Made by a program: the position numbers and the translations under genes
The notes under the pieces: model-generated
Databases searched by the model: none
Told to the model about the DNA's origin: nothing
The model's input: the letters and a program-made list of their open reading frames with translations, nothing else
Source: Tepidisphaeraceae bacterium
GTDB taxonomy: Bacteria; Planctomycetota; Phycisphaerae; Tepidisphaerales; Tepidisphaeraceae
Assembly (NCBI GenBank): GCA_035998445.1
Contig: DASYHQ010000032.1
Location: forward strand, 1 to 64,000
Direction: 5' to 3'
Length of the DNA stretch: 64,000 bases
Part shown: in pieces, positions 1 to 64,000 of the stretch
Numbering within the stretch: the first letter of the stretch is position 1
Layout of the letters: each line of letters starts with the position of its first letter

Positions 1-3000
1 AGCGTCGGGCGAAGTAGAGCGGGTCCTCGTCGGTGCCGCCGACGGCGGCGCTGTAGTTGCTGTTGATGCCGCCGACGAAGCCACCGGCCCCGGCGACGTT
101 GCTGGCGGCCCAGACCTGGCCGAGCGCGTCGGTGTAGGCGCCGCCACCGGCGTTGACGCGGACGGTCGTGCCGCCGCTGACCGGCGTGCTCTGCGTCGTG
201 GCGCTGGCCACGTTCGACGCCACCGAGTTCGGCGCCCCGGCGGCGCCGGTGGCGGTCACGCGGTAGTGGTAGGTCGTGTCGGCGACCAAGCCTCCGTCGG
301 TGTAGGACGTGGCGTTGGCGGCCAGCGTGGCCACCGACGTGAACGTCGTGCCGCCGTCGCTGGATCGTTCGACGGTATAACCGGCTTCGTCCCCAGCGTT
401 GTCGGTCCAGGTGAGGCCGACCTGCGACGACGAGGTGGCCGTAGCCGACAGGCCCGACGGTGCCAGCGGCGCCGTTGGCGTCACGGGGCCGGCGGAGATC
501 ACTTCGATCGCGCTGACGATGGCGTTGTCGCGTGTGGCGAGGAAGCGCAGGTCGAGCGAGCCGTCGGTGACGGTGACGTTGAACGTCTTGACCAGCGCGT
601 TCAGCTTGCCGCCGGCCTCGGCGAAGATGTCGAAGTTGGTCAGGATCTGCTGATCCTCAGCCGTCACTCCGAACCGCCGCTGGTTGCTCGAACCCATGAC
701 GGGTTCCGCGAAGTGCAACCGGAGCGTGTAGTTGCCGTTGGCGACGGCGGTGTTGAAGGCGAAGTCGGCGCCGTAGCGACGAGCGTAGTAGAGCGGATCG
801 TCATTGGTGCCGCCGACCTGTGCGGCGTAGTTGCTGCTGGTGCCACCGGTGAACGCGGTGTTGGCGCTCCAGGTCAGGCCGTTGGAGTCGGTATAGGTGC
901 CACCGCCTGCGTTGACGCGGACGGTCGTGCCGTTCCCGACCGTCGGTCGGGTCGCGCTCGCCGTGCCGCTCTCGGTCGACGAGTTACCCGAGAGGTCGAC
1001 GGCGACCACGTAGTAGTAACTGGGCGCGCCGGCGGGTGCCTGTCCGTCAAAGTAGCTCGAGGCCGACAGCAGGCTCCCGTTCACCTTGGCGTACGGGCCG
1101 CTCGGGCTGGACGCGCGGAAGACGTTGTAGCCGGCCAGGTCCGTGTCGCTGTTGTTGTTCCAGTCGAGCGAGATGCCGGTCGTGCTGGCCGTTGCGCTGA
1201 GGTTGGCGGGGATCGCCGGTGGCACGCCGTCCATCGCGACACCGTTGGCCGCAGCGAACGGGGACTCGTTGTTATCGTGATCCACGGCGGTCACGCGGTA
1301 GTAGCTGACGACGCCCGCGGGCGCCCCGGCATGAGCGAAGAACGAGCTGGTCAGCAGCCCGTCGTTCAGCTTGGTGAACCCGGTGTTGGACGACGTCGAG
1401 AAGTAGACGTTGTACCCCGCAAGGTCCTGTTCACCGTTATCTGCCCAGTCGAGCGTGACGCCCGAGGCCGATCCGGTAGCCATCAGGCCCATGGGAACGC
1501 TGGGGGTCGTGCCGTCGAGCTGGCGCGTGGCGTTGGCCGTTGCATTGCCCGATTCCAAGCCCGAGGTGTCGACCGCGCGGACGCGGTAGTAGCTGACGAC
1601 GCCCGCCGGCGCGTTGACGTCGACGAACGTCGTGCTGACGACGCGGCTGCCGTTCAGCTTCGTGAACGTCCCGTTGCTCGAGTCGCTGCGGTAGACGTCA
1701 TAACCGGCGAGGTCCGACTCGGTGTTGGCGGTCCACGTGAGCGAGACGCCCTGATCGCCGCCGCTGGCCACCAGGTTGCGCGGCGTGGCCGGGGCGCTGG
1801 TGTCGACGGTGCGCGTCGCGGTGATGGAGGCGGGCGCCGACTGGCTGTTGAACGTGTTGCTCGCGATCACGCGGTAGTACATCGCCACGCCGGGCGTCGC
1901 GGTCGTGTCGGTGTACTGGGACTGCGTCAGCAGCGCGCCGTTCAGCTTCGTGTACGTGCCGTTGGCGCTCGTGCTGCGGTAGACGTCGTACCCGGCGAAG
2001 TTGTTGGGCGCGTTGTCGTTCCAGTTCAACGCGATGCTGCTGGTCGACGCGGTGGCGGTCAGACCGGTGGGGGCAGCGGGGCCCTCGGGCTTGATGTTCG
2101 TGATCAGGTAGATGTTGTCCTGATAGTCGAAGTTGATGCGCAGGTAGTCCATCCCGACCAGATAGGTGTCGGGGATCACGTTGCCATTGGCGTCCTTGGC
2201 GACGTAGAAGCGCACGTGGTGACCGTGTCCACTCCCCTCCGGCCCCTGCGGGTTCAGGGTGTCGTCGCTCAATTCACCGGCAAGGTTGAACCCGAACACG
2301 CCGGTGGCGTTGAACGACGCGAACGCGTCCTGCGTGCGGTTGGTGCCCGACCGGGCGGGCAGGATCGACTGAGCCATGTGGTCGTCGTGCGTCACGATCG
2401 ACGTGAGCGAGTTGGGCGAGCCCTTGGGGAACCGGCGAATCGTCGCGTTTTTGCCCTGGGTGTGGAAGGCGGCCAGTTGGCGCACCTGTATTGGCTTCTG
2501 CGAGTCGGCCTGCTGCCAATAGGCGCTCATCACCTCGTCTACGGAAATCGGTGCGCTCTTGCCGCCGGACTTCTGGATATCGACGCCAGGCGTGACGGCC
2601 AGCGTCTTGAAGCCGAACAGGTTGAAGACGCCCTGCAGGTCGGGTTCCTTGTTGTGCTCCGACTGAACCTGATAGCGCCCGCCGAGCGCGACGGAGACCG
2701 TCGGTTCATCCGAGTCATTCGTGTTGAACGTCAGCGTGCCGCTGCGCACGAGGGTGGTCGTGCCACCGTCGAGGACGAACTTCACCTGCATGTCGTAGAA
2801 CGTGCCGGGCGCGATGGGGCCGCTCGGGGCGTTCAGCACGACCCAACCGGTGGGGACGGTCACGTTGCTGACCGTCAGGGGCTGGTTGCCGGTGTTGCGG
2901 ATGCGCAGGGTGCCGGTGTCGTGCACGACGTCCGGGGTCGTCTCGTTCAGCTTGCCGATGCGGTGGAACGCCATGCGTTCATCGAGGCCGACGTTGTCCA

Positions 3001-6000
3001 GGCTCTTCACACCCACCTCTGGCCCGGCCGCCGCGGCCCGGACGTTGGAGATGATGAAGACGATGTCGTTGCCGTCGTAGCTGCCGTCGAACTCCTCGAC
3101 GCCGACCACGTACGTGTTCGGCACCACGGTGCCGTCGGGCGTCTTCATCGGGTAGAAGCGGAACTTGTGCTTGTTCTGCGCCGCCCAGGTGTTCAGCGCG
3201 TCCTCACTGAAGGCATCGCGGAAGTTGACGTTGTCGGCGTCCTTGAATCCGGGCCAGGTCGTGTACAGGCCGAAGCTCTTGTTGCCCGGATCGAACAGCG
3301 TCGTCCCGTTGACCGTCGGCGCCACCGTCTGCGCGTCGGCGGTGGGAACGGTGAACAGCGGCGTCTTGGCGCCGGTGGAGCCCGGCGTGTAATAGCCCAG
3401 CGTGAGCGCGGGGTTGCTCGCGAGGCCCATGACCGCCAGCGGGGTGATGGTGACGGGCTGCGACGAGTCGGCGCGCAGCAGGCGCTCCATGCCGCTGACC
3501 TCTTCGTTGGCGCCGAGCGGTTCGGTCGAACTGTACAGGGCGGTGCTGCCGGGGTTCGTGTCGCCGACGTTGGTCGGGATCTGGTACAGATTGAAGATGG
3601 CGGCCAGCGACGGTTCGTTGTTGCCACCGATGCCGCTCGTGCCCAAGCCGCGCAGCGCGATGACGGTATTGGGCTGGTCGGGATCGTTGCTCTTGATCGT
3701 CAGGGTCGCGGTCTTCAGGCCGAGCGAGGTCGCGTTCATCGCGACGTTCACGACCAGGCTCTGGCCCGGCTGGATCGACTGCGGCAGCTCCGGCTTGCCG
3801 ACGAAGACGAACTGGTTGGCGTTGGCGCCACCGATCGTCAGACCGTCAGACGGAAAGGCGAGCGGCTGGGTGCCATTGTTGGTGATCTTGATGGCCTGCG
3901 CGGGACCGGGCACGTTGGTGCCACTGGAGACGCGTACGTCGTTGAAGTGGTAGGCCTCCTTCTCCACCGAGACGTTGGCGCCGGGGGCGATCGGGCGCAT
4001 CAGCGTGAGCTGGTTGCCGCCGTACTCGGCGACGTACAGGTAACCGTTGAGCGTGTTCTCGGTGATGTCGAGCGGGTCGACGAAGTGCGTCATGCCCGCG
4101 AGGCCACTGGTGGCGGCCCCGATCGAGCCATCGTCGCCGACGTCGAGGATCAGGATGTCGTCGCCACCGCTGTAGCGCGCCACGAGCATCTTGCCCTTGA
4201 GCGCGCCACCGAAGGTGTTGCTCTTGTACTCGATGACGCCGTTCGGCGAGTAGTTTTGCCCGAACACGTACGCGGGGCCCGAGTAGTTCGCAGCCGGCTG
4301 CGTGCCGACCGGGTAGGACCACTGTTCGTTCACGTCGACGCCGCTGGTCGGGTTGCCACCGTGTGCGTAGAACTCGTTGCGCGACGGGTTGGGGTGACCG
4401 TAATATCCGTTGGCCTTCACGTCGTAAAGCCAGTCGTCCTGCGTCTGCTTGACGTTGGTGATCTGCGACGTGGTGGGGGTCGCGGGCAGCGTCCCGTTGG
4501 CGGCCGAGCCATTGGTGGGGGCGTAGAGGTGCCCGTTGCTGTGCCACAGCAGATCGTACCCGTTGCGCACGCCGGTGGCGTACAGCTTCACCGGCGCATT
4601 GCTGGCGAAGGGATTGTAGGAGCCGCCGACATCGCTGGTGCGGACGTTGATCGGACCGGTATTGTTGAAGTCAGCCGCGATCGCCGCGACGTCGACCTGG
4701 AGGACGGCGGCGGTCAACTGAGATTCCGTGCGCTGGTTCCAGGCGAAGTCCTGGCCACCCATGGCTGACATCGAACCCTGCTGGAAGTAGAGCTTGCCAT
4801 CGGGGCCGAACACCGGCTGGTTGGTCGTGTGGTCGCGGTAGCTGCGCGGCAGGTCGACCACGAAATCGCGGTACGTGCTGAGCGATGATCCGGTCAGACG
4901 GGAGATCTTGCCACTGTGGTTGGCGGCGCCGACCTGCTTGTAGTCGCTGTGCGCAACCCACAGGATCAGGTTCGACGCGGTCGACGCCGGGTCGAACGTC
5001 ACGCCGGAGATCAACCGGTTGCCACCATTGTTGTTCTTGACGGTCGAGATGACCTGCGCCACGCCGAGCGTACCGTTGGCGTTGATCGGGTAGCGATAGA
5101 TGTCGCCGGCGTCCGTGGGGGCGTACAGGCGCCCGTCGGGACCGATGCTGACGCCGGTGAACTTCTGCCCGGTGGCGGTGGGCAGCGCGATCTTCTCGAA
5201 CGCGATCACGGAGTCGGGCTGGACGACGGCGTTGCCGGTCGTGAACGTGGCGCTGTACGGCAGGAAGCTCGCGCCGCTGGTGTCCTTCAGTTCATCGGTC
5301 ACCTGGAACGTGTACGACGTGTTCGGGTCCAGTTGGCTGGAGGGCTGCAGGACGATCGCGCCACCGGCGGCGTCGGTGTTCAGGACGGCGTTGACCAGCG
5401 CGCCGTCGCTCGTGCGCACGAGGCGCACCGCGGCGGAGGTCAACGTCGCCGAATCGACGCCGGCGCCCGAGGTGGGCAGCATCAGGTCGGCTGCGACGAA
5501 CGACGTCGGCACGACGTCCGACGCGCCGTTGCCCGGACGCGTCGCGGTGATCGACGGACGGCTGTTCAGCGGCGCGCCCGGCAGGATCTCAAATCGGTCG
5601 AACGTGGCGGTGAAGTCCGGCGTGCCGGAGCTCTTCTTGGCCGCGAGGATGCCGGTGGTGGAGGCGGTGTTGAAGAACTCGTTCTTCTTGGTGCCGCTCA
5701 GCGTCAGCTCACCGCCCAGCTTCACGACGGCGCCACCGTTGATGCGGTAGTAGGCCAGCACCTTGCCGGTGGTGGCGTTGCCGCTCATGAAGAGGTCCAG
5801 GGTCGAGATGCCGTTGAACCCACCGATATCCGTGTACGACGTCGGCGTCGCCAACGAGTGCGTGTAGCTCGTGCCGACCAATGTCTCATCGATGAACTGA
5901 AGCATCGGCGTGCCGCCGACGTTCACGGCCACCAGCTTGACGTAGTTGTCCTGGTTCGGTCCGAACATCAGGCCAGCCTGATTATTGTTGGCCGTGTAGT

Positions 6001-6409
6001 TGCTCAGCGGACCCACGAGGCGCACGCTGACCGTGAACCCGGCTGCTCCCGTGGCGTCGAACTTCGTCTCCAGCGCATTGCGGAGCGTGCTGTCGTCGTT
6101 GTAGTTGGTGCCGGTGCTGCCCGTGCCCTGCGCGGTAACCGTGAGAACGCCCGCCGTGGTGTCCAGGTCGATCAGGCTCGGCACGTACTCGGCGTCCGGC
6201 GAGCCGTTCATCACCTGCACGTGCGTGAAGCCGGTGCCCTGCCCGTCCTTGTCGAGCATGCCACCACCGTCCTGGTCGAAGTCGAGCAGGAACGGCAACG
6301 ACTGGATGGCCGACGGGTTGCCCGCCAACAGGCGGCGGTCCTCGAGCCGCTCGACCACGCTGTTGACGGCACGACGCAACCGAACCCCTGACGTAAGCTT
6401 CTTAAACAC
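1..6409 (-). CDS. Giant multidomain secreted/surface protein with LEPR-type N-terminal motif (partial, C-terminus beyond left edge)
   Basis: An uninterrupted minus-strand frame of at least 2136 codons runs from a GTG at 6409 off the left edge. AAGGGA lies 6 nt before the GTG, and an in-frame stop lies a few codons further upstream. The N-terminus begins VFKKLTSGVRLRR and then carries VERLEDRRLLA, the LEPR-like motif of planctomycete surface proteins. Recognisable parts in order: a concanavalin/laminin-like segment (about 30-270), a Big_5-like domain with TRPGNGASDVVPTSF (about 280-385), a sugar-dehydrogenase/NHL-like beta-propeller (about 395-800, GPDGRLYAPTD, GPDGKLYFQQ), choice-of-anchor-D (Hydin-like) repeats (about 815-1440), about four fibronectin type III domains (about 1440-1820), a malectin-like domain (about 1825-1970), another fibronectin III domain, and the start of a second malectin-like domain. 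Probably an exported carbohydrate-binding or adhesive protein. Function is inferred from domains only; boundaries were estimated by eye. Confidence 0.9.
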   Translation of the reverse strand, partial: MFKKLTSGVRLRRAVNSVVERLEDRRLLAGNPSAIQSLPFLLDFDQDGGGMLDKDGQGTGFTHVQVMNGSPDAEYVPSLIDLDTTAGVLTVTAQGTGSTGTNYNDDSTLRNALETKFDATGAAGFTVSVRLVGPLSNYTANNNQAGLMFGPNQDNYVKLVAVNVGGTPMLQFIDETLVGTSYTHSLATPTSYTDIGGFNGISTLDLFMSGNATTGKVLAYYRINGGAVVKLGGELTLSGTKKNEFFNTASTTGILAAKKSSGTPDFTATFDRFEILPGAPLNSRPSITATRPGNGASDVVPTSFVAADLMLPTSGAGVDSATLTSAAVRLVRTSDGALVNAVLNTDAAGGAIVLQPSSQLDPNTSYTFQVTDELKDTSGASFLPYSATFTTGNAVVQPDSVIAFEKIALPTATGQKFTGVSIGPDGRLYAPTDAGDIYRYPINANGTLGVAQVISTVKNNNGGNRLISGVTFDPASTASNLILWVAHSDYKQVGAANHSGKISRLTGSSLSTYRDFVVDLPRSYRDHTTNQPVFGPDGKLYFQQGSMSAMGGQDFAWNQRTESQLTAAVLQVDVAAIAADFNNTGPINVRTSDVGGSYNPFASNAPVKLYATGVRNGYDLLWHSNGHLYAPTNGSAANGTLPATPTTSQITNVKQTQDDWLYDVKANGYYGHPNPSRNEFYAHGGNPTSGVDVNEQWSYPVGTQPAANYSGPAYVFGQNYSPNGVIEYKSNTFGGALKGKMLVARYSGGDDILILDVGDDGSIGAATSGLAGMTHFVDPLDITENTLNGYLYVAEYGGNQLTLMRPIAPGANVSVEKEAYHFNDVRVSSGTNVPGPAQAIKITNNGTQPLAFPSDGLTIGGANANQFVFVGKPELPQSIQPGQSLVVNVAMNATSLGLKTATLTIKSNDPDQPNTVIALRGLGTSGIGGNNEPSLAAIFNLYQIPTNVGDTNPGSTALYSSTEPLGANEEVSGMERLLRADSSQPVTITPLAVMGLASNPALTLGYYTPGSTGAKTPLFTVPTADAQTVAPTVNGTTLFDPGNKSFGLYTTWPGFKDADNVNFRDAFSEDALNTWAAQNKHKFRFYPMKTPDGTVVPNTYVVGVEEFDGSYDGNDIVFIISNVRAAAAGPEVGVKSLDNVGLDERMAFHRIGKLNETTPDVVHDTGTLRIRNTGNQPLTVSNVTVPTGWVVLNAPSGPIAPGTFYDMQVKFVLDGGTTTLVRSGTLTFNTNDSDEPTVSVALGGRYQVQSEHNKEPDLQGVFNLFGFKTLAVTPGVDIQKSGGKSAPISVDEVMSAYWQQADSQKPIQVRQLAAFHTQGKNATIRRFPKGSPNSLTSIVTHDDHMAQSILPARSGTNRTQDAFASFNATGVFGFNLAGELSDDTLNPQGPEGSGHGHHVRFYVAKDANGNVIPDTYLVGMDYLRINFDYQDNIYLITNIKPEGPAAPTGLTATASTSSIALNWNDNAPNNFAGYDVYRSTSANGTYTKLNGALLTQSQYTDTTATPGVAMYYRVIASNTFNSQSAPASITATRTVDTSAPATPRNLVASGGDQGVSLTWTANTESDLAGYDVYRSDSSNGTFTKLNGSRVVSTTFVDVNAPAGVVSYYRVRAVDTSGLESGNATANATRQLDGTTPSVPMGLMATGSASGVTLDWADNGEQDLAGYNVYFSTSSNTGFTKLNDGLLTSSFFAHAGAPAGVVSYYRVTAVDHDNNESPFAAANGVAMDGVPPAIPANLSATASTTGISLDWNNNSDTDLAGYNVFRASSPSGPYAKVNGSLLSASSYFDGQAPAGAPSYYYVVAVDLSGNSSTESGTASATRPTVGNGTTVRVNAGGGTYTDSNGLTWSANTAFTGGTSSNYAAQVGGTNDDPLYYARRYGADFAFNTAVANGNYTLRLHFAEPVMGSSNQRRFGVTAEDQQILTNFDIFAEAGGKLNALVKTFNVTVTDGSLDLRFLATRDNAIVSAIEVISAGPVTPTAPLAPSGLSATATSSSQVGLTWTDNAGDEAGYTVERSSDGGTTFTSVATLAANATSYTDGGLVADTTYHYRVTATGAAGAPNSVASNVASATTQSTPVSGGTTVRVNAGGGAYTDALGQVWAASNVAGAGGFVGGINSNYSAAVGGTDEDPLYFARR

Positions 6410-6674
6410 AGATAATCCCTTGATAGACGGCACTGATCACTGATGGTCTGGGGACCCGCGCACCCACGCAGGGCCCCTCTCACAACGTACTAGAAGCAAA
6501 GGACGACGCCGAACCAAAATCGCATCGCCTCAGGTCCGATATATTTATCATCGGGTCGTGCGGGAGGGCCGCAACGTCTGGGAGGGAAACGACTCGTAGC
6601 ACCTACCGACTTCACCCAACCCCACCCCGTTTGCAATCGCATACGTCGTGACACTTAGAATACGGCAAAAGAAC

Positions 6675-9600
6675 CTAAACGGATACAAAAATCCGCGTTA
6701 ATTGCTGTTCAACACGCGGTGGGGAAATGGGCAAGGACGTCTTCAATTCTTGAGCGAACAGCGACACGTGAAGCTCTTCCAGCATCCAACGGAGGTGCTG
6801 CACGTCCAGATCGTCAAAGCGATCTGACGCGTCCAAATAACGTTCCCAAAGCCGGTTAAAGATAGCCGCGTTCGCTTGGTCGCGCGTCGTTCCACCCATG
6901 ACCAATTTTCGGTGACGCGCACCGTACGCCTTCACGAACCGCGGAAGATGGGTAAGCCAAGTAGGCGGTGTAATTGTTAAGAAACTCTTGAAAATAAGGT
7001 GCGTCAATCGTTCTCTCAGGTCTGTGATGGTCGCGTGTGCGTTCGATGGGGCGGGTTGGCCCAGTTGAAGCGTGACAGCTTGGTACTCGGCCAGCGTCTG
7101 GCGCGTAATACGCCAGACGTCGCTGGCAACGATCGCCAGGTCATTCCAAGCGCGATCGATACGTCGTGCGAACTCGTCCTTTGTCCGAATCGGGTCACCA
7201 TCCGCGAACAGCAGGCGGTCGGCGATGGCGGTGCGCAACTCGACCTTCAGGTCCTGAGCGCTCCCCAGTCGGCTGTATAGCACCGCGGTCTTGGGGAAGT
7301 CGGGCAGGGCGTTGATGGCGTGGCTGAGCTCTTCGCGGAACTCGATCAGGAACAAACGGCGCAGGCCCAGACGCGAGGCGGCGGCCGCTTTGTCGGGTGA
7401 ATCGAGCAGACGCAACGCAACGCTGTTGCCTTCATCGATGACCGCCGGATAGGCGATCAGCCGAATCCCCGGCCGGTCGATCTCGATGCGCTCCGGCAGG
7501 TCGCCGAAGTCCCACGCGCGCAGGCCGTCGCGGTCGAACGTGGTGCTCGGCAGTTCACGGATGAGCTGGGCGATGTTCTCGCTAAGCCGTTCGCGCAGCG
7601 GGATCAGATCGCGATCCTGACCCAGCGCCTTGCCGGTGTCGTCGACGACGCGCAGGTTCATGCGCAGGTAGTCGGGCAGCAGGTGATCCTGCCACTGCAC
7701 CGTCGGCACGAGCTCGCCGACGATCTTGCCGATATCCCACGCCAGCGCGTCCTTGAACGATCCCTGCCGATACTTGCCCAGCAGCACCGGCGCGACGCGG
7801 GCCGCCACCTCGGGCACGGGGATCAGCTTCACGCGCAGCGGCTTAGGCAGTTGGCGGATGAGCACTTCGATCTTCTCGCGCAGCAGGCCGGGCACCAGCC
7901 ATTCGAACGGTGCCGGTGACAACCGGTTCAGCGCCGCCAGCGGGATCTCCGCCGTCACACCGTCGGCTTCGTCGCTCGGGTCGAACACGTACGACAGCGG
8001 CAGGGTGACGCCGTCGATGTCGGCCGAGTCGGGGAACTGGTCGGACGCCACCGGCTGCGTGCCGGGCACGATCAGGTCCTCGATCGACATGAACAGCGCC
8101 CGGCGGTCCTGCCGCTCGGCGGCGCGGCGCCACTCCTCGAACAGCTTGCCGTCGTACACGCCCGCGGGCACCTTGGCGTCGTAGAACGCGAACCGGCTTG
8201 CGGAGTCGGTCAGCAGGTTCTTCCGCCGGGCCTTCGCCTCCAGCAGTTCCACGTCGCGCAGCAATTGATCGTTATGCCGCCGCCACGGGGCGTTGGTGGC
8301 ATACTGGTTCTCGATTAGCGCCGCCTGGATGAAGATCTGCCGCGACTGCTTCGGGTCGATCGGGCCGAAGTTCACGCGCTTGCGCGGCACGATCACCAGG
8401 CCGTACAGCGTCTGCTTCTCGTACGCGCTCACGCTGGCGCCACCGCGGTAGTAGTGCGGCTCGAAGTACGTCTTCTTCACGAGGTGGCCCGCCATCCGCT
8501 CGATCCACTCAGCCTTGATGCTGGCGTTCACGCGGGCGTACAGCTTCGTCGTCTGCACGATCTCGGCGGCCATCACCCAGCGCGGCTTGGCGGTGAATAA
8601 TCCCGAGCCCGGGAACAGGCTGAACTTTACGTTGCGCGGCCCCTCGTACTCGTGCGTGTCGGTCTTCATGCCCACGTTGGCCAGCAGCCCGCTCAATAGC
8701 GCGCGATGGACGGCGTCGTAAGTCGCCGGCCGCGCGTTGAACGACAGGCCGAAGTCCTCCATCAGCGTGTGCAACTGGTAGTAGACGTCGCGCCACTCGC
8801 GCATACGCACGTACGACAGGAAGTTCTGCTTGCACGCCTTGCGCAGCTTGCTGTGCGAAAGGTTCTCCTGCTGCTCGGTGAAGAACTTCCACAGCTTCAA
8901 TAGTGCCAGGAAGTCCGACTGCTCGTCCCGCCATTGCTTGTGCGCCTCGTCGGCGGCCTGCTGCTGGTCGAGCGGGCGCTCGCGCGGGTCCTGTACGCTC
9001 AGCGCCGCTGCGATCACCAGCACCTCGTTCAGGCAGTGCTCGTGCGTGGCCTCGAGGATCATTCGCGCAATGCGCGGGTCGACCGGAAGCTTCGCGATGT
9101 CGCGGCCGACGTGGGTCAGCGCGTTCAACTCGTCCACCGCGCCCAGTTCGTGCAGGGTCTGATAGCCGTCCTTTACCTGTCGGTAGTCAGGGGGTTCGAC
9201 GAACGGGAACTCCTGCACCTCGCCCAGCCGCTGCGACTTCATCTGAAGGATGACGTTGGCGAGGTTGGTGCGCAGGATCTCCGGCTCGGTGAACTGCGGG
9301 CGGCTCTGGAAATCTTCTTCGGAATACAGGCGGATGCAGAGGCCTGGGCCCACGCGGCCACAACGGCCCTTGCGCTGGTCGGCGCTGGCGCGGCTGATCG
9401 GTTCGATCGGCAGCCGTTGCACCTTGTTACGCGCGTTGTACCGACTGATGCGGGCGAAGCCGGTATCGATGACGTAGTGGATGCCCGGCACGGTCAACGA
9501 CGTCTCGGCGACGTTCGTCGAAAGCACGATGCGCCGCCGGCCGTGCGGTTGGAAGACGCGCATCTGCTCGTCGGCCGCCAGGCGCGCGTACAACGGCAGG

Positions 9601-10562
9601 ACCTCCGCATCGCGCGGGCCGTGCTTGCGCAGTTCTTCCGTCGCCTCACGAATGTCGCGCTCACCGGTCAGGAAGACCAGTACATCGCCCGGTCCCTCAC
9701 GGCAGACTTCGTCGACGGCCGCCAGCAACGCGCTCGATTCCATCTCGTCGGCGGCGTCGATGTCGTCGGCGACGATTGGTCGGTACCGCACCTCCACCGG
9801 ATATGTTCGGCCCGACACCTCGATGATCGGCGCATCCGAGAAGTGCTTGCTGAACAGCTGCGGGTTGATCGTCGCCGACGTCACGATCAGCTTCAGGTCA
9901 GGTCGCTTGGGCAGCAGCTGCGACAGGTGGCCCAGGAGGAAGTCGATGTTCAACGAGCGCTCGTGCGCCTCGTCGATGATGATCGTGTCGTAGTTTTCCA
10001 GGAAACGATCGGAACCGATCTCGGCCAGCAGGATGCCGTCGGTCATCAGCTTTACGAGCGTGTCCTGCGAGGTCTTGTCACCGAACCGCACCTTGTAGCC
10101 CACCACCTGACCCAGCGGGCGGCCAAGTTCGTCGGCGATGCGCTGAGCAACGCTGCGCGCGGCCACTCGACGCGGCTGAGTGTGACCAATCAGGCCCCGC
10201 ACGCCACGGCCAAGCTCCAGGCAGATCTTGGGTAGCTGCGTGGTCTTGCCGCTGCCCGTTTCGCCACACAGGATGATGACCTGGTTGTCTCGGATCGCGT
10301 CGGCGATCTCGTTGCGCTTCTGCACGATCGGCAGCGCATCGTCGTAGTTGATCTTCGGCACGAGCTCACGGCGATGCGTGACCCGGGCCGCAGAACGATC
10401 GATCTCGGTGGTCAACTGCGCCGCGGTGGTATCAAGCGGTTTACCGTCGGCGACGGAACGTTCGAGCGTGCGCAGCCGCTGCCGCAAGCGGTGCCGGTCC
10501 CGCAGCAGAACGTGATCGAGTCTGGTGTAGAGCTCGGTGAAATTAGGCGCAGCCGATTCCAA
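6675..10562 (-). CDS. hrpA: ATP-dependent RNA helicase HrpA (DEAH box)
   Basis: The 1295-residue protein matches the usual HrpA size of about 1300. Visible motifs are Walker A GETGSGKTTQLP (about residue 100), DEAH in IIIDEAHERSLN (about 197), motif III SAT (VTSATINPQLF), and motif VI QRKGRCGRVGPG (about 395). These are followed by the HA2/OB-fold region and a long C-terminal DUF3418-type domain ending VEQQLTRIFVSV. The family unwinds RNA and in bacteria has been linked to mRNA processing and ribosome rescue. The start is TTG at 10562, the only plausible initiator downstream of an in-frame TAG a few codons upstream. The gene stands alone, flanked by unrelated genes on the same strand. Confidence 0.95.
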   Translation of the reverse strand: MESAAPNFTELYTRLDHVLLRDRHRLRQRLRTLERSVADGKPLDTTAAQLTTEIDRSAARVTHRRELVPKINYDDALPIVQKRNEIADAIRDNQVIILCGETGSGKTTQLPKICLELGRGVRGLIGHTQPRRVAARSVAQRIADELGRPLGQVVGYKVRFGDKTSQDTLVKLMTDGILLAEIGSDRFLENYDTIIIDEAHERSLNIDFLLGHLSQLLPKRPDLKLIVTSATINPQLFSKHFSDAPIIEVSGRTYPVEVRYRPIVADDIDAADEMESSALLAAVDEVCREGPGDVLVFLTGERDIREATEELRKHGPRDAEVLPLYARLAADEQMRVFQPHGRRRIVLSTNVAETSLTVPGIHYVIDTGFARISRYNARNKVQRLPIEPISRASADQRKGRCGRVGPGLCIRLYSEEDFQSRPQFTEPEILRTNLANVILQMKSQRLGEVQEFPFVEPPDYRQVKDGYQTLHELGAVDELNALTHVGRDIAKLPVDPRIARMILEATHEHCLNEVLVIAAALSVQDPRERPLDQQQAADEAHKQWRDEQSDFLALLKLWKFFTEQQENLSHSKLRKACKQNFLSYVRMREWRDVYYQLHTLMEDFGLSFNARPATYDAVHRALLSGLLANVGMKTDTHEYEGPRNVKFSLFPGSGLFTAKPRWVMAAEIVQTTKLYARVNASIKAEWIERMAGHLVKKTYFEPHYYRGGASVSAYEKQTLYGLVIVPRKRVNFGPIDPKQSRQIFIQAALIENQYATNAPWRRHNDQLLRDVELLEAKARRKNLLTDSASRFAFYDAKVPAGVYDGKLFEEWRRAAERQDRRALFMSIEDLIVPGTQPVASDQFPDSADIDGVTLPLSYVFDPSDEADGVTAEIPLAALNRLSPAPFEWLVPGLLREKIEVLIRQLPKPLRVKLIPVPEVAARVAPVLLGKYRQGSFKDALAWDIGKIVGELVPTVQWQDHLLPDYLRMNLRVVDDTGKALGQDRDLIPLRERLSENIAQLIRELPSTTFDRDGLRAWDFGDLPERIEIDRPGIRLIAYPAVIDEGNSVALRLLDSPDKAAAASRLGLRRLFLIEFREELSHAINALPDFPKTAVLYSRLGSAQDLKVELRTAIADRLLFADGDPIRTKDEFARRIDRAWNDLAIVASDVWRITRQTLAEYQAVTLQLGQPAPSNAHATITDLRERLTHLIFKSFLTITPPTWLTHLPRFVKAYGARHRKLVMGGTTRDQANAAIFNRLWERYLDASDRFDDLDVQHLRWMLEELHVSLFAQELKTSLPISPPRVEQQLTRIFVSV
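6680..6695 (-). terminator. Small terminator-like hairpin at the hrpA 3' end
   Basis: CGGAT and ATCCG arms flank a 6-nt T-rich loop over the last codons of the helicase gene. On the minus strand they are followed by TTTAGGTTCTTTTG. The stem is only 5 bp, so a role in termination is tentative. Confidence 0.3.
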
Positions 10563-10672
10563 GGGCGGGACATTCTAGCCGCTCGGAAGGCTCAATTCTC
10601 CTTTTTCTCAGCCAGGTTTACGCCCGCACCGACGATTCTCGGCACGATGTCGACCCTACCTCTGTGAAGTTA

Positions 10673-11905
10673 CTAGATCGGCGACCGCCGGCGCGACAGC
10701 AGCAGGCCCATTCCCGCCAGCCCGAGCGTGCAGAGGCCCAAAGGCTCGGGGACGACGCTGGTTTCGACGCTGATCTGCCCGGTCGCGTAGTCGAACTGCT
10801 GGCCCCCGTCGTACACGCGCCACGACAGGCCATCGGCCAAGGTCGGGAGGATGATCGACGAGAAAGTGCCGCTGACGCCCGTGTTGGTCGTCCAGTCGAA
10901 CAGGTCGTAAGTTTGCCCAGCAGCGAAGGCGACGCCCGATGCATCGACTTGAAGCGTCCCGCCGAAGGCGAGGTCGTAGCTCGTGCTGTTCGTGGAGTTC
11001 ACCGCGATTGTGTCATGCCCCGAGCCGTTGAACAAATCGAAGGCGGTCGCGCCGAGCAGCGTAAGGTTGCGATCGAAGGTGAGCGTCCCCGGTGCACTGC
11101 TGGAGGTGCCGGGCGCCAGTGTGGCGTCGGCGTTGACGGTCGCAGGCCGCGCGATCTTGCCGGTGCCACCGAGCGTTCCATCGTTCGCGACAACGGCTGC
11201 GGCCGACGACGACATCGTTCCGGTGACCAGCAGGGTCCCGCCGTTGATGGTAGTTGCGCCATTATAGGAGATCGTTGCGCTCGCGAGCGTAAGGGTGCCG
11301 CCATCCACCTTGGTGATTGCGCCGGTGCCGGTGCTGTTGGTGAGCGCGCCGGAGAGCAGGGACGCGCCACTGCCACCGATCGTGACGGTGTTGCCGTTCA
11401 GGTTTGCCGGGGAAGCAAGTGTGAAGCGGTTGGTCGAGTTATTGATCCACGACTGGGTGCCACCAAGCTTGAACGCGCTGGTGTTGATCGTCAGGTCACC
11501 GCTGCTGGTGTTATCCATCAGGATGCCAACGCCGGCGACGCCGTTGATGGTGCTGCCGTTGGTCTGAAACGTGGGTGCGCCGGAGTTCTGGCCGAGCGGA
11601 TTGCTGGTGATCTCGATGCTGTTGACCGTGCTCCCGGTCATCCAGATGCCGCCGATCACGGTGACGTGCGTCGAGATGGACGGCTGGTAAGCGGCGGCGC
11701 TATCGAAGACGGCGATGCGGTCGGGCGCCAAGGGGGCGCTCGCTGGCGACCAGTTGGCATTCGTGTTCCAGTTTGAATCGGTGTTCCCGACCCACGCCCG
11801 CGTCTCCAGCGCCGCGTGTGCCGCCGTCGGCAGCAGGATCGCTGCGACAAGGGTGGCGGTGGCGCGCTCGTATCCGACCGTGTGCTTCCTCGACTGCATC
11901 TGCAT
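10673..11905 (-). CDS. PEP-CTERM sorting-domain protein with autotransporter-type beta-strand repeats
   Basis: 410 residues from ATG at 11905, which has AGGAGAGG upstream (CACAGGAGAGGACAG before ATG); an open frame extends further 5' but overlaps the upstream gene and lacks this site. A signal peptide is visible (ATATLVAAILLPTAAHAA). The mature part is rich in G/T/N beta repeats of the autotransporter-associated type (GGTLTLASATISYNGATTINGGTLLVTG style, about residues 190-270). The C-terminus is a PEP-CTERM signal: VPEP, a hydrophobic helix (LGLCTLGLAGMGLLL), then SRRRSPI. The protein is expected to be processed by an exosortase/PEP-CTERM system, whose enzyme is not in this window. It lies 20 nt downstream of the pseudopilin gene, so the two are probably co-transcribed. 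The specific role is unknown. Confidence 0.88.
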   Translation of the reverse strand: MQMQSRKHTVGYERATATLVAAILLPTAAHAALETRAWVGNTDSNWNTNANWSPASAPLAPDRIAVFDSAAAYQPSISTHVTVIGGIWMTGSTVNSIEITSNPLGQNSGAPTFQTNGSTINGVAGVGILMDNTSSGDLTINTSAFKLGGTQSWINNSTNRFTLASPANLNGNTVTIGGSGASLLSGALTNSTGTGAITKVDGGTLTLASATISYNGATTINGGTLLVTGTMSSSAAAVVANDGTLGGTGKIARPATVNADATLAPGTSSSAPGTLTFDRNLTLLGATAFDLFNGSGHDTIAVNSTNSTSYDLAFGGTLQVDASGVAFAAGQTYDLFDWTTNTGVSGTFSSIILPTLADGLSWRVYDGGQQFDYATGQISVETSVVPEPLGLCTLGLAGMGLLLSRRRSPI

Positions 11906-11925
11906 CTGTCCTCTCCTGTGATGGG

Positions 11926-12666
11926 TTAATCCAAGGTCAATCGCGACGTGACGTTCTTCTTGATGTAGGAGGCCTGGTACGTGTTGACGTGTCCGTCGAG
12001 GAACAGCACGTTGGCGGCCTTCCTGTTGTTGTGACGGTAAATGTCGAAGCTGCGCCCACCCGCCCACAGTTGGGCCCGATCCTTCAGGCTGTAGTCCTGG
12101 AAGCTGTCGGCGACATGAATCAGGCTGCTGGCCGGCCTGCGCGCCTTGGTGAGCTTGCGCGGCAGGGTCTGGTCACGCGGGGCTGGGCTCAGGTGAATCA
12201 GGTAGCCCGACTCCGCGACGCCGCTCAGGTACGGCTGAATGTCGTACCCGGTCGGCTGATACTCCGGGCAGACGAAGACCGAGCGCCGAAAGGACGCGCG
12301 GTCGCCGTCGTTGAAGGCGTAGATGTACGGGATCGTCAACGAGGTGCCCGCCCACCGGGGCCGTCCCATGTAAGGCCCCAGGGCGTGGACCATGCCGTAC
12401 GAGCTGTGGTTCGGAATCGAGTTGTCGAGGTTGTGCTTCCAGTTGACCGGGGGCAGGTAACCGCGGTTGTCGTTGGCGTACATGCTGAACATGATGCCGA
12501 TCTGCCGAAAGTTCGCGGCGCACGTCAACGTGTTCGCGTGCTGCCTGGCCTTGCTGAGCGCCGGCAAAAGCATGGCGACGAGGATGCTGATAATCGAGAT
12601 TACGACCAGCAGTTCGACGAGGGTGAAGCCTCGGCAAGTCTGCCCGGTTGGTGTCCGTTTCCACAT
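11926..12666 (-). CDS. Prepilin-type N-terminal cleavage/methylation protein (xcpT/DUF1559-like pseudopilin)
   Basis: 246 residues. The N-terminus has the prepilin peptidase site CRG^FTLVE followed by the hydrophobic helix LLVVISIISILVAMLLPALS, with Glu at +5. It continues KARQHANTLTCAANFRQIG, typical of the very large G-like pseudopilin family of Planctomycetes. The C-terminal part has ANVLFLDGHV, the DG(H) motif of this family, here with 11 rather than 9 residues between the preceding His and DG. The start ATG at 12666 has GGAG 9 nt upstream. The gene sits 13 nt after the regulator and 20 nt before the PEP-CTERM gene, suggesting one operon. It is probably surface-exposed or part of a pseudopilus; no substrate can be assigned. 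Confidence 0.9.
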   Translation of the reverse strand: MWKRTPTGQTCRGFTLVELLVVISIISILVAMLLPALSKARQHANTLTCAANFRQIGIMFSMYANDNRGYLPPVNWKHNLDNSIPNHSSYGMVHALGPYMGRPRWAGTSLTIPYIYAFNDGDRASFRRSVFVCPEYQPTGYDIQPYLSGVAESGYLIHLSPAPRDQTLPRKLTKARRPASSLIHVADSFQDYSLKDRAQLWAGGRSFDIYRHNNRKAANVLFLDGHVNTYQASYIKKNVTSRLTLD

Positions 12667-12679
12667 CGGTATCGCTCCG

Positions 12680-13804
12680 TTACTGTCCTGGACGCGTCGT
12701 CGCTGGCGGCGCGCTGATCGAGGCGCGCGGAACCCATTCCACCGGTAACGTCACGTGCTGTGTCGGGGCACGCTTGCGCGTCACATCGCGCCCGATGCCG
12801 TCGAACAGCAGCTCCATGGCGACCCGGCCCATTTCGACCGAGGGCTGTCGCACGGAGGCCAGTGGTGGGTCCAGCCAGCGACACAGCGGCGAGTCGTCGA
12901 ACCCGACGATGCTCACGTCCGCCGGGATGCGCAGGCCCATGCCGCGGATCGTCCGATACGCCTCGGCGGCCACCTGATCGTCCGAGTAGAAGACGGCCGT
13001 CGGGCGGTCCTCACGCGACAGAAGCTGCCGCGTGCAGCGCGCGATTCGCTCAGACCAGTCTTCCTGCGGTTGCACGGCCAGGTCGACCACGCGCGACCGG
13101 TCGAACGGCAGCCCGCGGTCGCCGACCGCGTCGCGCAGGCCCTCCAGGCGTGCGCGAACGGTGCCGGCAGCCATGTTCCCGATGAACCCGAACGTCCGGT
13201 GGCCCAGATCGACCAACGCATTGCCGACCATCAGCCCACCGGCATGGTTGTCGGCCGTGACCGACGCGACCTCGAGGTCGCGCGTGTGTTCGTCGACGAG
13301 CACGAACGGAAAGCCCTTCTGCTTCAGTTCGATCAACGCCTCGGTGAAGCGGGGGTGGTGCCACGACAGGATCAACGCCCCGTCGGCCGACCGGTCGGGC
13401 AGACCCTTGAGGATCGCGATGTCGTGATCCATGCGGTTGTGCGCATCGTACACCTGCACCTGGTAGCCACGTTCGCCGCCCAGCAACTGTGCGCCGCGGG
13501 CGATCTGCACGCACTGTTCGAATGCGAGGTCGGGCACGATCACCCCGATCTCGCGGGTCGCAAGGTCGGCCTGGCGCACGAACAATCCCTTGCCCGGGCG
13601 TCGTTCGATCAGACCTTCTCGAATCAACTGATCGGTCGCCCGACGGACCGACACCCGGCTGATGCCGTTCTCGCGGCAAAACTCCTGCTCGGTCCCCACG
13701 AACTCACCCGCCTTGCGCGATCCGTCTTGGATGGCAGTGCGGAGCTTTACCAAGAGCTCGTCGTACACCGTTGTACTACGGGTATTAATACATGTGTTAT
13801 ACAC
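12680..13804 (-). CDS. GntR-type winged-helix / LacI-type sensor hybrid transcriptional regulator
   Basis: 374 residues. An N-terminal GntR winged helix covers about residues 14-80 (EQEFCRENGISRVSVRRATD, then LIERRPGKGLFVR). A LacI/PurR-type periplasmic-binding-like sensor domain follows to the C-terminus (IGVIVPDLAFEQCVQIARGA, GFIGNMAAGTVRARLEGL, VSIVGFDDSPLCRWLDPPLAS). This AraR-like architecture usually senses a sugar or related small ligand. The chosen start is GTG at 13804; a second GTG at 13768 would also keep the whole DNA-binding domain. The gene leads a minus-strand cassette with the pseudopilin and PEP-CTERM genes and is divergent from the peptide transporter. It may control itself and either neighbour. 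The ligand is not predictable. Confidence 0.9.
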   Translation of the reverse strand: MYNTCINTRSTTVYDELLVKLRTAIQDGSRKAGEFVGTEQEFCRENGISRVSVRRATDQLIREGLIERRPGKGLFVRQADLATREIGVIVPDLAFEQCVQIARGAQLLGGERGYQVQVYDAHNRMDHDIAILKGLPDRSADGALILSWHHPRFTEALIELKQKGFPFVLVDEHTRDLEVASVTADNHAGGLMVGNALVDLGHRTFGFIGNMAAGTVRARLEGLRDAVGDRGLPFDRSRVVDLAVQPQEDWSERIARCTRQLLSREDRPTAVFYSDDQVAAEAYRTIRGMGLRIPADVSIVGFDDSPLCRWLDPPLASVRQPSVEMGRVAMELLFDGIGRDVTRKRAPTQHVTLPVEWVPRASISAPPATTRPGQ

Positions 13805-13839
13805 GGGGGGATTGTGTACTGTGAATGGTCCATAGTCAA
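13782..13839 (-). promoter_or_regulatory. Putative promoter/operator of the GntR-LacI regulator
   Basis: On the minus strand, TTGACT (13839-13834) and CACAAT (13816-13811) are separated by exactly 17 nt and resemble a sigma-70 promoter. The predicted transcription start falls at or next to the GTG start at 13804, implying a leaderless or very short leader. Just inside the gene, GTATTAATAC (13782-13791) is a perfect 10-bp palindrome and a candidate autoregulatory operator. Inferred from sequence only. Confidence 0.4.
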
Positions 13840-13997
13840 ATGATTTGCCAAAAACTGTCCTATATTGCGTGAAAGAAGCTCGATAAGTTCAGGAAGCCGA
13901 TCGCGCGGCGTCGGAATAGATGTTCTGGCCACCTGTTGCCTATACCGTTGCGTTCAATCGTGTTACAGTTCGCTGCCAACCGGCCGCCACGTATCTG

Positions 13998-14933
13998 ATG
14001 CTGAAGTTCATTCTCTTTCGCATCCTCCAGTTCCCACTGATCCTCGCGATCATCTACGTCGTCACCTTTCTGCTGGTCTGGGTTGCGCCAGGCAGCCCAT
14101 TCGAGCGCACCGATCGCGCGATCGACCCAAAGATTATCGAGCTGAAAAAGGAACAACTGCACGCTGCCAGCGCGTTGGAATTTCTGACCTACTACCCATG
14201 GAACGTAATCCGGCACGGCGACTTCGGGCCGAGCCTGAATTACGAGGAATGGTCGGTTAACGACATCATTAAATCTGGTCTGCCGGTCTCGGTAACGCTG
14301 GGCCTGCTTGCGATCACGATCGCCACGTTCGCCGGGGTGGCGATCGGGGCGGCCGGGGCGGCGTGGCGGGGGGGCGTGGTGGATTGGCTCGGGCTGGGCG
14401 TCGCGCTCGTGGGCATCAGCTTGCCGGGCTTCGTCACCGCGGGGCTGCTGATCACGATTTTCTCCGTGAACCTGAAGTGGTTTCCAGTCGGCGGGTGGGG
14501 CACGCTGTCGACGATGATCCTGCCGGCGATCGCGCTGGCGCTGATGCCGATGGCCTACATCACGCGCCTGTCGCGGGCCGCGATGATCGACGTGCTCGGC
14601 AGCGACTTCATCCGCACCGCCCGCGCTAAGGGGCTGAGTAAACCGTCCGTCGTTGTAAAGCACGCATTGAAGAACGCCATGCTGCCGGTGCTGAGCTACA
14701 TCGGCCCAGCGACCGCAGCGGCGATGACCGGGTCGTTCGTTGTCGAGAAGGTCTTCAACATCCATGGCCTCGGCGAGCATTTCGTCAACAGCGTGCTGAA
14801 CCGTGACCAGACGCTCGTGCTGGGTGTGGTGATGGTCTACTCGACGCTGCTGCTCGGCATGAACCTTCTGGTCGATTTGAGCTACGCGCTCGTCGACCCG
14901 CGCATCGATCTGAGCGACAAGGGGGCGGCATGA
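13998..14933 (+). CDS. Oligopeptide-type ABC transporter permease, OppB/DppB family (first copy)
   Basis: 311 residues with about six membrane segments. The start MLKFILFRILQFPLILAIIY is typical for OppB. The permease EAA loop is present (DFIRTARAKGLSKPSVVVKH, about residue 205), as is the family C-terminus YALVDPRID. The ATG at 13998 was chosen because homologues begin with this short hydrophobic helix; the extra upstream codons are not membrane-like. It overlaps the next permease by ATGA at 14930, showing translational coupling. It is first gene of a seven-gene cluster for uptake of oligopeptides or a similar substrate. No clear Shine-Dalgarno site is visible. Confidence 0.88.
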   Translation: MLKFILFRILQFPLILAIIYVVTFLLVWVAPGSPFERTDRAIDPKIIELKKEQLHAASALEFLTYYPWNVIRHGDFGPSLNYEEWSVNDIIKSGLPVSVTLGLLAITIATFAGVAIGAAGAAWRGGVVDWLGLGVALVGISLPGFVTAGLLITIFSVNLKWFPVGGWGTLSTMILPAIALALMPMAYITRLSRAAMIDVLGSDFIRTARAKGLSKPSVVVKHALKNAMLPVLSYIGPATAAAMTGSFVVEKVFNIHGLGEHFVNSVLNRDQTLVLGVVMVYSTLLLGMNLLVDLSYALVDPRIDLSDKGAA

Positions 14934-15949
14934 CCGCCATCACCACGACGGTGAACATGTCCCCCGCGGCGCCACCGGTCGACAACCTCGGCCGACGTTT
15001 GCTGGGGAGCGGGCGCGTGATGATTGGTGGCGCGATCGTGCTGCTGATCGCGCTCGCCTGTATCGCGAGCCTGCCGTGGACCAGCGACGGTGGCGTCGGT
15101 GGCACCGGTGCCGGCACGTGGTACTACGATCGACAGGAGGCGGGCGGTAGCCGCTTGCCGCCCGATGTGTCGTCAGTCGATCGCTGGTTCGGCACCGACG
15201 TGCTGGGCCGCAGCCTGCTGGCCCGCTGCCTGTTCGGTGGCTGCATCAGCCTAGCGATCGGCCTCGCGGCGGCGGTCATATCCATGGTGCTGGGCGTGGG
15301 TGTCGGGCTGCTGGCCGGGTATCGCGGCGGATGGACCGACGCCATCCTCATGCGGCTGGTCGACATCCTCTACGGCCTGCCCTACATCCTGATCATCGTG
15401 CTGCTGAAGTTTGCGCTCGAGCCGATCGTCATCGATTGGCTGACGGCCCTGAACCTGCACGTCTTGCCCGACCGGTTGAAGTTTCCACCCGCCGGCGCCG
15501 CCAACGTGATTACGATGTTCATCGCGATCGGGTCGGTCAGCTGGCTGACGATGGCGCGGGTGGTGCGCGGGCAGGTGCTCAGTTTGCGCAACCAGCCGTT
15601 TATCGAAGCCGCGCGGGCTGCCGGTCTGACCGAGATGCGTATTTTCGGCACGCACCTGCTACCAAACCTGATCGGACCCGTGATTGTTTATGCGACGCTG
15701 ACCGTGCCCCGGGCGATTCTGGAAGAATCGCTGCTAAGCTTCCTTGGCGTCGGCGTGCAGCCACCGGTACCGACGTGGGGATCGCTGGCGTCGGACGGCA
15801 TCGGGCTGGCGCTGAACCCCGTCAACAGTCGATGGTGGCTGTTGTTGTTCCCCTGTTCCTTGCTGGCGGTTACCTTGCTGGCGTTGAACTTCCTGGGGGA
15901 TGGCCTGCGCGACGTGCTCGATCCGAAGCGCGGCGCCGCGCGAATGTGA
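14930..15949 (+). CDS. Oligopeptide-type ABC transporter permease, OppC/DppC family (first copy)
   Basis: 339 residues. One N-terminal membrane helix (GGAIVLLIALACIASL) precedes a periplasmic loop with FGTDVLGRSLLARCLFGG, the hallmark of OppC. The core carries the EAA loop FIEAARAAGLTEMRIFGTHL and the family motif EESLLSFLGVGVQPPVPTWG. It pairs with the upstream OppB-type permease, with which it overlaps by 4 nt. The C-terminus NFLGDGLRDVLDPK is canonical. The long loop between the N-terminal helix and the core is usual for this subgroup. Confidence 0.9.
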   Translation: MTAITTTVNMSPAAPPVDNLGRRLLGSGRVMIGGAIVLLIALACIASLPWTSDGGVGGTGAGTWYYDRQEAGGSRLPPDVSSVDRWFGTDVLGRSLLARCLFGGCISLAIGLAAAVISMVLGVGVGLLAGYRGGWTDAILMRLVDILYGLPYILIIVLLKFALEPIVIDWLTALNLHVLPDRLKFPPAGAANVITMFIAIGSVSWLTMARVVRGQVLSLRNQPFIEAARAAGLTEMRIFGTHLLPNLIGPVIVYATLTVPRAILEESLLSFLGVGVQPPVPTWGSLASDGIGLALNPVNSRWWLLLFPCSLLAVTLLALNFLGDGLRDVLDPKRGAARM

Positions 15950-16000
15950 ACCCGCCGACCGCCTGTCATTGGCCAAGGCTTACTGCGAGCGAGTGACTTC

Positions 16001-18019
16001 ATGGAGAATCGCTTCGGCATCAAAGACTTCCTGCTGCTGACCCTCGTGGTCGTGCTGATCGTGATGGTCGCGCTGGCGATGAAGCAGTACGACCGGCAGT
16101 GGAACGAACTGCGCGCGATCCGCGCCAACATCGACGCGCAGTCGCGCGATTTGCGCGATCTGCAGGGCCGCATTGCCAGTGGCGCGATTGCGGCTCGGCC
16201 GGCGGAAGGTGGAGCGGCGCCGGCGACGACGCAGGCGATCGATCCGAGAGACCCCTTTGCGTACATCCGCGCCGCCAAAGCCAAGCCCGACTATGCGGCC
16301 GGTGACTGGCTGGTGCAGGTGTTTCCCGGGCAGGTGGCCAAGCTGACGCCGTTGCTGTCGGGCGATGCGTACGCGAGTCAGGTGCAGGGGCATATCCAGG
16401 AATCGCTGGCCACGCGTGACTTTAATACGTTGGACTGGAAGCCGTTGCTGGCGACGGATTGGCGCGTCGAGGACAACACCGCCGCCTGGGACGAGTACGC
16501 CGCAAAGCGCCGTGCCGTGCCATTGACCGAAGAAGAGGTGCGCCAGGACGCAGCCTTCCCGAAGGATGAGCCGGCCGAGGCGCAGCAGGCGTACATCACC
16601 GAGCGCCTGCGCATCGGCCGAACGAACGCGGATATCGCCAAGGAGCCGGAGACGCCCGTGGCGCTGGCCGTTCGGTTCAAGCTCCGTCCCGGCGCGCAGT
16701 TCAGCGATGGCCGGCCTGTCACCGCTGACGATGTCGTCTTCAGCTATAACTTCGTGATGAACCCCGCCATTGCTGCGCCACGGCATCGCGCGTACCTGGA
16801 GCGCATCAAGGCGGTCAACAAGATCGCTGACGACGAGGTCGAGTTCATCTACAAGGAACCCTACTTCGAGGCGTTCGACCTGGCCGCGACCATGCCGATT
16901 ATGCCGAAGCACTTTTACGAGAAGTTCGGGGCCGAGGAATTCAACCAGTCGGTCGGCCTGCTGATGGGGTCGGGCCCGTATCGCTTGGAAAGCCCGACCA
17001 ACTGGAAGCCGGGCACGCCGGTGCAGCTCGTGCGCAACGAACGCTACTGGGGCGTCGCCCCGGCGTTCAATCGGCTCGTGTTTCGCGAGATCAGCAGCGA
17101 CAAGGGCCGCCTTGCCGCGTTCCGCAATGGTGAGACGGACACGTTCGGGGCCACGCCCGAACAGTACCGCGAGCTGATCAAGGACGAGCCGCTGATGAAG
17201 CGCGTCCAGCGGTTCGAGTATCAGAACCCGGTGGGCGGCTATCGCTACGTTGCGTGGAACCAGAAGAACCCGTTGTTCGCTGACAAGCGCGTACGGCAAG
17301 CACTCACGATGCTGCTGGACCGCCCGCGGATGATCAACGAGATCGCGCTCGGCTATGCGGTGCAGTCGACCGGCCCGTTCAACCCGCTCAGCAAGCAGTA
17401 CAGCCCGGACGTAAAGCCCTGGCCATACGATGTGGACCGCGCCAAGAAGCTGCTGGCCGACGCCGGCTTTGCCGATCGGAACAACGACGGCGTGATCGAG
17501 TTGCCGGATGGCAAGCCCTTCGAGTTCCGCCTCACCTATCCCGGTGGGGGCGGCAACTACGAGAAGATGGTGCTGTTCATGAAGGACGCCTACGCCCGGG
17601 CCGGCATCGTGCTGAAGCCCGACCCGCTCGAATGGGGCGTCTTCACCAGCCGGTTGAACGACAAGAACTTTGAAGCGATCAGCCTCGGTTGGAGCAGCGG
17701 CATCGAGTCGGACATCTACCAGATGTTCCACAGCTCCCAGACCGGCCCAGGCGGTGACAACTTCATGTCGTACGTGAGCAAGCCGCTCGACGCGCTAATC
17801 GAGGCCGCCCGCACGACCGTCGATGAGTCGGCCCGCATGCCGCTGTGGAACAAGGCGCACGAGGTGCTTCACGAGGACCAGCCGTACACGTTCTTGTGGT
17901 TCCCCAAGTCGCTGTCGTTCGTCGATGGGCGCATCGAAAACGTCGAGCAGGTCAAGCTGGGCCTGACCCCGAACGAAGTGTGGTACGTGCCGCGCGATGA
18001 GCAGCGGTATACGCAATAG
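16001..18019 (+). CDS. Membrane-tethered extracellular solute-binding protein, family 5 (OppA/DppA-like)
   Basis: 672 residues, longer than a usual family 5 binding protein (about 500-600). The N-terminus has a transmembrane segment (DFLLLTLVVVLIVMVALAM) without a lipobox cysteine or an obvious signal-peptidase site. A polar, coiled-coil-prone stretch follows (WNELRAIRANIDAQSRDLRD). The SBP_bac_5 domain occupies the rest (FKLRPGAQFSDGRPVTADDV, GPYRLESPTNWKPG, RVRQALTMLLDRPRMI, WSSGIESDIYQMFHSSQ). The protein therefore appears anchored rather than released. It lies between two permease pairs of the same operon, 51 nt after the first OppC gene. Substrate is probably peptides; not proven. Confidence 0.9.
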   Translation: MENRFGIKDFLLLTLVVVLIVMVALAMKQYDRQWNELRAIRANIDAQSRDLRDLQGRIASGAIAARPAEGGAAPATTQAIDPRDPFAYIRAAKAKPDYAAGDWLVQVFPGQVAKLTPLLSGDAYASQVQGHIQESLATRDFNTLDWKPLLATDWRVEDNTAAWDEYAAKRRAVPLTEEEVRQDAAFPKDEPAEAQQAYITERLRIGRTNADIAKEPETPVALAVRFKLRPGAQFSDGRPVTADDVVFSYNFVMNPAIAAPRHRAYLERIKAVNKIADDEVEFIYKEPYFEAFDLAATMPIMPKHFYEKFGAEEFNQSVGLLMGSGPYRLESPTNWKPGTPVQLVRNERYWGVAPAFNRLVFREISSDKGRLAAFRNGETDTFGATPEQYRELIKDEPLMKRVQRFEYQNPVGGYRYVAWNQKNPLFADKRVRQALTMLLDRPRMINEIALGYAVQSTGPFNPLSKQYSPDVKPWPYDVDRAKKLLADAGFADRNNDGVIELPDGKPFEFRLTYPGGGGNYEKMVLFMKDAYARAGIVLKPDPLEWGVFTSRLNDKNFEAISLGWSSGIESDIYQMFHSSQTGPGGDNFMSYVSKPLDALIEAARTTVDESARMPLWNKAHEVLHEDQPYTFLWFPKSLSFVDGRIENVEQVKLGLTPNEVWYVPRDEQRYTQ

Positions 18020-18121
18020 AGGTGCAGGAGCAGTGGGCATTGATTGACGACAACGGCTCTCGGAACTGCCCGCCGCCCACTGATCGCTGACCCATTCTTC
18101 CCGACCTGCTTTGGCACGATT

Positions 18122-19204
18122 ATGCTCAGTTACGTCATCCGCCGATTGCTCTTGATGATCCCCACGCTGATCGGCGTGACGCTGCTCGTCTTCCTCATCA
18201 TGGCGATGGCGCCGGGGGGCTTGGGCGCCGGCCTGCGCGACGAGGCCGGCAGCATGCGGCCGGAACAGCGCAAGGTGATCGAGGACTACTACAAGAAGCG
18301 TTACGGTCTCGATCAGCCGCTCTGGCGCCAGTACCTGCGGTGGGCCAACCAGGTATCGCCCGTCGGTCTGAAGGACGCCGGCGTCGGGTTCCCCGCCAGT
18401 TGGCGAGTGGGAGTGAAGGTGCCCGATCTGGGCGAGAGCTTCCTGCGCAAGCGCCCGGTGATCGACGTGGTCGCCGACACACTGCCGATCACGCTGCTGT
18501 TGAACCTCATCACGATTCCGATCATCTACGTGATCTCGATCCTCAGTGGCATCTACGCGGCGAAGTACCGTGGCAAGACGTTTGATGTGGCCAGTGGCAC
18601 GGCGTTCCTGGCGCTCTGGTCGCTGCCGACGATGTGGGTCGGCGTGATGCTCCTGGGCCTGCTGGCCAACCGCGATAACCTTCAGTGGTTTCCCACCGCA
18701 GGGTTGCACGACACGCAGGCGGGGCTGATGTCGTTCCTGCCAAGCTGGGGTGGCGAATCCGGCTTCGAACGCGGCTGGCTGCTCGATACGCTCTGGCACC
18801 TGGCGCTTCCGGTCCTCTGCCTCACGTATGGCGGGTTCGCGTTCATGTCCAAACTGATGCGCGCCAGCGTGCTGGAAAACCTGCAATCCGACTACGCCCG
18901 TACTGCCCGCGCCAAGGGCTTGGCCGATCGTGTCGTGTTGATGCGGCACGTCCTGTCGAACAGTTTGCTACCGCTCATCACCGTGGCCGCAGGCATCCTG
19001 CCGGGGCTGCTGGGTGGGTCGCTCATCGTCGAGACGATCTTCAGCATCAACGGCATGGGCCGGCTGATGATCGAGGCCATCCAGATGAAGGACCGCGAAC
19101 TGGTGATGAGCCAGACGTACGTGATCGGCGCGATCAGCCTGCTCTGCGTAATCGTCTCGGACGTCTGCTACGCGATCGCCGACCCGCGGGTGAGCTATGA
19201 GTAA
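18122..19204 (+). CDS. Oligopeptide-type ABC transporter permease, OppB/DppB family (second copy)
   Basis: 360 residues from ATG at 18122 (MLSYVIRRLLLMIPTLIGVT). The sequence before this ATG is not hydrophobic and resembles intergenic DNA. It has an enlarged loop between helix 1 and the core (about residues 30-110), the EAA loop DYARTARAKGLADRVVLMRH, and the motif VETIFSINGMGRLM. It is more diverged from the first OppB copy than a recent duplication would be. It overlaps the next permease at ATGAGTAA (19197-19204). Confidence 0.9.
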   Translation: MLSYVIRRLLLMIPTLIGVTLLVFLIMAMAPGGLGAGLRDEAGSMRPEQRKVIEDYYKKRYGLDQPLWRQYLRWANQVSPVGLKDAGVGFPASWRVGVKVPDLGESFLRKRPVIDVVADTLPITLLLNLITIPIIYVISILSGIYAAKYRGKTFDVASGTAFLALWSLPTMWVGVMLLGLLANRDNLQWFPTAGLHDTQAGLMSFLPSWGGESGFERGWLLDTLWHLALPVLCLTYGGFAFMSKLMRASVLENLQSDYARTARAKGLADRVVLMRHVLSNSLLPLITVAAGILPGLLGGSLIVETIFSINGMGRLMIEAIQMKDRELVMSQTYVIGAISLLCVIVSDVCYAIADPRVSYE

Positions 19205-20462
19205 CGCCGGCGCCATACCTGCGGGCGACGCGTCACCGCCGCCCCCGTCCGACCCGTCGGCACCGTTCGGCAGCGACCGTGTGGCGCCGGTGGAAGAGGT
19301 CGCGCCGCGCTCGTGGACGGCGGAAGTCTTGGCCAGCACCGTGTCGCGCACCGGCGCGAAAATCGGGCTAATTTGGATCGCCATCGTCGCGTTCTGCGCT
19401 ATTTTTGCTCCGCTGCTAGCCAACAGCTATCCGCTGATTGCAAAAGTGGATGGCGAGGTCTCGTTCCCCGTCGTCCGCCACTTCACGGCGGCGGACGTGA
19501 CGCTGTTGATCGGCGTCGTCATCGTGGCGGTGCTCTGGGTCCTGCCGATGCGCCGCAAGCTGACGGTGTGGACCGGCATCGGCCTGATCACGGCCGTTGC
19601 CGTCCTCTCGCTGATCTTCGTGAGCCCACCGGCTACGGAGATCTTCGAATCGCACCGCGAGGCCGTAGCCGACGGCCGCGTGCAGTGGGCGGTGCGCGCG
19701 CCGGTGCCGTACAGCGTGGGCGACCGCCAGCGCGATGTGCCCGCGTTTGAAGTTCCCCACCCGTGGGCCCCTAGGTTGAAGCACCCGATGGGCACCAACA
19801 CGCTCGGCGCCGACATCCTTTCGCACATGATTCACGCCTGCCGGATCGCGATGGCGATCGGGGTGATTTCGACCGGCATTTCGATGGTGATCGGCGTGAT
19901 CATCGGTGGGTTGATGGGGTACTTCGCCGGCATCGTCGATTTGCTTGGCAGCCGGTTGATCGAGATCTTCGCGGCGATCCCGACGATTTACCTGCTGCTG
20001 ACTTTCATCGCAGCGTTCCCGGAGTACCGCAGCATATACTTGATCATGGCGATCATCGGCCTGACGAGCTGGACGGGCGACGCCCGATTCGTGCGTGCCG
20101 AGTTCCTGAAGCTGCGCAAGCAGGACTTCGTCCACGCCGCCATCGCCGCCGGGCTGCCGCTGCGATCGGTGCTGTTTCGGCATTTGCTGCCCAACGCGCT
20201 GGCGCCGCTGTTGGTCAGTGCCAGCTTCGGCGTCGCAGGCGCGATTTTGGCCGAGAGCACGCTGAGCTTCCTGGGGCTGGGCATTCCGATCGGCGATGCC
20301 AGCTGGGGGCAGTTGTTGAACGAGGCCATTAGCGCGGGTGGTGGCTTCAACTGGTGGCTGGCGACGTTCCCGGGCGTGGCCATCTTCTTCACCGTCTTCG
20401 CCTACAACATGATCGGCGAGGCCGTGCGCGACGCCTTGGACCCACGAATGCGAGGGACGTAA
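19197..20462 (+). CDS. Oligopeptide-type ABC transporter permease, OppC/DppC family (second copy)
   Basis: 421 residues, about 100 longer than typical OppC. An N-terminal Pro/Ser-rich cytoplasmic segment is followed by one helix ([20 protein letters not shown]), then an extra hydrophobic pair ([37 protein letters not shown]), and only then the usual [19 protein letters not shown] motif. The EAA loop [20 protein letters not shown] and the [16 protein letters not shown] motif are intact. The additional two helices before the core are unusual. Start codon overlaps the upstream stop. Confidence 0.9.
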
Positions 20463-20467
20463 TCACG

Positions 20468-21541
20468 ATGACGACCGACAGCCAACATCCGCTGCTGCAC
20501 ATTGACAAGCTCAACGTCGCGTTCGACACCGCGCGCGGCCAGGTGCAACCCGTGCGCGACGTGTCGATGGCGGTCTATCCCGGTCAGACGCTGGCGGTGG
20601 TGGGGGAGAGCGGGTGCGGCAAGTCGGTGACGGCGATGTCGGTGCTGCGGCTGATCCCACAGCCGCCGGGAAGGTTCCTGTCGGGTCAGATTCGGTTCGA
20701 GGGACGCGATTTGCTGACCCTGCCCGAGCGCGACATGCGGCGGGTGCGCGGTAAGGAGATCGCGATGATCTTCCAGGAACCGATGACCTCCCTCAACCCC
20801 GTCTACACCATTGGTGACCAGATCGCCGAGGCGATCGTGCTGCATCAGAACATGCGCGGCAGCGCAGCGATGGACGCCGCAGAGACTGCCTTGCGGGACG
20901 TCGGCATTGCCGACCCCGGCCGGCGCTTGCGCGAGTATCCGCACCAAATGTCCGGCGGCATGCGGCAGCGCGTGATGATCGCGATGGCGCTCTCCTGCAA
21001 GCCCAAGCTGCTGATCGCCGACGAACCGACCACCGCGCTCGACGTGACCATTCAGGCCCAGATCCTCGAATTGCTGCGCAAGCTGCAACGCGAGAACGGT
21101 ATGGCGATCATGCTGATCACGCACGACCTGGGCGTGGTCGCCGAAAATGCGGATACGGTCGCGGTGATGTACGCTGGGCGGGTCGTGGAACATGCGACGG
21201 TGCACGACCTGTTCGATAAGCCGCAGCATCCGTACACGGAAGGCTTGTTCCGATCGGTGCCGAAGCTGGGGGCAAACGCCGAGCGGTTGGACACCATTTC
21301 CGGATCAGTGCCCAACCCGGCCAACCTCCCGACCGGTTGCAAGTTTCACCCGCGGTGCCCGCGCATGCAGGGCGACCCGGTGTGTGCGCAAGTTGATCCG
21401 AAGTTGGGCGAAGTGCAGCGGAACCATTGGGCGGCGTGTCATCATATCGAAGGCTTCGCCGAGGCGCCGGTCACGCCACCGCAGTTGCCCTTCAAGCGGC
21501 CTGAGCACATCGCGGGCATACCGGCGGAGGTTTTGTCATGA
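20468..21541 (+). CDS. Oligopeptide ABC transporter ATP-binding protein, OppD/DppD family
   Basis: 357 residues starting at the ATG at 20468, six nt after the permease stop. Walker [10 protein letters not shown]-loop [12 protein letters not shown], signature MSGGMRQRV, and Walker [13 protein letters not shown] with switch His (ITHDLGV) are all present. The C-terminal oligopeptide/dipeptide transporter domain contains the cysteines of [17 protein letters not shown], usual for Opp/Dpp ATPases and able to hold an Fe-S cluster in some homologues. It overlaps the next ATPase gene by ATGA. It should energise the permease pairs encoded upstream together with the following OppF. Confidence 0.95.
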
Positions 21542-22650
21542 GCTCAGGTATCGCCAGTGGAACGCCAGTCGATTATTCAGCCCCGCCGTATGCGGCGCCC
21601 GATCCCGCGCAGCCGGTCGTGGAGGTGCGCGATCTACGCACGTACTTCCCGATCCGCAAAGGACTTTTGTCGACCACCGTGGGTCATGTGAAGGCGGTCG
21701 ATGGTGTGAGCTTCAGCGTCGGCCAAGGCAAGACGCTCGGCCTTGTCGGTGAATCGGGGTGTGGCAAGACGACGGTAGGCCGATCGCTGCTGCGCCTCAT
21801 CCCGCTCACGTCGGGCGAGGTGCTGTATCGCGGTGAGGATTTCCTGCAGCCGCGCGGTGAACAGCTGCGCAAGTTACGGCAGAAGATGCAGATCATCTTC
21901 CAGGACCCCGTCAGCAGCCTAAACCCCCGTATGACCGTCGGCAACATCATCGGCGAGCCGATCGAGGTCCACGGCATCGCCAAGGGGAAAGACAAGCTCG
22001 AACTCGTGGCCTCGCTGCTGCAGCGCGTCGGGCTCGATCCGGCGTACGCTGTCCGGTACCCGCACGAATTTTCCGGTGGGCAACGACAACGCATCGGTAT
22101 TGCCCGGGCGATCTCGCTGTCGCCCGACTTCATCGTCTGCGACGAGCCGGTCAGTGCGCTCGACGTGTCGATCCAATCGCAGATCCTGAATTTGCTGAAC
22201 GACCTTCAACAGGAATTGGGCATCGCGTACCTGTTCATCGCGCACAACCTGGCCGTCGTCGAACACTTCAGCGATGAGGTCGCGGTGATGTACTTGGGAC
22301 GCATCGTCGAACAGGCGAGCAGCCGAGAGCTGTATGCGAACCCGAAGCACCCGTACACGATGGCGCTGCTGAGCGCCGTGCCCGAGACCGACCCGCGGCC
22401 GAAGAAGGCCCGCATCGTCTTGCGCGGCGAGGTCCCCAGCCCCGCTAATCCACCGGCCGGCTGCCCGTTCCACCCGCGTTGCCCACTCACGCGCCAGATG
22501 GCGCAACAGGCTGGCGAGAGCGACACAGTCGAGATCACCAGTGGCGGCGAGCGCTTCCGCGTGCTGCACAAGTGCGTTGCGCAGGTGCCGCCATTGGAGC
22601 AAAAGCAGGGCGAGCCGGGCCACGTGGCGGCGTGCGTGGTGACGGAGTAG
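21538..22650 (+). CDS. Oligopeptide ABC transporter ATP-binding protein, OppF/DppF family
   Basis: 370 residues. The OppF-type N-terminal signature [20 protein letters not shown] precedes Walker [11 protein letters not shown]-loop [13 protein letters not shown], signature [14 protein letters not shown], Walker [13 protein letters not shown] and His-loop IAHNLAV. The C-terminal domain has [14 protein letters not shown]. It is the last gene of the operon, followed by a long palindromic repeat rather than a simple terminator. It forms the ATPase heterodimer with the upstream OppD. Confidence 0.95.
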
Positions 22651-22662
22651 ATCTTCTTCTCC

Positions 22663-22782
22663 GGTCTCTTTCCCATGTACATATGGGAGAGGCGAGGTGA
22701 GGGTGACTTCGAACTGATTGCGCCTCTAGTGAGGTCAAATCACCCTCACCCAGCCTCTTCCGGAGTACCGGGAGAGGGGCCG
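22663..22782. repeat. Palindromic repeat family A, copy 1
   Basis: A long imperfect inverted repeat. The left arm (GGTCTCTTTCCCATG..., GGTGAGGGTGACTTCGAACT) is complementary to the right arm (ATCACCCTCACCCAGCC, then CCGGAGTACCGGGAGAGGGG). Related copies occur at 23738-23816 and 51161-51285. It fills most of the gap between the transporter operon and the glycosyltransferase. Confidence 0.85.
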
Positions 22783-22845
22783 AAACTAAGCCAATTTTGC
22801 GTGTGCCCCTTCGTCGCGTAATATCCGTCGACCACAGTCGGACCT

Positions 22846-23580
22846 ATGCAAACGCAGCCACCACCCATTCATAAGCTTTCCGTCGTCATACCCGTCTACA
22901 ACGAAGGCGACACCGTTCAGACGCTGATCGGCCTCGTCGTCAACGCCGCGCTGCCTGCGGGCATGACGCGGGAGATCATCTGCGTCAACGACTGCTCGAC
23001 CGACCGCACCGCCGCTAAGCTGGACGAGCTGCCGGCGCTGTTTCCCGAGACGTCGTTCCAGATTCGTCATAAGCCGGTAAATGAGGGAAAAGGGGCCGCG
23101 CTCCGCGACGGCTTCAAGCTGGCCAACGGCGACGCGGTGATCGTGCAGGACGCCGACCTGGAATACGACCCCGACGACTACGTGAAGCTGCTCGAGCCGA
23201 TCGTCGAGGGCAAGGCCGACGTCGTCTATGGAAGCCGGTTCATCGGCGAGCCGCACCGTGTGCTGTACTACTACCACACGCTCGGCAACAAGTTCCTGAC
23301 GACGCTCAGCAACGCCTGCACGAACCTCAACCTGACCGACATGGAGGTCTGCTACAAGGTCTTCCGCAAGTCGGTGCTGGACCAGATCGAGATCAAGTGC
23401 AACCGCTTCGGCTTCGAGCCCGAGGTGACCGCGAAGATTGCCAAGATTCGTCCGCGGTTGCGCATCTACGAGGTGGGCGTGGCGTACTACGGGCGCAGCT
23501 ACGAAGAGGGGAAGAAAATCACCTGGAAGGATGGCGTGAAAGCCATCCTGACGATCATCCGGTTTCGGTTCACGAATTGA
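22846..23580 (+). CDS. Family 2 glycosyltransferase (DPM1/polyprenyl-phosphate-hexose synthase-like)
   Basis: 244 residues with a GT-A fold: N-terminal LSVVIPVYNEGDTVQTLI, acidic motif CVNDCSTDRT, the metal-binding DADLEYDPDDY (an extended DxD), and FVYGSRFIGEP-like VVYGSRFIGEPHRV. MEVCYKVFRKSVLDQI and the C-terminal YGRSYEEGKKITWKDG match dolichyl/undecaprenyl-phosphate sugar synthases of about 240 residues without membrane helices. It probably transfers a sugar from a nucleotide donor to a lipid-phosphate carrier in the cytoplasm. The gene stands alone, with palindromic repeats on both sides. Confidence 0.88.
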   Translation: MQTQPPPIHKLSVVIPVYNEGDTVQTLIGLVVNAALPAGMTREIICVNDCSTDRTAAKLDELPALFPETSFQIRHKPVNEGKGAALRDGFKLANGDAVIVQDADLEYDPDDYVKLLEPIVEGKADVVYGSRFIGEPHRVLYYYHTLGNKFLTTLSNACTNLNLTDMEVCYKVFRKSVLDQIEIKCNRFGFEPEVTAKIAKIRPRLRIYEVGVAYYGRSYEEGKKITWKDGVKAILTIIRFRFTN

Positions 23581-23622
23581 CGGGAAGGCGCGTATGGACT
23601 TAACACAACCCTGAGCGAACTC

Positions 23623-23703
23623 GTCATCCTGAGGTACTCCGAAGGATCTCTTCCGTCCCACGCGGAATACGGGGGGAGATCCTTCGGAGTACCTCAGGAT
23701 GAC
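23623..23703. repeat. Palindromic repeat family B, copy 1 (28-bp perfect arms)
   Basis: GTCATCCTGAGGTACTCC...GGATCTC (23623-23650) is the exact reverse complement of 23676-23703, with a 25-nt spacer. A related copy lies at 44876-44956. The ends GTCATCC/GGATGAC are shared with family C (54400, 58725, 63397). Confidence 0.9.
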
Positions 23704-23737
23704 GAGCCTTGCGGAAAATACATACGCGCCGACAAGA

Positions 23738-23816
23738 ATGATTTCGAACTGCTTACGGTTCAGGTAGATCAAATCACCCTCACCCAACCTTTCCCGGAGT
23801 ACCGGGAGAGGGGCCG
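23738..23816. repeat. Palindromic repeat family A, copy 2 (left end shortened)
   Basis: It contains ATGATTTCGAACTG and, further on, ATCACCCTCACCCAACCT and CCGGAGTACCGGGAGAGGGG, closely matching the right arm of copy 1. The outer left arm is missing. It lies immediately after the family B element. Confidence 0.8.
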
Positions 23817-23860
23817 GATCGCGAATCCGTCAACACGCGAGTCATGTGGGCATTGGGACC

Positions 23861-25048
23861 TTATGCGATGAACGCCTTTTTCTTTCGCCCGCTCAAATAG
23901 CTCTCCATGATGCACGAGGCCAGTTCACCGCTGCTGGTGTAGAACGCGACGCCCTTGGTCAGCTTAGTCAGCTGGTCGACGAAGCCCACCCAATCCATTC
24001 CCCAGTAGTCTTCCACCAATGCGAACGTGCTCAGCCGACACCCTTCGCGCACGGCCAGCAGCGCCTCCTTCAACGTCGCCACGGTGCTGCGTTCGTCCGG
24101 CGGGTAGAGCAGGTAAATGTGGTCGCCTTCCACGTGGGCGGTCGGCTGACCGTCGGTCACGATAAAGATCTGCTTGTTCTCGCTCGTCCGCTGTTTCAGG
24201 ATGCGCCGCGCCATCTGCAGGCCCAGGTGCAGGTTGGTAAAGTGCTGCGGGGCCTTGTCGATCTGGCCGATCGGCACCTTCATGCGCACCTGATAGTCGT
24301 AGATCGTCACCGGCTTGGGCATCGCCAGCGGCAGCTTCGAATCGGGGATGCGGTTGGCGCCGCTGTAGAAGCCGACGAAGTCGATCGAGTCCTGCGGGAA
24401 CCGCTGGCGGATGAGCGCCTGCATCGCCATCGCGACCTTCTTGGCGCTGCTGAAGCGGTTGTAGCGCATCATCGAGCCGGACATGTCCAGCAGCACCACG
24501 GTGCTGCACGAGGTGGTGCCCTCGTGCAGGTGAAGCTCGAAGTCACGCTCGTCAAACTGAATTTTGGTGGGACCGACATGGACGCCCGGGTTGTCCCTCC
24601 CCACTGAAGTGGGAAGGCCGTGACGGGCTAAGGCGTTGTGGATGGTCTGGTGCAGGTCGAGCTCGCTGACCGGGTCGCCGTACTGGTAGGGCTTGGTGCC
24701 TTCGATGCGTTCACCACCGGCGCCGGCGGTCACCTTCTCGTGACCGTCGCGGGTTCCGTTGCGCAAGTTGGCGAAGACCTCGCTCAGCGCCTTTTTCTGC
24801 ATCTTGCCGACGGCGCGGGGGGTGAGGTTTAGCTTGCCCTTGCCGTCCTTATCCAGCAGGCCATCGTTGATGAGTTGTTGCAGCAGTTCGGACTGCTCGG
24901 CGTTCTTCGGGTCCTTCATCATCTGCTCCAAGGCCTTCATCGCCTGGTCGCCGTACTCCATGATGAAGTCCATGAGCTTGTCCATCCCGAAGAGCGAATC
25001 GGGATTGGGGAACTCCTGGCCGTCAAACTCGCCATAGAAATACTTCAT
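23861..25048 (-). CDS. von Willebrand factor A domain protein
   Basis: 395 residues. The N-terminal half (about 1-170) is helical and charged. The vWA domain (about 180-390) has the metal-ion-dependent adhesion site DMSGSM, then a conserved FVGFYSGAN strand and IFIVTDGQPTAHVEGDHIYL. Proteins of this type often work with MoxR-like AAA ATPases, but none is encoded nearby. No signal peptide is seen, so a cytoplasmic location is likely. Codons for about ARHGLPTSVGRDN (near 24600) overlap a palindrome, CCACTGAAGTGG, also found at 56079-56090. The exact function is unknown. Confidence 0.85.
   Translation of the reverse strand: MKYFYGEFDGQEFPNPDSLFGMDKLMDFIMEYGDQAMKALEQMMKDPKNAEQSELLQQLINDGLLDKDGKGKLNLTPRAVGKMQKKALSEVFANLRNGTRDGHEKVTAGAGGERIEGTKPYQYGDPVSELDLHQTIHNALARHGLPTSVGRDNPGVHVGPTKIQFDERDFELHLHEGTTSCSTVVLLDMSGSMMRYNRFSSAKKVAMAMQALIRQRFPQDSIDFVGFYSGANRIPDSKLPLAMPKPVTIYDYQVRMKVPIGQIDKAPQHFTNLHLGLQMARRILKQRTSENKQIFIVTDGQPTAHVEGDHIYLLYPPDERSTVATLKEALLAVREGCRLSTFALVEDYWGMDWVGFVDQLTKLTKGVAFYTSSGELASCIMESYLSGRKKKAFIA
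24601..24612. repeat. CCACTGAAGTGG palindrome inside the vWA gene
   Basis: This 12-bp palindrome lies in the codons joining the helical N-terminal half to the vWA domain. The same 12 bp sits in the left arm of the long inverted repeat at 56072-56135. It may be a remnant of a repeat insertion that kept the frame. Confidence 0.5.
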
Positions 25049-25294
25049 GGTTTGATTGTAGCCCGGCCAGCGGTCGATTGGCGGGAAAAGTGCAGTGCTT
25101 GCTCAGTAGATGCTGCAAATCTTACTTTCGACCTTTCCGCCTTGGCGGCCGCTGCAGGTTCCTGCTTGGAACTTGGAACAACCTCTCACGCCGCGGTGGG
25201 AGCGGTTGATCCTCCGGCGATGGCTTTTCGCAGTCGGCAAATCCGCGGCTTCCGCGCCGCGGCGTGATGCAGTCTGGCGGTGGTGTTAGGTTGC

Positions 25295-25855
25295 TCAGTC
25301 CTCCATCGCTCGCCGCGGCACGGCCGAGCCACTGAGGTAAAGCTGTTCGGCGCCCACCTGAACCACGAGATCGATCGCGACGCAGGTGGTCCTGCGAGCG
25401 CTGGACGCGGCGCCCACCTCTACCTGTGACGTGAACAAGGCCTGCTGCACGTTCCGCGCAACCACATACGCAGGCGCGCCGGTGACGGCCAAATCCCTCA
25501 CCGTGATCGTTCGGTCGCCCGGCACGTAAGCGTAGCGGACGTGGCCGCCGTCCGGCTCGATCACGTCCACGGTCGTCGCCGACACGCTGTCGTTCACCTG
25601 TTGTGACACGGCGCCGACCACGCAGGCGTCAGCGGTCCGGATCGAGCGAACGATTCGGTTCATCGCGACGCGCGCAGTATGGGTGGCCTGGAAGAAGCGA
25701 TCGTTGGTCTCAATCGACATCGCTGCTGCCTGGTATGCGGTGGCGACGGCCGTCAGCAGCATCGCGACGATCGCCAGGCTCAGCAGCGTCTCGGGAATGC
25801 TCAACCCGCGGCGGCGTGGGTGCTTAAATGGGGATTGGCGCGCGGGGATGCTCAT
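25295..25855 (-). CDS. PilW/GspJ-like minor pseudopilin (module 2)
   Basis: 186 residues. The prepilin site is RRRG^LSIPE followed by TLLSLAIVAMLLTAVATAYQ; Gly at -1 and Glu at +5 are intact. The rest is beta-rich and ends VPRRAMED. It resembles the product at 27938-28510 in length, in its N-terminal helix (SLAIVAMLLTAVA versus SLAITSALLTAVA), in the central RVAMN/RVALN motif, and in the C-terminal LYLSGSAVPR/VHLSGSAAPR motif. The start ATG overlaps the upstream gene's stop (ATGA). It is the last gene of the second three-gene pseudopilin module. Confidence 0.82.
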   Translation of the reverse strand: MSIPARQSPFKHPRRRGLSIPETLLSLAIVAMLLTAVATAYQAAAMSIETNDRFFQATHTARVAMNRIVRSIRTADACVVGAVSQQVNDSVSATTVDVIEPDGGHVRYAYVPGDRTITVRDLAVTGAPAYVVARNVQQALFTSQVEVGAASSARRTTCVAIDLVVQVGAEQLYLSGSAVPRRAMED

Positions 25856-27264
25856 GGCGTCACCTCGCGGTAGCTGTTGCGCGACACGACGAGCCGGTTC
25901 CCACCCAGCAGGCCGGGGACGGGGTTGGGATTGTTGCTGAAGTTCAGCATGCCGCCGCCTCGGGTGAAGGTGGTGCTTGAGTCGAGGATGATGATGTTCC
26001 CCCGGATGTTCGCGTTGATGCCGTTGTCCATCTGGAAGCGCTTGGCCACGATCGTGCCACCGTCGCCGCTGATCGTCGCGCCACCGGTGATGTAGACTTC
26101 CGACGCCGGCGCCAGTATCGCCGCGCCGGCCAAGTTGCGCACTTCAGCGATGCGTTCGGCGGCGGGAAAGTTGGCGGCGTTTAGCGTCTCGACGCTGCGG
26201 AGGGGGACGCCATTGCTGAGCGTGATCCTGTTGTTGCCACTGACGCCGAGCGTGTCGGTGACGATCACGCCGTTCACTTGGCAGCCACCGGCGAACGTGA
26301 CGTTGTTGGGCGTTTCGATGAAGATCACGCCGTTCAACACGACCGAGCCGAACGTCGTGTTGCTATTGGCCCGCACGCGCACATTGGTGAACGGCGTGGG
26401 GCTCCACGAGATGTTGCTGGCCGTGATGACCTTGGCGCCGGTCGTGCCGCGGGCCGGCACGAATTGTTCGAAGACGCTGGTGTCGACGGTGGGCAACTCG
26501 GGCGCACTGCTGTACGGGCCTCTGTGTCCACTGATCCAGCCACCGTTGTTGATCGTCGGCGCGCTGCTGGCCGGGTTATACAGGAAATCGCCGGCGATGC
26601 CGGCGCTGCCGACGACCGTCAGCGACGGTCTGGCGGTCGACAGGCTGATCACGTTGCCACCGTTGATGCGGGCGTTGTTGCTCATGTCGACCCGGCTGCG
26701 CGTGATGATGCCCGCGCCCGGTGAGACCCACGTGCCACCGACGGTCCGATAGTCGTACTCGATCCCCCGGCCGATGGGGTGACCGGCACCGTTGCGACCC
26801 TCGCTGCGCAGCGTAAGCGTGCCGTCGGTCATGCGCAGCGTCATACGCGCCTGTCCGATGCTGGCGCCGAGATCCATCCAACGTTCGACGCCACCGGCCT
26901 GGCTGGGGATCGCGAGGTACTGTTCACCGGCGGCATCCTCATCAACGCCGACGCCATCGCCACCGGCGTTGCCAGTGCCGTCCAGCCGTGTCGCCAGTTG
27001 CGCGTAAATCGAGTCGAGCGCCGCGGCGTCGCTTGCACCGGTCGCAGCAGGGGTAAGGTGAGACAGGTGGTAGCTGACGAACTCCGCGCCCGACTCGGCC
27101 GCCGTTAACGCCCGGCTGGCGCTGGACTCGTTGTGCGACAACTGCGTGTTAATCGTGAACGTCGCGAAGAAGCCGATGGCCATCATCGAGAAGAGCACGA
27201 GGAAGAGCATCGCCAACACGCAGGCCATGCCCCGAGACTTTCGTGTTGATCGAATGCTTCGCAT
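25852..27264 (-). CDS. PilX/GspK-like pseudopilus-associated protein (module 2)
   Basis: 470 residues from ATG at 27264; GGAGAGGGGG lies upstream and the open frame further 5' has no similarity to the family. A PilX-like N-terminus (SRGMACVLAMLFLVLFSMMA) is followed by ALTAAESGAEFVSYHLS. This lacks the Glu +5 of typical pseudopilins, as in PilX. The large C-terminal part is G/N/V-rich and predicted beta-solenoid (LNGVIFIETPNNVTFAGG, VNGVIVTDTLGVSGNNRITL). It is paralogous to 28507-29916. It probably sits at or near the pseudopilus tip or is exported; the exact role is unknown. Confidence 0.82.
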   Translation of the reverse strand: MRSIRSTRKSRGMACVLAMLFLVLFSMMAIGFFATFTINTQLSHNESSASRALTAAESGAEFVSYHLSHLTPAATGASDAAALDSIYAQLATRLDGTGNAGGDGVGVDEDAAGEQYLAIPSQAGGVERWMDLGASIGQARMTLRMTDGTLTLRSEGRNGAGHPIGRGIEYDYRTVGGTWVSPGAGIITRSRVDMSNNARINGGNVISLSTARPSLTVVGSAGIAGDFLYNPASSAPTINNGGWISGHRGPYSSAPELPTVDTSVFEQFVPARGTTGAKVITASNISWSPTPFTNVRVRANSNTTFGSVVLNGVIFIETPNNVTFAGGCQVNGVIVTDTLGVSGNNRITLSNGVPLRSVETLNAANFPAAERIAEVRNLAGAAILAPASEVYITGGATISGDGGTIVAKRFQMDNGINANIRGNIIILDSSTTFTRGGGMLNFSNNPNPVPGLLGGNRLVVSRNSYREVTP

Positions 27265-27287
27265 AAGCGGTTCCCCCTCTCCTTTAG

Positions 27288-27794
27288 TCACGGCACGTCG
27301 AAAGCGAGCCAACTCGCCGAGTAGAGCGGTTCATCGACGTTTGGGCGTCGTACGTCGACCGTGACCCGGACCGCGCTCACGTCGGCCGTACTCGGCACGT
27401 CGTGCGTCAGCCGGTCGATATCGATGCGCTGCACGTTGATTCGCTGCGACCATCCGCTCATGATCTGGATCTCCCGGCCGCGCGCATCGATCGGTGGTGA
27501 ATACTCGGTGCCCTGCATCGCGAGCGTGTCGGTGAAAGTGGCCTGGCGCATGTGCTCGCGCACGTTGTTGGCCAGGTGCAGGCCATTGGTCTGCTGGTAG
27601 TTCTGCGCGTTGGCGCGCGTGCCGGTGGCGATCAGTTCCATCATCGCTAGCGCGCCCACGCCCACGATGACCAAGACCAAACACACCTCCGGCATCGTGA
27701 ACGCCACCCGTCGAACGCCGCTACTGCGGTGGCCGAGGCTGCGATGTAAACGGGGGAAGATTGTGCGGCATGACGCGCTCATCAGCCTGAACAT
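27288..27794 (-). CDS. PilV/GspI-like minor pseudopilin with Ala at -1 (module 2)
   Basis: About 168 residues if the ATG at 27794 is used; the start is uncertain, as ATG at 27782 is also possible and no good ribosome site is visible. The prepilin-like site reads RRVA^FTMPE followed by VCLVLVIVGVGALAMMELI. Glu at +5 is present but position -1 is Ala rather than Gly. It is paralogous to 29942-30463: both have an HLANNVRE/HLAKSVRE segment, FSPPID/YSPPID, and a C-terminus SWLAFDVP/SWYAFEGTP. First gene of the second module. Confidence 0.8.
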   Translation of the reverse strand: MFRLMSASCRTIFPRLHRSLGHRSSGVRRVAFTMPEVCLVLVIVGVGALAMMELIATGTRANAQNYQQTNGLHLANNVREHMRQATFTDTLAMQGTEYSPPIDARGREIQIMSGWSQRINVQRIDIDRLTHDVPSTADVSAVRVTVDVRRPNVDEPLYSASWLAFDVP

Positions 27795-27937
27795 GCAATT
27801 CGATTGAGCGATAGGCAAATGGGCAAAACCGGTGCGGTCGCACCGGTGACGCATAGTGGTATGGGAAACGACGATCGGGCGGGCAGCCTTGGCCACCCGC
27901 CCGGGCGTGGGATCAAGATCGGGAATCCGTAGCGACC

Positions 27938-28510
27938 TTAGTACGTCGCGTTCTGCCGCGGCGCCGCTGAGCCGGAAAGGTGGACGGCGTTGCCCCCGAT
28001 GGAGACGGTCAGGTTGACCGTCACCCGGCGGACGGCGAGCGGTGTGCCGGAGGACGTGACGTCGAAGCGGGCGGCGCTTACGTTGCGCACCACGACGTGT
28101 TCGAGACCAGGCTGATCAAGGGCGTCAAGGTCGCTCAGCAGGATCTGCTGCGCCACTTCGTCGTAGCGATACGTGCGGATGGCGTTCTCGGCCGTCACCA
28201 CGCCCAGCGTGGTATTGGTGATCTCGTTCGCGTCGGGCGCGCCTCGGCGGCAGTCGGAGAGCATGAGGTTCAACGCCACGCGGGCCGCCTGGGCAGCGCG
28301 GGTGAACTCGTCGTTGTCCGTCACCACCTTCGCCGACACCGCCGTGGCCACCGCGACGGCCGTCAGCAGGGCCGACGTGATCGCGAGGCTGATCAGCAAC
28401 TCGATCAACCCCAGGCCGCTGCGATCGCGGTTGCCCCGCGCCCGCGAGCGCGTTGTGGCGCGACCATGGGCACGGGTGAACGCGGTGGGAGTGGCGTACG
28501 CTGTGCTCAT
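27938..28510 (-). CDS. PilW/GspJ-like minor pseudopilin (module 1)
   Basis: 190 residues. A basic N-terminal segment precedes the prepilin site DRSG^LGLIE and the helix LLISLAITSALLTAVAVATA. The remaining domain is beta-rich. It is the paralogue of 25295-25855, to which it is similar along the whole length by eye (RVALNLMLSDCRRG, VRNVSAARF, LSGSAAPRQ). Its ATG overlaps the stop of the upstream PilX-like gene (ATGA). Last gene of the first module. Confidence 0.82.
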   Translation of the reverse strand: MSTAYATPTAFTRAHGRATTRSRARGNRDRSGLGLIELLISLAITSALLTAVAVATAVSAKVVTDNDEFTRAAQAARVALNLMLSDCRRGAPDANEITNTTLGVVTAENAIRTYRYDEVAQQILLSDLDALDQPGLEHVVVRNVSAARFDVTSSGTPLAVRRVTVNLTVSIGGNAVHLSGSAAPRQNATY

Positions 28511-29916
28511 TGCATCAACTCGTGGAAGGTGGACGCTTTGGGCGCGAAGAAGGACGAGTAGCTCATGCCGGTGGTCGGCGCGTTGTCGGCGCCGGTCGCG
28601 GTAAACTTGACCGACTTGCTGCCGGAGAAGACCGCCGAGTTCATGCCCGGGTTCAGCGTCATCAGCGTGCCGCGATCGATGCGGATATCGGCGGCGCCGT
28701 TGAAGGTGAAGCGGTCGGCGATCACGCTGCCGCGCAGGAACGAGCCGGTGCTGCCCGTCATGGCCACCAGTGCCGTGGGGGCCAGGATCGACACGCTGCT
28801 GGCAGCACGGATGGCGTCGAACTGCGAGCCCGAAGGCGCCGGCGTCTGGCTCATGTTGCCGCTGAAGTCCAACGTGTTGGCGCCGGCCTTGTCCTCGAAC
28901 ACGATGATGCCGGCCATATTGAAGTTGCCCCGGAACGTCACGGTGTTAGGCGACTCGATATACAGGATGCCGTTGACCGTGTCGCCACCGTTGAATCTGG
29001 GGTTCGTGTTGGCCGGCACGCGGATGTTGGTCTGCGTCCTGGCGCCGTTGTAAACGTTGGTTGCGTACGACTTGAAGACCGACGTGTTGACGATCGGGAA
29101 CTCTGGCGCGTCGGGCAAATAGGTCGTGTTGGCCAGCACGAGCGATTGGGTCGAGGCGCCACCCACCGAGCCCTTGCGGAAGTCGACGTCGGACCCCATG
29201 AGGACGGTGAGGTCGCCACCCAGCGTACCGCCGCTGACGATCACCGCGTCATCGGTGTCGGGCTTGGCGCTCATCGCGTGAATCGTATCGCTGTTGGCGG
29301 GGTCGGTGCTGGTAACATCGCCCTTGCCCAGCACGATCGCGCCCTTCGAGGCGATCGCGTAGTTGTAGATGGTCGTGGGAATCTGTCGGCGGTCGTAGTC
29401 CATCGTGACCGTGCGGCGCGTGCCCGCGTACTCACCGGTGACGCGGACGACCAGCGTGTTGTTCACGCCCGGCAGGTGGGTGATCGTTGCACTGAACGCC
29501 GCGCCCGGCGCAACACCGTCGAACGGGATCGTCGCGCCGGTCGTGGCGGGCACCGAAATTACCAGGCCCGATTGTCCGACCGTGTGGCTGCCCATATCGC
29601 GAGAATCGGAAAGGTTTGCCTGTAGGTCGGCGGCGACGCCGGCGATGACGTCGGCCGGCGTGGTCACGGTCGGGTTGACCGACACCTGCGACAGTTGGTA
29701 CTTCATGAACTGCATGCCCGACTCGGCCGCCGAGAGGGCGATCACCCCATCCCGGTCGTTGCCGACGACCTTCATCGACAGCGACGTCGACGAGTAGAAG
29801 CCGATCGCCAGCGTCGAGAACAGCGCCAGGTAGATCATCGCGATGACCGCCGTCATACCGCGACGGGCACGCGTACGCTTCACGGTGAGGCAGGGATGTT
29901 TGCGTTGCATTGACAT
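28507..29916 (-). CDS. PilX/GspK-like pseudopilus-associated protein (module 1)
   Basis: 469 residues from ATG at 29916, which has CCGGAGAGG upstream. The N-terminus RARRGMTAVIAMIYLALFST is followed by IALSAAESGMQFMKYQLS, matching the PilX-like signature of its paralogue at 25852-27264. The C-terminal part has the same beta-solenoid character (VNGILYIESPNTVTFRGN, ILAPTALVAMTG). Two short repeats align well with the module 2 protein (APEFPIVNTSVFKSY versus APELPTVDTSVFEQF). It overlaps the downstream PilW-like gene by 4 nt. Confidence 0.82.
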   Translation of the reverse strand: MSMQRKHPCLTVKRTRARRGMTAVIAMIYLALFSTLAIGFYSSTSLSMKVVGNDRDGVIALSAAESGMQFMKYQLSQVSVNPTVTTPADVIAGVAADLQANLSDSRDMGSHTVGQSGLVISVPATTGATIPFDGVAPGAAFSATITHLPGVNNTLVVRVTGEYAGTRRTVTMDYDRRQIPTTIYNYAIASKGAIVLGKGDVTSTDPANSDTIHAMSAKPDTDDAVIVSGGTLGGDLTVLMGSDVDFRKGSVGGASTQSLVLANTTYLPDAPEFPIVNTSVFKSYATNVYNGARTQTNIRVPANTNPRFNGGDTVNGILYIESPNTVTFRGNFNMAGIIVFEDKAGANTLDFSGNMSQTPAPSGSQFDAIRAASSVSILAPTALVAMTGSTGSFLRGSVIADRFTFNGAADIRIDRGTLMTLNPGMNSAVFSGSKSVKFTATGADNAPTTGMSYSSFFAPKASTFHELMQ

Positions 29917-29941
29917 AGGGGACCTCTCCGGTCGAACCACG

Positions 29942-30463
29942 TTAAGGCGTGCCCTCGAACGCATACCAGGACAGCCTGCAGACCTCGTCGGTGCCGCGCG
30001 TCACGATCGTCGTGATGCGGATCGCCTCGGAGGTGCCATCGGGCAGCAACGTCTCCATTCCATTCACGTCAACGCAGCGAACGTCGATCGTCTGGCGCCA
30101 GTTTTCCATGTTGGGAATCACGTTCCCTCCGCCGTCGATCGGGGGGCTGAACGATGCGTTGTCGAGATCGTTCAGGTCATCCCACGCGCCGGGGTTGGTC
30201 GCGGTCTCACCGGAATCGCGTCCCCACGTGCCCGGCGAGGCGGGGGAGGTGAACTCCATCGTCATCGCCATCTCGCGGACGCTCTTGGCCAGGTGCATGC
30301 CGGTGGTCATCGAGGCGCTCGTGTTGTTCACGCTGGTGCCGGCTGCAAACAGCGTCAGCATTGCGACGAACGCGACACCCACGATCACCGTCGTGAGGGC
30401 TGCCTCGATGAGCGTGAAGCCGCGAGTGCGAGTAAGCCGAGGATGGGGGATGCGCTTGTCCAT
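29942..30463 (-). CDS. PilV/GspI-like minor pseudopilin (module 1)
   Basis: 173 residues from ATG at 30463 (GGAG upstream; the longer frame 5' is not conserved in character). The prepilin site is TRTRG^FTLIE with helix AALTTVIVGVAFVAMLTLF, fully canonical. The C-terminal part (FSPPIDGGGNVIPNMENWRQ, RLSWYAFEGTP) aligns with 27288-27794. It is the first gene of the first module, separated from the upstream pilC by about 180 nt that contain a strong hairpin. Confidence 0.85.
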   Translation of the reverse strand: MDKRIPHPRLTRTRGFTLIEAALTTVIVGVAFVAMLTLFAAGTSVNNTSASMTTGMHLAKSVREMAMTMEFTSPASPGTWGRDSGETATNPGAWDDLNDLDNASFSPPIDGGGNVIPNMENWRQTIDVRCVDVNGMETLLPDGTSEAIRITTIVTRGTDEVCRLSWYAFEGTP

Positions 30464-30550
30464 CACCCCTGATCTCCAATTGAATTGCCCTATAGTCAAA
30501 TCGGGTAGTTTGTTTCGGACTTGAGTGCCAGAAGTGAGTTTCCAAAGAAT

Positions 30551-30595
30551 GATACGGAGAGGCAAAGGACTCTGGGCCCTTCGCTTCTCCGTATC
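30551..30595 (-). terminator. Hairpin between pilC and the pseudopilin genes
   Basis: GATACGGAGA (30551-30560) pairs perfectly with TCTCCGTATC (30586-30595); the stem continues inward with GCAAAGG/CCTTCGC, one mismatch. On the minus strand it is followed by ATTCTTTGG, a short U-rich run. It could terminate or attenuate the pilM-pilC transcript before the pseudopilin module. Confidence 0.55.
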
Positions 30596-30645
30596 GTCAA
30601 TTCCATATGAAGGCCTCCGCATCTGCCGGAGAGCCTGAGAGGCCG

Positions 30646-31860
30646 CTATTTCACGATGCTGCTGAGCTTGAAGATTGGCAGGATGATGCTCATCGCGATG
30701 AAGCCGACGACGCTGCCCATGGCGACGATCATGATCGGTTCGATCATGGCGGTCACGGACTTGATCACGAGTTTCAGCTCGCGCGAATAGTACTCGCTGA
30801 CCTCGTCCAGCACTTCACCGAGTTTACCGGATTCCTCACCCGCGCCGATCATCTGGATGACCGACTTCGGCAGCAGGGGGCTGCGCTGCAAGGGTTGGCT
30901 GATCTTTTTGCCCTGTTTTACGGCCGAGTGAACGGAGCGCCACATCCGGCGATACAGCGCGTTGCCGCTGATCTCGGCGGTGATGCTGATCGTGTCGAGC
31001 ATCGGCACGCCAGCGTTGATCAACTGGCCCATCGTGTGCAGGCTGCGGCTGATGTAGAGCGCGCGGAAAAGCTTCTTGAACAGTGGCACGCTCAGCTTGG
31101 CCTTGTCGAACCACAGCCGGCCCCAGTCGGTGCGCAGCATGAGCACGAACGCCCAGGCCGCCATCACCACTGCCGAGAGCAAGACATACCAGTAATCGAC
31201 GACGAACGCGCTCATCATGTTCAGCACGCGCGTCGGGGCGGGCAGGAGCGCTTCCTTGCCCTTGAAGATGACACCGAAGCGGGGCACGACGAACGCGAGC
31301 AGGAAGATCGTGGTGCCGATCGCCATCACGCCGATGATGCCGGGGTAGATCATCGCGCCGACGACCATGCTGCGCGTCTCGATCTGCTGCATGAGGTAGG
31401 TCGCGATGCGGTCCAACATCTTTGAGAAGCCGCCGGACAGTTCCGAGGCCTTCACCATGTTGATGTAGAGGGGGCTGAAGACTTTCGGGTAGCGCATGAG
31501 GGCGTCGGAGAACTGCTTGCCGCTCTCGACGTCCTTCTTCATCTGGGTGAGCATCGCCTTGAACTTCTTGTTCTCGGCCTGGTCGGCGATGCCCTCGATG
31601 GCGGCGCGGATGCTGATGCCGGCGCGGATCATGACGGCCAGCTGGCTGGTGAAGTTCTGAACGTCCTTGGCGCTGGGGCCCATCTCGATGCTGAAGTTGA
31701 AGCCACCCTTCTTCGCCTCGTCGCCCGCCGGCGCCAGTGCCAGGATGTACTCGCCGCGCTCGCGCAGCTGCTGCGACGCCGCCGCGAGGGTGGGCGCGGT
31801 CAGTATGCCCGACTGGGCTTTGCCGTTGGCCGACTTCGATTCGTAGCGGTAATTTGGCAT
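30646..31860 (-). CDS. pilC: Type IV pilus/type II secretion inner-membrane platform protein PilC/GspF
   Basis: 404 residues from ATG at 31860 (MPNYRYESKSANGKAQSGIL). The N-terminal segment precedes two T2SSF domains (about 70-195 and 275-395), with the family motif FTSQLAVMIRAGISIRAAIE. About three membrane helices are visible (GVMAIGTTIFLLAFVVPRFG, VLLSAVVMAAWAFVLML, MIVAMGSVVGFIAMSIILP). It is expected to be the inner-membrane platform on which PilB/PilT act. It lies downstream of pilT, separated by a family D repeat hairpin. The assignment between PilC and GspF is not decidable from sequence alone; pilM/N/O neighbours favour pilus-type. Confidence 0.92.
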   Translation of the reverse strand: MPNYRYESKSANGKAQSGILTAPTLAAASQQLRERGEYILALAPAGDEAKKGGFNFSIEMGPSAKDVQNFTSQLAVMIRAGISIRAAIEGIADQAENKKFKAMLTQMKKDVESGKQFSDALMRYPKVFSPLYINMVKASELSGGFSKMLDRIATYLMQQIETRSMVVGAMIYPGIIGVMAIGTTIFLLAFVVPRFGVIFKGKEALLPAPTRVLNMMSAFVVDYWYVLLSAVVMAAWAFVLMLRTDWGRLWFDKAKLSVPLFKKLFRALYISRSLHTMGQLINAGVPMLDTISITAEISGNALYRRMWRSVHSAVKQGKKISQPLQRSPLLPKSVIQMIGAGEESGKLGEVLDEVSEYYSRELKLVIKSVTAMIEPIMIVAMGSVVGFIAMSIILPIFKLSSIVK

Positions 31861-31869
31861 GGGGGGTGA

Positions 31870-31987
31870 GAATGCCGAATGCCGAATGCCGATTGCCAAA
31901 TGATCGGACGATCATCGCATCGGCGATCCAGGATGTCGCATCCTCCTCCTTCTTAACTTGGCATTACGCATTTGGCATTCGGCATTC
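31870..31987. repeat. AATGCCGA-type inverted repeat (family D)
   Basis: Four or so AATGCCGA/GATTGCC units (31870-31902) face the inverse units GCATTTGGCATTCGGCATTC (31968-31987), giving arms of about 20 bp that can pair. It occupies the gap between pilC and pilT. Similar units occur near 36978-37054 and 44785-44795. Confidence 0.7.
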
Positions 31988-31990
31988 GCC

Positions 31991-33049
31991 TCAGGCCACC
32001 AGCGCTCGTTCCAGCTTCTCGGGATGGGCGGCCTGGGCGACCGCGTCCTCGCGGCTGATGTAGCCGTTCACGTACAGCTGCTTGATGCTGCTGTCGAGCG
32101 TCTGCATGCCCAGCGCACGGCTGGTCTCGATCACGTTCGGAATTTCGAAAATGCGGTTCTCGCGAATGCAGTTACGCACCGCGGGCGTGCATAGCATGAT
32201 TTCGACGGCCGGGATCATGCCCGGCTGGTCATGGCGTCGGAACAGCGTCTGGCTGATGACGGCCTGCAGCGTGTTGGCCAGCATCGAGCGGATCTGGTTC
32301 TGCTCATCGCTAGGATAGATATCGATAATTCGTTCGATCGTCTGCGGCGCGTTGATCGTGTGCAACGTGCTGAAGACCAAGTGACCGGTTTCGGCCGCAG
32401 TGATGGCGCTGCTGGTGGTCTCCAGGTCACGCATTTCACCCACCAGGATCACGTCCGGGTCCTGACGCAAGCTGTGCCGTAGACCGCTGGCGAAGTTCGG
32501 CACGTCGCTGCCCACCTCGCGCTGTTCGATCGCGCTCTTTGCGCTGATGAACGCGTATTCGATCGGGTCCTCAAGCGTCAGGATGTGCCCCGGTTCCCGG
32601 CGGTTGATCGAGTCGACCATGCCTGCCAGCGTGGTGCTCTTGCCCGAGCCGGTAGGTCCAGTCACCAGGATCAGCCCGCGGGGCAGGTAGGTCAGCTTGT
32701 TGACGATCTCGGGCAGGAACAGCTGCTCGATCGGGCGCACCTTGTCGTTGATCGTACGGATGGAGAGCGCGACCGTGTTGCGCTGGTAGTGCGCGTTCAC
32801 GCGAAACCGGCTGACGCCGGCGATCTCGTACGAGAAGTCGCTGTCGCGGTGTTCCTCAAAGTCGGCCCAGCGCTTCTCGTTCATCATCTCCTTTGCCATG
32901 CGCGTCACGCCTTCCTGGGTGACGATGGGGAAGTCGCTGTGCGTCATCACCGTGTTGATGCGGAAGATCGGCGGCGCGCCAACGTTGAAGTGAATATCCG
33001 AGGCCTTCGAACTCACGGCCGCGCGGAGGATGTCGTTTAGCATGCTCAT
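31991..33049 (-). CDS. pilT: Twitching motility ATPase PilT
   Basis: 352 residues. PilT features are the N-terminal MLNDILRAAVSSKASDIHF, Walker A GPTGSGKSTT, Asp-box ILTLEDPIEYAF, Walker B DVILVGEMRDLET with HLVFSTLHT, and the C-terminal GMQTLDSSIKQLY segment. In type IV pilus systems PilT is the hexameric retraction ATPase. It follows pilB closely (22 nt) and precedes pilC. Its presence argues for a retractable pilus rather than only a secretion pseudopilus. Confidence 0.95.
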   Translation of the reverse strand: MSMLNDILRAAVSSKASDIHFNVGAPPIFRINTVMTHSDFPIVTQEGVTRMAKEMMNEKRWADFEEHRDSDFSYEIAGVSRFRVNAHYQRNTVALSIRTINDKVRPIEQLFLPEIVNKLTYLPRGLILVTGPTGSGKSTTLAGMVDSINRREPGHILTLEDPIEYAFISAKSAIEQREVGSDVPNFASGLRHSLRQDPDVILVGEMRDLETTSSAITAAETGHLVFSTLHTINAPQTIERIIDIYPSDEQNQIRSMLANTLQAVISQTLFRRHDQPGMIPAVEIMLCTPAVRNCIRENRIFEIPNVIETSRALGMQTLDSSIKQLYVNGYISREDAVAQAAHPEKLERALVA

Positions 33050-33070
33050 AGTGGTTCCGTCGTCAGTTAC

Positions 33071-34879
33071 CTATGCGTTCTCGGTCACTCGTAGGATCTC
33101 ATCGACCGTTGTCTGGCCCTTCATGACCTTCTCAAAGCCGTCCTGCCGCAGCGTGACGAGTCCGCGCTCGCGGCAGAGCTTGCGCAACTGGTTCACGTCG
33201 GGGTTGGCCGTAACCAGGTCACGCAGGCCGTCGTCCATCACCAATAGCTCGTAAATGCCAAGGCGGCCGGCGTAACCGGTCTTGCGGCAGCGGTCGCAGC
33301 CGGCGCCCTTGTAGACCACGCCGTCGCCGAAGCCCTGCATCGTCAGGAATTCGCGCGTCTCGTCCGATAGGACGTGTTCCTGTTTGCAATGCTGGCAGAT
33401 CTTGCGCACCAGCCGTTGTGCCAGGATCGCGTTGACGGCAGCGCTGATCAGGTACGGTTCGACGCCGATGTTGATCAGACGCGTGACCGACGAGGGCGCG
33501 TCGTTCGTGTGCAGCGTCGACAGCACCAGGTGGCCGGTCAGCGCCGCCTGCACCGCGATCGTCGCGGTCTCGGCGTCGCGGATTTCACCCAGCATCACCA
33601 CGTCGGGGTCCTGGCGCAGCAGCGCGCGTAGGGCCTTGGCGAACGTCATGCCGATCTTCTCGTGCATCTGCGTCTGGTTGACGCTGCTCAGGTGGTATTC
33701 GACCGGGTCTTCGACCGTGCTGATGTTCAGCTTGTTGGCGTCCATCTGCCGCAGGCTGGAGTAGAGCGTGGTCGTCTTACCCGAGCCGGTGGGGCCGGTG
33801 ACGAGCACGATGCCGTGCGGCTGGTCGATCGCGTTCTTCCAGATCGTCAGCGCGTTCTCGCCGAAGCCGAGGTCGTCCAGCGAGACGTTGATCGACTTGT
33901 TGTCCAGGATACGCATGACGACCTTCTCGCCCACCACGGTGGGGAGGGTGCTCATGCGAAGGTCGACCTTACGGCCATGCACCACAGCGCGAATGCGGCC
34001 GTCCTGCGGCAGGCGGCGCTCGGAGATGTCGAGGTTCGCCATGATCTTCAGACGGCTGCAGACCGCGGCCGCCATCGAGTGGGGCGGGTTCATGGCCTCG
34101 AATAGCACGCCGTCGATGCGATAGCGGATCTTGAGGGCCTTTTCCTTCGGCTCGATGTGAATATCGCTGGCGCCCTGCTTGATCGCGTCGAAGATCAGGT
34201 AGTTGACGAAGCGGATGACCGGCGACTCGCTGCCGGCCTTTTCCAGGTCGGTGACGTCGTCCTTGTCTTCCTTCACGAGCTGGACGTCGTCCTCGCTCAT
34301 GTCCTTGATGATCTCGTCGACCTTCAGATCGGTCGCGTTCGTCGTGATCTGCTCGATGATGCGGTTGATGTCGGCCAGCGTGACGACGACGCTGCGGATC
34401 GACTTCTTCGTCTTGTGCTTCAGCTCGTCCAGCAGGAAGACGTTGGCCGGGTCGGACACGCCCATCACGAGTGTCTTGCGGTCGTCCTCGAAGCGGATCG
34501 CAAGCACGCCCTGTTTGCGGCAGTAGTCGGGCGGCAACAGGGCAAAGGCGTCGGCGTCGATCGTCTCGCGGTTGAGCGCCTCAAATGCCAACCCCATCGT
34601 CTCGGCGGTGGCCGCGAGCACCTGGCTCTCGCTGGCGGCGTTCATCGTCAGCAGGATCTGCGCGATGCTTTTCGTGGGCGACTGCGCCTGCACGCCGCGG
34701 GCCTGCGTGAGCTGTTCCTCTGTGATGACCTTCTGATCCAACAGCAACTGCTCGACCGATTTCCGCGCCTGCCGCGCCTCGGGCTGCCAGAGCGGCTCGA
34801 CGGCGGTTCCGTCGAGCTGGGCGTCGGTGTCCCGGTCCAGCAGTGGGCTAGCGGAGGTTGTCGTGCGTCGTCCGAACAT
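33071..34879 (-). CDS. pilB: Type IV pilus assembly/type II secretion ATPase PilB/GspE
   Basis: 602 residues from ATG at 34879; the open frame further 5' overlaps the upstream gene. An N-terminal T2SSE_N (MshEN) domain covers about 40-190 (VEQLLLDQKVITEEQLTQA), followed by ASDIHIEPKEKALKIRYRID. Walker A is GPTGSGKTTT, Asp-box STVEDPVEYHL, and Walker B VVMLGEIRDAETA. The zinc tetracysteine motif CQHC...CDRC is complete. Assembly ATPase for pilus or pseudopilus extension. Order pilB-pilT-pilC is that of many type IVa loci. Confidence 0.94.
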   Translation of the reverse strand: MFGRRTTTSASPLLDRDTDAQLDGTAVEPLWQPEARQARKSVEQLLLDQKVITEEQLTQARGVQAQSPTKSIAQILLTMNAASESQVLAATAETMGLAFEALNRETIDADAFALLPPDYCRKQGVLAIRFEDDRKTLVMGVSDPANVFLLDELKHKTKKSIRSVVVTLADINRIIEQITTNATDLKVDEIIKDMSEDDVQLVKEDKDDVTDLEKAGSESPVIRFVNYLIFDAIKQGASDIHIEPKEKALKIRYRIDGVLFEAMNPPHSMAAAVCSRLKIMANLDISERRLPQDGRIRAVVHGRKVDLRMSTLPTVVGEKVVMRILDNKSINVSLDDLGFGENALTIWKNAIDQPHGIVLVTGPTGSGKTTTLYSSLRQMDANKLNISTVEDPVEYHLSSVNQTQMHEKIGMTFAKALRALLRQDPDVVMLGEIRDAETATIAVQAALTGHLVLSTLHTNDAPSSVTRLINIGVEPYLISAAVNAILAQRLVRKICQHCKQEHVLSDETREFLTMQGFGDGVVYKGAGCDRCRKTGYAGRLGIYELLVMDDGLRDLVTANPDVNQLRKLCRERGLVTLRQDGFEKVMKGQTTVDEILRVTENA

Positions 34880-34917
34880 GGTGAATCTCGAGGAATGGGC
34901 CGACTGGGAATCGACGT

Positions 34918-35574
34918 CTACTGCGCCATCTTCAGTTCGAATCGGAACCCGTTCGCCTGCACGACGACGGCGTCCTTCGTGATCCGCTCGATCACGAAGA
35001 CGTCGACCTGCTGGCCCTCGGTGTAGAGCGTGCGGTTGATCATGCACGCCGACCGCGCGCCACCGACGATCACTGACTGCAGCGACAGGTTCTGCACCGC
35101 CTTCACGGTGGCCTCGCGTTCGATCTCGCGCTGCCGCTTGGCCGCGGCCTCGGTGGCGTCGGCGGTGGGGATCGGGGCGACCGTGCGGAACGGGTTGGTC
35201 TTCAACTCGCTCAGCGGCACCTGCGTCATGCTCGGGTAGTTCATGAAGCGCTCGACGACCTTCTCCGTGTTCTTGCGCATCTCCTCCATCGTGCGGAGGC
35301 TCACTTGCCCGTCGTCCAGAAACTTCTTGATGGTCGTCGTGGCTTCCTGGGCCTCGGCCGTCTGCGCGCTGGCGGAGGCGGGGCCGGTCTTCCAGTACAT
35401 GAAGTACGTCGCGCTGGCGGCGGCCACGACAAGCCCGAACAGGATCATGCCGCCGGCGCCCTTCTTCGTGGCCTCTTCGGAGACAAACTCCACCTCGCCA
35501 TCCGACAGCGCCTCGCTGAGGTCACCTTCGGTCTGGTCCGCGTCGTCCTGATCGATGTTCACGTTCGCTCCCAT
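34918..35574 (-). CDS. PilP/GspC-like single-pass inner-membrane protein
   Basis: 218 residues from ATG at 35574, which has AAGGAG 8 nt upstream. The acidic cytoplasmic N-terminus (about 1-40) is followed by one membrane helix (GGMILFGLVVAAASATYFMYW) and a coiled-coil-like segment. The C-terminal small beta domain (VIVGGARSACMINRTLYTEG, then VFVIERITKDAVVVQANG) resembles the homology region of PilP/GspC, which contacts the secretin. It sits where pilP is found (after pilO), but overall similarity to classical PilP is weak and no lipobox is present. Assignment is therefore by position and fold-like motif. Confidence 0.65.
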   Translation of the reverse strand: MGANVNIDQDDADQTEGDLSEALSDGEVEFVSEEATKKGAGGMILFGLVVAAASATYFMYWKTGPASASAQTAEAQEATTTIKKFLDDGQVSLRTMEEMRKNTEKVVERFMNYPSMTQVPLSELKTNPFRTVAPIPTADATEAAAKRQREIEREATVKAVQNLSLQSVIVGGARSACMINRTLYTEGQQVDVFVIERITKDAVVVQANGFRFELKMAQ

Positions 35575-35596
35575 GGCTGACACTCCTTTGCGTGGC

Positions 35597-36196
35597 CTAC
35601 TGGACCGCCGCGGTAGCGGTGGTGTCCGTGCTGGCCGGCGTGGTCGTCTTCGTCGTCGTCTTGCTGCCCTCGGGCTCGAAGAAGATGCTCAACTGCATCT
35701 GCGCTTCCATCTGCCCGTCCTGGTCGTTGATCTTCTCGAGCTTCATCTTGGAGACGCGCGTCAACCGCGGCAGCTTTTCCAGTTCCAGCAGGAACTGGTA
35801 GTAGTTGTTGAAGTCGCCGACGAGCGTCATCGCGATCGGCATCTCGGTGTAGCCGGCGTTCTTCTCGGTCTTCAGCGTCTTCACCGTGCGGATCTGCAGG
35901 GCGTTTTCCTCGGCCTTGTTGGTGGTCTCGGCGAGGATCTTGTCGATTTCCTTCTCCTGCGGCAGCTTGCTTTCGAAGAACTGGATCGCCTTCTGCAACT
36001 CGGCGATCTTGCGGCCCAGGTCGGCGATGCCGGACGTGCTCTGCTGCACGTCGTTCAGGGCCTTCTGCTTGACGGCAACCTCGGCCAGTAACGCCGTGCG
36101 CTTTGTGTCGGCCTTAGTGAAGACCAGGAAGTACGCGCAGCCCAGCAGGGCAAACATGGCGCCGAAGAAGAGCATTTCACGAAGTCCGACTCGCAT
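35597..36196 (-). CDS. pilO: Type IV pilus alignment-complex protein PilO
   Basis: 199 residues. The N-terminal helix (LREMLFFGAMFALLGCAYFL) is followed by a long coiled coil (TALLAEVAVKQKALNDVQQS... EKEIDKILAETTNKAEENAL). The ferredoxin-like domain has LVGDFNNYYQFLLELEKLPR, the diagnostic PilO segment. The C-terminus is Thr-rich. It follows pilN by 15 nt and precedes the PilP-like gene, as in canonical pilMNOP operons. Expected to form an inner-membrane heterodimer with PilN. Confidence 0.88.
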   Translation of the reverse strand: MRVGLREMLFFGAMFALLGCAYFLVFTKADTKRTALLAEVAVKQKALNDVQQSTSGIADLGRKIAELQKAIQFFESKLPQEKEIDKILAETTNKAEENALQIRTVKTLKTEKNAGYTEMPIAMTLVGDFNNYYQFLLELEKLPRLTRVSKMKLEKINDQDGQMEAQMQLSIFFEPEGSKTTTKTTTPASTDTTATAAVQ

Positions 36197-36211
36197 GGGT
36201 GTCTCCGTTGG

Positions 36212-36964
36212 CTAGTTCGACAGTTCCACCGCGGCCGTGCGGGTCTTGTCCGTGGTTGACATCACTTCGGCATCCGGCCGAAGGGACATTTCGATCTGGA
36301 ACCGGCGCATCTTGTCGCCGGTCTTCTCACCGGTGCTGTTGCGCACCTTCTGGAACTCGTCGCTGATGACGAGGTTCACGTCCTTCAGCAGGTCCGATCC
36401 GTTTAAACGGCTGATGAACTGCGCGACCTGCACATCGTTGTCGGCGATGCCGGTGACGCGCAGGAACACGTCGTATTGCTTGGGTGCCGGCGGGGGCGGC
36501 GCGGCCGCCTCTCCCTTGGCCACCTTCGCGGCCTTCGCCTTGGCACGCTTCTCCTCAAACTGTGTTTTGACGACCACCGGCGCTGCCTTTGCCTTCGAAT
36601 CCAGCGCCAGGTCCAACAGCGAGATACCGCTCGGCATGGCGTTGGTGATCTCGGCCAGCAGGTAGCTGCGCGGCACGCGTTCCAGCAGCGAGTCGGTCAG
36701 CTCCGCCTGGCGGGCCATCCGCTGCTGCTTGTCCTTCATGCTCTGCACTTCTTTGATGCGCTTAGCGGCCTGCGTATACTCGGCATCTACCTTGTCGCGG
36801 CGCACCTCGATCTCGCGCAAGCGCGCGTCCGACAGCGTGAACGCCGAGCCGATTGCCCCGACGACCACCACGAACAATGCGGCGCAAACCACGTTGGCCC
36901 GCCGGCGCGCCTTGCGCTCCAGGTAGTCCTCTGGCAGGAAGCTGAGTTGGTTGGGTGACGTCAT
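36212..36964 (-). CDS. pilN: Type IV pilus alignment-complex protein PilN
   Basis: 250 residues. The N-terminus NQLSFLPEDYLERKARRR contains the PilN-like LPxxY motif that contacts PilM. A single helix follows (VVCAALFVVVVGAIGSAFTL), then a coiled coil and a C-terminal domain (YDVFLRVTGIADNDVQVAQF). An Ala/Pro/Lys-rich insertion (KRAKAKAAKVAKGEAAAPPP) splits the periplasmic part. It is located between pilM and pilO. A hypothetical gap of about 95 nt before it holds a weak AATGCCGA-type inverted repeat. Confidence 0.85.
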   Translation of the reverse strand: MTSPNQLSFLPEDYLERKARRRANVVCAALFVVVVGAIGSAFTLSDARLREIEVRRDKVDAEYTQAAKRIKEVQSMKDKQQRMARQAELTDSLLERVPRSYLLAEITNAMPSGISLLDLALDSKAKAAPVVVKTQFEEKRAKAKAAKVAKGEAAAPPPPAPKQYDVFLRVTGIADNDVQVAQFISRLNGSDLLKDVNLVISDEFQKVRNSTGEKTGDKMRRFQIEMSLRPDAEVMSTTDKTRTAAVELSN

Positions 36965-37061
36965 AGAAACTCCTATCCAATGCCGAGTGCCTCATGCCGG
37001 CTGAAAGCGGTGCCGAGATAGTCTTTTCCCCTTCGACGTTCGGCGTTCGGCAATATTCGCC

Positions 37062-38396
37062 TCACGCTTCCACTCCGACCGCCGCAGCGGCGCCCATACT
37101 TAGGCCGATCGCGACGGCCCAACTGGGTTGAGGCTGGCGGCGGTCGATGCCGGTCTCCATGCCGATCTCGCTCGATCGTGCCATGCGCACCAGCGGGTCG
37201 CCCAACTGGGCGGCCAGTTGCATTTGTCGGGCGATGTGCTGACAGAGCGTGCGTTGCCGGGCCTCGCCGCCGACGAAGATCAACCGCTCGACCGGCTTCG
37301 ACGGGAACGTGCCCTCGAAGTAGCGACGGCACAGCTCCAGTTCCTCGATTAGCTTGTTCAGCAGGTCGCGGCAGGCTTGGTCGACCTTGCGCGCCTCGTT
37401 GCGTTCCTCGGCAGCGGGATCAAACCGGCCAGCGGCGGTGGCTGGCGTGATGGGATTGGTGATCTCGGTGGACGCAGGTTCGGGTTGTTCCAGGTGGCGA
37501 TCGTCCAACCGTGCCGCGGCGGCGTTCAGGCCCGCGGTCAGCAGCGCGAAGCCCTCGGTCTCACCGGTGCTGGCCGGAGCAATGGACTCAAGAGGTGCGG
37601 GCGTCGCTGCGGGCGTAAGCTCGGGGGTGGCCGGGGCCACGTTCGCCAGCCGCATGCGCATCAGTTTCGCGTCCTCAAAATTCATCTTCAGCGCGCTGGC
37701 GACTGCGGCGGTGAAGTGGTTACCCCCGATCGGGACGGACCGGGCGAAGAAGATCTGCTGCCCACGGCTTACGATCATGCGCGTGCCGGCAGCGCCGATG
37801 TCGATGAAGGCGTTGACCGTGTCCGCGTCGCTCTTGCGCCGGTAGACCTGCGCGAAGCAGTCGACCAACACGCGCGGTTCCACGTGCATGCCCACCACAT
37901 CCAGACGCGACTTCGCGGCGGCGGCGAGGTAGTCGCTGACGGTCGCCTTTGAGGCGGCCATTACAATCACTTCCAGCTTTGGGTCGGTGTCGGCGTTGAT
38001 CTCGCCGGCGATCATGTGGCGCACGAGTGCGGCGCCGGGTTCCATGGGGAACTTGCCGCGTGACTCCCAGGGAATGGCCTTCTTCAACGCCGCGTCGTCC
38101 ATCTTCGCCAGGCGCAGGTGCTGCATGTGCAGCGACGCCGCCGGCAGCGACAGCACGACCTGCCGCCCGCGGAACTTGCCCTGGGCCAGCAGGTCGCGCA
38201 TCGATTCGATGAAGAACTGCGCCCGGGCCTTCGGGTCATTGCGCACGTGCGACGGCACGTCGGCGGTGGCGGCGGCGGCGAGCTTGTAGTCGCCGTCGAC
38301 CCACTGCACCTGCGCGAGCCTAATCGCGTCGGTGCCGAAGTCGACACCGATGGGGTTGGCCTTGGCCGCGAACCAGTTGTTGACGAAGTTCAGCAT
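37062..38396 (-). CDS. pilM: Type IV pilus cytoplasmic actin-like protein PilM
   Basis: 444 residues from ATG at 38396 (GAGAGAGAG upstream). The actin/FtsA-like fold is visible: phosphate-1 region NPIGVDFGTDAIRLAQVQW, AFIDIGAAGTRMIVSRG (phosphate-2), and LIFVGGEARQRTL (adenosine motif). A Pro/Ala/Thr-rich insertion (about 280-320) is unusual for PilM. PilM recruits PilN's LPxxY tail and links to the ATPases. First gene of the pilM-N-O-P-like-B-T-C series on the minus strand. Confidence 0.88.
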   Translation of the reverse strand: MLNFVNNWFAAKANPIGVDFGTDAIRLAQVQWVDGDYKLAAAATADVPSHVRNDPKARAQFFIESMRDLLAQGKFRGRQVVLSLPAASLHMQHLRLAKMDDAALKKAIPWESRGKFPMEPGAALVRHMIAGEINADTDPKLEVIVMAASKATVSDYLAAAAKSRLDVVGMHVEPRVLVDCFAQVYRRKSDADTVNAFIDIGAAGTRMIVSRGQQIFFARSVPIGGNHFTAAVASALKMNFEDAKLMRMRLANVAPATPELTPAATPAPLESIAPASTGETEGFALLTAGLNAAAARLDDRHLEQPEPASTEITNPITPATAAGRFDPAAEERNEARKVDQACRDLLNKLIEELELCRRYFEGTFPSKPVERLIFVGGEARQRTLCQHIARQMQLAAQLGDPLVRMARSSEIGMETGIDRRQPQPSWAVAIGLSMGAAAAVGVEA

Positions 38397-38604
38397 CTTC
38401 GGTCTCTCTCTCCCACCCTGATCTACGATTGCTTTTCGCGCATGGCAAAGCGGAGAAAACATTCCTTCTGCGAAGCGATGGGAAGGTTTGGCGCGCGCGA
38501 CATCTCTACCGGCGGTATCGACGCGGGCCAGGGGCGAGGTTAGTCGCGAACGATTTATGAGACGCGGAGGAAACGGGAGAGGTGGACGCCTTCTTCGATA
38601 GCCG

Positions 38605-38626
38605 CCGGCTTTCCGGTGGAAACCGG
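38605..38626 (-). terminator. Hairpin between hemW and pilM
   Basis: CCGGCTTTCC and GGAAACCGG form a stem with one bulge and a 3-nt loop. It lies just after the hemW stop on the minus strand. No U run follows, so it is only a possible processing or termination site. Confidence 0.3.
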
Positions 38627-38645
38627 CTTCGTTTGCATGCTTGCT

Positions 38646-39875
38646 TTAAACAGTGTTAGACGCTTGCAGGAACTCGGATGCCAGCGCATCCGCCACGCTC
38701 AGGCCTGCAGGCGTAAGGCGGATCGTGTTATCGGTCTGTTCCAGGAGACCCACTGGAGCAAACCGAGCGACAATATCGTGAAACTGCCGCCGGGCGTCGC
38801 GACCGGTGCGCGTGGTGTAGACGTCAAAGTTGATGCCGCCGCTGAGCCGCAGCATGAGCATCGCCAGTTCCCCCGCCCGGGTTTCGGGGGAGAGGCGTTC
38901 AACGTCGGTCGCGGGCAGATGGCCCGCATCGATGGCCGACTCCCACTCGCCAAGGTGCGGGCGGTTCTTCCAGCGCACGCCACCCGTGTGGGCCGACGCC
39001 GATGGACCCAACGACACGTAGTTGCCGCCCGTCCAGTACATCAAGTTGTGCCGGCATTCCTGGCCGTGGGCGGCGTAGTTGCTGATCTCGTACGCCGCCA
39101 GCCCGGCCTGCGTCAGGCGAGACCGCGCGTGACGCATCATGTCGATCTCTAAGCTTTCCTCGGCCGCCACGATCGTGCCGAGTCGCTTCTTCACCGCCAT
39201 GGGGGTGTTCGGCTCGTACGTCAGGGCGTAAGCGGAAATGTGGGACGTGCCAAGCGCGATGGCTGCATCGAGCGACGTTGCCCAGCTAGCCAGCGACTGG
39301 CCCGGCACCGCGTAGATGAGGTCGACATTCAATCGCTTGAATCCGGCCGCGGTGGCGATCGCGACGCTTCGCTCGACGTCGGTGGGATCGTGGTGGCGCT
39401 CCAAGGTCGCCAGTTCGGCCGGGTTGAACGACTGGGCACCGAAGCTGAGGCGGTTCACGCCGTGGTCGCGCATCATGTGGCAGTAGTCGTTCGTTACGGT
39501 GGCGGGGTTCGCCTCGACGGTCCATTCGTCGATACCGGTCAAGTCGAAGACACGGCTCAGGCCGCTCAGCAGCCGGGCCATTTGCGGCAGGGGGAGCAGG
39601 GTTGGGGTGCCACCGCCAAAGAAGATCGTCCGCGGGGCGACAGTTATGGGGTAACGGTCGACCCAGAACTTAGCCTCGGTTAACAGTCGATCGACGAACC
39701 GGTCCATCCGGTCTTCGGTTTGGTGGGTAATGCTGTAGAAGTCGCAGTAATGGCACTTGTGGAAGCAGAACGGCACGTGCACGTACAGCCCGTCCACCGG
39801 CTCGGCGGGCAGGGAGGCCAAGTCCAGCGGCTGGACTTGGCTGCGGTGGATCGTAAGCGGGGTCAGCGTCGACAT
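38646..39875 (-). CDS. hemW: Radical SAM heme chaperone HemW (HemN-like)
   Basis: 409 residues. The radical SAM motif is CFHKCHYCDF (CX3CX2C), preceded by GLYVHVPF. Further motifs are FFGGGTPTLLP, VEANPATV and RLSFGAQSF, all typical for HemW. The C-terminal HemN-type domain contains RAGELAMLMLRLSGGI. HemW-type proteins carry one Fe-S cluster and bind heme; true HemN adds a fourth Cys after CX2C, which is absent here. Annotated formerly as coproporphyrinogen III oxidase. It stands alone, 249 nt upstream of pilM on the same strand. Confidence 0.93.
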   Translation of the reverse strand: MSTLTPLTIHRSQVQPLDLASLPAEPVDGLYVHVPFCFHKCHYCDFYSITHQTEDRMDRFVDRLLTEAKFWVDRYPITVAPRTIFFGGGTPTLLPLPQMARLLSGLSRVFDLTGIDEWTVEANPATVTNDYCHMMRDHGVNRLSFGAQSFNPAELATLERHHDPTDVERSVAIATAAGFKRLNVDLIYAVPGQSLASWATSLDAAIALGTSHISAYALTYEPNTPMAVKKRLGTIVAAEESLEIDMMRHARSRLTQAGLAAYEISNYAAHGQECRHNLMYWTGGNYVSLGPSASAHTGGVRWKNRPHLGEWESAIDAGHLPATDVERLSPETRAGELAMLMLRLSGGINFDVYTTRTGRDARRQFHDIVARFAPVGLLEQTDNTIRLTPAGLSVADALASEFLQASNTV

Positions 39876-40016
39876 AAACTGGCACTTGAGGCGAAGCGGG
39901 GAATGTCTATGGCACGAAAATTGTTGCTGGAAATCGGATACTGATATAGTTTAGTCGATCGGTCGGTCGCTTGCCCGTCTGTACGCCGATTTTACTGCTG
40001 AATCTGAGGGTCGCTT

Positions 40017-41009
40017 ATGCAGGTCGTTCTGATCATGTTCCGCTCCGATGGTGAACGGCGCAGCTTCTCCGTCGTCCGCGACATCACGGTGCTTGGGCGC
40101 CGCGAGGACTGCGACCTGCGCATTCCGCTGAGCGACATCTCGCGCAAGCATTGCCGCATCATCCGCAGCCAGGACAGCGTGCGAATTGAGGATCTGGGCA
40201 GCTCGAACGGCACGCTGTGCAACGGCGAGCGCATCACATCGGTGGAACTGCAGGCGGGCGATACCCTTACCGTGGGGCCAGTGACGTTCGTGGTGCAGAT
40301 CGACGGTCTGCCGGCCGAGGAAGAAATGGTGGCCGGCCCCGCCGAGCCCGCCTTCACCCCCCAAGACACCGCCGCCGCGGCTGCCGCGGTGGGTGTGGGA
40401 ATGATGCAGGAGGTAGATCCTGCGACCGAGGAAGAACCCGTTGCGCTGGATGACGACGACTACGAGGAAGACCTCGGCGCCGCGCCGCTCATTGCCGCCG
40501 CCGATGATGGTGACGACGAAGAGTTCGTGCAGGACCTGGAACCCGTAGCCGAAGCCGGTGAAGCCACAAGTGAAACGCTGGAAGAGCTGGAACCGGTTGA
40601 GGAGCTGGAGCCAGTGGAAGAACTGGAACCGGTCGATGAGTTGGAACCGGTTGCTGACCTCGAGCCCGTTGCCGAGGAAGATGAACTGACGCCGATGGAC
40701 GACCTGGCGCACGCCGATGAAATCGCGCCTGAACCCGCGCCCACCGCCCCGAAAGCCCGCGCCGTAGCGCCAGCAGCGCCCAAGGCAAAGGCCGCCCCCA
40801 CGCCACCCCCGGCGCCGGTAGCGCCACCGGCGGCCGCGGCAGGACCTGCGGACGATCTGGTGTCGCCGTTGGAAGGGGAACTGCAGTCGTCAGACCAGTT
40901 CGAAGCCATCAGCGAGCAGAGCGCGTTCGACATCGTCATGGACGATGCTTCACATAGTTCCGCGTCCGGCGAGATTGAAATCGACTGGAACGCCGAGAGC
41001 AAGTCCTAG
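40017..41009 (+). CDS. FHA-domain protein with acidic EELEPV repeats
   Basis: 330 residues. An N-terminal forkhead-associated domain spans about 1-100: VVRDITVLGRREDCDLRIPL, SDISRKHCRI, and LGSSNGTLCNGERI contain the conserved GR, S-x-H and N residues that bind phosphothreonine. Next is an Ala-rich and acidic region; about residues 187-222 hold five tandem EELEPV-like heptads. A Pro/Ala-rich stretch follows (PAPTAPKARAVAPAAPKAK) and an acidic tail. No membrane segment or enzyme domain is seen. It is probably a phospho-dependent scaffold; the kinase is not encoded here. Confidence 0.85.
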   Translation: MQVVLIMFRSDGERRSFSVVRDITVLGRREDCDLRIPLSDISRKHCRIIRSQDSVRIEDLGSSNGTLCNGERITSVELQAGDTLTVGPVTFVVQIDGLPAEEEMVAGPAEPAFTPQDTAAAAAAVGVGMMQEVDPATEEEPVALDDDDYEEDLGAAPLIAAADDGDDEEFVQDLEPVAEAGEATSETLEELEPVEELEPVEELEPVDELEPVADLEPVAEEDELTPMDDLAHADEIAPEPAPTAPKARAVAPAAPKAKAAPTPPPAPVAPPAAAAGPADDLVSPLEGELQSSDQFEAISEQSAFDIVMDDASHSSASGEIEIDWNAESKS

Positions 41010-41093
41010 GACTTTTTCACTGGCCTTGTCTGAGCTTTCAGTTCTCGACGCAGGGCAGCACGTCACGCGGTTCCCGGCATACGATTCCGTGCA

Positions 41094-41900
41094 ATGGCCA
41101 CACTATCCCCGACCGCTGCGCGACGGCCGATCAGGGTCGCCAGCGTCAGCTACTTCAATTCCAAGCCGCTGATCGACGGCCTCGACCGCGATCCCTTCGT
41201 CGAACTGTCGCTGGCTGTGCCGGCGAAGCTAATCGATGGCCTGCGAGATGGTTCGACCGATGTCGCGCTCTTGCCGGTGATCGACTACCAGTCGATGGGC
41301 GGTCTGCAGATCGTTCCTGCCGGCGGCATTGGGTGCGATGGCCCGACACTAACGGTTCGCATCTTCAGTCGGGTGCCGTTCGAGCAGATCGAGTCGCTCG
41401 CGTGCGACGTGGAGAGCCATACGTCCGTCGGCCTAGCACGCGTGATTTTGGCCGAGCGATACGGACTTCGGCCGGAGATTGTGCCACTGGACCGCGCGCG
41501 ATCGCCGCAGACGTTGCTGTTGATCGGCGACAAGGTGGTGTGCGAGGAGCCGGTCGGCTACGCCCATCAACTGGACCTCGGCGAGGCGTGGAAGCAACTG
41601 ACGGGCAAGCCATTTGTGTTCGCAGTCTGGACGGCACGGGCAGTCGTGGATGTGGGTGACTTGCCCGAGCGGCTAGCGCAGGCGAAGGTGCGAGGTTTGC
41701 GGCGCGTTGATCAGCTGGTCGACCAGTTCGCCGTGCCGCGCGGTTGGCCGGTCGACATCGCGAAGCGGTACCTAACCGAATATCTGAAGTTCGACATTGG
41801 CCCGCAGCAGATCGACGCGATCCGGCTGTTCCACACGCTGGCTGCGAAGCATTGCGTGGTCGGTACGCCGGTTCGCCCATTGCAGGTGCGGCAAAGCTGA
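41094..41900 (+). CDS. mqnA: Chorismate dehydratase MqnA (futalosine menaquinone pathway)
   Basis: 268 residues of the MqnA/MqnD periplasmic-binding-like fold. IRVASVSYFNSKPLIDGL, ALLPVIDYQSM and HTSVGLARVILAERYGLRPE match MqnA, which makes 3-enolpyruvoylbenzoate from chorismate, the first committed step of the futalosine route. MqnD-specific features are not seen. The other mqn genes are not in this window. It lies alone between the FHA gene and murD; the stop is 62 nt from the convergent murD end. Confidence 0.87.
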   Translation: MATLSPTAARRPIRVASVSYFNSKPLIDGLDRDPFVELSLAVPAKLIDGLRDGSTDVALLPVIDYQSMGGLQIVPAGGIGCDGPTLTVRIFSRVPFEQIESLACDVESHTSVGLARVILAERYGLRPEIVPLDRARSPQTLLLIGDKVVCEEPVGYAHQLDLGEAWKQLTGKPFVFAVWTARAVVDVGDLPERLAQAKVRGLRRVDQLVDQFAVPRGWPVDIAKRYLTEYLKFDIGPQQIDAIRLFHTLAAKHCVVGTPVRPLQVRQS

Positions 41901-41962
41901 ACCCGCAATCGATTCCCGCTTGCATCGGAATAGCTGGGCGTCCCTGAAGCGCCTGATGACGC

Positions 41963-43264
41963 TCAATCCTGTCGCGCCAGTTCTGCAAATTGTTCCCCGC
42001 GGTCCTCAAAGTTAGTGAATTGGTCGTAGCTCTTGCAGCCCGTGCTCAGCAAAACAATATCACCTGCCGCCGCGTTCTGCTTTGCGATCCTAATTGCCGT
42101 CGCGAGGTCGCCGCACTCGTAGACGGCGGCGGCGGTTTGCGAGACGGATTCAGCCAAAATCGCCGCTATCTGCGGTCCCACCGCGCCGATGCACAGCACC
42201 GCCTTGGCCCGTTCCGTCAGCGCATTGCACATCGCAGTTAGCGGCGCCTGCGAGTCGTAGCCACCGACAATTTGAAGCACGTGACCCGTCGGAAACGAAT
42301 CGAGCGCCGCGACGGCGGCCTCGGGAATCGTCGCGATCGAGTCGTTGTAGAATCGCACGCCGTCCGCCTCGTGCACGAGTTGCAGGCGATGCGGCAGCCC
42401 GGGAAAATCGGCCGCGGCATGTTGGGCGTCGTCCCACGATACGCCTAGCACATTGGCCGCTGCGAACGCGCCTTGGGCGTTCAACTGATTGTGCGCGCCC
42501 GGCAGCGCCAGCTCGAACGGCTTGCTGTTGGGCAGCGGGTAAAACGCCACGCGCCCGCCGGCGTCCTTCGCGAAGGATCTCGCGCCGGCGTCACCGCCGT
42601 TCAACACCGCGATGTCGTCGGCGTTCTGGAACCGCACGATGTTGCGCTTGGCGTCCTGGTACGCCTCCACCGACCCGTGCCACGCCAGATGGTCGGCCGC
42701 CACCATCGTCACCAGCGCCACGTGCGGCGACCACCGCATCGCCTTCAGATGCTCGAGCATATAGCTCGACAGCTCCAGGACCACCCGATGCGTCGGCTCG
42801 ATCTGCGGCAGGTCCGACAGAAGCGACCCGCCGATGTTCCCACCCACCCACGTCTTGTATTTCGTCGCGAGCATTCGCCCGAGCAGCGCTGTGGTCGTCG
42901 ATTTCCCCTTCGTGCCCGTCACGCCGACGATCGGTGCCGGGCAGCGTTCGACGAACAGGCGGATCTCGGTGGTGATCGGCACATTCGCCTCGCGCGCCGC
43001 CTGCAGGAACGGGCTGCCGATCGGGATGGCCGGGTTGGCGACGACGAGATCGGTCTGGGTGAAGTCCTCGACGCGCTGGTTTCCCAGCCGAAGCTCGATC
43101 GGCAGGCCGTCGAGCTGCTCGATCGAGTCGATCAGTTCCGCCGCCGAGGCTTGATCGGTCACGAGGACGTTTGCGCCCTGTTCTACCAGCCATTTCGCAA
43201 CGGAAATGCCACCACCAAATCGACCGAGGCCGGCGACGGTGACGTGTTGTCCCTTGAGTTCCAT
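41963..43264 (-). CDS. murD: UDP-N-acetylmuramoyl-L-alanine--D-glutamate ligase MurD
   Basis: 433 residues from ATG at 43264 (MELKGQHVTVAGLGRFGGGI). A TTG three codons upstream is an alternative start. ATP loop GVTGTKGKSTTTALLGRM, the HRVVLELSSYMLEHL segment and the substrate motif GLPHRLQLVHEADGVRFYNDSIAT are all as in MurD. The Rossmann-like N-terminal domain and the Ligase_C part (GGYDSQAPLTAM) are complete. It adds D-glutamate to UDP-MurNAc-L-Ala, which shows peptidoglycan synthesis in this organism. It is not in a dcw cluster here. Confidence 0.94.
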   Translation of the reverse strand: MELKGQHVTVAGLGRFGGGISVAKWLVEQGANVLVTDQASAAELIDSIEQLDGLPIELRLGNQRVEDFTQTDLVVANPAIPIGSPFLQAAREANVPITTEIRLFVERCPAPIVGVTGTKGKSTTTALLGRMLATKYKTWVGGNIGGSLLSDLPQIEPTHRVVLELSSYMLEHLKAMRWSPHVALVTMVAADHLAWHGSVEAYQDAKRNIVRFQNADDIAVLNGGDAGARSFAKDAGGRVAFYPLPNSKPFELALPGAHNQLNAQGAFAAANVLGVSWDDAQHAAADFPGLPHRLQLVHEADGVRFYNDSIATIPEAAVAALDSFPTGHVLQIVGGYDSQAPLTAMCNALTERAKAVLCIGAVGPQIAAILAESVSQTAAAVYECGDLATAIRIAKQNAAAGDIVLLSTGCKSYDQFTNFEDRGEQFAELARQD

Positions 43265-43321
43265 ACGAATCAACTCGATAAATGCTGTGCGCGAACGGTC
43301 GCACGCCAGATGCCAACGCTT

Positions 43322-43618
43322 TCATCGTCGGGCGGCATGCCTGACGTGCAGAACGCGCACGACATTGCTGCGGATGACGAAGAGAACCCGGTAAACGTGC
43401 TGCCGACGTCCCACCAGTAGCTGTCGGATCGGCTCGTCAAAGGCGTCCGACTCCCGTGCTAATCCATGACGGTTGGGGAACGTCTTCAATTCCTCGATCG
43501 CCGTCAACATCTCCTCGAGCCATCGGTCCCCCGCTCGCGGGTTCTGCTGACGAATGTATAGATAAGCCGCCTCGATGTCCGTTAACGCTGGTGGTTGAAT
43601 GACGACCTTGAACGTCAT
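43322..43618 (-). CDS. RelE/ParE-family toxin
   Basis: 98 residues. It has the RelE/ParE fold signature: MTFKVVIQPPALTDIEAAYLYI, PNRHGLARESD, and the C-terminal YRVLFVIRSNVVRVLHVRHA. It overlaps the antitoxin stop by ATGA (43615-43618), the usual antitoxin-first order. ParE-type toxins act on gyrase and RelE-type on mRNA; the sequence alone does not decide. Confidence 0.85.
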   Translation of the reverse strand: MTFKVVIQPPALTDIEAAYLYIRQQNPRAGDRWLEEMLTAIEELKTFPNRHGLARESDAFDEPIRQLLVGRRQHVYRVLFVIRSNVVRVLHVRHAARR

Positions 43619-43821
43619 TCCGCACCGCGCGAATCGCGCAGCCGCCGCAGTTGTGTGGTGGCCTTGCGAGCAGTGATGCCCTCGCCTCGCTCAACGGATT
43701 CAAGACCGCGGCGAATGCCCTCGACCGCTTGTTGGTAATCGAGTTGCTCTGCCAATCGGTCGACCGTCTGCTCGAGCGCTTCGATTCGCTCCACCATTTG
43801 TTTGACCGTTACCGTCGCCAT
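43615..43821 (-). CDS. Putative antitoxin of the RelE/ParE pair
   Basis: 68 residues, start ATG at 43821 with AGGATG upstream. It begins MATVTVKQMVERIEALEQTV, a coiled-coil-like stretch, followed by YQQAVEGIRRGLESVERGEG and a basic tail. It lacks a recognised ribbon-helix-helix or Phd motif, although the IRRGLESVERGEGIT segment is common in small antitoxins paired with RelE/ParE toxins. Gene order and 4-nt overlap support the assignment. Confidence 0.75.
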   Translation of the reverse strand: MATVTVKQMVERIEALEQTVDRLAEQLDYQQAVEGIRRGLESVERGEGITARKATTQLRRLRDSRGAE

Positions 43822-43854
43822 GTGTGCATCCTACCACGAGTGCGACCGAGGGAC

Positions 43855-44787
43855 CTACCTGATGACGCCCGCCAGGTCCGCCTTCATGTCCTCAACCGCC
43901 TTGGCGACGCAGGCCTGCCAGTCGCCGCCGCACTGGCTGGCGATCTTGGCGTCGCGGTGGGCGTACAGGATGCTGCGGCTGGCGCTGACGATCGCGCCCT
44001 GACCATTCGTGAACGCGGCCTTGGTCATATCGGCCGTTGCGCCCTGCGTGCCGTAGCCGGGCAGCAGGAAGATCGATTTCGGCAGTCGACCGCGCAGCGA
44101 TTCGATCTGCGAGGTTTGCGTCGCGCCGACGACCGCGCCAAGGGAACTGTAGCCGCTGTCGCCTACCAGCCCGGGCTGGGCCGCGAGCGGCGCGAGCTTG
44201 TCGGCGAGCGCTTCGCTCCAGGTCCGGCCGTCGGCCAGCTTCACGTCCTGCAGTTCGGCGCTGCCGGGGTTGCTGGTGCGCACGAGCACGAACAGCCCCT
44301 TGTCGTAGTCCTTGGCCGCCTTGATGAACGGCTCGAGCGTGTCCATGCCGAGCATCGGGTTGACCGTGATCGCGTCGGGCGTCACCACGTCGTCCATCTC
44401 GTCGAACTGCGGGTCGGCCAAATGGGCGGCGGCATACGCGGCGCTGGTGGAGCCGATGTCGCCGCGCTTTACGTCACCGATGACCAGCAGGCCCAGTTCC
44501 TTCGCTTCCTGCACGAGGCTGTAGTACGCCTCGACCCCTTCCCACAGGTACTTCTCGAAGTAAGCCGACTGGAACTTCACGATCGGCACGTGCGGCGCCA
44601 CGATCTTCAGGACGGCCGTCGTGAACTTGAAGATGGCGTCGATGGATGCCTCGGCGTCGTCGGCATCGCGCGGGCTGGTCAGCACGGCGTCAGGAAGCAT
44701 CTCGTAGATCGGATCGATGCCGACGCAGATGGGCGAACCCTTCCTGGCGATGGCTGACAATAAGCGGTCGGCGAATAGGTCGGACAT
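43855..44787 (-). CDS. pyrF: Orotidine 5'-phosphate decarboxylase, type 2 (PyrF)
   Basis: 310 residues from ATG at 44787 (MSDLFADRLLSAIARKGSPI). The catalytic segment GDVKRGDIGSTSAAYA carries the Lys/Asp network, in the type-2 arrangement. ICVGIDPIYEMLP and LLPGYGTQGAT are also typical. It makes UMP in pyrimidine synthesis. The frame extends 5' but that portion (PIRRQLTF...) coincides with repeat DNA and is rejected as coding. Confidence 0.92.
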   Translation of the reverse strand: MSDLFADRLLSAIARKGSPICVGIDPIYEMLPDAVLTSPRDADDAEASIDAIFKFTTAVLKIVAPHVPIVKFQSAYFEKYLWEGVEAYYSLVQEAKELGLLVIGDVKRGDIGSTSAAYAAAHLADPQFDEMDDVVTPDAITVNPMLGMDTLEPFIKAAKDYDKGLFVLVRTSNPGSAELQDVKLADGRTWSEALADKLAPLAAQPGLVGDSGYSSLGAVVGATQTSQIESLRGRLPKSIFLLPGYGTQGATADMTKAAFTNGQGAIVSASRSILYAHRDAKIASQCGGDWQACVAKAVEDMKADLAGVIR

Positions 44788-45097
44788 AGGAATGCCGAAT
44801 GTCGATGGATGGCTGCCGAAAGTCAATTGGCGGCGGATGGGTTGAACCGCCAAGGACGCCAAAGTCGCTCGTTTTGTCATCCTGAGGTACCCCGAAGGAT
44901 CTCCCCCCGTATTTGCTTCGGAAAGAAAGAGATCCTTTGGAGTACCTCAGGATGACGGGCTTTCGCAGGGTGCATACGTCCACTCCTTTCAAATTCCTTG
45001 GCGATCTTGGCGTCCTTGGCGGTTCATCCTGCTTCCCGCTACAATCTTTCGCTCGTTTCCCGAAGAACACCCGCAGGAACCCGACCGGAGCGCACCC
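44788..45097. repeat. Intergenic nest of palindromic repeats between pyrF and glyA
   Basis: No gene. TGAACCGCCAAGGACGCCAA at 44843-44862 is matched by its exact reverse complement at 45007-45026 (20-bp arms). Inside this lies family B copy 2 (44876-44956), whose ends are GTCATCC and GGATGAC. AATGCCGA-type units occur near 44788. The ribosome site for glyA (CCGGAG) lies at the right end. The nesting suggests one repeat inserted within another. Confidence 0.75.
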
Positions 45098-46339
45098 ATG
45101 GCCTTGAAGACCGTCGACCCGCAGATTGCCGAACTGATCGTTCAGGAAGAGCACCGCCAGGCGGACACGCTCGAGCTGATCGCCAGCGAGAATCACGTCT
45201 CCAAGGCCGTGATGGAGGTCGCCGGCACGGTGCTGACGAACAAGTACGCCGAGGGGTATCCCGGCGCACGGTATTACGGCGGGTGCGGGTTCTACGACCA
45301 GATCGAGAACATCGCGATCGACCGCGCCAAGCAGATGTTCGGCTGCAAGTACGCCAACGTACAACCGCACAGTGGCGCCAACGCGAACCTGGCCGCCTTC
45401 ATGGCGATGATGAAGCCGGGCGACAACTTCATCAGCCTGAACCTGGCCAGCGGTGGGCACCTGAGCCACGGCATGAAACTCAACGCGTCGGCTGTCTTCT
45501 TCAAGCCGGCCCACTACGAGTTGAACCCGGAGACGGAAACGATCGACTTCGACCACGTGCGCGCCCAAGCCAAGGAACTGCGCCCCAAGGCCATCCTGTG
45601 CGGTTACAGCGCTTACCCCCGCACGATCGACTTCGCCAAGTTCCGCGAGATCGCCGACGAGGTGGGCGCCAAGTTGATGGCCGACGTGGCGCATATCGCC
45701 GGCCTGATCGTCGGTGGGGCCCACCCGTCGCCGTTCCCGCACGCGGACATCGTCACCACCACCACGCACAAAACCCTGCGCGGCCCGCGCGGTGGGTTGA
45801 TCCTCACCAACGACGAGGAGCTGGCCAAGCTGATCAACCGTAGCGTCTTCCCCGGCACGCAGGGGGGGCCGCTCATGCACATCGTTGCCGCCAAGGCGGT
45901 GGCGTTTGGTGAGGCGCTGCAGCCGTCGTTCAAGACGTACGCCCAGCAGATCGTGAAGAACGCCGCTTCGCTGGCGAAGGAACTGCAGGCGAAGGGTTAC
46001 CGCCTCACCAGCGGCGGCACCGACAACCACCTGATGCTCGTCGACCTTCGCGCCCGCAGCGCCGATTTGACCGGCGCCGACGCCGAGAAGGCCCTGGAGG
46101 CCGCTGGCATCATCGCCAACAAGAACGGCATCCCCAACGACCCCCGTCCACCGAAGCTGACCAGCGGCATCCGCCTGGGCACGCCGGCGACCACGTCGCG
46201 TGGGTTGAAGGAGGCCGACTACGTGACGGTCGCCGATTTCATTGATCGCGCATTGCTTGGAAAAGATGACGCTGACAAGCTCGCCGCAGTGCGCGCGGAA
46301 GTGGCGGCGTTCTGCAAGAAGTTCCCGATGCCGCACTGA
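45098..46339 (+). CDS. glyA: Serine hydroxymethyltransferase GlyA
   Basis: 413 residues, full length. The PLP-lysine motif [14 protein letters not shown] is present, as are [28 protein letters not shown] and [11 protein letters not shown]-like [13 protein letters not shown]. It interconverts serine and glycine with tetrahydrofolate, feeding one-carbon metabolism. The ATG at 45098 has GGAG 8 nt upstream. It is monocistronic; downstream DNA is non-coding. Confidence 0.97.
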
Positions 46340-46854
46340 TGCGGTCCGACCCCATTCCCGCCGCGGCGGTCTGGGTAAGGCAAAACGTGAAATCGTGCAC
46401 CATTGTGCACCATTTTGCACCATCGGGTGATGGAGAGAGAGCCCGTGACAGCAGTCGCGTGGGCTATTCGGTTGTCAAAGAACAGGCTATCCATCTCTAC
46501 GCCCGCGCTGCGCGATTGAGGCGGATCCGGCGCAACGTCCTTCGATTTCCTCCGTGTCTTCCTGCGTGCTTTCGCGCCTTCGTGGCTCCGGGCGTTTGAT
46601 CGCGGCTAGCGCCGCGTGCAGGCAAGAATGCCCGCCCCACCAGGAGGAAAGACAGAAGAGAGACAGACAAGAATGTCCGTCTCGCCAAAGAAGAGACACA
46701 GGCAAGAATGCCTGTGCCACAGAAGAGAGAAGAAAGAATACGGGGGGAGATGAAGACGGGGGGAGAGACAGGCAGGAATGCCTGTCCTACAGAAGAGCGA
46801 CGGGAGACTTTAGGGGCGCGCAGGCGGCGGTGGGTGGGAAAGTCCGTCTAACAA
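46340..46854. repeat. Non-coding 515-bp stretch with dispersed AGGCAAGAATGCCTG-type repeats
   Basis: No credible gene. Near 46545-46590 is a stretch with CCGTGTCTTCCTGCGTGC. From 46619 four units of the palindrome-like AGGCAAGAATGCCTGT(GCCAC) follow, at about 46619, 46662, 46696 and 46767. They are separated by purine-rich GAAGAGAGA spacers. The spacing is irregular, unlike a CRISPR. It ends between glyA and lpxD, which are convergent. Confidence 0.7.
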
Positions 46855-47922
46855 TTACTCGCCAAGGCGTGTCTTCAGTCGTTCGATTTCCTCGGCGAGC
46901 TTTTGCACCTGCACGCGGAGGTCGGGGAGCTTGCGGATGGCGGCCTGTTCGCGAAGGGTCTGGCGGCGAGGGAGGGCAGGGGTGCCCATGACCACCTCGC
47001 CGGCGGCGACGTCCTCGACGATCGCGCTGGTGGCGGCGGCCATCGCGCCGTCGCCGATCTTCGCGTGGTCGCGCACCGCCACCTGGCCACCCAGCACGAC
47101 GCCCGCGCCCAGTTCGGCGCTACCTGCCAGACCCACTTGGCCGACTATGATGCAGTGGGGGCCGATCTTCACGTTGTGCGCGATTTGCACGAGGTTGTCG
47201 ATCTTCGTGCCCGGGCCGATCACCGTCGCCGCGAACTTCGCGCGGTCGATGCAGACGCACGAGCCGATCTCCACGTCGTCGCCGATCTCGATCGTGCCGA
47301 TCTGCGGCACCTTCGCATGGCGGCGGCCGTCCCAGCGGTAGCCGAAGCCGTCGGTGCCGATCACGCTGCCGGCGTTGATGATCACGCGGTTGCCGATCGT
47401 GATGCGCTCCCGCACGACGCTGTTGGGGAAGATCACGCAGTCGTCGCCGATCGACACGTCGGCCCCGATGTAGACGCCCGGGTGCAGCACGACGTTTCGC
47501 CCGATGCGCGCGTTGTCGCCCACGAACACGTTCGGCCCGATGGCCGCGCCGTCCCCAATGCTGGCCGACGGCGCGATGAACGCCGCGTGGTCACGGCCGG
47601 GCCGGGGCTTGGGCACCGGTGGGGCGAAGCGCTCCAGCACCTGAGACATCGCCAGGTCGGCGTTGTCGGCCGTCAGCGTGATCGGGCCGGCGCCGTTGCT
47701 GGACGCACCGGCCGGCAGCGTCACCCGACGGTCGACGATGACCGCCGACGCCTTCGTCTTCGTGAACTGCTTGACGTACTTATCGTGCCCCAGGAACGAC
47801 AGTTCGCCTGGCTTGGCCTCGGCCAGCGTGGCGAGACCGGTGATGACCGTGTCACCCCTGCCGCCACGGTCCAAAGGCAGGTTCAACAGGGAGGCGATGT
47901 CGGCGAGCGTGAACTGCGGCAT
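46855..47922 (-). CDS. lpxD: UDP-3-O-acylglucosamine N-acyltransferase LpxD
   Basis: 355 residues from ATG at 47922 (MPQFTLADIASLLNLPLDRG). The uridine-binding N-terminal domain (ATLAEAKPGELSFLGHDKYV) is followed by left-handed beta-helix hexapeptide repeats, with the conserved GTDGFGYRWDGRRHAKVPQI segment and LVQIAHNVKIG, where the catalytic His lies. The C-terminus is a coiled coil (LRVQVQKLAEEIERLK). LpxD adds the second acyl chain in lipid A synthesis, so an outer membrane with lipid A-like lipid is likely. Third gene after bamA and ompH; only 4 nt separate it from ompH. Confidence 0.94.
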   Translation of the reverse strand: MPQFTLADIASLLNLPLDRGGRGDTVITGLATLAEAKPGELSFLGHDKYVKQFTKTKASAVIVDRRVTLPAGASSNGAGPITLTADNADLAMSQVLERFAPPVPKPRPGRDHAAFIAPSASIGDGAAIGPNVFVGDNARIGRNVVLHPGVYIGADVSIGDDCVIFPNSVVRERITIGNRVIINAGSVIGTDGFGYRWDGRRHAKVPQIGTIEIGDDVEIGSCVCIDRAKFAATVIGPGTKIDNLVQIAHNVKIGPHCIIVGQVGLAGSAELGAGVVLGGQVAVRDHAKIGDGAMAAATSAIVEDVAAGEVVMGTPALPRRQTLREQAAIRKLPDLRVQVQKLAEEIERLKTRLGE

Positions 47923-47926
47923 AACG

Positions 47927-48514
47927 TTACTGCCCGCCAGCCTTGAAGTCGGCATCCAGCTTCGCCAGCACCTCATTGGTGATGTCGGCGGCCTCGGCGG
48001 CGTACCAGAGGTTCTTGGCGCTCAGGAACTGCGTGAACTGCTGCTTGCTGACGTTGTCGACGGTTTCGGGCAGATCGCCCGACACGTCGGAGATCACGAC
48101 CTCGATGCCCTTGCTCTTAGCGACCGATTCGATCGCCGCCTGGATCTTCTTGAACATTTCCAGCGTGCGGCCCTTCTCCACGTTTTCCAGATCGGCAGCC
48201 GTCAGCTTGCCCCAGGTCTCGGCTTCCACGCGCGCCATGCGCAGCTCGCGGCTCTTCTCGACGTAGCTGGGGGAATCGCGACGCAGCTGCGACAGTTCAC
48301 CTTCCAGCCGGCGGATGTTGGCGCCCTTCTCGTCGCCGGTCTTCTTCAGCACCTGCCCCTCAGACTCCATCTTTGCCTTCAGCTGCACCGTTTCCTGCGC
48401 TTCCTGAAACACCGTGGCCGGCCGCACGACGGCGATCTTCGACTGAGCATCGGCAACGGCGGGGACCAGCAGGCCCAGGACCACGATCGACGCGAGCATG
48501 AACGATTTACGCAT
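47927..48514 (-). CDS. OmpH/Skp-family periplasmic chaperone
   Basis: 195 residues from ATG at 48514 (AAGAGGAT upstream). A signal peptide is visible (RKSFMLASIVVLGLLVPAVADA). The mature part starts QSKIAVVRPATVFQEAQETV and is mainly helical/coiled-coil, as in Skp. Skp-type proteins hold unfolded outer-membrane proteins in the periplasm. It is located between bamA and lpxD, which is the canonical bacterial order bamA-skp-lpxD. Confidence 0.88.
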   Translation of the reverse strand: MRKSFMLASIVVLGLLVPAVADAQSKIAVVRPATVFQEAQETVQLKAKMESEGQVLKKTGDEKGANIRRLEGELSQLRRDSPSYVEKSRELRMARVEAETWGKLTAADLENVEKGRTLEMFKKIQAAIESVAKSKGIEVVISDVSGDLPETVDNVSKQQFTQFLSAKNLWYAAEAADITNEVLAKLDADFKAGGQ

Positions 48515-48559
48515 TGCGAATCCTCTTGTTAAAGCGGCCACTCCGGTCGGTGCGGCGCG

Positions 48560-51016
48560 TTACTGCAGGAAGCCGAACGAGAAGCTGATGTACTGGACCT
48601 CGTCCAGATCATCCTTGGACAGCGGCACCGCGAAGTCGACCGCCAGTGGCAGCTGTCCGAAGACGGGCAGGGTCAGGCGGAAGCCGAACCCGGCGCTCGA
48701 TCGAATTGTATCCACCTCGAACTCTTCCTCAACCGTGCCGGCGTCGGCGAAGACCACGCCGCGCAGCGTTTCACCGGCCAGCGGGAAGCTCAGTTCCGCC
48801 GTGCCCGTCAGCACGAAATTGCCACCGATCGCGTCGTCGTTGAGGCCCGAGCGCGGGCTGATCCCGCGGAAGTCGAACCCGCGCACGCTGCCGATGCCAC
48901 CGCCGTAGTACCGTTCGAAGAACGGCGCATCGGAGAAGATGTACCCCGCATCAGCGCGAAGCGACAGCACGGTTCGGCGGTCCTGCAGGTCTGTGTTGAG
49001 CGTGATGTACCGATCCCAACCGGCCGACAGCTTGGTGAAGTCGTAGTCGCCGCCCAGCGCGCCCACGAACTCGGTGCCGAACGTCAGCACCGACCCGCGG
49101 AACGCCAGCGGCCCGCGGTTGCTCGTGTCGCGGCGAAGCTGGAAACCCAGGCTCGTCAGCGCGCTGTACCCCTCGGCCAGCACGATCTCGGGCGCGCGCT
49201 CAGCCTTGTCCTCGACGTCGTCGATTTCCACCTGCTCGGCCCGCAGTGAGACGGAGGCCGAATAGACGTAGTTGAACCGCTTGCCGATGCTGAACCGGGC
49301 GCCCATGCGCTTGTCGTCGTAGTCCTGCCAGTCGCGGTTGCGGATGTACCCTTCGCCGCTGAAGCTGTAGGGCTGGTCGAACAGGTAGGGCTCGGAGAAA
49401 CGGATCGAGGCGTTCGTCTGCCGCGTACCCGGTTCCAAGCTGATGCGCAGGTTCTGGCCGGCGCCAGTGAAGGATCGGTCGCTCAGAATATCAAGGAAGC
49501 TGTCGGGCGGGTTACCGAGGTCGAAGTTCTTCTGCTCGAACGACAGGTTGCCACCGACGCCACCGTTGCTGTTCACGCCCGCCCCAACCGTGAAGTTGGC
49601 GGTTTTGCCTTCGGTCACTTCCACCAGCAAGTCGCGCACGCCGGGCTCGTCGCCAATGGGGGTGATGGAGATGCCCTGGAAGTAGGGCGTGCCGCGCAGT
49701 CGGTCGGCGGCATCGGCGACCTCGCCGGAGTCGTAGGTCTGGCCGGGCTGCATCCGCATCTCGCGCAACACGACCTTGTCCTGCGTCTTCCAGTTGCCGC
49801 GCACCAGCACGCGTCCCAGCTTGAAGCGCTCGCCTTCGGAGATGTCGTAGACCAGCTCGACCTTGCCGGCCTCGCGGCGGAAGACCGTGCGCGGTTCGAT
49901 CTGCAGGTATGCGGGGTTCTTGCGTTCGGGATCGAAGATGAACCCGTACGGGCTGTACGCGTCGACCATCGACCGCACGTCGCGCTGCACCGTTTCGTTG
50001 TCGAACGGCTTGCCCTCGGTCAGCCGCAGGTTCTGCCGAAGCGCGGTCTCGTCCACCGTCTGGTTCCCGAGGAACGTCACGCGGTCGACCGTGTAGCGCT
50101 GGCCCTCGTCGATCAGGAACTCGACCATCAACTCCGACAGGTCCGGCGAGAAGATCAGCTTCCGCCCGACGCGCACGTCGAAGTAGCCCTTGCCCTCGTA
50201 ATACCGCCGGATGGCGCCCACGTCCTGCTCCACCACGTCCGGACGGAACGTGCCCGGGCGGAAGATGAAGATCCAGCTGTTCGTGCGCACCTGCGGGTAC
50301 AGCTTGTCGGCCGTCACGCTCTTGTTGCCGATGAACTTCACCTTGCGCACGCGCACGTTCGGCCCCTCGACCACGTTGAAGACAACGTCGCCGGTGCGGG
50401 CGAGCCCGTCCTCGTCGATGTTGACGTGGACGAACGGGTAGTTCTTCTCGCGGTAGTAGTTCTCGATCGCCTCGCGGGCGATGTTGACGCGGAAGCGGTC
50501 GACGGCCTCGCCAGCGCGGATGTCGATGATCTCGCGTAACGTGGCATCGTCGACCGCCTTCAGCCCCTTGAAATCGATGCGCCCGATCTGCTGTTGTTCG
50601 CTGACGGTGAAGCTGACGATCACGCCGCCGTTGGCGGTCGGCTCGACGCGGGCCTCGACGTTGCTGAACTTGCGCAGGTCGTAGACCCGGCGGTAGTCCT
50701 CCTCCACCGTGGCCGGCTCGAACGGCTCGCCCTGACGCGTGCGGATGACGTTGAGGATGACCGCGGTCGAAACGCGCGTGTTACCGTTGATGCGGATGCC
50801 TTCGACCGGCCGCCCGCGCAGTTCCGGCGACACCACGCCCGCGCCCGGCGCCAGCGGTTGGGCAGGTTGATTGGCTGGTTGTTGCGTCGTGGGAGCGGTC
50901 GCCGGTGAGGGCTGGGTTTGCGCGTGCGCACGAGGCGCGGCGAGCGCGCCCACGGCCAAAGCTGTCGCCGCGGCGATCGCGCCGACCGACCGCCGCTTAA
51001 GATGCGAACTGCTCAC
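48560..51016 (-). CDS. bamA: Outer membrane protein assembly factor BamA
   Basis: 818 residues from GTG at 51016, just before the signal peptide (KRRSVGAIAAATALAVGALA ... AHA). The open frame further 5' runs through a family A palindromic repeat and is not coding. After a Pro/Gln-rich linker come five POTRA-like domains (about 60-440; IRINGNTRVSTAVILNVIRT, KFIGNKSVTADKLYPQVR, VTFLGNQTVDETALRQNLRL) and the beta-barrel with the family motif GGIGSVRGFDFRGISPRSG. The C-terminus ends in aromatic strands (SFSFGFLQ). It is the insertion machine for outer-membrane proteins. Confidence 0.92.
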   Translation of the reverse strand: MSSSHLKRRSVGAIAAATALAVGALAAPRAHAQTQPSPATAPTTQQPANQPAQPLAPGAGVVSPELRGRPVEGIRINGNTRVSTAVILNVIRTRQGEPFEPATVEEDYRRVYDLRKFSNVEARVEPTANGGVIVSFTVSEQQQIGRIDFKGLKAVDDATLREIIDIRAGEAVDRFRVNIAREAIENYYREKNYPFVHVNIDEDGLARTGDVVFNVVEGPNVRVRKVKFIGNKSVTADKLYPQVRTNSWIFIFRPGTFRPDVVEQDVGAIRRYYEGKGYFDVRVGRKLIFSPDLSELMVEFLIDEGQRYTVDRVTFLGNQTVDETALRQNLRLTEGKPFDNETVQRDVRSMVDAYSPYGFIFDPERKNPAYLQIEPRTVFRREAGKVELVYDISEGERFKLGRVLVRGNWKTQDKVVLREMRMQPGQTYDSGEVADAADRLRGTPYFQGISITPIGDEPGVRDLLVEVTEGKTANFTVGAGVNSNGGVGGNLSFEQKNFDLGNPPDSFLDILSDRSFTGAGQNLRISLEPGTRQTNASIRFSEPYLFDQPYSFSGEGYIRNRDWQDYDDKRMGARFSIGKRFNYVYSASVSLRAEQVEIDDVEDKAERAPEIVLAEGYSALTSLGFQLRRDTSNRGPLAFRGSVLTFGTEFVGALGGDYDFTKLSAGWDRYITLNTDLQDRRTVLSLRADAGYIFSDAPFFERYYGGGIGSVRGFDFRGISPRSGLNDDAIGGNFVLTGTAELSFPLAGETLRGVVFADAGTVEEEFEVDTIRSSAGFGFRLTLPVFGQLPLAVDFAVPLSKDDLDEVQYISFSFGFLQ

Positions 51017-51375
51017 GCGCTGCCCATTCCGCAAAGTCCATCCAGACCCGTACAACCGCCCATTCCAACAGGGTCGGGCAAGTGTAAGCACGGGGGGGCG
51101 TGTGTCAAAGAGATCAGAAGTGGGAAGTCGGAACGTCGAACTCGGACGTGAAGAGGGTGGCTCTGGTCCCTCTCCCGGTACGCCGGGGGAGGCTAGGTGG
51201 GGGTGATTTCGATCGGCTGACGATCCTCGGAAGAACGAATCACCCTCACCCAGCCTCTCCCAGCGTACCGGGAGAGGGGCCAGAGCGCGTCCCGCTTCAG
51301 TTCCCCCTTCGGACACCTTGCCCCAAACCCCGCGTCCCCCGATAATCCACCGTTTCGACGCTAAACCGAGCCATT
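51017..51375. other. Divergent bamA/alaS intergenic region with palindromic repeat family A, copy 3
   Basis: No gene. 51161-51285 is the most complete family A element: CTCTGGTCCCTCTCCCGGTA and GGCTAGGTGGGGGTGATTTC pair with GAATCACCCTCACCCAGCCT and ACCGGGAGAGGGGCCAGAG. It sits between the start of bamA (minus) and alaS (plus), so any promoters flank it. Confidence 0.75.
51161..51285. repeat. Palindromic repeat family A, copy 3
   Basis: An inverted repeat whose arms of about 45 nt pair with few mismatches around a 30-nt centre (CGATCGGCTGACGATCC). It shares ATCACCCTCACCCAGCC and ACCGGGAGAGGGGCC with the copies at 22663 and 23738. Confidence 0.88.
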
Positions 51376-54300
51376 ATGACCTCAGCTGAAATCCGCAAGC
51401 AGTACATCGAGTTCTTCGTGCAGAAGCACGGCCACACGTTCGTGCCCAGCAGTCCCGTCGTGCCGCACGACGACCCGACGTTGCTGTTCACCAATGCGGG
51501 CATGAACCAGTTCAAGCCGATCTTCCTGGGCCAGGAGACGCGCGACTACTCCCGGGCCGTCAACACGCAGAAGTGCATCCGCGCCGGTGGCAAGCACAAC
51601 GACCTGGACGACGTCGGCCGCAGCCGGCGGCATCACACGTTCTTCGAGATGCTCGGCAACTGGTCGTTCGGCGACTACTTCAAGCGCGGCGCGATCGAAA
51701 TGGCCTGGGAACTGCTGACCAACGTATGGAAGCTCGACCCCACCCGCCTGCACGTCAGCTGCTTCGAAGGCGACGAGAAGAACGGCGTGCCCCGCGATAC
51801 CGAAGCCGCCAACATCTGGAAAGAGGTCGCCGGTATTCCCGACGACCACATCCACTACTTCGGCAAGGACAACTTCTGGGAAATGGGCGACACCGGCCCC
51901 TGCGGCCCGTGCACCGAGATCTACTACGACCGCACGCCCGACAAGTCCGGCGGCAATTCCGTCAACGGTGACGACCCGCGCGTGATGGAGATCTGGAACA
52001 ACGTCTTCATCCAGTACAACCGCAACGCCGACCGCAGCCTGACCACGCTGCCCAGCCAGCACGTCGACACCGGCATGGGCTTCGAGCGCATCTGCCAGGT
52101 GCTGCAGGACGTCGACAGCAACTACAGCATCGATTTGTTCAACCCCTTCTGGTCGCGCCTGAAAGACCTCAGTGGCCACACCTACGGCGGCAAGTTCCCG
52201 AAAACCAACAGCGTCGACGCCGTCGCCGAGGCCGCCGATGAAGGCCTGCGCAAGGACATCGCCTTCCGCGTCATCGCCGATCACATTCGCTGCCTCACGT
52301 TCGCCCTGACCGACGGCGCCGTCCCCAGCAACGAGGGCCGGGGGTACGTGCTGCGGCGGATTTTACGCCGGGCCGTTCGATTTGGCCGGCAGCAGTTGGA
52401 ATTGAAAGAGCCGTTTCTGCACACGCTGGTGCCGATCGTCGTTGAGGCGATGGGCGATGCGTTCCCGGAGTTGAAGAAGAACCCGCAGGGCGTGGTCGAG
52501 TTGGTGAAGGATGAAGAGGTGAGCTTCAGCCGAACGTTGGATAGAGGCTTACAGCAGTTTTTTGAGGCAGAAGTCGAAGCCATTCTGGCCGCACTCAATC
52601 AATCCATCCAAGGACCAATCACCGCAAGTTGGGACCCGGCAGACATGCGAGAGGCATCTTTTACCTATGCCGGTCATGACGGCAGTGGCGTAACGATTTC
52701 TTACAATCGTTCACGCGAGATCGCTGGCGCTATCGTTCTACCTGCCGCGGACGCCTTCAAACTCCACGACACCTACGGCTTCCCGATCGACCTCACGCGC
52801 ATCATGGCCGAGGAACGCGGTATGACCGTCGATGTTGCCGGTTACGAGAAGTTGATGGAGGAGGCCCGCGAGAAGGCACGGCAGGGCGGGAAGGGCGAGG
52901 CGTCGTCGTTGACGACGTTGCCGCCGCAGGTGCTCGAGCAATTGCGCGAGCGAGGCGTGGCGCCGACGGACGACTCGGAGAAGTACGGGTACGAGCAACT
53001 CCGCGGCAAGGTCATGGCGATCTGGGACGGCAAGGAATTGGTCGATTCGATCAAGACCGATACCGAACTGCCGGCGGCCCTCATCCTCGATCGCACCAAC
53101 TTTTACGCGGAGATGGGCGGGCAGGTGGGCGATGTCGGGCGCATCGTGACGGCCGGTGGTGGGTCGTTCGACGTCGAGGGCACGCGCTCGGTCGGTGGGT
53201 ACGTGCTGCACGTCGGGCGGGTGCGCAACAGCGAGGTTACAGCCGGGAAGGCCGCGAGCGCCACGGTTGGCATTCAGCGCGTGGCGACGCAGCAGAATCA
53301 TACGACGACGCACCTGGCCAACTGGGCGCTGCGCGAGGTGCTCGGCGAAGGCGTGCAGCAGAAGGGGTCGCTGGTCGATCCGGAAAAGCTGCGCTTCGAC
53401 TTCTCGCACGGCAAGGCGCTGGGCGACGATGAATTGGGCAGGATCGAGTCGCTCGTGAGCGCCGCCATCGAGCGGAAGATGCCGGTGTACGCCAAGGAAG
53501 TGCCGCAGGAACAGGCGTTGAAAATCAACGGGCTGCGGGCGGTGTTCGGCGAGAAGTATCCGCCGATGGTGCGCGTGGTGAGCGTGGGCGCGCCGGTGGA
53601 TGCGTTAATCAGCGATCCGGAGAATGCCGACTGGCGGAAGTACTCAATCGAGTTCTGCGGCGGCACGCACCTGGCCAGTTCCGAAGAGGCCGAGGGGTTT
53701 GCGATCGTGGCCGAGGAATCGGTCAGCAAGGGCATCCGCCGACTGGTCGCCGTCACCGGCCCTACAGCCAAGTCGGCCAACGCGGCGGCCAAGGCGCTGG
53801 ATGAGAACATCGAGCGCATGGAGCAGTTGAAGGACGACCAACTGAGCCCGTCGATCGCGGCGCTGCAGAAGGCGGTCGCCGCGCCCGGGCTGCCGTTGCG
53901 CGCCAAGCGCCGCGGGCAGATCGCGATCGCCGAACTCCAACGGCGTCAGAAGGCGTTCGAGAAATCCAGCGGTGGCCAGAAGGCGGCCAGCGGTGGCGTG
54001 GACGCCGTCGCGATCGCCGGTGATCTGCTGACGGCCGCCGTGGATTTAGGCGGTGGCAAGATGGTCGTTGGTCATATCCCCGGCGCCACGAACGACGGTC
54101 TGCTGTCGGCGATCGATTCGGTCCGCAAGAAGACGCCGAGCGTCGCCGTGATGCTTGCCAGCGCCAGTGACGGTAAGGTGAACTTTGTCGCCGCCGTCAG
54201 TGATGACCTGATCGCCAAGGGCCTGAAGGCCGGCGATTGGGTGCGCGAGGCTGCCAAGGTCGCCGGTGGGGGTGGCGGGGGTCGGCCAAACATGGCTCAG

Positions 54301-54378
54301 GCGGGGGGGAAGGATCCGTCGAAACTCGATGAGGCCCTGACGACCGCCCGGGCGTACGCGACGGGAGCGGTCAAGTAG
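51376..54378 (+). CDS. alaS: Alanine--tRNA ligase AlaS (with enlarged linker)
   Basis: 1000 residues, longer than the usual 870-900. Class II motifs are intact (FTNAGMNQFKPIFLG, HHTFFEMLGNWSFGDYF, EGRGYVLRRILRRA). Editing-domain metal residues HTTTH (about 640) and CGGTH (about 760) are present. The C-terminal C-Ala region is glycine-rich (VDLGGGKMVVGHIPGATND). Between RTLDRGL (about 385) and AFKLHDTYGFP (about 460) lie about 67 residues where E. coli has about 19. The DNA there (52552-52752) is noticeably more A+T-rich than its surroundings. Confidence 0.95.
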   Translation: MTSAEIRKQYIEFFVQKHGHTFVPSSPVVPHDDPTLLFTNAGMNQFKPIFLGQETRDYSRAVNTQKCIRAGGKHNDLDDVGRSRRHHTFFEMLGNWSFGDYFKRGAIEMAWELLTNVWKLDPTRLHVSCFEGDEKNGVPRDTEAANIWKEVAGIPDDHIHYFGKDNFWEMGDTGPCGPCTEIYYDRTPDKSGGNSVNGDDPRVMEIWNNVFIQYNRNADRSLTTLPSQHVDTGMGFERICQVLQDVDSNYSIDLFNPFWSRLKDLSGHTYGGKFPKTNSVDAVAEAADEGLRKDIAFRVIADHIRCLTFALTDGAVPSNEGRGYVLRRILRRAVRFGRQQLELKEPFLHTLVPIVVEAMGDAFPELKKNPQGVVELVKDEEVSFSRTLDRGLQQFFEAEVEAILAALNQSIQGPITASWDPADMREASFTYAGHDGSGVTISYNRSREIAGAIVLPAADAFKLHDTYGFPIDLTRIMAEERGMTVDVAGYEKLMEEAREKARQGGKGEASSLTTLPPQVLEQLRERGVAPTDDSEKYGYEQLRGKVMAIWDGKELVDSIKTDTELPAALILDRTNFYAEMGGQVGDVGRIVTAGGGSFDVEGTRSVGGYVLHVGRVRNSEVTAGKAASATVGIQRVATQQNHTTTHLANWALREVLGEGVQQKGSLVDPEKLRFDFSHGKALGDDELGRIESLVSAAIERKMPVYAKEVPQEQALKINGLRAVFGEKYPPMVRVVSVGAPVDALISDPENADWRKYSIEFCGGTHLASSEEAEGFAIVAEESVSKGIRRLVAVTGPTAKSANAAAKALDENIERMEQLKDDQLSPSIAALQKAVAAPGLPLRAKRRGQIAIAELQRRQKAFEKSSGGQKAASGGVDAVAIAGDLLTAAVDLGGGKMVVGHIPGATNDGLLSAIDSVRKKTPSVAVMLASASDGKVNFVAAVSDDLIAKGLKAGDWVREAAKVAGGGGGGRPNMAQAGGKDPSKLDEALTTARAYATGAVK

Positions 54379-54399
54379 GACCGCAAGCATAGTAGGTTT

Positions 54400-54500
54400 G
54401 TCATCCCGAGGGGAGCGGTAGCGATCCGAGGGATCGGCACTAGAGACGCTTAAAGGCGGTTCGAGATCCCTCAGGTCGCTACCGCTCCCTTCGGGATGAC
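54400..54500. repeat. Palindromic repeat family C, copy 1
   Basis: GTCATCCCGAGGGGAGCGGT...GAGGGATC pairs with GATCCCTCAGGTCGCTACCG...CGGGATGAC, about 40-nt arms around a 20-nt centre. Copies 2 and 3 are at 58725-58826 and 63397-63489. It lies after alaS and may also act as a terminator. Confidence 0.88.
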
Positions 54501-54552
54501 ATGCTTTGCCTGTACGTCATCCGTTAGTCAGTGCCTACTCCGCCGGTTGGCG

Positions 54553-56022
54553 TCATTCCATCTGCGCGCTGGCGCCCTCGCGGCGGCCGGTGTCCTCAGA
54601 ATCAGGGTCGACGGTCACCCGGGCAACCGCGCCGCTGAAATCGCTGGACTCCATCGCCGGCACCACGGCCCGGCCGACGCCCGCGGCGACCAGGCGGGCG
54701 GCGAACGTCTCGGCTTGGTCGGCTTCGCCATGTACGATATAGGCGGTGGTCTGCGGCTTTAGCGTCGGTCCGAGGAAGCGCAGCAACTCGTCACCGTCGC
54801 CGTGGGCGCTTAAGCCATGCAGCGTGCGCACCTGGCACTTCAGGTCGTACCAGCGGTCGAGAATGCGCACCCGCGTCTGCCCCTCCTGCAACCGCCGGCC
54901 GAGCGTGTGCGGGGGAATCCAACCGACGAAGACGATCAAGTCCTGCTCGCGCTCCACGCTCATCGCCACGTGGTGCAACACCCGGCCAAACTCGCACGTC
55001 GGGCTGCTGGCGATGATGACGCACGGCCCACGGTCGGCGTTCACGCGCTTGCTCTCCTCTCGGCTGGTGGCGAGCGTGACCTTCCCCAGGCCGAAGAGGT
55101 CCTTCTGGCCGATCAGCTCCTGCGTCTGCGTGTCGTAGTTTTCGCGGAACTCGGAGGTGATGCGCGTCACCTCGGCGCCCATTGGGCTGTCGACATAGAT
55201 GGGGATCGATGGGATCTTCCCCTCGGCCACGAACTTCTGCATGTACCACAGCACCGTCTGCGTGCGCCCGACGGCGAAGCTGGGGATGATCAACCGGCCC
55301 TTGCTGCGGATGATCTGCTGGACGGCTTCCAGGAATTGCGGTTCGACGTCGTCCATCGGCCCGTGCGCGCGTCCGCCGTAGGTGCTTTCGGTGATGACGA
55401 CGTCGAACGTGCCGGCCAGTGGTTCGGGGTCGCGCAGGATGGGGGTGTCGTAGCGGCCGATGTCACCGGTGAACAGCAGCCGGCGTTTCTTGCCGAGTTC
55501 CTCGAATTCCATCACCACGTACGCCGAGCCGAGGATATGGCCGGCATCGTGGAACGTGAACGAGACACCGTTACCCAAATCGGTCGGCTGGCGGTAGGGC
55601 GTGCGGCGGAACGCCTTCAGCACCGCGCCCACATCGCTGAACGTGTAAAGCGGGCTGACTTCTTCCCCCTGCGGCGAGCGCGATCGGCGGTTCAGGTACT
55701 CGGCGTCTTCCTCCTGAATGCGGGCCGAGTCCTGCAGCACCACCCGGGCCACCTCGCAGGTGGCGGGCGTGGCGTAGATGGGGCCCGTATAGCCCTCCCG
55801 CAGCGCCACGGGCAGTCGGCCGCAATGGTCGAGGTGCCCGTGCGACAGCACGATGGCGTCCAGCGAGCGCGGGTCGAACGACTGGTATTCGTTGATCCGC
55901 CTGGCCTCGTCGCGCTGGCCCTGGTACATGCCCATGTCGAGCAGGATGCGTTTTCCGTTGATCTCCACGAGGTGCGACGAGCCGGTGACGGTGCGGTTGG
56001 CGCCGCAAAAGTGGATGCGCAT
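54553..56022 (-). CDS. MBL-fold metallo-hydrolase with beta-CASP and RNA-specificity domains
   Basis: 489 residues from ATG at 56022 (MRIHFCGANRTVTGSSHLV). Metal motif HGHLDHCG (about 60), then HDAGHILGSA (about 165), LFTGDIGRYDTP and LHGLSAHGD are the metallo-beta-lactamase motifs. Between them is a beta-CASP domain (IPIYVDSPMGAEVT) and an RMMBL segment (RTLHGLSAHGDGDELL). This is the CPSF73/Ysh1-like bacterial group of exonuclease/endonucleases acting on RNA or DNA. No start-associated ribosome site is seen; a start 12 codons earlier is also possible. The family's bacterial substrate is uncertain. Confidence 0.9.
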   Translation of the reverse strand: MRIHFCGANRTVTGSSHLVEINGKRILLDMGMYQGQRDEARRINEYQSFDPRSLDAIVLSHGHLDHCGRLPVALREGYTGPIYATPATCEVARVVLQDSARIQEEDAEYLNRRSRSPQGEEVSPLYTFSDVGAVLKAFRRTPYRQPTDLGNGVSFTFHDAGHILGSAYVVMEFEELGKKRRLLFTGDIGRYDTPILRDPEPLAGTFDVVITESTYGGRAHGPMDDVEPQFLEAVQQIIRSKGRLIIPSFAVGRTQTVLWYMQKFVAEGKIPSIPIYVDSPMGAEVTRITSEFRENYDTQTQELIGQKDLFGLGKVTLATSREESKRVNADRGPCVIIASSPTCEFGRVLHHVAMSVEREQDLIVFVGWIPPHTLGRRLQEGQTRVRILDRWYDLKCQVRTLHGLSAHGDGDELLRFLGPTLKPQTTAYIVHGEADQAETFAARLVAAGVGRAVVPAMESSDFSGAVARVTVDPDSEDTGRREGASAQME

Positions 56023-56071
56023 GGAGGAAGGGTAAGCGTCCCAGGCCATTTGCACCATATTGAAGGATCAA

Positions 56072-56135
56072 GACCTCGCCACTGAAGTGGCAACGCCGTC
56101 GAGCGGCGCGGCGTTGCCACTTCAATGGCGAGGTC
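56072..56135. repeat. Long inverted repeat (26-bp arms, 1 mismatch)
   Basis: GACCTCGCCACTGAAGTGGC...GCC (56072-56097) pairs with GGCGTTGCCACTTCAATGGC...GTC (56110-56135) around a 12-nt loop. The region 56023-56339 contains no gene besides this element. The inner CCACTGAAGTGG is also found inside the vWA gene at 24601. It lies in the divergent gap between the metallo-hydrolase and the GspF-N-like gene. Confidence 0.85.
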
Positions 56136-56339
56136 CGACGACGTAGGTGCGTCGCGCACTGTTATCGGTCTGAATATGACGGTTAAATAGATTGGCAAAA
56201 CGGCGTAAGATTGAGTATTCATGGTAGTTCCAAGGCATTGGCCCGATTCTGATGAAGTCACCCCCGCAACGGCCGATAGTGTGAAGACGAACACCTGCCT
56301 GCATCGAAGGCGCTGCGGGCTTCACGACTGAGGACAACT

Positions 56340-57260
56340 TTGCGATATCTTTTCCGAGGCTTGATTCGCGAGACCGGCAAGCCGGTCGTTGGTCACGTAG
56401 AGGCCGACACCGAAGAAACCGCGTTTAATGCGCTGGCCGACAACGGCATTGTGACCGAGTCGCTGAACCCGGATCCCAAGCCCAACTTCCCCGCCCCCAA
56501 CATGGGTCAGGCGCCCCGGTTCGCCGACGCGCTCGACTCTGCGTTCGACGCCAGCGCGCACCAGATCGCGTTCGACGACCTGACGGAGCGTTATCGCGGC
56601 AAGCGGGTGTGGGTGATCGACCGCGACAAGATTCGCCGGCGGGTGTCGCAGGTCGTTGACCAGGCGATGGCCGAGGCGCAGAGCGAACTCGACAGTGATA
56701 CCGAGACGCGCGAGCGCGTCGCCAAGGCGATCGAAGGGCTGTTCAAGGACAGCAAGAACATCACCAGCCCGCAGACGCTGGAGCCCCCGCGTCCACCGCA
56801 GCCCGCGGCTCCACCGCCGGTGCCCGCCAACTTCGCCCCTGCCGGGCCCGTCGCCGGTGGTCCGGTGCTCGATGCCCAGATCGACCGGCTGGCGAACCTG
56901 ATCACGACCGCAGAAACCGTGCTGGCCAGCATCCAGGCCGCCGCCCGCAACGCCAGCTTTGGCCGCGGTGGTGGTGGTGAAGGTGGTGGCGGTGGTGGCC
57001 GTCGTCGCGGTCGCGCCAGCAAGGTGAAGATGACCGACAACGACGTGTTGTTGGAAATCTTCAAGTCGAACATGCAGTTGCAGCGTGGCGTTACACCGCC
57101 GCCTGCTCCACCCTCGGTCACCGACACCGGTGACGTTCCCGCCGAAGCCTCAGCGGTCGCCGAGGCCGACGCACCAATGGAAGACGCCCCAATGGCGGAG
57201 GCCGATGGTGGCTCCGACGAAGGCACGCTGCCTGTGGCATCGGGCGACGATAAAGCCTGA
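56340..57260 (+). CDS. Hypothetical protein with GspF/PilC-like N-terminal segment, upstream of a MamK-like actin
   Basis: 306 residues from TTG at 56340, with GAGG 6 nt upstream. The first 45 residues (MRYLFRGLIRETGKPVVGHV, ADTEETAFNALADNGIV) resemble the short N-terminal domain of GspF/PilC (compare YRYESKSANGKAQSGIL of the pilC product at 31860). No T2SSF domain or membrane helix follows. The middle (about 85-140) is helical and charged; then comes a Pro-rich linker, a coiled coil (QIDRLANLITTAETVLASIQ), a Gly/Arg-rich patch (about 215-230, GGGGEGGGGGGRRRGR) and an acidic tail. Separated by 241 nt from the actin gene on the same strand. Function is unknown; a cytoskeleton adaptor is a guess. 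Confidence 0.75.
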   Translation: MRYLFRGLIRETGKPVVGHVEADTEETAFNALADNGIVTESLNPDPKPNFPAPNMGQAPRFADALDSAFDASAHQIAFDDLTERYRGKRVWVIDRDKIRRRVSQVVDQAMAEAQSELDSDTETRERVAKAIEGLFKDSKNITSPQTLEPPRPPQPAAPPPVPANFAPAGPVAGGPVLDAQIDRLANLITTAETVLASIQAAARNASFGRGGGGEGGGGGGRRRGRASKVKMTDNDVLLEIFKSNMQLQRGVTPPPAPPSVTDTGDVPAEASAVAEADAPMEDAPMAEADGGSDEGTLPVASGDDKA

Positions 57261-57501
57261 GCCACCGATAGCCGATGATCTGCTCAGGAAGGGCGCGAAG
57301 CGGTGACCAGAGTGGAAACATCCGATCGTACCCAACTGTCATAGGACGTATATTTTACCGATTTTACTAGCACGCTTTCGGACGCGAGGTTAGAGTCGCC
57401 TAACCCAAAGGCGGAGGTCTCCCCCGCAAGCGCGAGCGGTGCAATTCAAACCAAACAAGCAAAACAGAACAAAACAACCCCTTTTTCGGAGTCTGACATC
57501 C

Positions 57502-58623
57502 ATGAGCGAAAAGTCGAGCATTCGTCCCCAAATTGGTAAGAACATCATTGCCTCGCGTCAGCGTGACGATGATGGCGGTCAACAGACGGAGCCGTTGCTC
57601 CTGGGCATCGACCTTGGCACCAGCCGCAGCTCGGTCGTGAGCCTGGACGGCAAGCGCAAGACCGTCGAGAGCTACGTCGGCTACCCCAAGGACGCCGTGT
57701 CGCGCAAGCTGTTGAAGGCCGACGTGATCTTCGGCAAGCACGCCTTGGACAACCGCCTGGCTGTCGAACTGTACCGTCCGCTCGAGAAGGGCGTGATCAA
57801 GGGCACGTTCGACGGTGAGGGTGGCACGCAGGACCCCGAGGGTCGCAACGTCGAGGCCTCCAAGGACCTGATCCGCCACCTGGTGGAGATGATGGAGCCC
57901 GGCCGCGACGAGCAGATCTTCGCCGTCATCGGTGTGCCGTCGCTCGCCAGCTCGAAGAACAAGCAGGCGATGATCGACGCCGCCAAGGACAGCTGCGACG
58001 CCGTCATGCTCGTCAGCGAACCGTTCACGGTCGCCTACGGCATGGAGAAGATGAGCGACATCCTCGTCATCGACATCGGCGCCGGCACGAGCGACTTGTG
58101 CCGTATGCACGGTACGGTGCCGACGGAAGAAGACGAAGTGACGATCCCGATCGCCGGTGACGCGGTCGACGCCAAGCTGATGGAGCTGATCAAGCAGGCC
58201 TACCCGCAGGCCTCGATCACGCTGAACATGTGCAAGGCGTTCAAGGAACAGTACGGCTACGTGTCGGACACGAAGGACAAGATCGAGGTCCTGCTGCCCG
58301 TCGCCGGTAAGCCGACACCGCACGACATCACGGGCATCATGCGTGACGCGTGCAGCATCCTGATCGACCCGATCGTTCAAGGCATCCACAAGCTGGTCAG
58401 CACGTTCAACCCCGAATACCAGGAACGCCTGCGTCAGAACATCCTTCTGTCGGGTGGTGGTGGCCTGATGCGTGGCCTGAACAAGCGTCTCGAAGTCGAG
58501 ATGGAAAAGATCGTCGGTGGCGGCAAGGTGACGATCGTCGAGGAACCGCTGTACGCGGGTGCCGTCGGCGCGCTCCAGCTCGCTCAGGATATGCCCGCCG
58601 ACTATTGGCAGCAGCTCCGGTAG
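57502..58623 (+). CDS. MamK/MreB-family actin-like cytoskeletal protein
   Basis: 373 residues from ATG at 57502 (MSEKSSIRPQIGKNIIASRQ). Actin-fold motifs: phosphate-1 LLGIDLGTSRSSVVSLDGKR, phosphate-2 ILVIDIGAGTSDLCRMHGTV, and adenosine motif ILLSGGGGLMRGLNKRL. Several stretches recall the magnetosome filament protein MamK as remembered: VGYPKDAVSRKLL, VIGVPSLASSKNKQ, VSEPFTVAYGMEKM, FNPEYQERLRQNI, LAQDMPADYWQQL. No magnetosome genes are nearby. It should polymerise with ATP on the cytoplasmic side; what it positions is unknown. A strong terminator follows. The 241-nt region before it has a GGTTAG...CTAACC hairpin near 57392-57411. Confidence 0.9.
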   Translation: MSEKSSIRPQIGKNIIASRQRDDDGGQQTEPLLLGIDLGTSRSSVVSLDGKRKTVESYVGYPKDAVSRKLLKADVIFGKHALDNRLAVELYRPLEKGVIKGTFDGEGGTQDPEGRNVEASKDLIRHLVEMMEPGRDEQIFAVIGVPSLASSKNKQAMIDAAKDSCDAVMLVSEPFTVAYGMEKMSDILVIDIGAGTSDLCRMHGTVPTEEDEVTIPIAGDAVDAKLMELIKQAYPQASITLNMCKAFKEQYGYVSDTKDKIEVLLPVAGKPTPHDITGIMRDACSILIDPIVQGIHKLVSTFNPEYQERLRQNILLSGGGGLMRGLNKRLEVEMEKIVGGGKVTIVEEPLYAGAVGALQLAQDMPADYWQQLR

Positions 58624-58653
58624 TCTCCAAGGCAGTTCCGAGAGACTTTCCGT

Positions 58654-58699
58654 AACGAAACGAGCGGGCCGGCACGAAAGTGCCGGCCCGCTTTCGTTT
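58654..58699 (+). terminator. Strong intrinsic terminator after the MamK-like gene
   Basis: AGCGGGCCGGCAC (58663-58675) pairs perfectly with GTGCCGGCCCGCT (58680-58692) around a GAAA tetraloop; flanking AACGAAA and TTTCGTT extend the pairing. TTTCGTTT follows. Ends the actin transcript. Confidence 0.85.
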
Positions 58700-58724
58700 G
58701 GAGCGAGTACCGCCCATACAGGTT

Positions 58725-58826
58725 GTCATCCCGATGGGAGCCTTGGCGACCTGAGGGATCTCCCAGTGGCGTGAATCGCTCGTCATTCGAGATCCCTCAG
58801 GTCGCTACCGCTCCCTTCGGGATGAC
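58725..58826. repeat. Palindromic repeat family C, copy 2
   Basis: GTCATCCCGATGGGAGCCTT...CTGAGGGATC and GAGATCCCTCAGGTCGCTAC...CGGGATGAC form long imperfect arms. It differs from copy 1 mainly in the centre and in a few arm bases. 58624-58940 holds only the terminator and this element. Confidence 0.88.
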
Positions 58827-58940
58827 ATGCTCTGGCCTGCACGTGATTCGTCAGGTCGCACCGATTCTCTCCCGAAGCATGCGGCGGTGGAAACGAACCC
58901 GGTCGCGCCCAGACCATCCACCCTCGCCTAAGATGCCTGC

Positions 58941-59579
58941 ATGTGGTTCACGGACCCAACGCAGAAGCCTGACTGGTCAAAAGCCACAGCGCATCTGTCG
59001 AAGGTAGACCCGGTGATGAAGTCCGTCATCGAGCGCGTGGGCCCATGCGGGCTAAAGCCGAGGCGCGACTACTTCATCGTGCTGGCTCAATCGATCTTCA
59101 CGCAGCAGATCAGCACGAAGGTCGCGACGGTGCTGTTCAACCGCTTTCGCGACCAGTTCCCACGCCGCAAGCCGACGCCGTTGCTGGCCAAGGCGTTTCT
59201 GACGAGCGACGACGAGGCGACCATCCGCTCGTGCGGCATTTCCCGGCAAAAGCGGGGCTACCTGATCGACCTGTGCGACCACTTCATCGACCGGAAGGTT
59301 CCCGTCCGCCGGTTCGCGAAGATGACGGACGAAGAGGTGATTCAGTCGCTGATTCCGGTGAAGGGCATCGGCCGGTGGACCGCGGAGATGTTCCTGATCT
59401 TCGTGCTGAACCGCCCGGACGTCTTCCCGATCGACGACCTCGGGCTGCAGGAATCCTACAAGCGCCTCTACGGCCTGCCGACCCGCCCGACCGCCAAGGA
59501 GCTGCTGCCCCTGGGCGACCGCTGGCGGCCATGGCGAACCATCGCGACGTACTACCTTTGGCGGGGCGTGGAAGGGTGA
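58941..59579 (+). CDS. DNA-3-methyladenine glycosylase II-like (HhH-GPD, AlkA family)
   Basis: 212 residues. Helix-hairpin-helix VKGIGRWTAEMFLIF (about 138-152) and the downstream catalytic Asp in FPIDDLGLQ are present. QSIFTQQISTKVATVLFNR matches the family's substrate-pocket segment. It removes alkylated bases in base-excision repair. No N-terminal AlkA_N domain and no Fe-S cysteine cluster. It precedes uvsE by 76 nt, so the two may form a small repair operon. Start ATG at 58941; no strong ribosome site. Confidence 0.9.
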   Translation: MWFTDPTQKPDWSKATAHLSKVDPVMKSVIERVGPCGLKPRRDYFIVLAQSIFTQQISTKVATVLFNRFRDQFPRRKPTPLLAKAFLTSDDEATIRSCGISRQKRGYLIDLCDHFIDRKVPVRRFAKMTDEEVIQSLIPVKGIGRWTAEMFLIFVLNRPDVFPIDDLGLQESYKRLYGLPTRPTAKELLPLGDRWRPWRTIATYYLWRGVEG

Positions 59580-59655
59580 TTCGTCCTCGGCTTCTTTCCT
59601 TCGCGGCTCAAACCGCTTTGGCATCCAGTGGCCCGAATGTTGCGTAACGTTGGCT

Positions 59656-60591
59656 ATGCCACGAGCGTCCACCAAACCGTCCGCGCCTCGAAAGCCGGCG
59701 ACCAAGGTCGAACAGCCACAGTACGGCCTCGTCTGCATCACCTTTAGTAACGAGTGCCGCTACCGCACGACCACGCGGGCCGCTTACCTGGCCTTGCCCG
59801 ATGACGCCGCCCGGCGGGCGCTGTTGGAGCGCATCTACTGGGAAAACATCAGCCGGTTCCACAACGCGTTGTCGTACTGTGACCGCCATGACATTCGACT
59901 GTATCGCGTGACGTCGTCGCTGTTCCCCATGAGCGACGAACCGATCGGCGACGCTGTGCTGCGCGGCTATGGAGCGTTGCTGTCCTCCATCGGCCGCCGG
60001 GCGGAACGGTTGAAGATCCGCATCGTCATTCACCCCGACCAGTTCGTCGTGCTAAGCAGTGACACCCCGAAGGTCGTGCAGACGAGCGTGATGATCCTGG
60101 AAAAGCACGCGTTGGCGTTCGACCTGATCGGCCTGCCGCGCAGCCCGTGGGCCGCGATGATCATCCATGGCGGCAAGGCGGATCGGGCGGAACGTCTGCT
60201 GGAGACCATCAGCCAACTGTCACCTGCGGTGCGATCGCGCCTGTGTCTGGAGAACGACGAGTACAGCTACTCCGCGACCGACATCCTGCGCATCTGCCGG
60301 GCGGCGAACGTGCCGATGGTGTTCGACAATCTGCATCACGCGATCAAGGAACAGCTCGACAGTTACGATCACCCCAGCATTCGCCGGCTGACGCGCGCCG
60401 CCTGCGCCACCTGGCCACGGCCAGGGTGGCAGCTCGTCCACCTGTCCAACGGGAACACCGCCTTCCGCGACCGCAACCACAGTCAGCTCATTACCGACTT
60501 GCCGGCCGCTTATAGCGACGTGCCATGGATCGAAGTGGAGGCCCGCGGGAAGGAACAAGCAATCAACGACCTGCGCGCCCGCAGGAAGTGA
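59656..60591 (+). CDS. uvsE: UV damage endonuclease UvsE (UVDE)
   Basis: 311 residues. YGLVCITFSNECRYRTTT, RLYRVTSSLFPMSDEP, IRIVIHPDQFVVLSS, LCLENDEYSYSATDIL and MVFDNLHHAI carry the conserved Glu, His and Asp residues that bind metal in UvsE. It nicks DNA 5' to UV photoproducts independently of UvrABC. ATG at 59656 is chosen; TTG two codons earlier is possible. It lies after the glycosylase gene on the same strand. Confidence 0.93.
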   Translation: MPRASTKPSAPRKPATKVEQPQYGLVCITFSNECRYRTTTRAAYLALPDDAARRALLERIYWENISRFHNALSYCDRHDIRLYRVTSSLFPMSDEPIGDAVLRGYGALLSSIGRRAERLKIRIVIHPDQFVVLSSDTPKVVQTSVMILEKHALAFDLIGLPRSPWAAMIIHGGKADRAERLLETISQLSPAVRSRLCLENDEYSYSATDILRICRAANVPMVFDNLHHAIKEQLDSYDHPSIRRLTRAACATWPRPGWQLVHLSNGNTAFRDRNHSQLITDLPAAYSDVPWIEVEARGKEQAINDLRARRK

Positions 60592-60673
60592 ACGCCGCGA
60601 TCTGGTGAGACGGCCGTCCTTGCCCGGTCGCCGCTCGCCAACGGCGTGATGTGCAGATAGCATCGCGAAGACC

Positions 60674-61315
60674 GTGGCCCATGCCTATCCCATTCAACTT
60701 GACGTCACCGACCGCCTGATCGTCATCGTCGGCGGAGGATTGGTGGCTGTCCGCAAGGCCGCCGGTCTTGCCGCTGCGGGCGCGACGCGCGTGCGTTGCG
60801 TCAGCCCGACGTTTCACGCGCAACTGCCAGGTTACGTCGAGCGGGTGACGGCGACGTACGACCCACAACATCTCGATGGCGCGTCGCTTGCATTCGCTGC
60901 GACCGACTCAATGGCCGTGAACGATGCCGTCACCCGGGATGCGCGACAGCGCGGCATCCTCGTTGGCCGGGCGGACCGGTCGGACGACGCTGGCGGGAAC
61001 CCGGGTGACTTCACGGTGCCTGCGGTGCATCGGGCCGGTTCGATCACGTTGACCGTCGCCGCCGGCGCCAGTCCAGCGATCGCAGCGGCGGTCCGCGATC
61101 AACTGGCTGCGGCGCTCGAACCAACGTGGGTGGCGTTGGCCGGCGCCGTGGCGGAACTTCGGCCGAGCATCGTGAGATCCGGCTTGCCGGCAGAGCAGCG
61201 GAGCGACGTCCTGCGATCCCTTGCCAGCTCCGAGGCCGCCGTTGCTGTGGCGACGGGTGGCGTGGCTGAACTGCGCCGCTGGCTGCGACTTCGTTACCCG
61301 GATCTGACTTTATGA
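60674..61315 (+). CDS. Precorrin-2 dehydrogenase/sirohydrochlorin ferrochelatase (siroheme synthase N-terminal type)
   Basis: 213 residues, like Met8/SirC and the N-terminal half of CysG. NAD-binding VIVGGGLVAVRKAAGLAAAG is followed by the active-site region LAFAATDSMAVNDAVTRDA (Asp) and NPGDFTVPAVHRAGSITLTV. It oxidises precorrin-2 and inserts iron to give siroheme. GTG at 60674 is the start. It overlaps the next gene by ATGA, though the products seem unrelated. Confidence 0.9.
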   Translation: MAHAYPIQLDVTDRLIVIVGGGLVAVRKAAGLAAAGATRVRCVSPTFHAQLPGYVERVTATYDPQHLDGASLAFAATDSMAVNDAVTRDARQRGILVGRADRSDDAGGNPGDFTVPAVHRAGSITLTVAAGASPAIAAAVRDQLAAALEPTWVALAGAVAELRPSIVRSGLPAEQRSDVLRSLASSEAAVAVATGGVAELRRWLRLRYPDLTL

Positions 61316-63360
61316 GCGAGACACTCGACATGGTGATGACATCTGCGAACTCGACAGCCGATGCCGCGTCACCAGTCAACTCGCGCGGCGCACTGGTCGC
61401 GGCGTGCGCATTGACGTGGGGCGTAATCGTCGTCGGCTATGCCCAGGATGCGTGGATGTCGATCCTGTCGCTCCTGCTGGCCGACGGCGTGCTCGTCGTT
61501 CTCTGGGTGCTGGCCGCTGCCTGCCTTGGCGATCTGCTCGTGCGGCCGGCGCGGTGGACCGCGAGCAAGCCGCTCGCCTTCGCGACGGCCGCTGGCATCG
61601 GACTGGGCGCATTTAGCCTCGCGGCGCTCGGCCTGGGACTCGTCGGACTCTTGAACCGCCCGACGGCGATCGCGCTGCCCGTGTTGTCGTTTATCCTTTG
61701 GTTCATCCGGGTGGATCGAACGCGGTTCACGCGAGACGACGATTTGTCTTCTCACCTTCGGGCGTGGCTGCGAAAGCCCGCCGGTTGGCACTGGCTGTTC
61801 ATCGCGACCATGCCGGCGCTGGCGGTGGCGACGGTGGCGGCATCGGTGTTGCCGGGGTTTATGTGGAAGCCGGACGACCCGCATCCGTACGACGTCGTCT
61901 CCTATCACCTGCAGGTGCCGCGCGAGTGGTACGACCTTGGCCGTATCGTGCCGTTGCCGCACAACGTCTTCTCGTACTTCCCGTTCAACGTCGAAATGCA
62001 GTACCTGCTCGGCATGCACCTGCACGGCGGGGCGTGGGCGGGCATGTATTTCTCGCAGTTCATGAGCCTGGCCTACGCGGTGCTGATGGTGATCGCCGTC
62101 TACGGTGTAGCGCGCATGTTCGCTTCGCGCGCGGGCGCCACCTTGGCCGCTGCGGCGGCGGCGAGCTTGCCGTGGATCGCGATGCTGGGGTCGGTGGGGT
62201 ACGTGGAGACGGCGTTGCTATTGTACGTCGCGCTGGCGGTGGGATGGACGATCGTCGCCGTTGGATCGCTCGCGGATGAAAGCCGCAATCGCCTCTGGAT
62301 GGCGGCCCTGATCACCGGCGTGACCGCGGGTCTCGCGTGCGGCGTGAAGCTGACGGCCGGGCCGATGCTGCTGGCGCCCGTGCCGCTTGCGGTCGTGCTG
62401 GCCGCCTTGGCATTCCGTAAACCGGTCGGTAGAGCGTTCGGATCGGCGGTGATGATGGGTGTGGTGGCGATGGTGATCTTGTCGCCTTGGCTATTCCGCA
62501 ATCTCGCGTGGTCCGGCAACCCGTTCTTCCCGAACGCCATCAGCGTGTTCGGCGCCGGTGATTTTTCGCCCGGCCAGGTCGAGCGTTACGCCGCCGCCCA
62601 TGCCGCCGTGCCGAACGGGCAGGGGCCAATCACCGCCATCGCGCATCAAGTGGTGGTGCAGTGGCAGTACGGTTACGCGCTCGTGCCATTGGCAATTGTT
62701 GGACTAGCCCTTGCCGGCCGCGCGCGGGCGCAGGTGGCCTGCGTTATCGGGATAGTGTTGATCGTGCAGCTGGCGTTCTGGATCGGCTTCACACACCGAA
62801 TCGGGCGGTTCTTCGTGCCCGCCATACCGCTGATGGCCATCGCCGTCGCTTTGGTCGAACGTCAACGAGCGGCACGCTGGATCGCGGCGATCACGATCGC
62901 ATTGGCTGCGCTGCTCGGCTGGCTCGGCGCGTTCGAATCGGGTGGCGGAATGCATACGCGCCTCGCGCGGTTCGCGGAGATCGGTCGGCAGGGAGTGTTC
63001 GCAATGGAAGACGTGAGTTTCCTTCAGCCGATGGAACTGCAGCGAATTTACGACGCCGGTGGTGTCGTGCATTTCGTTGGCGACGCTCAGACGTTCCTGC
63101 ACAAAGCGAGGTCGTCTCAGGTGCCGTACCGCACGATCTTCAACGTTCGCGCGGACGCTGATGACCCGATCACCGCCTGGACGGGGCGGCCGCTATCGGA
63201 ACTGCCAGAGGGGGAATGGGTGCTGATTGACCCGGCCGAGATCCAGCGGCTGTCATCCACGTATCGCCACGTGCCGAGCATCCCGCCGACTTATCCGGGG
63301 CCGCGGGATCGGCCTTACATGCTGAACCGTCACGGGCACATGATCGTGCCGGAGCGGTAG
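61312..63360 (+). CDS. Polytopic membrane protein, GT39/ArnT-like glycosyltransferase candidate
   Basis: 682 residues with about 12-14 predicted membrane helices and a soluble C-terminal part (about 560-682). The first loop has DDPHPYDVVSYHLQVPREWY with acidic residues and FSYFPFNVEMQYLLGMHLHG, reminiscent of the catalytic loop of PMT/ArnT-like GT-C enzymes. No clear DxD-to-family match was found. It may transfer a lipid-linked sugar at the membrane. It is translationally coupled (4-nt overlap) to the siroheme synthase. Specific function unknown. Confidence 0.72.
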   Translation: MSETLDMVMTSANSTADAASPVNSRGALVAACALTWGVIVVGYAQDAWMSILSLLLADGVLVVLWVLAAACLGDLLVRPARWTASKPLAFATAAGIGLGAFSLAALGLGLVGLLNRPTAIALPVLSFILWFIRVDRTRFTRDDDLSSHLRAWLRKPAGWHWLFIATMPALAVATVAASVLPGFMWKPDDPHPYDVVSYHLQVPREWYDLGRIVPLPHNVFSYFPFNVEMQYLLGMHLHGGAWAGMYFSQFMSLAYAVLMVIAVYGVARMFASRAGATLAAAAAASLPWIAMLGSVGYVETALLLYVALAVGWTIVAVGSLADESRNRLWMAALITGVTAGLACGVKLTAGPMLLAPVPLAVVLAALAFRKPVGRAFGSAVMMGVVAMVILSPWLFRNLAWSGNPFFPNAISVFGAGDFSPGQVERYAAAHAAVPNGQGPITAIAHQVVVQWQYGYALVPLAIVGLALAGRARAQVACVIGIVLIVQLAFWIGFTHRIGRFFVPAIPLMAIAVALVERQRAARWIAAITIALAALLGWLGAFESGGGMHTRLARFAEIGRQGVFAMEDVSFLQPMELQRIYDAGGVVHFVGDAQTFLHKARSSQVPYRTIFNVRADADDPITAWTGRPLSELPEGEWVLIDPAEIQRLSSTYRHVPSIPPTYPGPRDRPYMLNRHGHMIVPER

Positions 63361-63396
63361 TTGGAACAACTGCCAATAGCACGCCAAGCGCGAATT

Positions 63397-63489
63397 GTCA
63401 TCCCGAAGCGCAGCGAGGGATCTCGAGAGGCCGCGAATCGCTCGGCTGTTCGAGATCCCTCAGGTCGCCAAGGCTCCCATCGGGATGAC
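63397..63489. repeat. Palindromic repeat family C, copy 3
   Basis: GTCATCCCGAAGCGCAGCGA...GGGATCTC pairs imperfectly with GAGATCCCTCAGGTCGCCAA...CGGGATGAC. The left arm differs more than in copies 1 and 2. It lies between the GT39-like gene and the convergent acyl-CoA synthetase. Confidence 0.85.
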
Positions 63490-63498
63490 ACCGGATAC

Positions 63499-64000
63499 CT
63501 ACGCGGGTGCGTTCAGCTTTTCCGCCAGCACGCGCTTCAACACCTTGCCCGTGGGCGACTTTGGCAGTTCGGCGACCACGAACACTTCCTTCGGGAGCTT
63601 CCACTGTGCCAAGCCCTGTGAACGAGCGGCGTCGCGGACCTGCTCCGCCGTCACGGTTTGGCCTTCCTTGGCAACCACGAACGCCACCGGCACCTCGCCA
63701 CGCATGTCGTCCTTCTTGCCGATCGCCGCGGCCTCGGCGACGGTGGGAAGCGTCATGATGGCGTCTTCCAATTCGCGCGGGAACAGCTTCTCGCCGGCCA
63801 CGATGATCAGTTCCTTCTTGCGACCGGTGATGTGCAGGTAACCGTCGCTGTCAACCTTCCCGAGATCGCCGCTCTTGAAAAACCCATCGGCCGTCAGCGC
63901 GGCGGCGGTGGCTTCGGCGTTGTTCAGGTAGCCGTTCATCACCGGTGGGCCCTTGATCCAGACCTCACCAGGCTCGTCGCCGGTCGTGGGCTGGTTGTCG
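63499..64000 (-). CDS. AMP-dependent acyl-CoA synthetase, C-terminal part (start beyond right edge)
   Basis: 167 residues of the C-terminal ANL-superfamily region are visible. PGEVWIKGPPVMNGYLNN, GFFKSGDLGKVDSDGYLHIT, GRKKELIIVAGEKLFPRELE and the A10 motif PKSPTGKVLKRVL with its catalytic Lys are present. Such enzymes activate a carboxylic acid through an acyl-AMP. It is most like long-chain fatty-acid CoA ligases, but the specificity region lies outside the window. A family C repeat follows its stop. Confidence 0.88.
   Translation of the reverse strand, partial: DNQPTTGDEPGEVWIKGPPVMNGYLNNAEATAAALTADGFFKSGDLGKVDSDGYLHITGRKKELIIVAGEKLFPRELEDAIMTLPTVAEAAAIGKKDDMRGEVPVAFVVAKEGQTVTAEQVRDAARSQGLAQWKLPKEVFVVAELPKSPTGKVLKRVLAEKLNAPA

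Follow-up and report, generated by a model that had tools for sequence, protein, structure and literature searches.

A MamK-family actin and a conserved upstream coiled-coil protein as a candidate filament–adaptor pair in a Tepidisphaeraceae bacterium

The stretch of DNA analysed here, referred to as the window, is 64,000 nucleotides long and carries two genes on one strand that are separated by a gap of 241 nt. The upstream gene, designated here the adaptor gene after its putative role, runs from a TTG at 56340 to a stop at 57260, a start supported by the conservation of the N terminus from the start codon onwards in nine orthologues. The downstream gene runs from an ATG at 57502 to a stop at 58623 and encodes an actin. 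Directly 3′ of the actin lies a stem-loop, which is likely to mark the end of a two-gene unit; the terminator-like pattern at this position was called on the minus strand, and the stem is symmetric. The features of the locus are as follows:

56340..57260, plus strand: adaptor gene, TTG start, 306-residue product; beside the actin in nearly all actin genomes of the class, no known family
56340..56477, plus strand: small domain resembling the GspF/PilC N terminus, residues 1–46, beta-beta-alpha-beta (AlphaFold pLDDT 91–93 at residues 1–40; hhalign)
56571..56750, plus strand: conserved strand-helix module, residues 78–137, including YRGKRVWVIDRDKIRRRVSQVVDQA (orthologue alignment; pLDDT about 80–85)
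56862..56954, plus strand: long helix or coiled coil, residues 175–205 (predicted helix)
56955..57017, plus strand: Gly/Arg-rich linker, residues 206–226 (sequence; orthologue alignment)
57030..57092, plus strand: C-terminal tail helix NDVLLEIFKSNMQLQRG (adaptor family signature; tail profile)
57502..58623, plus strand: MamK-family actin, 373 aa (model score, PDB sequence, tree, fold)
57502..57594, plus strand: actin N terminus, an extension of about 31 aa modelled with low pLDDT, preceding the MamK core that starts at residue 32
58663..58692, no strand: 13-bp, GC-rich stem-loop directly 3′ of the actin

Neighbouring genes with a family match encode BamA, AlaRS, a beta-CASP nuclease, UvsE, a siroheme synthase, and an acyl-CoA ligase. 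No mam gene was found among the neighbours tested by family models, and a whole-genome search of the window's genome returned no magnetochrome match over the cut-off, in agreement with the initial annotation, which had seen no other mam gene nearby. Judged by the neighbours tested, the window actin does not lie within a magnetosome gene cluster, as a magnetosome MamK in the functional sense would.

The beta-CASP metallo-nuclease gene (54553–56058, minus strand) has the type VII CRISPR Cas14 model as its top NCBIfam match, at 360 bits against a cut-off of 800; with a score below that cut-off, its product is probably an ordinary beta-CASP RNase. An inverted repeat at 56072–56135 (27-nt arms, 96% complementary, 10-nt loop) sits between this divergent gene and the adaptor gene. 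A 38-nt element, GAGATCCCTCAGGTCGCCAAGGCTCCCATCGGGATGAC, is present in two exact copies at 58725–58762 (minus strand) and 63452–63489 (plus strand); its 31-nt core has 145 copies in the genome at up to three mismatches, against none for the reversed control, and the element is thus highly repeated and REP-like.

Model score, comparison with PDB sequences, phylogeny, and fold all place the actin in the MamK family. It passes the NCBIfam MamK model (NF040964) narrowly, with 407 bits against a cut-off of 400 (E 5e-122), and its residues 32–372 cover that model almost fully. Scores fall below the cut-offs of the BeeR model (216 bits versus 530), of the MreB models (61–70 bits; NCBIfam MreB cut-off 366), and of the ParM model (19 bits versus 417). 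Among PDB sequences, MamK ranks first (E 1e-76), followed by BeeR (E 1e-42) and MreB (E 3e-15). Three stretches that had initially been likened to MamK—VGYPKDVIGLKLL, VDIGAGTTDICALKGTV, and LAEELPPQYWRQL—have true counterparts in the alignment with PDB MamK, and both proteins have the nucleotide-site motifs with their glycines and aspartates. The AlphaFold model of the actin (pLDDT 70.6) gives the same ranking by fold with VIA-align: MamK 5ljw leads with Z 30.7 (rmsd 3.0, 327 residues aligned), ahead of BeeR at 27.5 and other actins and MreB at about 24.

A tree of 88 sequences separates the MamK group from MreB with an SH-aLRT of 100 and unites the actins of the window's class in one clade (support 100); it resolves little of the inner order among MamK, planctomycete, archaeal, and BeeR sequences. 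The window actin is therefore placed with MamK and far from MreB, and the genome encodes a separate, ordinary MreB (462 bits on PF06723). Marine archaea (Poseidoniia/marine Euryarchaeota; L073–L077, L079, L084, L085) also possess MamK-group actins, about 38%–42% identical to that of the window. Five of these are in the tree and form one clade (99); the archaeal loci have a different upstream gene, with no tail recognised.

Close relatives of the actin occur in 10 of 298 genomes of the window's class; an actin fragment at a contig edge in genome G287 was set aside. Across the phylum, 144 of 392 sampled genomes encode a MamK-like actin at E≤1e-25, nearly all of them outside the window's class, whereas magnetochrome, a marker of magnetosomes, exceeds its cut-off in only 4 of the 392. 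Non-magnetosome MamK-like actins are therefore usual in the phylum, and a MamK without magnetosome genes is no peculiarity of the window's genome. Planctobacterial relatives of MamK already feature in earlier literature (PMC7203096), and Planctomycetota MamK was used for the tree in PMC10653835.

The 306-residue adaptor protein gave nothing above chance with Pfam and NCBIfam models, and a PDB fold search with its predicted model (pLDDT 62) returned no match at E≤0.001 and none with Z of 8 or more. The short GspF-like segment reported in the initial annotation is borne out by profile–profile comparison: residues 10–44 align with GspF N termini over 35 columns (probability 89%, E 2.6e-6), the GspF side consisting of only three sequences. 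No Pfam match to the T2SSF domain was found in the protein at E≤10, also as first described. The likeness to GspF/PilC is thus confined to this 35-column similarity; the adaptor differs in being without the T2SSF membrane domain and in that its small domain occurs in other proteins too. Among the adaptors, those of the window's class were the only ones seen to carry the domain, which is also present in other planctomycete proteins (L230, L231, L220), some of which have membrane helices. Its value as a pointer to a secretion or pilus machine was accordingly lost, since it is class-limited in the family and found in unrelated proteins. The resemblance to GspF says little about the function of the adaptor. 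Since further proteins encoded in these genomes contain the GspF-like domain as well, naming a secretion machine as the cargo would be no more than guesswork.

The remaining parts of the protein are more widely shared. The strand-helix module centres on VWVIDRDKI in class orthologues, and its pattern L..(K/R)G...V.VL....I..LI..AV recurs in adaptors phylum-wide; a D.G.AS.Y..VQGL stretch is likewise shared by many adaptors across the phylum. The coiled coil and the Gly/Arg patch noted at the outset are both present, the former as a predicted helix of 31 residues with a conserved LERR..KL...L..TE..L in the wider family, and the latter with GGGGG..PRR kept in most class orthologues. The family signature is a C-terminal tail, LLxxIFxxNLxLR (also written LL..IF..NL.L(R/Q)), and a profile of this tail finds the window's adaptor gene as its sole significant match in the window's genome (E 3.1e-6). 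The 50 seed tails were picked with a pattern requiring Asn, and the invariance of that residue among them is by construction.

The presence of the adaptor gene tracks that of the actin. Within the class, nine of the ten genomes with the actin also have the adaptor gene, whereas the 288 without the actin gave only three weak, unrelated matches; the probability of this co-occurrence is about 2e-16 with kinship ignored, as it is in all per-genome counts, genes being called as open frames. In the exception, G055, the actin lies at a contig edge and no adaptor was found anywhere in the assembly. Flanking genes in the compared neighbourhoods differ from those of the window with two exceptions, and almost only the pair is shared; the pair is therefore kept together while its surroundings change.

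The association extends beyond the class. A profile made from the nine class adaptors alone was searched against DNA translated in all six frames, comprising 87 MamK-like loci held out from the profile and 77 controls with MreB or other actins. Each of the 18 matches at E≤0.01 was the gene directly 5′ of a MamK-like actin and shared its strand, and at E≤0.05 this position was taken by 26 of 27 matches; the controls gave none at either threshold. A profile of the tail alone, built from 28 loci, matched 24 of 62 held-out loci, 23 of them in the expected place, and again none of the 77 controls. Beyond the class, 62 loci of the phylum extend far enough upstream to be judged; the tail is recognised by profile in 49, some with weak scores, and as a visible variant in four more, leaving nine with no recognisable tail gene. 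Loose patterns in a first motif scan had shown no enrichment over controls; it took profiles to tell signal from background. The upstream gene, whose conservation had been named as a check, thus adjoins the actin both in the class and in phylum loci. With the actin grouping with MamK and not with MreB or ParM, neither of the two outcomes that the initial annotation had named as refuting came about. The product of the upstream gene represents an undescribed coiled-coil family found beside MamK-like actins across the phylum.

A whole-genome tail search was positive in 27 of 27 actin genomes and in 0 of 8 genomes without the actin, with a sensitivity that is partly in-sample, the profiles including sequences from the searched genomes. 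Thirty-one of 36 matches at E<1e-4 lay just 5′ of the actin; the other five are proteins of like make-up elsewhere in the genome. Tail adaptors away from the actin occur in actin-bearing genomes (L241, L242, L243, L244, and L065:10388–11563), some with GGDEF-like fronts, and these are possibly extra adaptors for the same filament. Among adaptors generally, Pfam recognises GGDEF in front of 6 of 54, one of which reaches 57.6 bits on TIGR00254 against a cut-off of 37.4. A PilZ-like front was seen by eye in some adaptors (L186, L187, L209), and Pfam finds PilZ in one adaptor only (E 0.006). The neighbours of the phylum loci, 81 in all, have no family in common that would indicate a shared functional theme.

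Similar tails also appear in loci of the magnetotactic type. In an Omnitrophota locus (L067), beside FeoB, a tail gene directly precedes the mamK frame. In two Desulfobacterota loci, weaker similar tails end the gene before mamK; L068 carries a CDF transporter nearest MamM/MamB, and L081 carries FeoB. These Desulfobacterota tails are suggestive, as the two score only 4.8 and 7.7 bits in the held-out test. No tail was recognised at Magnetococcales or archaeal Poseidoniia loci or at two BeeR loci.

The closest known arrangements are MamK–MamJ of Magnetospirillum and MamK–Mg-1g50 of Magnetovibrio blakemorei, which share with the window a MamK-family actin and a partner gene immediately upstream. 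MamJ and Mg-1g50 are experimentally studied MamK adaptors encoded in that position, and in the known case the partner tethers cargo to the filament (PMC10653835). The window pair differs in having no magnetosome genes and in an upstream family with a conserved coiled coil and LLxxIFxxNLxLR tail; its adaptor is like MamJ in gene position. BeeR of Verrucomicrobiota, which forms a three-stranded tubular filament, is likewise a MamK-related actin from bacteria that are not magnetotactic, and its N terminus is extended by about 30 residues (PMC11929497); the window actin, however, is well below the BeeR cut-off and in a separate clade, and neither of the two BeeR loci examined showed a recognisable tail gene upstream. 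In Desulfovibrio magneticus, a MamK-type actin also works with coiled-coil proteins, the Mad proteins (PMC12748827), but there the magnetosome cluster holds several different ones, whereas the window has one dedicated partner.

Taken together, the two genes probably constitute a cytoskeletal module of filament and dedicated adaptor, similar in kind to MamJ–MamK and serving a non-magnetosome cargo. The MamK-family actin would polymerise with ATP. The N-terminal domain of the adaptor would dock cargo or read a signal, its coiled coil would bring about dimers or oligomers, and the C-terminal helix, LLxxIFxxNLxLR, would grip the filament. The adaptor reading is preferred because the protein depends on no neighbour but the actin, conserves its C-terminal helix, and varies its front; that helix could instead bind something else or serve self-assembly. 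Of the positioning filament and adaptor proposed in the initial annotation, the pairing is conserved, and more broadly than had been suspected, while polymerisation, binding, and positioning are what we infer from it.

The upstream protein might instead regulate the filament, its C-terminal helix acting on nucleation, turnover, or capping and its variable N-termini serving as signal inputs rather than cargo docks. We regard this as rather unlikely. GGDEF domains in adaptors elsewhere and the one weak PilZ match would fit such inputs, and MamJ/LimJ also control MamK turnover (PMC10653835); the GGDEF catalytic motif, however, looks degenerate by eye, and regulation and tethering are compatible with each other. 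The whole-protein profile further aligns the tail, in register, with the actin-binding WH2 motif of WAVE1, but only at E 0.07 and aided by an engineered Gly-Ser linker, and the tail alone does not find WH2.

A WH2 identity for the tail, prompted by its LLxxIxxGxxLKK spacing and the WAVE1 match, is unsupported by the tail profile, which retrieved no WH2 protein from the PDB; Pfam WH2 has no match in the adaptor. Comparison of the tail with WH2 sequences by hhalign gave P 0.04 in a column-shuffle test, which is only suggestive, and the resemblance is a lead only.

In both ParM–ParR and crenactin–arcadin, the partner of the actin attaches to it by a C-terminal helix. A pair for DNA segregation like ParM–ParR, in which the adaptor would bind DNA and hold the end of the filament with its C-terminal helix as ParR does, would likewise join adaptor and actin in one unit. 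It is very improbable here: the ParM score of the window actin is far below the cut-off, the gene is not plasmid-borne, and no DNA-binding domain was recognised in the adaptor. A role in plasmid partition is rejected on searches of 72,556 plasmids and 50,697 phages, which found no relative of the actin, and on the missing iteron array, absent both between and before the two genes.

Finally, the possibility that the pair is left over from a magnetosome gene cluster, or is a silent piece of one, is scarcely credible despite the MamK kinship of the actin, the planctomycetes thought to be magnetotactic (PMC12748827), and the tails upstream of mamK in one Omnitrophota locus and, weakly, two Desulfobacterota loci, given a genome without a magnetochrome match over the cut-off, the rarity of magnetochrome against the actin in the phylum, and a pair conserved without mam neighbours.

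For the filament–adaptor reading, the wider implication is that a partner family tracking MamK-like actins phylum-wide offers a concrete candidate for how such filaments are used without magnetosomes, and that the question of what MamK and BeeR relatives do in ordinary bacteria gains a defined second component. With the family recognised by its C-terminal helix, a 20-residue peptide becomes a testable element. MamJ is one of the few known partners of MamK and is reported missing outside magnetospirilla (PMC10653835). More tentatively, MamK-type actins may be an old and mostly non-magnetosome cytoskeleton served by a widespread, undescribed family of adaptors that keep one conserved C-terminal helix for binding the filament and exchange their N-terminal domains for different cargoes or signals; the mamK of magnetosomes might then be one specialised use, and the Omnitrophota/Desulfobacterota tail gene might be the counterpart of MamJ that is missing from deep-branching magnetotactic bacteria. 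The setting of the pair is a phylum known for complex cell interiors.
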